From contig JADHWK010000066.1 in NCBI GenBank assembly GCA_016783505.1, positions 1 to 12,253 of the forward strand: 12,253 bases of DNA. Direction: 5' to 3'. A program made the translations under genes and the position numbers. The notes beneath the pieces are model-generated. The model was given only the letters and a program-made list of their open reading frames with translations. It ran no database searches and was not told the origin of the DNA. Source of the DNA: Candidatus Zhuqueibacterota bacterium (GTDB lineage Bacteria; BS750m-G25). Positions 1-12,253 of the stretch are shown here, in pieces. Position 1 is the stretch's first letter, and every line of letters begins with the position of its first letter.

Positions 1-1959
1 CTTACTCCGACGCTTTATGGGCTGACCATGTGGGCGGCTCCGCTGCTCTGCGAGACCGCATGAGTTCCTTCCGTGCCTATTACTTCTATGAGGACAACAA
101 CAATCGCTTTCCCATTTATGCACCAGAAATCATGTGGGGGGCCACGGTATACAAGAAAGGGGTCTGGGTGCTTCACATGCTCCGTCACGTGACCGGTGAT
201 TCCAGCTTCTTCCATCTTCTTTGAGGACTGGGCGGATCAGTTCGGTTATGCTGCTGCCACCACTGAATATATGATTGAGGTGGTATCCCAGGCCGCCGGA
301 CTGGATATGGAATGATTTATCCACCAATGGGTTTACGACGCCTGGTATCCCGAATACCAATACGCCTGGCAAGCAACCGACTTAGGCGGCGGGCAATGGC
401 AGGTTGACCTGGTTATTGAGCAGGTTCAGGGTCCTGAAGACAATACCCCCATCTTCAAGATGCCCATTGATATTGGCCTCTGGTACAATACGGCTTGGCA
501 TGAATTTGTGGCCTGGGATTCCCTGGAAAGCCAGCACTTTCAATGGATTGTGGACGGCCAACCCACCAACCTGCGCTTCGATCATGATGAGTGGGTGCTT
601 TGCACCAAGACTCAGGTCAGCATGCCCGCCGAAGTAACCCTTAGTCACTTGGATCACCGGGTAGAGGATTCACTGGGCAACGGGAATATGGGCGCCGATC
701 CCGGCGAGACCGTTAACCTATATGTCCGCCTGATGAACCAGGGTTGGAACGAAGCGACCGCTGTGTTCGGTGAATTGAGCAGTTCCGACCCCTATATCGA
801 GGTTATCGGTGATACTTCCAGCTATCCGGAAATCGCAGGCTATCAAGCCCAAGAGAATCTTGATCTCTTCATCGTGCAAATTGTCCCCTCCTGTCCCACG
901 GATTACGGGGCCGACATGCAGATCCAGGTGACCGCGGCTGGGGGGTATTCCCAGGATGTCAATTTTACCCTGCTAATCGGTGATCCACGGCTTCTGCCAG
1001 TGGGGCCCGACGCTTATGGATACATAGTCCTCGACCCGCACGACTCCGGTGGTCCCACCTTTGAGTGGATTGAGATCAGCCCCTCCCAGGGCGGCCCGGG
1101 CACCGCCATTGAATTTACCGCTGACGACCAGACAGTCCCTGTCCCCCTGCCGTTTCCCTTCACCTTCTACGGACAATCTGGTGATACCCTGTCCGTGTGC
1201 AGCAACGGCTGGATAACCACCGCAGCGGTGGCGGAAACGGATTACAGCAACTCTGCCATTCCCGACCCGGACGGACCCACCGGTATGATCGCCCCCTTCT
1301 GGGAGGACCTTTCACCCCAGGAACACGGCGAAGTGTCATACTATCACGATGAACCGAAACATCGCTTTATTGTAGAGTTTTTCCAGGTGCGCCAGTATCA
1401 ACCCAACTGGGCCTGGGAGAGTTTCCAGGTTGTCTTGTATGACCCGGTATACTATCCCACCCCTACTGGCGATGGGGAAATTCTGTTCCAATACCTGGAT
1501 ATCACCGATCCGGCCAGCTGCACCATCGGGATTGAGAACTGGAACGAGGATGACGGCCTGCAGTACCTCTTTAATGGTAGTAACCACGAAAATGGCTGGG
1601 TCGTCACTGATAGCTTCGCTATCAAATTGACCACCAGCCCAGCATCCCCAGTAATTCCCGAACAACCCACCCCTGTTCCCAGCCGGTATGTCCTCTACCA
1701 GAATTATCCTAATTCCTTCAATTCTATGACAGTTATCCGATACCAGTTGCCCGAGCCCGGGCCGGTGAGTTTGGATGTGTGCAATCTACTGGGTCAAAAG
1801 ATTGCCACCTTGGTTCGGGGAAAACAGGGGGGTGGGGAACATACGGTTGCCTGGAACGGCCGCACCGAACAGGGCGCAGAGGCTGCCTCAGGGATCTATT
1901 TTTATCGGATAAAAACTGGTAACTTTGTGCAGGTGAAGAAGATGGTTGTTTTAAGGTAA
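1..1959 (+). pseudogene. Secreted M1-type metallopeptidase, C-terminal part with type IX sorting domain; disrupted
   Basis: The reading frame enters from the left edge, so the zinc-binding HEXXH motif lies outside the window. Positions 3-212 encode a stretch (YSDALWADHVGG, then YKKGVWVLHMLRHVTGD) typical of the helical part of M1 aminopeptidase-like proteins. The frame shifts by one base near 213. The protein continues from 214 (IFFEDWADQFG) and meets an in-frame TGA at 313-315, where relatives usually have Trp before FIHQWVY. From 316 to the TAA at 1957-1959 the frame is open. It holds a CARDB/APHP-like beta domain (about 640-990), a nidogen-like beta domain with SVCSNGWITTA (about 1010-1640), and a last 85-residue FlgD-like type A sorting domain (LYQNYPN, LLGQKIATL, ASGIYFYRI, KKMVVLR). 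The product would be exported and attached by type IX secretion. Two lesions suggest a pseudogene, although assembly error is possible. An internal ATG at 460 opens 499 codons but lacks a signal peptide, so it is unlikely to be a real start. Confidence 0.75.
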
Positions 1960-2172
1960 AGATCAAAGTTAAAATTAGCAATTAGCAATGCAAAATTAGT
2001 CCCGATAAATTCGGGACAAAATGAGCAAGCCAAAATGGAGAATAAAGAAAAAAGATTTTGAAATTGCTAATTGCTAATTGCTTCAGCCATAGGCTGATCC
2101 CTGCCCACGGCAGGCGGGCGCCTCAGGCGGAAATTTTACATTTTACATTGAGCCTTTTCATAGTAGTCAGCT
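1960..2172. repeat. Hairpin-rich spacer between the peptidase remnant and comF
   Basis: No gene is visible here. A perfect 17-bp inverted repeat has arms at 1973-1989 and 2063-2079. Each arm is two copies of an 8-base unit (TTAGCAAT or its complement). Between the arms lies a GTCCCGA/TCGGGAC hairpin at 1999-2017. After the right arm come three compact perfect hairpins: TCAGCC/GGCTGA (2083-2097), CTGCC/GGCAG (2101-2113) and CGCCT/AGGCG (2119-2129). The content looks like stacked REP- or MITE-type repeats. Function is unknown. Confidence 0.6.
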
Positions 2173-2173
2173 T

Positions 2174-2208
2174 AAAGAGCCCCGGTAGTCTATGTTGGGG
2201 CTTTTTTT
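2174..2208 (+). terminator. Rho-independent terminator
   Basis: AGCCCC at 2178-2183 pairs with GGGGCT at 2197-2202. The stem extends outward through A/T and G-U pairs, with a 13-base loop, and seven T residues follow at 2202-2208. It lies about 215 bases after the peptidase stop codon and before the comF promoter, so it should separate the two transcription units. Confidence 0.75.
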
Positions 2209-2275
2209 AAAGCAGAAATTACATTTGGATTAAACTGAAAAAACGGGGGATATTCAGTTAAGAATCAAAATGGGG

Positions 2276-2304
2276 TTGACTTTTAGCCTTATAATTTTTA
2301 TATT
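2276..2304 (+). promoter_or_regulatory. Sigma-70-type promoter for comF
   Basis: A -35 box TTGACT (2276-2281) and a -10 box TATATT (2299-2304) are separated by exactly 17 bases. A start near 2311 would give a leader of about 39 bases before the comF ATG. The same two hexamers with the same spacing precede the first phosphofructokinase gene at 3073-3101, which strengthens both calls. A TATAAT at 2290-2295 is only 8 bases from the -35 box and is not used in this model. Confidence 0.6.
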
Positions 2305-2349
2305 ATATTAAGTTGAGGAGTGAATTTTAGGGTTAATATTAAGGCTTAA

Positions 2350-3057
2350 ATGCCAAATACTTTTCATAATTTTTTTCACACAATTTTTTCATTAATTTAC
2401 CCTTCATATTGCAATTTATGTGGGGATGAGTTACACGACGGGGAGAAACTGGTATGCAGAGGGTGTTGGTCAGGTTTAAAAAGGTGGGGTCGGCAAAGTA
2501 TCGGGATGGACATTCCCCAGCACGAGCGGTTTGTTTCCCATCTCAGGGTTGCTTTCGAATTTGATGAGCGGTTGCAGCAAATCATACATCTGTTGAAATA
2601 TGACCGAAGGCGCATTGTTGCCCGGGAGTTGGGCCGTCTCCTTGCCAATGAGGCCCTTGTGAAAGAAGAGCTGGCATCCGTTGACTTTATTGTTCCCATT
2701 CCCCTGCACCCCCGGAAACTTCGGGAGAGGGGTTATAATCAGTCCCAGCTTGTCGCCCAAGAGTTTGCCAGAGTGGTGGGTATTCCAGTGGGTAAGAATC
2801 TGGTTAAGAGACAGAGGTATACCCAGACTCAGACTCAATTAAGCGCGGAAGAAAGAAAGGTCAACGTGGACGGTGCTTTCAGGGTTATGTTGAAGGACAA
2901 GGTGAAGGGTAAATCCATTTTACTAGTGGACGACGTCCTAACGACCGGGGCCACCCTGAACGCCTGCGCCCGGGAATTGGTGTTGAACGGGGCCAGGGAA
3001 GTGCGGGGTTTAGCCATTGCCCATCCCCCTATTGAGGGATCAAAAGAAACAAATTAG
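2350..3057 (+). CDS. comF: ComF family amidophosphoribosyltransferase-like protein
   Basis: A 235-residue protein of the usual ComF length. The N-terminus carries a four-cysteine zinc ribbon (Cys21, Cys24, Cys36, Cys39). The middle has the family signatures KYDRRR (84-88 region) and PIPLHPRKLRERGYNQSQ (117-133). The PRPP-binding loop of type I phosphoribosyltransferases is at 192-202 (LVDDVLTTGAT). ComF proteins are linked to natural competence and DNA uptake in several bacteria, acting in the cytoplasm, but their substrate is not settled and they occur in many non-competent species. A TAAGG at 2340-2344 lies 5 bases before the ATG. The gene has its own promoter and stands just upstream of the glycolytic cluster, which begins with another promoter 16 bases after the stop codon. 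No other competence gene is visible in the window, so a competence role is only inferred from the family. Confidence 0.92.
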   Translation: MPNTFHNFFHTIFSLIYPSYCNLCGDELHDGEKLVCRGCWSGLKRWGRQSIGMDIPQHERFVSHLRVAFEFDERLQQIIHLLKYDRRRIVARELGRLLANEALVKEELASVDFIVPIPLHPRKLRERGYNQSQLVAQEFARVVGIPVGKNLVKRQRYTQTQTQLSAEERKVNVDGAFRVMLKDKVKGKSILLVDDVLTTGATLNACARELVLNGAREVRGLAIAHPPIEGSKETN

Positions 3058-3072
3058 CTTCTCTAATTTTTC

Positions 3073-3101
3073 TTGACTTTAGATATAAAAGTTTGTATAT
3101 T
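3073..3101 (+). promoter_or_regulatory. Sigma-70-type promoter for the glycolytic cluster
   Basis: TTGACT at 3073-3078 and TATATT at 3096-3101 are separated by 17 bases. Both boxes and the spacing match the comF promoter. A start near 3108 would give a leader of about 34 bases before the ATG at 3142. No operator-like palindrome is obvious around it. Confidence 0.6.
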
Positions 3102-3141
3102 AATTAGATTAAGATATAGTTCAAAATAGGATGATCCGTTA

Positions 3142-4173
3142 ATGAGAGTGGGTATTCTTACGGGTGGTGGTGATTGTCCGGGACTGAATGCCGCTATTCG
3201 GGCGGTGGTTCGGAAAGGATTTGACGCTTATGGGTATGACTTTTTGGGGATTCGAAACGGATGGGCGGGGTTGATCGAGGGGCAGGTGGAACCCGTCAGC
3301 CTCTATTCGGTTTCGGGAATTTTAAATAGAGGAGGGACCTTTCTGGGAACATCGAGGACAAACCCTTTTAAGGGACAGGGGGCCCTGGAACGGCTTAAGG
3401 AGAATGTAAAAAAATATGAATTGAATGTCATTGTCGCCATCGGGGGTGAGGATACCCTGGGGGTGGCTCAGAGACTATTTGAAATAGGCATCCCCACGGT
3501 TGGCATTCCCAAGACCATTGACAATGATCTGGCGGGGACGGATTATACCTTCGGGTTTGACACTGCCGTCTCCATTGCTACCGAGGCCATTGATCGGTTG
3601 CACACTACTGCTGAATCCCATCAACGGGTTATGGTGGTTGAGGTTATGGGCCGACACACGGGTTGGATTGCCGTCGCCTCTGGCATCGCCGGGGGGGCGG
3701 ATTGCATTCTCATTCCTGAGATCCCCTTCAGTATAGACGATGTTTCCAATTTGATCATTAAGCGCCATAAAAAGGGGAAAAACTTCAGTATCGTGGTGGT
3801 GGCAGAAGGGGCTAAGGCCAAGGAACAGAAGGATTACATCACCCAATCAAAGAAGGTGGACGATTTTGGCCACATCATCCTGGGTGGGGTGGGGGATTGG
3901 ATTGGGAAGAGGATCGAAGAGAAGACGGGTCTGGAGACCCGGGTGACCATCCTGGGCCATATCCAGCGGGGTGGATCCCCAACCGCCTACGACCGTATCC
4001 TGGCCACCCGGTTCGGCATAAAAGCGGCCGATTTAATTCATCAAAAGAAATTTGGCCTGATGGTCAGCTTAAAAGGAAACACCGTTGATTCGGTCACGCT
4101 GGCTGAGGCGGTGGTCAAGACCAAGACGGTGGACCTGAAATTCTATGAAATTGCCAAGGTGTTCTTCGGCTGA
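3142..4173 (+). CDS. pfp: Diphosphate-dependent 6-phosphofructokinase (PPi-PFK)
   Basis: A 343-residue phosphofructokinase phosphorylating fructose 6-phosphate to the 1,6-bisphosphate in the cytoplasm. Family motifs are TGGGDCPGLNAAIR (7-20), PKTIDND with catalytic Asp127 (123-129), VEVMGRHTGW and LGHIQRGGSPTAYDR. Two residues decide the phosphoryl donor in this family: Gly104 with Gly124 or a small residue means ATP, Asp104 with Lys124 means PPi. Here GGEDT gives Asp104 and PKT gives Lys124, so PPi is predicted and the reaction should be near-reversible. From memory the sequence resembles the Amycolatopsis methanolica PPi enzyme, including GGEDTLGVA. The start has AGGA 10 bases upstream. The stop is 5 bases before the next kinase start, so the two are surely co-transcribed. 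The donor call is inference from two residues. Confidence 0.9.
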   Translation: MRVGILTGGGDCPGLNAAIRAVVRKGFDAYGYDFLGIRNGWAGLIEGQVEPVSLYSVSGILNRGGTFLGTSRTNPFKGQGALERLKENVKKYELNVIVAIGGEDTLGVAQRLFEIGIPTVGIPKTIDNDLAGTDYTFGFDTAVSIATEAIDRLHTTAESHQRVMVVEVMGRHTGWIAVASGIAGGADCILIPEIPFSIDDVSNLIIKRHKKGKNFSIVVVAEGAKAKEQKDYITQSKKVDDFGHIILGGVGDWIGKRIEEKTGLETRVTILGHIQRGGSPTAYDRILATRFGIKAADLIHQKKFGLMVSLKGNTVDSVTLAEAVVKTKTVDLKFYEIAKVFFG

Positions 4174-4178
4174 CGGTG

Positions 4179-5138
4179 ATGGAACGCATCGGTATTTTGA
4201 CCAGTGGGGGGGATTGTGCCGGGATGAACGCTGCTCTGCGGTCGGCGGTGCGAACCGCCCGGAAAAAGGGGGTTGAAGTCTACGGGTTCAAACATGGATT
4301 CGTGGGAATATTGGAAAAGGACTTTATTTCCCTGGATTCCCGGCATGTCAGCGGGATTCTGCAGCGGGGGGGGACCGTTTTGCAGTCGGCCCGCTGTGAG
4401 GAGTTCAAAACCAATAAGGGTCAGGAGAAGGGATTTTCTAATTTAAAGGAACTGGGGGTGGGGGGGATGATTGTTATCGGCGGGGATGGCTCCCTGAACG
4501 GGGCTTTTGTCCTTCATCAGATGGGAATGCCCACCGTAGGGATACCAGCAACAATTGATAATGACATCTACGGCACCGATATGTCCATCGGTGTGGACAC
4601 CGCCTTGAACACCATCACCCATGCCATTGATACCATTCGGGACACGGCCTCCTCCCACGACCGGGCGTTCATCATTGAGGTCATGGGGCGCCATTCTGGC
4701 TATCTGGCGTTGACTGCTGCTATTGCTTCCGGGGCTGAGGCGGCTGTCATCCCCGAGGTGCCCTACGATCTGGGAGCCATTGCTGATAACCTGCTTCAGC
4801 GGTATGAAGCCGGGAAAACGAATAGCATCATCATCGTGGCCGAGGGGGGCTCAGATGCCTATACTATCGAACGGAAATTGAAGCATCGAATAGGCTATGA
4901 GACCCGGATTACTGTGCTGGGTCACCTTCAACGGGGCGGAGAGCCTAGCGTCTTCGATAGGCTTTTAGCCTCCGAATTTGGGATGCGGGCGGTGGAGGCC
5001 CTGCTGGAAGGGAGATCGGGGGAAATGGTGGCCCTGCAGTCCAACGAATACCTCGCCATTCCGTTTGAAGAGGTGTTCGCCCACAAGAAAGTGATCCCCC
5101 AGCGGTTATTGGAATTGGCGGAGACATTGAGCAGTTAG
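4179..5138 (+). CDS. pfkA: ATP-dependent 6-phosphofructokinase
   Basis: A 319-residue protein from ATG 4179, close to the roughly 320 residues of E. coli PfkA. Motifs: TSGGDCAGMNAALR (8-21), GGDGS with Gly104, PATIDND with Ala124 and catalytic Asp127, EVMGRHSGY, and LGHLQRGGEPSVFDR. Gly104 with a small residue at 124 is the ATP-type combination, in contrast to the gene before it. Arg21 and Arg25, which bind the effectors ADP and PEP in the E. coli enzyme, are both present, so allosteric control is plausible. A GTG at 4176, directly before the ATG, could add one residue; the ATG is preferred. No strong Shine-Dalgarno sequence is seen, so translation is probably coupled to the upstream kinase, whose stop is only 5 bases away. 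Confidence 0.92.
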   Translation: MERIGILTSGGDCAGMNAALRSAVRTARKKGVEVYGFKHGFVGILEKDFISLDSRHVSGILQRGGTVLQSARCEEFKTNKGQEKGFSNLKELGVGGMIVIGGDGSLNGAFVLHQMGMPTVGIPATIDNDIYGTDMSIGVDTALNTITHAIDTIRDTASSHDRAFIIEVMGRHSGYLALTAAIASGAEAAVIPEVPYDLGAIADNLLQRYEAGKTNSIIIVAEGGSDAYTIERKLKHRIGYETRITVLGHLQRGGEPSVFDRLLASEFGMRAVEALLEGRSGEMVALQSNEYLAIPFEEVFAHKKVIPQRLLELAETLSS

Positions 5139-5163
5139 TTAACGTATTGGGAAGGATAAAACA

Positions 5164-5367
5164 ATGGAAGAAATAAAAAAGCAGTATATTGTTGATGAAC
5201 AGAATCGAAGAATCGCCGTGCAAATTGACCTCGAAACTTTCGAGAAGATAGAAGAAATTCTGGAAAATCATGCTTTGGTGCAACTGATGAAAGAGAATGA
5301 GAGTGACTATACTTTAGAACTCAATCAGGCCAAGGCCTATTATCAAACACTGGAAAAAGTAGTTTGA
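5164..5367 (+). CDS. Small antitoxin-like protein
   Basis: A 67-codon gene preceded by GAAGGA (5151-5156), 7 bases before the ATG. The protein is acidic and mostly helical, with a short N-terminal beta segment (QYIVDEQNRRIAVQIDLETF) followed by KIEEILENHALVQLM. This pattern of a strand, then helices, then an acidic tail fits type II antitoxins that pair with RelE/ParE toxins. I do not recognise the exact family. A 4-base overlap with the next frame, which begins with a RelE-like N-terminus, supports the reading. It sits 25 bases after the ATP phosphofructokinase stop, inside the glycolytic cluster. The toxin partner appears truncated, leaving this gene as an orphan that might repress transcription or simply be decaying. 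Confidence 0.65.
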   Translation: MEEIKKQYIVDEQNRRIAVQIDLETFEKIEEILENHALVQLMKENESDYTLELNQAKAYYQTLEKVV

Positions 5368-5430
5368 AGATAAAATACCGGAAAAAGTTTCTAAAAGAAC
5401 TCTCAAAAATCCCCCCCCGAATAAGAGAAG
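5364..5430 (+). pseudogene. Truncated RelE/ParE-like toxin remnant
   Basis: A TTG at 5364, overlapping the stop of the upstream gene, opens a frame reading KIKYRKKFLKELSKIPPRIRE, a typical start of RelE/ParE toxins. A homologous toxin would need about 85-95 residues. After roughly 22 codons the similarity stops, although the frame stays open to 5540, where it ends inside the aldolase gene. The tail shows no RxGxYR-type core. An 8-C run at 5411-5418 lies in the remnant and is a plausible slippage site, but no other frame restores the toxin. A deletion is therefore more likely than a simple frameshift. The boundary near 5430 is approximate. Confidence 0.6.
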
Positions 5431-5433
5431 ATG

Positions 5434-5508
5434 ATGGATATACTGGAACTTCTGGGTGTTGGTTTCGGGATAATAACCGCTTTAATTACTATTTTCAAGT
5501 TTATTTAG
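5434..5508 (+). CDS. Possible small membrane peptide
   Basis: A 24-codon frame from ATG 5434 (or 5431) encodes MDILELLGVGFGIITALITI followed by FKFI. It is almost entirely hydrophobic and could be one transmembrane helix. A weak purine-rich stretch (AAGAGAAG) lies directly before it. It occupies the gap between the toxin remnant and the aldolase gene. It may be a real small protein, the stump of a larger membrane protein, or chance. Confidence 0.25.
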   Translation: MDILELLGVGFGIITALITIFKFI

Positions 5509-5526
5509 CTATAAGGAGATATTGCG

Positions 5527-6600
5527 ATGATGACCATTAATGAAATCAGAAGGCTTTTAGGGAAAGAGTCGGATTATTTGTTAAATCACACCTCAACGTG
5601 TATCACAAAAGATCAACTCCATCTTCCAGGATCTGACTGGGTTGATCGTATCTTCAGTGGGTCGGATCGGCCCACACCGGTACTGCGCAATCTCCAATCC
5701 CTATTCAGCCACGGACGGCTGGGCAACACAGGGTATCTCTCCTTCCTGCCGGTGGATCAGGGAATAGAACATTCCGCGGGGGCATCTTTCGCCCCTAATC
5801 CCATTTATTTCGACCCGGAAAATATCATTAAATTGGGTATCGAAGGCGGTTGTAACGGGGTTGCTTCAACGCTTGGCGTCTTGGGAAGCGTGGCCCGAAA
5901 ATACGCCCATAAAATACCTTTCATCCTGAAATTCAATCATAACGAGCTCTTATCTTATCCTAATAAATACGATCAAATTCTTTTTGCCAGCATAAAGCAG
6001 GCCCTTGACCTGGGCGCAGTCGCTGTGGGGGCCACTATCTACTTTGGCTCTCCCGAAAGCGATCGGCAGATTATCGAAGTGAGCGAGGCTTTTCAGATAG
6101 CCCACGAGATGGGGATGGCTACCATCCTCTGGTGCTATCTGCGGAATGATGCATTTAAAGTAGAAGGAGTGGATTATCATGCTAGCGCCGATCTGACCGG
6201 GCAGGCCAACTATCTGGGTGTAACCATTGAAGCGGACATTGTTAAACAGAAACTGCCCACCAATACTGGCGGTTATAAGGCCTTGAATAGGGGTAAATCC
6301 AGTTATGGAAAGTTTGACGAACGCATGTACGCCGAATTATCCTCAGGCCATCCGATAGATTTGACCAGATACCAGGTAGCAAATAATTATATGGGTCGGG
6401 TCGGATTGATCAATTCCGGAGGGCCTTCCGGGAAGGACGATCTGGCCCAGGCGGTAAGAACAGCGGTCATCAACAAGAGGGCTGGGGGGATGGGGCTAAT
6501 CAGCGGACGCAAAGCATTCCAAAGATCAATGACAGAAGGAATTAAGATCTTAAATGCCATCCAGGATATTTATCTATGCCAGGATGTCACCATTGCATAA
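5527..6600 (+). CDS. fbaB: Class I fructose-bisphosphate aldolase (FbaB/DhnA type)
   Basis: A 357-residue protein that matches the E. coli FbaB pattern end to end, including [16 protein letters not shown] (73-88), [57 protein letters not shown] and [10 protein letters not shown]. The enzyme reversibly cleaves fructose 1,6-bisphosphate to dihydroxyacetone phosphate and glyceraldehyde 3-phosphate. It works through a Schiff-base lysine rather than a metal; Lys240 in EADIVKQK is the likely one by alignment from memory. AAGGAG-like bases (5514-5518) stand 8 bases before ATG 5527; the ATG at 5530 is the alternative. It follows both phosphofructokinases and precedes GAPDH, so it is the next step of the pathway. 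No class II aldolase is seen in the window. Confidence 0.95.
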
Positions 6601-6621
6601 ACCAGATAGTTACAAAGAGTT

Positions 6622-6637
6622 CCCCGAAATTTCGGGG
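6622..6637. repeat. Perfect palindrome CCCCGAAATTTCGGGG
   Basis: A 16-base perfect palindrome lies 22 bases after the aldolase stop. It is not followed by a T-run, so it is a weak terminator candidate at best. It shares its CCCGAA/TTCGGG core with hairpins at 1999-2017 and 11174-11193, so it is more likely a member of a dispersed repeat. It could also act as an mRNA-stabilising structure between aldolase and GAPDH. Confidence 0.6.
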
Positions 6638-6713
6638 CCTAAATTTCAAAAATTATTTGTGACAGTTTACCACTACCTGATATTGAAAAATAGGGGATTT
6701 TAGAGGAGGATAA

Positions 6714-7712
<999 letters not shown>

Positions 7713-7760
7713 ACATGAAAAAGTCCGAGCTAAAAAATTACGGATAACTATCATCTTCGA

Positions 7761-8120
7761 TTGATACTGCAGTTCGGGTCAGCAGTTAGCCGGATGAGTA
7801 ACCGTGAAAGCGACTTGGATATTGCCGTCTTAGTGGATGGGTCTGAAGACGTATCAAAGGATAAATATCAATGGTATTTGGGCGGTGAATTCATAAGGCT
7901 TTTTATGAGGGATGACGTGGATGTGGTTATTATTAATACAGCCAATTCACTGTTGCGATATGAAATAGCGATGAATTGTAAAATTATTTTTGAGAAAGGC
8001 GATGCTTTTGCCAAATTTGCAAGCCGTGCCATGAAGGACTATGAGGATGATAAAAAGTTCTACGATCAGTTCTACAAGGATGCCATACACAGTCTGTTTG
8101 ATTTTGAGGGTGTACAATGA
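7761..8120 (+). CDS. MNT-type nucleotidyltransferase domain protein (MntA-like antitoxin)
   Basis: The protein has the nucleotidyltransferase signature QFGSAVSRMSNRESDLDIAV with Gly6-Ser7 and Asp18/Asp20, plus a third candidate metal ligand at Asp54 in DDVDVVIIN. LLRYEIAMNCKIIFEKGD is typical of small MNT proteins. Relatives pair with HEPN (HepT) toxins and can neutralise them by AMPylation. The start is uncertain. TTG 7761 falls directly at the first strand, with no N-terminal helix. A frame from ATG 7715 reads MKKSELKNYG and stops at 7745, which looks like the missing N-terminus in another frame, so a frameshift near 7740 is possible. No HEPN partner follows: the stop overlaps the PGK start as ATGA (8117-8120). 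It sits between GAPDH and PGK as an insertion in the cluster. Confidence 0.7.
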   Translation: MILQFGSAVSRMSNRESDLDIAVLVDGSEDVSKDKYQWYLGGEFIRLFMRDDVDVVIINTANSLLRYEIAMNCKIIFEKGDAFAKFASRAMKDYEDDKKFYDQFYKDAIHSLFDFEGVQ

Positions 8121-9319
8121 TTAATCGCCCAATGGGGGTTGACCATTTGAATTTTAAAGGCAAAAGGGTTTTAATTAGGGTGGACTTCAACGTTCCCTTA
8201 GATGAAGGACTTAACATTACCGATGACACTAGGATCGTGGAAGCCTTGCCGACGATCAGGAAGGTTTTGGCCGATGGGGGGAAGGCGATTTTGATGTCCC
8301 ATCTGGGGCGGCCCAAGGGACAGGTTAAACCTGAGTTGAGTTTAGTACCGGTGGCCAAACGGTTATCGGAGATGTTGGATAAACAGGTTATGCTGGCTGA
8401 GGATTGTATTGGGGCTAAGGTGGAGAGTCTCATAAAGGGGCTGAAAGCCGGGGATTGTTTATTACTTGAGAACCTGAGGTTTCATCCTGAAGAGGAGAAA
8501 AACGCCCCCGATTTTTCCAGACAACTGGCCTCGCTGGGTGACATCTACATCAACGATGCCTTCGGCTCCGCCCATCGATCCCACGCTTCCACAGTGGGGG
8601 TTACCCGATATTATGATCAGTGTGCTGCCGGCTATTTGATGCAGAAGGAAATAGCCTACCTGGGAAAAGCTTTATCCAACCCCGAACGTCCCTTTGTGGC
8701 CATCCTGGGAGGGGCGAAGGTTTCGGGAAAGATTGATGTTATCAAAAACCTACTGGATAAAGTGGATTATCTGCTCATCGGGGGGGGGATGGCGTATACC
8801 TTTTTCCGGGCCATGGGGCTTCAGACCGGGGAATCCTTAGTCGAGGAGGATAAGATCGGGCTGGCGGCTGAAATTCTGGGAGGAATTAAGGATCAGCGCA
8901 TAGATTTCATCCTTCCCGACGATTGTGTAGTGGCCGAAGATTTCAGTAATGAGGCATCGTATAAAACGGTCCCCAGGGGAGAAATACCACCGGAGTGGCA
9001 GGGATTGGATGTGGGTCCTAAGACGGTGGAACGCTTCGCATTGATTATTGGTGAGGCAAGGACAGTTTTGTGGAATGGTCCTCTGGGTGTCTTTGAGATG
9101 CCAAATTTCGCTATGGGAACCAGAAGGATCGCCCAGGCCCTGGCCAATGTCACTGACCAGGGGGCGGTGACTATCATTGGTGGGGGGGATACGGCGGCGG
9201 CGGTTAAGCAATTCGGTTTCGGGGACCGTATAAGTCATATTTCAACCGGCGGTGGGGCCTCCTTGGAATTTTTGGAGGGAAAGAAACTTCCCGGGATTGA
9301 AGCGTTAACGGATGCCTAA
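8117..9319 (+). CDS. pgk: Phosphoglycerate kinase
   Basis: A 400-residue protein with the full two-domain architecture. The N-domain has LIRVDFNVPLDE (19-30), MSHLGRPKG (60-68), RFHPEEEKN (121-129) and NDAFGSAHRSHAS (146-158). The nucleotide domain has LGGAKVSGKIDVI (197-209), LIGGGMAYTF (220-229), WNGPLGVFE (319-327), GGGDT (355-359) and STGGGASLEFLEGK (376-389). It transfers phosphate from 1,3-bisphosphoglycerate to ADP, making ATP and 3-phosphoglycerate. The start at 8117 is chosen because GAGGG (8106-8110) lies 6 bases upstream. That ribosome-binding site and the ATG fall inside the end of the MNT gene, overlapping by 4 bases. The ATG at 8132 has no such site. A G9 run (8780-8788) encodes the conserved GGG. 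Confidence 0.97.
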   Translation: MINRPMGVDHLNFKGKRVLIRVDFNVPLDEGLNITDDTRIVEALPTIRKVLADGGKAILMSHLGRPKGQVKPELSLVPVAKRLSEMLDKQVMLAEDCIGAKVESLIKGLKAGDCLLLENLRFHPEEEKNAPDFSRQLASLGDIYINDAFGSAHRSHASTVGVTRYYDQCAAGYLMQKEIAYLGKALSNPERPFVAILGGAKVSGKIDVIKNLLDKVDYLLIGGGMAYTFFRAMGLQTGESLVEEDKIGLAAEILGGIKDQRIDFILPDDCVVAEDFSNEASYKTVPRGEIPPEWQGLDVGPKTVERFALIIGEARTVLWNGPLGVFEMPNFAMGTRRIAQALANVTDQGAVTIIGGGDTAAAVKQFGFGDRISHISTGGGASLEFLEGKKLPGIEALTDA

Positions 9320-9329
9320 GAGGAGGAGA

Positions 9330-10100
9330 ATGAAGCGGAAATTAATCATCGCCGGCAACTGGAAGATGAACAAGACAGCCCTAGAGGCCGAAGGTTTGGT
9401 GAAAGATTTGGTCTCAAACATTGGTAGTGTTCAAAAAACCGATGTGGTTATCTGTCCCCCTTTTACAGCGCTGGAAACCGTGGGGCGACTTATTGATGGT
9501 ACCCCGATTGCCTTGGGGGCCCAGAACATGCATTGGGAAGAAAAAGGAGCCTTCACCGGGGAAATCTCCGCTGATATGTTGAAGGCGCTGGGGTGCCGGT
9601 ACGTCATCTTAGGCCATTCAGAGAGGAGACAGTATTTCGGAGAGACCGATGAAGGGGTCAATAAAAAATTGCGGGCCGCTTTGGAGGCAGGATTACAACC
9701 TATTGTTTGCGTGGGTGAGACCTTAAAAGAGAGGGAAGCTAGGGTCACAGAAAAAGTTTTAAGTGATCAACTAAAAGGAGTGTTCAGGAATTTTGCCGTC
9801 GAGGAGCTTGGGGATGTGATATTAGCCTATGAGCCCGTGTGGGCCATCGGCACCGGCCGGACGGCCTCACCCCAACAGGCGGCCCAGGTCCATCGCTTTA
9901 TCCGGGGGATATTGGGCGATCTCTTTACCCCCCACTGGGCGCAGGGCTTAAGGATTCAATACGGGGGAAGCGTAAAACCGGAAAACATCCGGAATTTATT
10001 GGCTGAGGTTAACATAGACGGGGCGTTGGTGGGCGGGGCCAGTCTGGATAATGGGCCATTTGCCCGGATTGTGGCAGTGGCAGAGGAAATGAGCCGATAG
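9330..10100 (+). CDS. tpiA: Triosephosphate isomerase
   Basis: A 256-residue TIM barrel of normal length. Active-site residues are Asn10 and Lys12 (AGNWKMNKT), His96 (ILGHSERRQYFGE) and Glu168 (AYEPVWAIGTGRTAS). The phosphate-binding turns YGGSVKPEN and DGALVGGASL are near the C-terminus. It interconverts dihydroxyacetone phosphate and glyceraldehyde 3-phosphate. An in-frame ATG at 9312, inside the PGK end, would add six residues (MPKRRR). The purine-rich AGAGGAGGAG at 9319-9328 is a strong ribosome-binding site for ATG 9330 and would be coding under the longer model, so 9330 is preferred. It is the last gene of the contiguous glycolytic block, starting 10 bases after the PGK stop. Confidence 0.96.
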   Translation: MKRKLIIAGNWKMNKTALEAEGLVKDLVSNIGSVQKTDVVICPPFTALETVGRLIDGTPIALGAQNMHWEEKGAFTGEISADMLKALGCRYVILGHSERRQYFGETDEGVNKKLRAALEAGLQPIVCVGETLKEREARVTEKVLSDQLKGVFRNFAVEELGDVILAYEPVWAIGTGRTASPQQAAQVHRFIRGILGDLFTPHWAQGLRIQYGGSVKPENIRNLLAEVNIDGALVGGASLDNGPFARIVAVAEEMSR

Positions 10101-10134
10101 TGAACTTAGCCGTTCCAAGATCGTTTTCCCCTGG

Positions 10135-10161
10135 CCGGGCAGGTAAGACCCTTCGGGCCGA
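10135..10161 (+). repeat. 27-base motif, copy A
   Basis: Begins CCGGGCA and ends AAGACCCTTCGGGCCGA. It matches copy B at 11465-11491 at 24 of 27 positions by eye. It contains a small CCC-TTC-GGG hairpin. Both copies have TTTCCCC and TGG a short distance upstream. It lies 34 bases after the tpiA stop. The orientation given assumes the + strand is the functional one. Confidence 0.5.
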
Positions 10162-10330
10162 AAGGATCGGGCAGTTGAAATAATGGAATAATGGAATGAT
10201 GGGGTAATAAGTATATCAAATGATCAGGGATCAGTGGGAAGAATATTAGAAGAACATGATAAGATAAACGAGTTAAACATCGCATGGAGAAAATTATCTG
10301 GTATTCTGATACTCTGATCAGTCCGGCGTC

Positions 10331-10366
10331 AGTTAGGCATCCGTCCGGCGCCTGACGGACCTGACT
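10331..10366. repeat. Bulged hairpin upstream of secG
   Basis: AGTTAGG (10331-10337) pairs with CCTGACT (10360-10366) using one G-T pair. Inside it, TCCGTC (10340-10345) pairs with GACGGA (10354-10359), separated from the outer stem by a 2-base bulge and closing an 8-base loop. No T-run follows, so it is not a standard terminator. It could be a repeat or a leader structure for secG. Confidence 0.4.
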
Positions 10367-10487
10367 AACCTGAAGGATATTCTGATTTACTTTAAATTAT
10401 ATGAGTCTTGTCGCTATGAGTTTTTTAAAAAGTAGAAGCCTAATATTTTCAATGATGTTAATAGTTACATACCACGGAGGATAGAAG

Positions 10488-10856
10488 ATGGGATTCTTAA
10501 TCTTTATACACATTTTGGTTGCTTTTTTTCTGGTTATTGTTATTTTACTCCAGTCAAGCAAAGGGGGGGGGTTGGCCGGGGCCTTTGGGGGAATGGGTGG
10601 GGGAGCGGTCTTTGGGGGTCGGGGAGTGGCAACCTTCCTCAGTAAAGTGACCACCGTTTTGGCGACGATTTTGCTTATTAACTGTATCATCATAGGGGTT
10701 ATCGCCTCCCGGCGCGGGGAACGGGAAAGTTTGATCCAACAGGCGGCTCAGAGAGCCCGGGTAGAATCACCGGTGGCTAATCTGCCGGCCGTTCCAGGGA
10801 CGGTGTCCCCGCCCGCTGAAGAAAAGCCGGCTCCCACCGGGGAGGAAGGGGAATAA
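10488..10856 (+). CDS. secG: Protein translocase subunit SecG
   Basis: A 122-residue inner-membrane protein with the SecG layout. A first transmembrane helix (about residues 2-21) is followed by LLQSSKGGGLAGAFGGMGGG, the conserved glycine-rich cytoplasmic loop, with VFGGRGVATFLSK after it. A second helix (about 49-71) precedes a Pro/Glu/Ala-rich tail (about 85-122) longer than in short SecG forms. SecG assists SecYE in Sec-dependent export. GGAGG (about 10477-10481) stands upstream of the ATG with normal spacing. It follows tpiA after 387 bases and precedes tRNA-Leu, an order found in many bacteria. A G9 run (10563-10571) encodes the conserved triple glycine. Confidence 0.93.
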   Translation: MGFLIFIHILVAFFLVIVILLQSSKGGGLAGAFGGMGGGAVFGGRGVATFLSKVTTVLATILLINCIIIGVIASRRGERESLIQQAAQRARVESPVANLPAVPGTVSPPAEEKPAPTGEEGE

Positions 10857-11115
10857 ACATATTAGTTCTTCCCGAAATTTAATGGTTAATTAGGAATGGA
10901 GGTTTGTTGCAGAGCGGGATATATTGGAAAATTCGAAGCACGATTCCGAACCTTCGGGACGAAACAAATCCGAATGACCAAAAGCCAAAATTAGAAGAAA
11001 TATAATTTATAAACTTAAGAAAATAGATATTAGTTGAAGCTTCGGACTCATATAGCGTAAAGGTAACTAACGTTTTGAACATCGGTCAGGCGCCCGGGCC
11101 TGTTGCAGAACTATC
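10857..11115. other. Non-coding spacer after secG with dispersed-repeat look
   Basis: No gene is supported. Positions about 10933-11000 contain TTCGAAGCACGATTCCGAA, a TTCCGAA/TTCGGGA imperfect hairpin, and CAAATCCGAATGACCAAAAG. Strings of this kind recur, from memory, in intergenic DNA of many environmental bacterial genomes, but I cannot check that here. A half copy of the CCCGAA palindrome is at 10871-10878. An AGGC/GCCT mini-hairpin leads into the palindrome array that starts at 11116. Confidence 0.4.
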
Positions 11116-11227
11116 GCATAGGAATAAATTCCTATGCTAACTCTAAGAAAGTATGTTGAAACATACTGTTATTAGTCCCGAAGTTTCGGGACTTTCGTTG
11201 AGATAGCGTGATAATTTATTATCACGC
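11116..11227. repeat. Array of four short perfect palindromes
   Basis: Four perfect inverted repeats with 2-base centres follow one another. They are GCATAGGAAT/ATTCCTATGC (11116-11137), AGTATGTT/AACATACT (11150-11167), AGTCCCGAA/TTCGGGACT (11174-11193) and GCGTGATAAT/ATTATCACGC (11206-11227). The stem sequences differ, so it is not a direct-repeat array. Their midpoints are about 32, 25 and 33 bases apart. A fifth, imperfect hairpin (CCCTCCC/GGGAAGGG, 11265-11286) follows. The set resembles a REP/BIME-like or non-autonomous IS200/IS605-type element, or a structured RNA. No transposase is present. Confidence 0.7.
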
Positions 11228-11305
11228 AAAGAGGAAACCAGCGATTTCAGAGTTGTGCCACAGGCCCTCCCGACTGATGGGAAGGGATCATAATTGACAA
11301 TTTTC

Positions 11306-11326
11306 AATTGACAGTTGTCAATTTTT
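11306..11326 (+). terminator. Palindrome AATTGACA/TGTCAATT with T-run
   Basis: Perfect 8-base arms at 11306-11313 and 11316-11323 overlap a run of five T residues (11322-11326). A third copy of AATTGACA sits at 11292-11299. The stem is A/T-rich and may be weak as a terminator. It could insulate the tRNA, which begins 10 bases later, or be another repeat of the spacer. Confidence 0.35.
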
Positions 11327-11335
11327 CCTAAGATT

Positions 11336-11419
11336 GCCGAAGTGGTGGAACGGGTAGACACGCCATCTTGAGGGGGTGGTGCCCTTTTGGGTGTGCCGGT
11401 TCGAGTCCGGCCTTCGGCA
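11336..11419 (+). tRNA. tRNA-Leu (anticodon GAG)
   Basis: The acceptor stem GCCGAAG (11336-11342) pairs with CTTCGGC (11412-11418), with discriminator A at 11419. The anticodon stem CCATC/GGTGG encloses the 7-base loop TTGAGGG, giving anticodon GAG at 11370-11372 for Leu codons CUC and CUU. The T arm is GCCGG-TTCGAGT-CCGGC. A long variable arm around CCC-TTTT-GGG and a length of 84 bases are typical of tRNA-Leu. The following bases are CTA, so CCA must be added after transcription. It lies downstream of secG, as leuU does in E. coli. Confidence 0.97.
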
Positions 11420-11464
11420 CTATTCGCCATATTGTTTCCCCCTGGGAGCGTAACCTCCTACGGA

Positions 11465-11491
11465 CCGGGCATGCAAGACCCTTTGGGCCGA
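11465..11491 (+). repeat. 27-base motif, copy B
   Basis: Matches copy A (10135-10161) at 24 of 27 positions. The copy lies 38 bases before the first response-regulator ATG, in a leader that also has a GGAG/CTCC stem at about 11444-11457. The CCC-TTT-GGG mini-hairpin is kept even though its loop base differs. It matches no riboswitch consensus I know. Confidence 0.5.
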
Positions 11492-11529
11492 CGGATTTAG
11501 ATAGCGATGGTAAAAAAGAGGGTTTGAGA

Positions 11530-11901
11530 ATGGAAAAAAGAAGGATTTTAGTCGTTGACGATGAGATGGAAGTTTGTATCTTAGTTAAGGAATTTTTGGA
11601 AGAAAGAGGCTATCAAGTGGCGGTGGCCAATCGGGGTAAAGATGCCGTAGAGGGGATGAAATCTTTTCGACCCCACGTGGTCCTGTTGGACATAAGGATG
11701 CCCGGTATGAGCGGTATGGAAGTGCTGGATCAGATCCGGGAGATTGATAAGGAAGTGGGGGTAATTATGGTTACCGCTGTCAAAGATGAGAGAATCGGAA
11801 GGGAGGCCTTAAAGAAGGGGGCCACGGATTATATCGTCAAACCTATTGATCTTGATTATTTGGAGACCAGTGTACTGACAAAGATTACTCAAACTTGGTG
11901 A
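11530..11901 (+). CDS. Single-domain response regulator (CheY-like receiver)
   Basis: A 123-residue protein that is a receiver domain and nothing more. The acidic pocket is Asp10-Asp11 (ILVVDDE), the phosphoacceptor is Asp54 (VVLLDIRMPGMSG), and the switch residues are Thr82 and Lys104 (VKPID). It should be phosphorylated by a histidine kinase and act by protein contact, since it has no output domain. The start at ATG 11530 is preferred: GAGGG lies just upstream and the protein begins immediately before the first strand. The same frame is open back to 11368, but that extension would run through the tRNA. The stop overlaps the next frame by one base in a TGATG junction. It aligns without gaps to the next gene, indicating duplication. 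Confidence 0.9.
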   Translation: MEKRRILVVDDEMEVCILVKEFLEERGYQVAVANRGKDAVEGMKSFRPHVVLLDIRMPGMSGMEVLDQIREIDKEVGVIMVTAVKDERIGREALKKGATDYIVKPIDLDYLETSVLTKITQTW

Positions 11902-11912
11902 TGGGAGTTTCA

Positions 11913-12253
11913 ATGAACCCTGGAAAAATATTGGTGGTGGATGACGAGATAGAGATTACGGAGTTCGTGGGCGAGTTTCTGAAGGAGAAAGGCTACCACG
12001 TAATCACTGCTAATGACGGCTTTACGGCCTTAGAGAAGGTAAAAAGTGAAAAACCGAACTTAGTGCTTTTAGACATCAAGATGCCGAAGATGGATGGTCT
12101 AGAGACCTTGAAGAGGATTCGGGAGATCGACCTCGGGGTGGGGGTGGTTATGGTGACGGTGATAAAGGACGAGGAAATCGGCCGCCGGGCAATGGAATTG
12201 GGGGCCTTTGATTTTATCAACAAGCCCATTGATTTAACCCAGCTCGAAAATAC
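11913..12253 (+). CDS. Response regulator receiver domain protein, cut by window edge
   Basis: At least 113 residues of a receiver domain with Asp10-Asp11, phosphoacceptor Asp54 (LVLLDIKMPKMDG), Thr82 and Lys104 (NKPID), each at the same number as in the upstream gene. Two starts are possible. ATG 11901 overlaps the upstream stop (TGATG). ATG 11913 has GGGAG (11903-11907) 5 bases upstream and gives MNPGKILVVDDE, matching the paralogue's start, so it is preferred. The 3' end is outside the window, so an output domain after residue 113 cannot be excluded. Co-transcription with the first regulator is almost certain. Confidence 0.88.
   Translation, partial: MNPGKILVVDDEIEITEFVGEFLKEKGYHVITANDGFTALEKVKSEKPNLVLLDIKMPKMDGLETLKRIREIDLGVGVVMVTVIKDEEIGRRAMELGAFDFINKPIDLTQLEN

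Follow-up and report, generated by a model that had tools for sequence, protein, structure and literature searches.

A four-hairpin, REPIN-like repeat within a 170-bp MITE, probably derived from repeats of subclass-1.2-type Y1 transposases

Bacterial MITEs of the RUP, Correia/NEMIS, Nezha and ERIC type are short, non-coding, intergenic sequences with terminal inverted repeats (TIRs), a target duplication and strong hairpins, and are presumed to be mobilised in trans. The element described here resembles them in each of these respects, its mobilisation in trans being likewise presumed. It differs from them in that its interior is a separate four-hairpin repeat which also lives alone, and in its insertion site, the middle of a 20-bp palindrome, where a 6-bp duplication flanks it. 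ISPsy8, ISPa11, ISPpu9/10 and ISRm22 likewise insert into dispersed palindromic repeats, in their case REPs (Tobes and Pareja 2006, PMC1525189), whereas the inserting sequence here is a non-autonomous MITE which leaves a 6-bp duplication, and its target is a 20-bp palindrome itself inserted in other hairpins.

The interior of the element shares with the REPINs and BIMEs of RAYTs (Bertels and Rainey 2011, PMC3116915; Nunvar 2010, PMC2817692) short palindromes that occur as inverted pairs scattered between genes, two-sided changes which keep the pairing, and the presence of similar hairpins by Y1 genes. Unlike in those systems, each arm consists of two different hairpins, with TTAG or ATAG rather than GTAG or CGTC at the foot, and the associated Y1 proteins resemble subclass 1.2 of TnpA_Y1 rather than the RAYT groups. 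The signature of that subclass is Y---Q--HH; it is entered in a table as REP 'no', and its genes are described in the text as generally devoid of IS200-type terminal structures (Quentin 2018, PMC6006769). Against that published account, we find perfect palindromes flanking nearly all of the subclass-1.2-like loci considered below. In the limited literature covered, we found neither an earlier printing of these flanking palindromes nor a paper on subclass 1.2 later than Quentin 2018.

The window, a stretch of 12,253 nucleotides from a Candidatus Zhuqueibacterota genome (GCA_016783505.1, contig JADHWK010000066.1), contains between secG and tRNA-Leu the four palindromes hp1 to hp4 (Table 1), whose midpoints lie 32, 25 and 33 bases apart. 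The initial annotation, made from the letters alone, had reported four perfect stems with 2-base centres within 112 bases, and both their coordinates and simulation bear this out. When the window was simulated with a first-order Markov model (300 runs), the mean was 0.19 such palindromes per window and no run had more than one per 112 nt, so that the four observed are far beyond chance. As TAA directly follows hp1, the opposite strand shows 5'-TTAG at the foot of this hairpin. The fifth, imperfect palindrome also reported, at about 11265-11286, proved to be the right insertion junction rather than another hairpin of the series, made up of the 6-bp duplication, what remains of the 20-bp target and the adjacent DNA.

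Table 1. Features of the element and its insertion site, in window coordinates.
Feature	Position	Strand	Sequence or evidence
Left part of interrupted 20-bp target palindrome	11082-11096		TCGGTCAGGCGCCCG; ends in CGCCCG
Left 6-bp target duplication	11091-11096		CGCCCG
MITE class A, 170 bp	11097-11266	+	class-A copies, near-full and partial; about 29 elements with paired ends, all classes together
Left TIR	11097-11115	+	GGCCTGTTGCAGAACTATC
Two-hairpin unit 1 (hp1-hp2)	11116-11167	+	alignment, covariation, covariance model
hp1	11116-11137	+	10-bp arms, 2-nt centre; GCATAGG-AATAAATT-CCTATGC, then TAA
hp2	11150-11167	+	8-bp arms, 2-nt centre; AGTAT-GTTGAAAC-ATACT
Two-hairpin unit 2 (reverse complement of hp3-hp4)	11174-11227	-	inverted relative to unit 1; alignment, covariation, model
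hp3	11174-11193	-	9-bp arms, 2-nt centre; - strand sequence AGTCCCGAAACTTCGGGACT
hp4	11206-11227	-	10-bp arms, 2-nt centre; - strand GCGTGAT-AATAAATT-ATCACGC
Right TIR	11248-11266	-	reverse complement GGCCTGTGGCACAACTCTG
Right target duplication and remainder of 20-mer	11267-11277		CTCCCG + ACTGA

The annotation had further suggested a REP/BIME or an IS200/IS605-derived element, which is largely right for the hairpins (inverted REP-like units of Y1-type form) but misses the MITE shell around them, with its TIRs, 6-bp target duplication and 20-bp palindromic target. The genome-wide search it proposed for the string as a unit found the four stems recurring together elsewhere in the genome: near-full copies of 11080-11300 lie on many other contigs, together with further matches to the ends alone. 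Alignment of copies and a scan for paired ends yielded about 29 full elements, mostly 150-255 bp long, all of which have the terminal repeats GGCCTGTTGCAGAAC / GGCCTGTGGCACAAC in common and whose interiors fall into at least four classes. The TIR pattern GGSCTGTKGCASAAC, allowing at most one mismatch, has 53 matches in the genome against none with a reversed control. The ten full copies of class A have a mean identity of 90% (83-98%), and the window copy is 88-98% identical to the others. By mechanical ORF calling within short flanking stretches, none of the 25 copies tested had an ORF of at least 80 codons across the element. Short, non-coding and multi-copy, with TIRs and a target duplication, these sequences show features by which MITEs are recognised. 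They occupy many unrelated intergenic places with no dominant orientation of the neighbouring genes, and the window copy, inserted between secG and tRNA-Leu, has otherwise no evident role for either.

The class C MITEs (L026, L028-L030, L032-L036, L038 and L039) have the same ends and another interior, composed of AGAACCG...CGGTTCT and TATCCCGA..TCGGGATA hairpins, which is similar to the flanks of one of the genome's Y1 genes (L050). One and the same MITE shell may have acquired different hairpin repeats on more than one occasion.

Several aspects of the insertion site point to the way in which the shell moved. Firstly, halves of the 20-bp palindrome TCAGTCGGGCGCCTGACCGA flank nearly every MITE copy, in either orientation of the MITE, and 135 genomic sites match the palindrome with three mismatches or fewer, against one for the reversed control; the edges of these copies are sharp and their flanks for the most part unrelated. 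Secondly, the left-right flank identity across 29 elements is 0.91 for 6 bp, against 0.23-0.47 for other lengths. The flanks agree at 5.45 of 6 positions compared with 4.03 when shuffled among copies, the observed value being reached in 0 of 5000 trials, and in the 6-mer variants CAGGCG, CAGGTG and CGCCTG the left copy matches the right. With one 6-mer removed, the joined flanks agree with the 20-mer at 16-20 of its 20 positions; in the window, where CTCCCG has a single mismatch to CGCCCG, the removal restores TCGGTCAGGCGCCCGACTGA. The combination of TIRs, a central site in the 20-mer and a 6-bp duplication is the pattern expected from insertion by a DDE transposase.

An autonomous partner with the MITE TIRs was sought in the genome (about 60% complete, 89 contigs) among four transposase families, and none was found. 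No PF13610 transposase, as would fit kinship with IS6/IS26, whose ends we take to resemble the MITE TIR, was present in this roughly 60% complete assembly, nor was there any match to the IS1182-like (PF13751) or IS5-like (PF13586) families; the only PF01609 transposase in the genome has ends unrelated to the TIRs. A TIR 20-mer had no match in genome_contigs, and the ten matches of a TIR 16-mer in viral_contigs, all of single ends with the second end absent, were taken as chance. Copies of the element were confined to their own genome in a search of 59 genomes (this one and 58 sharing only the domain), and seven genomes with related Y1 genes returned only two weak partial matches, both in one genome.

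The 20-mer is itself inserted in other repeats, with no visible target duplication, at sites in hp1 of L014, L018 and L037, in hp3 of the free element L216 (TTTA^TTGG) and in another 20-mer (L057), and has the appearance of a minimal mobile palindrome. The dRS3 repeats of Neisseria, which are also 20-bp palindromes, present in high copy and used as an insertion site, offer a comparison.

Within the shell, the differing stems had been read as not belonging to one repeated unit, which is incorrect at the two-hairpin level: hp1-hp2 is homologous to hp3-hp4 read as its reverse complement, and the two can be aligned, along with class-B interiors and stand-alone copies, as a single two-hairpin unit. 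In this alignment 12 of 18 pairs have changed on both sides, with 29 two-sided changes against one one-sided change when counted by cell. The covariance analysis across copies that the annotation had called for confirms that the stems covary (0.537 against 0.194 +/- 0.032 shuffled); with the stems also recurring together, neither of the grounds for refutation named in the annotation applies. Because the alignment rows were picked via a partly palindromic hp1 pattern, the hp2 helix, in which 7 of 8 pairs have two-sided changes, provides the fairer test. G-U pairs are almost absent among these base-pair changes, which points to DNA palindromes rather than an RNA.

A covariance model of the two-hairpin unit (R1) has 61 genome matches at E-values up to 1, which are rough, and these include six TIR-free inverted pairs (L215, L216, L223, L225, L235 and L241). 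One of the six, L215, has hp3 and the spacer (AATCCAATTTATTGGATTTACAAATAACT) in common with class-B MITEs. Since the four-hairpin repeat is also found without MITE ends, it is a separate element, and it is REPIN-like in layout, with two homologous units in inverted order. It has the dispersed palindromes in inverted pairs that characterise REPs and REPINs; in place of a GTAG or CGTC foot tag, most units carry TTAG or ATAG. A 390-kb sample of the genome, which is not random, holds 53 palindromes with 2-nt centres against 7 in simulation. At one locus (L011, 566-617) the inner part of hp3, CGAAACTTCG, is replaced by another, perfectly paired core, ATTAAAAT, a degraded form of which occurs in L022; this is a wholesale change from palindrome to palindrome.

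A search for TnpA-REP-type transposases, as the annotation had recommended, recovered three clear Y1 transposase genes (PF01797; L048, L049 and L050), although their products score 22.6-26.7 bits against the NCBI REP_Tyr_transpos model, below its cut-off of 80 bits. Against the IS200 model they score 52.9-71.5 bits (cut-off 55). All three have a short Y1 core of 147-159 aa with the Y---Q--HH motif and, judged by motif and length, appear to be of subclass-1.2 type. Hairpins with AATNAATT cores, like those of hp1 and hp4, flank L048 and L049, and L048 is also flanked by a hairpin with the hp2 core. L050 has ATCCCGAAACTTCGGGAT on both sides, which shares 16 bp with hp3 (TCCCGAAACTTCGGGA). The likeness is one of hairpin form, cores and partial identity: none of the three genes has an exact GGATAGG-type unit directly beside it, and when the two-hairpin model was run on the Y1 loci only a variant at L050, about 1.2 kb from the gene, rose above noise, the best E-value otherwise being 0.37. 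At L048, a four-hairpin stretch of about 170 bp is directly repeated on either side of the gene (1067-1240 and about 1700-1875).

This association extends to 80 relatives of L049 and L048 (loci L133-L212), mostly from Bacteroidota with a few from Cloacimonadota, Marinimicrobia, Ignavibacteria and Latescibacterota, of which 75 have the Y---Q--HH motif. Palindromes with 2-nt centres number 173 within 350 bp of the gene (54 kb) and 8 farther out (129 kb), those with no centre number 70 within 350 bp and 2 in the 2.4-fold larger amount of DNA farther out, and any other centre length yields at most five. Of the 80 loci, 78 have at least one flanking palindrome, whereas among 63 distal control stretches of equal size only one does. 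The commonest core beside these subclass-1.2-like genes is that of hp2, and most neighbouring palindromes have their centres 40-50 bp from each other, compared with 32-33 in the hp series. Of 30 of the relatives' genomes, 27 contain one such palindrome, CCCACGGTTNNAACCGTGGG, 1-21 times in each, with no control matches; its copy number is low and many of its copies lie close together. Hairpins with CCCACGGTTGAAACCGTGGG flank a Flavobacterium subclass-1.2 TnpA. The association between palindromes and Y1 genes is strong, and from it we infer that the enzymes would act on the hairpins.

The ends, the duplication, the target, the independent cargo and the palindromes by Y1 genes are direct observations. 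The explanation which accounts for them best, and which we consider probable, is that a four-hairpin REPIN-like repeat resides inside a 170-bp MITE, with a DDE enzyme moving the TIRs and a Y1 HUH enzyme of subclass-1.2 type moving the hairpins. On this explanation, a putative DDE transposase, whose gene was not found, would have moved the MITE via its TIRs into the centre of the 20-bp palindrome, so producing the 6-bp duplication. The four-hairpin cargo would derive from repeats of subclass-1.2-type Y1 transposases, and its hairpins would be the single-stranded DNA structures recognised by these IS200-like enzymes, which would act on them in the manner of IS200/IS605. The order of events suggested by these data is that the MITE acquired the four-hairpin repeat and not the reverse, and the element may move, or may once have moved, by two systems. 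Some observations weigh against this explanation: no autonomous partner for the TIRs turned up in the incomplete assembly, none of the Y1 genes has the exact unit directly beside it, and the wider palindrome spacing near transposase genes, the TTAG/ATAG foot and the REP_Tyr_transpos scores below the cut-off fit it less well. More tentatively, it is possible that subclass 1.2 in general has cognate repeats, in the form of paired perfect palindromes with 0- or 2-nt centres, and that an independent four-hairpin element of this kind was here captured by a DDE-type MITE.

If true, the element would be a chimaera with signals for both single-strand and double-strand transposition systems. As observed, it is a MITE with another dispersed repeat as cargo, landing in a third palindromic repeat, and it offers a testable substrate for the subclass-1.2 Y1 transposases, for which no partner sequence is known. 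Both points bear on the origin, spread and upkeep of bacterial intergenic palindromes.

A plain MITE, whose internal hairpins formed within it by foldback or template switching and are unrelated to Y1 transposases, is the foremost alternative, and we consider it unlikely. The TIRs and target duplication on which it builds are solid, template switching is able to keep palindromes perfect, and most single-copy differences inside class A are uncompensated. However, two- and four-hairpin units are also found free of TIRs, so that an origin inside the MITE would require their later escape, and 2-nt-centre palindromes with the same cores concentrate beside Y1 genes.

That the series serves between secG and tRNA-Leu as a structured non-coding RNA or 3'-UTR element, such as a terminator or a determinant of mRNA stability, is very improbable. 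The RNA fold is indeed very stable (z = -7.6 for the + strand, -7.2 for the - strand, relative to shuffles), and the hairpins of transcribed MITEs are known to have effects in mRNA (PMC3733652). Yet the copies lie at many unrelated intergenic loci with unbiased orientation, an Rfam scan gave no match, the hairpin series contains no terminator-like site and the base-pair changes are nearly free of G-U intermediates, so that the folded RNA proposed in the annotation is unsupported; signals for a terminator or promoter role were not above shuffled expectation. We give equally little credence to a classical RAYT/REP BIME with GTAG or CGTC tags, which would fit the arrangement in inverted pairs, the spread outside genes, the preservation of the palindromes and the similar hairpins that flank Y1 genes, but not the absence of either tag, the better fit of the Y1 proteins to the IS200 than to the RAYT model, or the two different hairpins of each unit.

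Further palindromic sequences lie in the window outside the MITE. A separate 8-bp palindrome is present at 11306-11323, and the segment 11292-11323, AATTGACAATTTTCAATTGACAGTTGTCAATT, is a tandem 14-mer forming a palindrome directly before tRNA-Leu. At 10319-10375, upstream of secG, TCAGTCCGGCG / CGCCTGACGG palindrome pieces form a nest that resembles nested copies of the 20-mer family.
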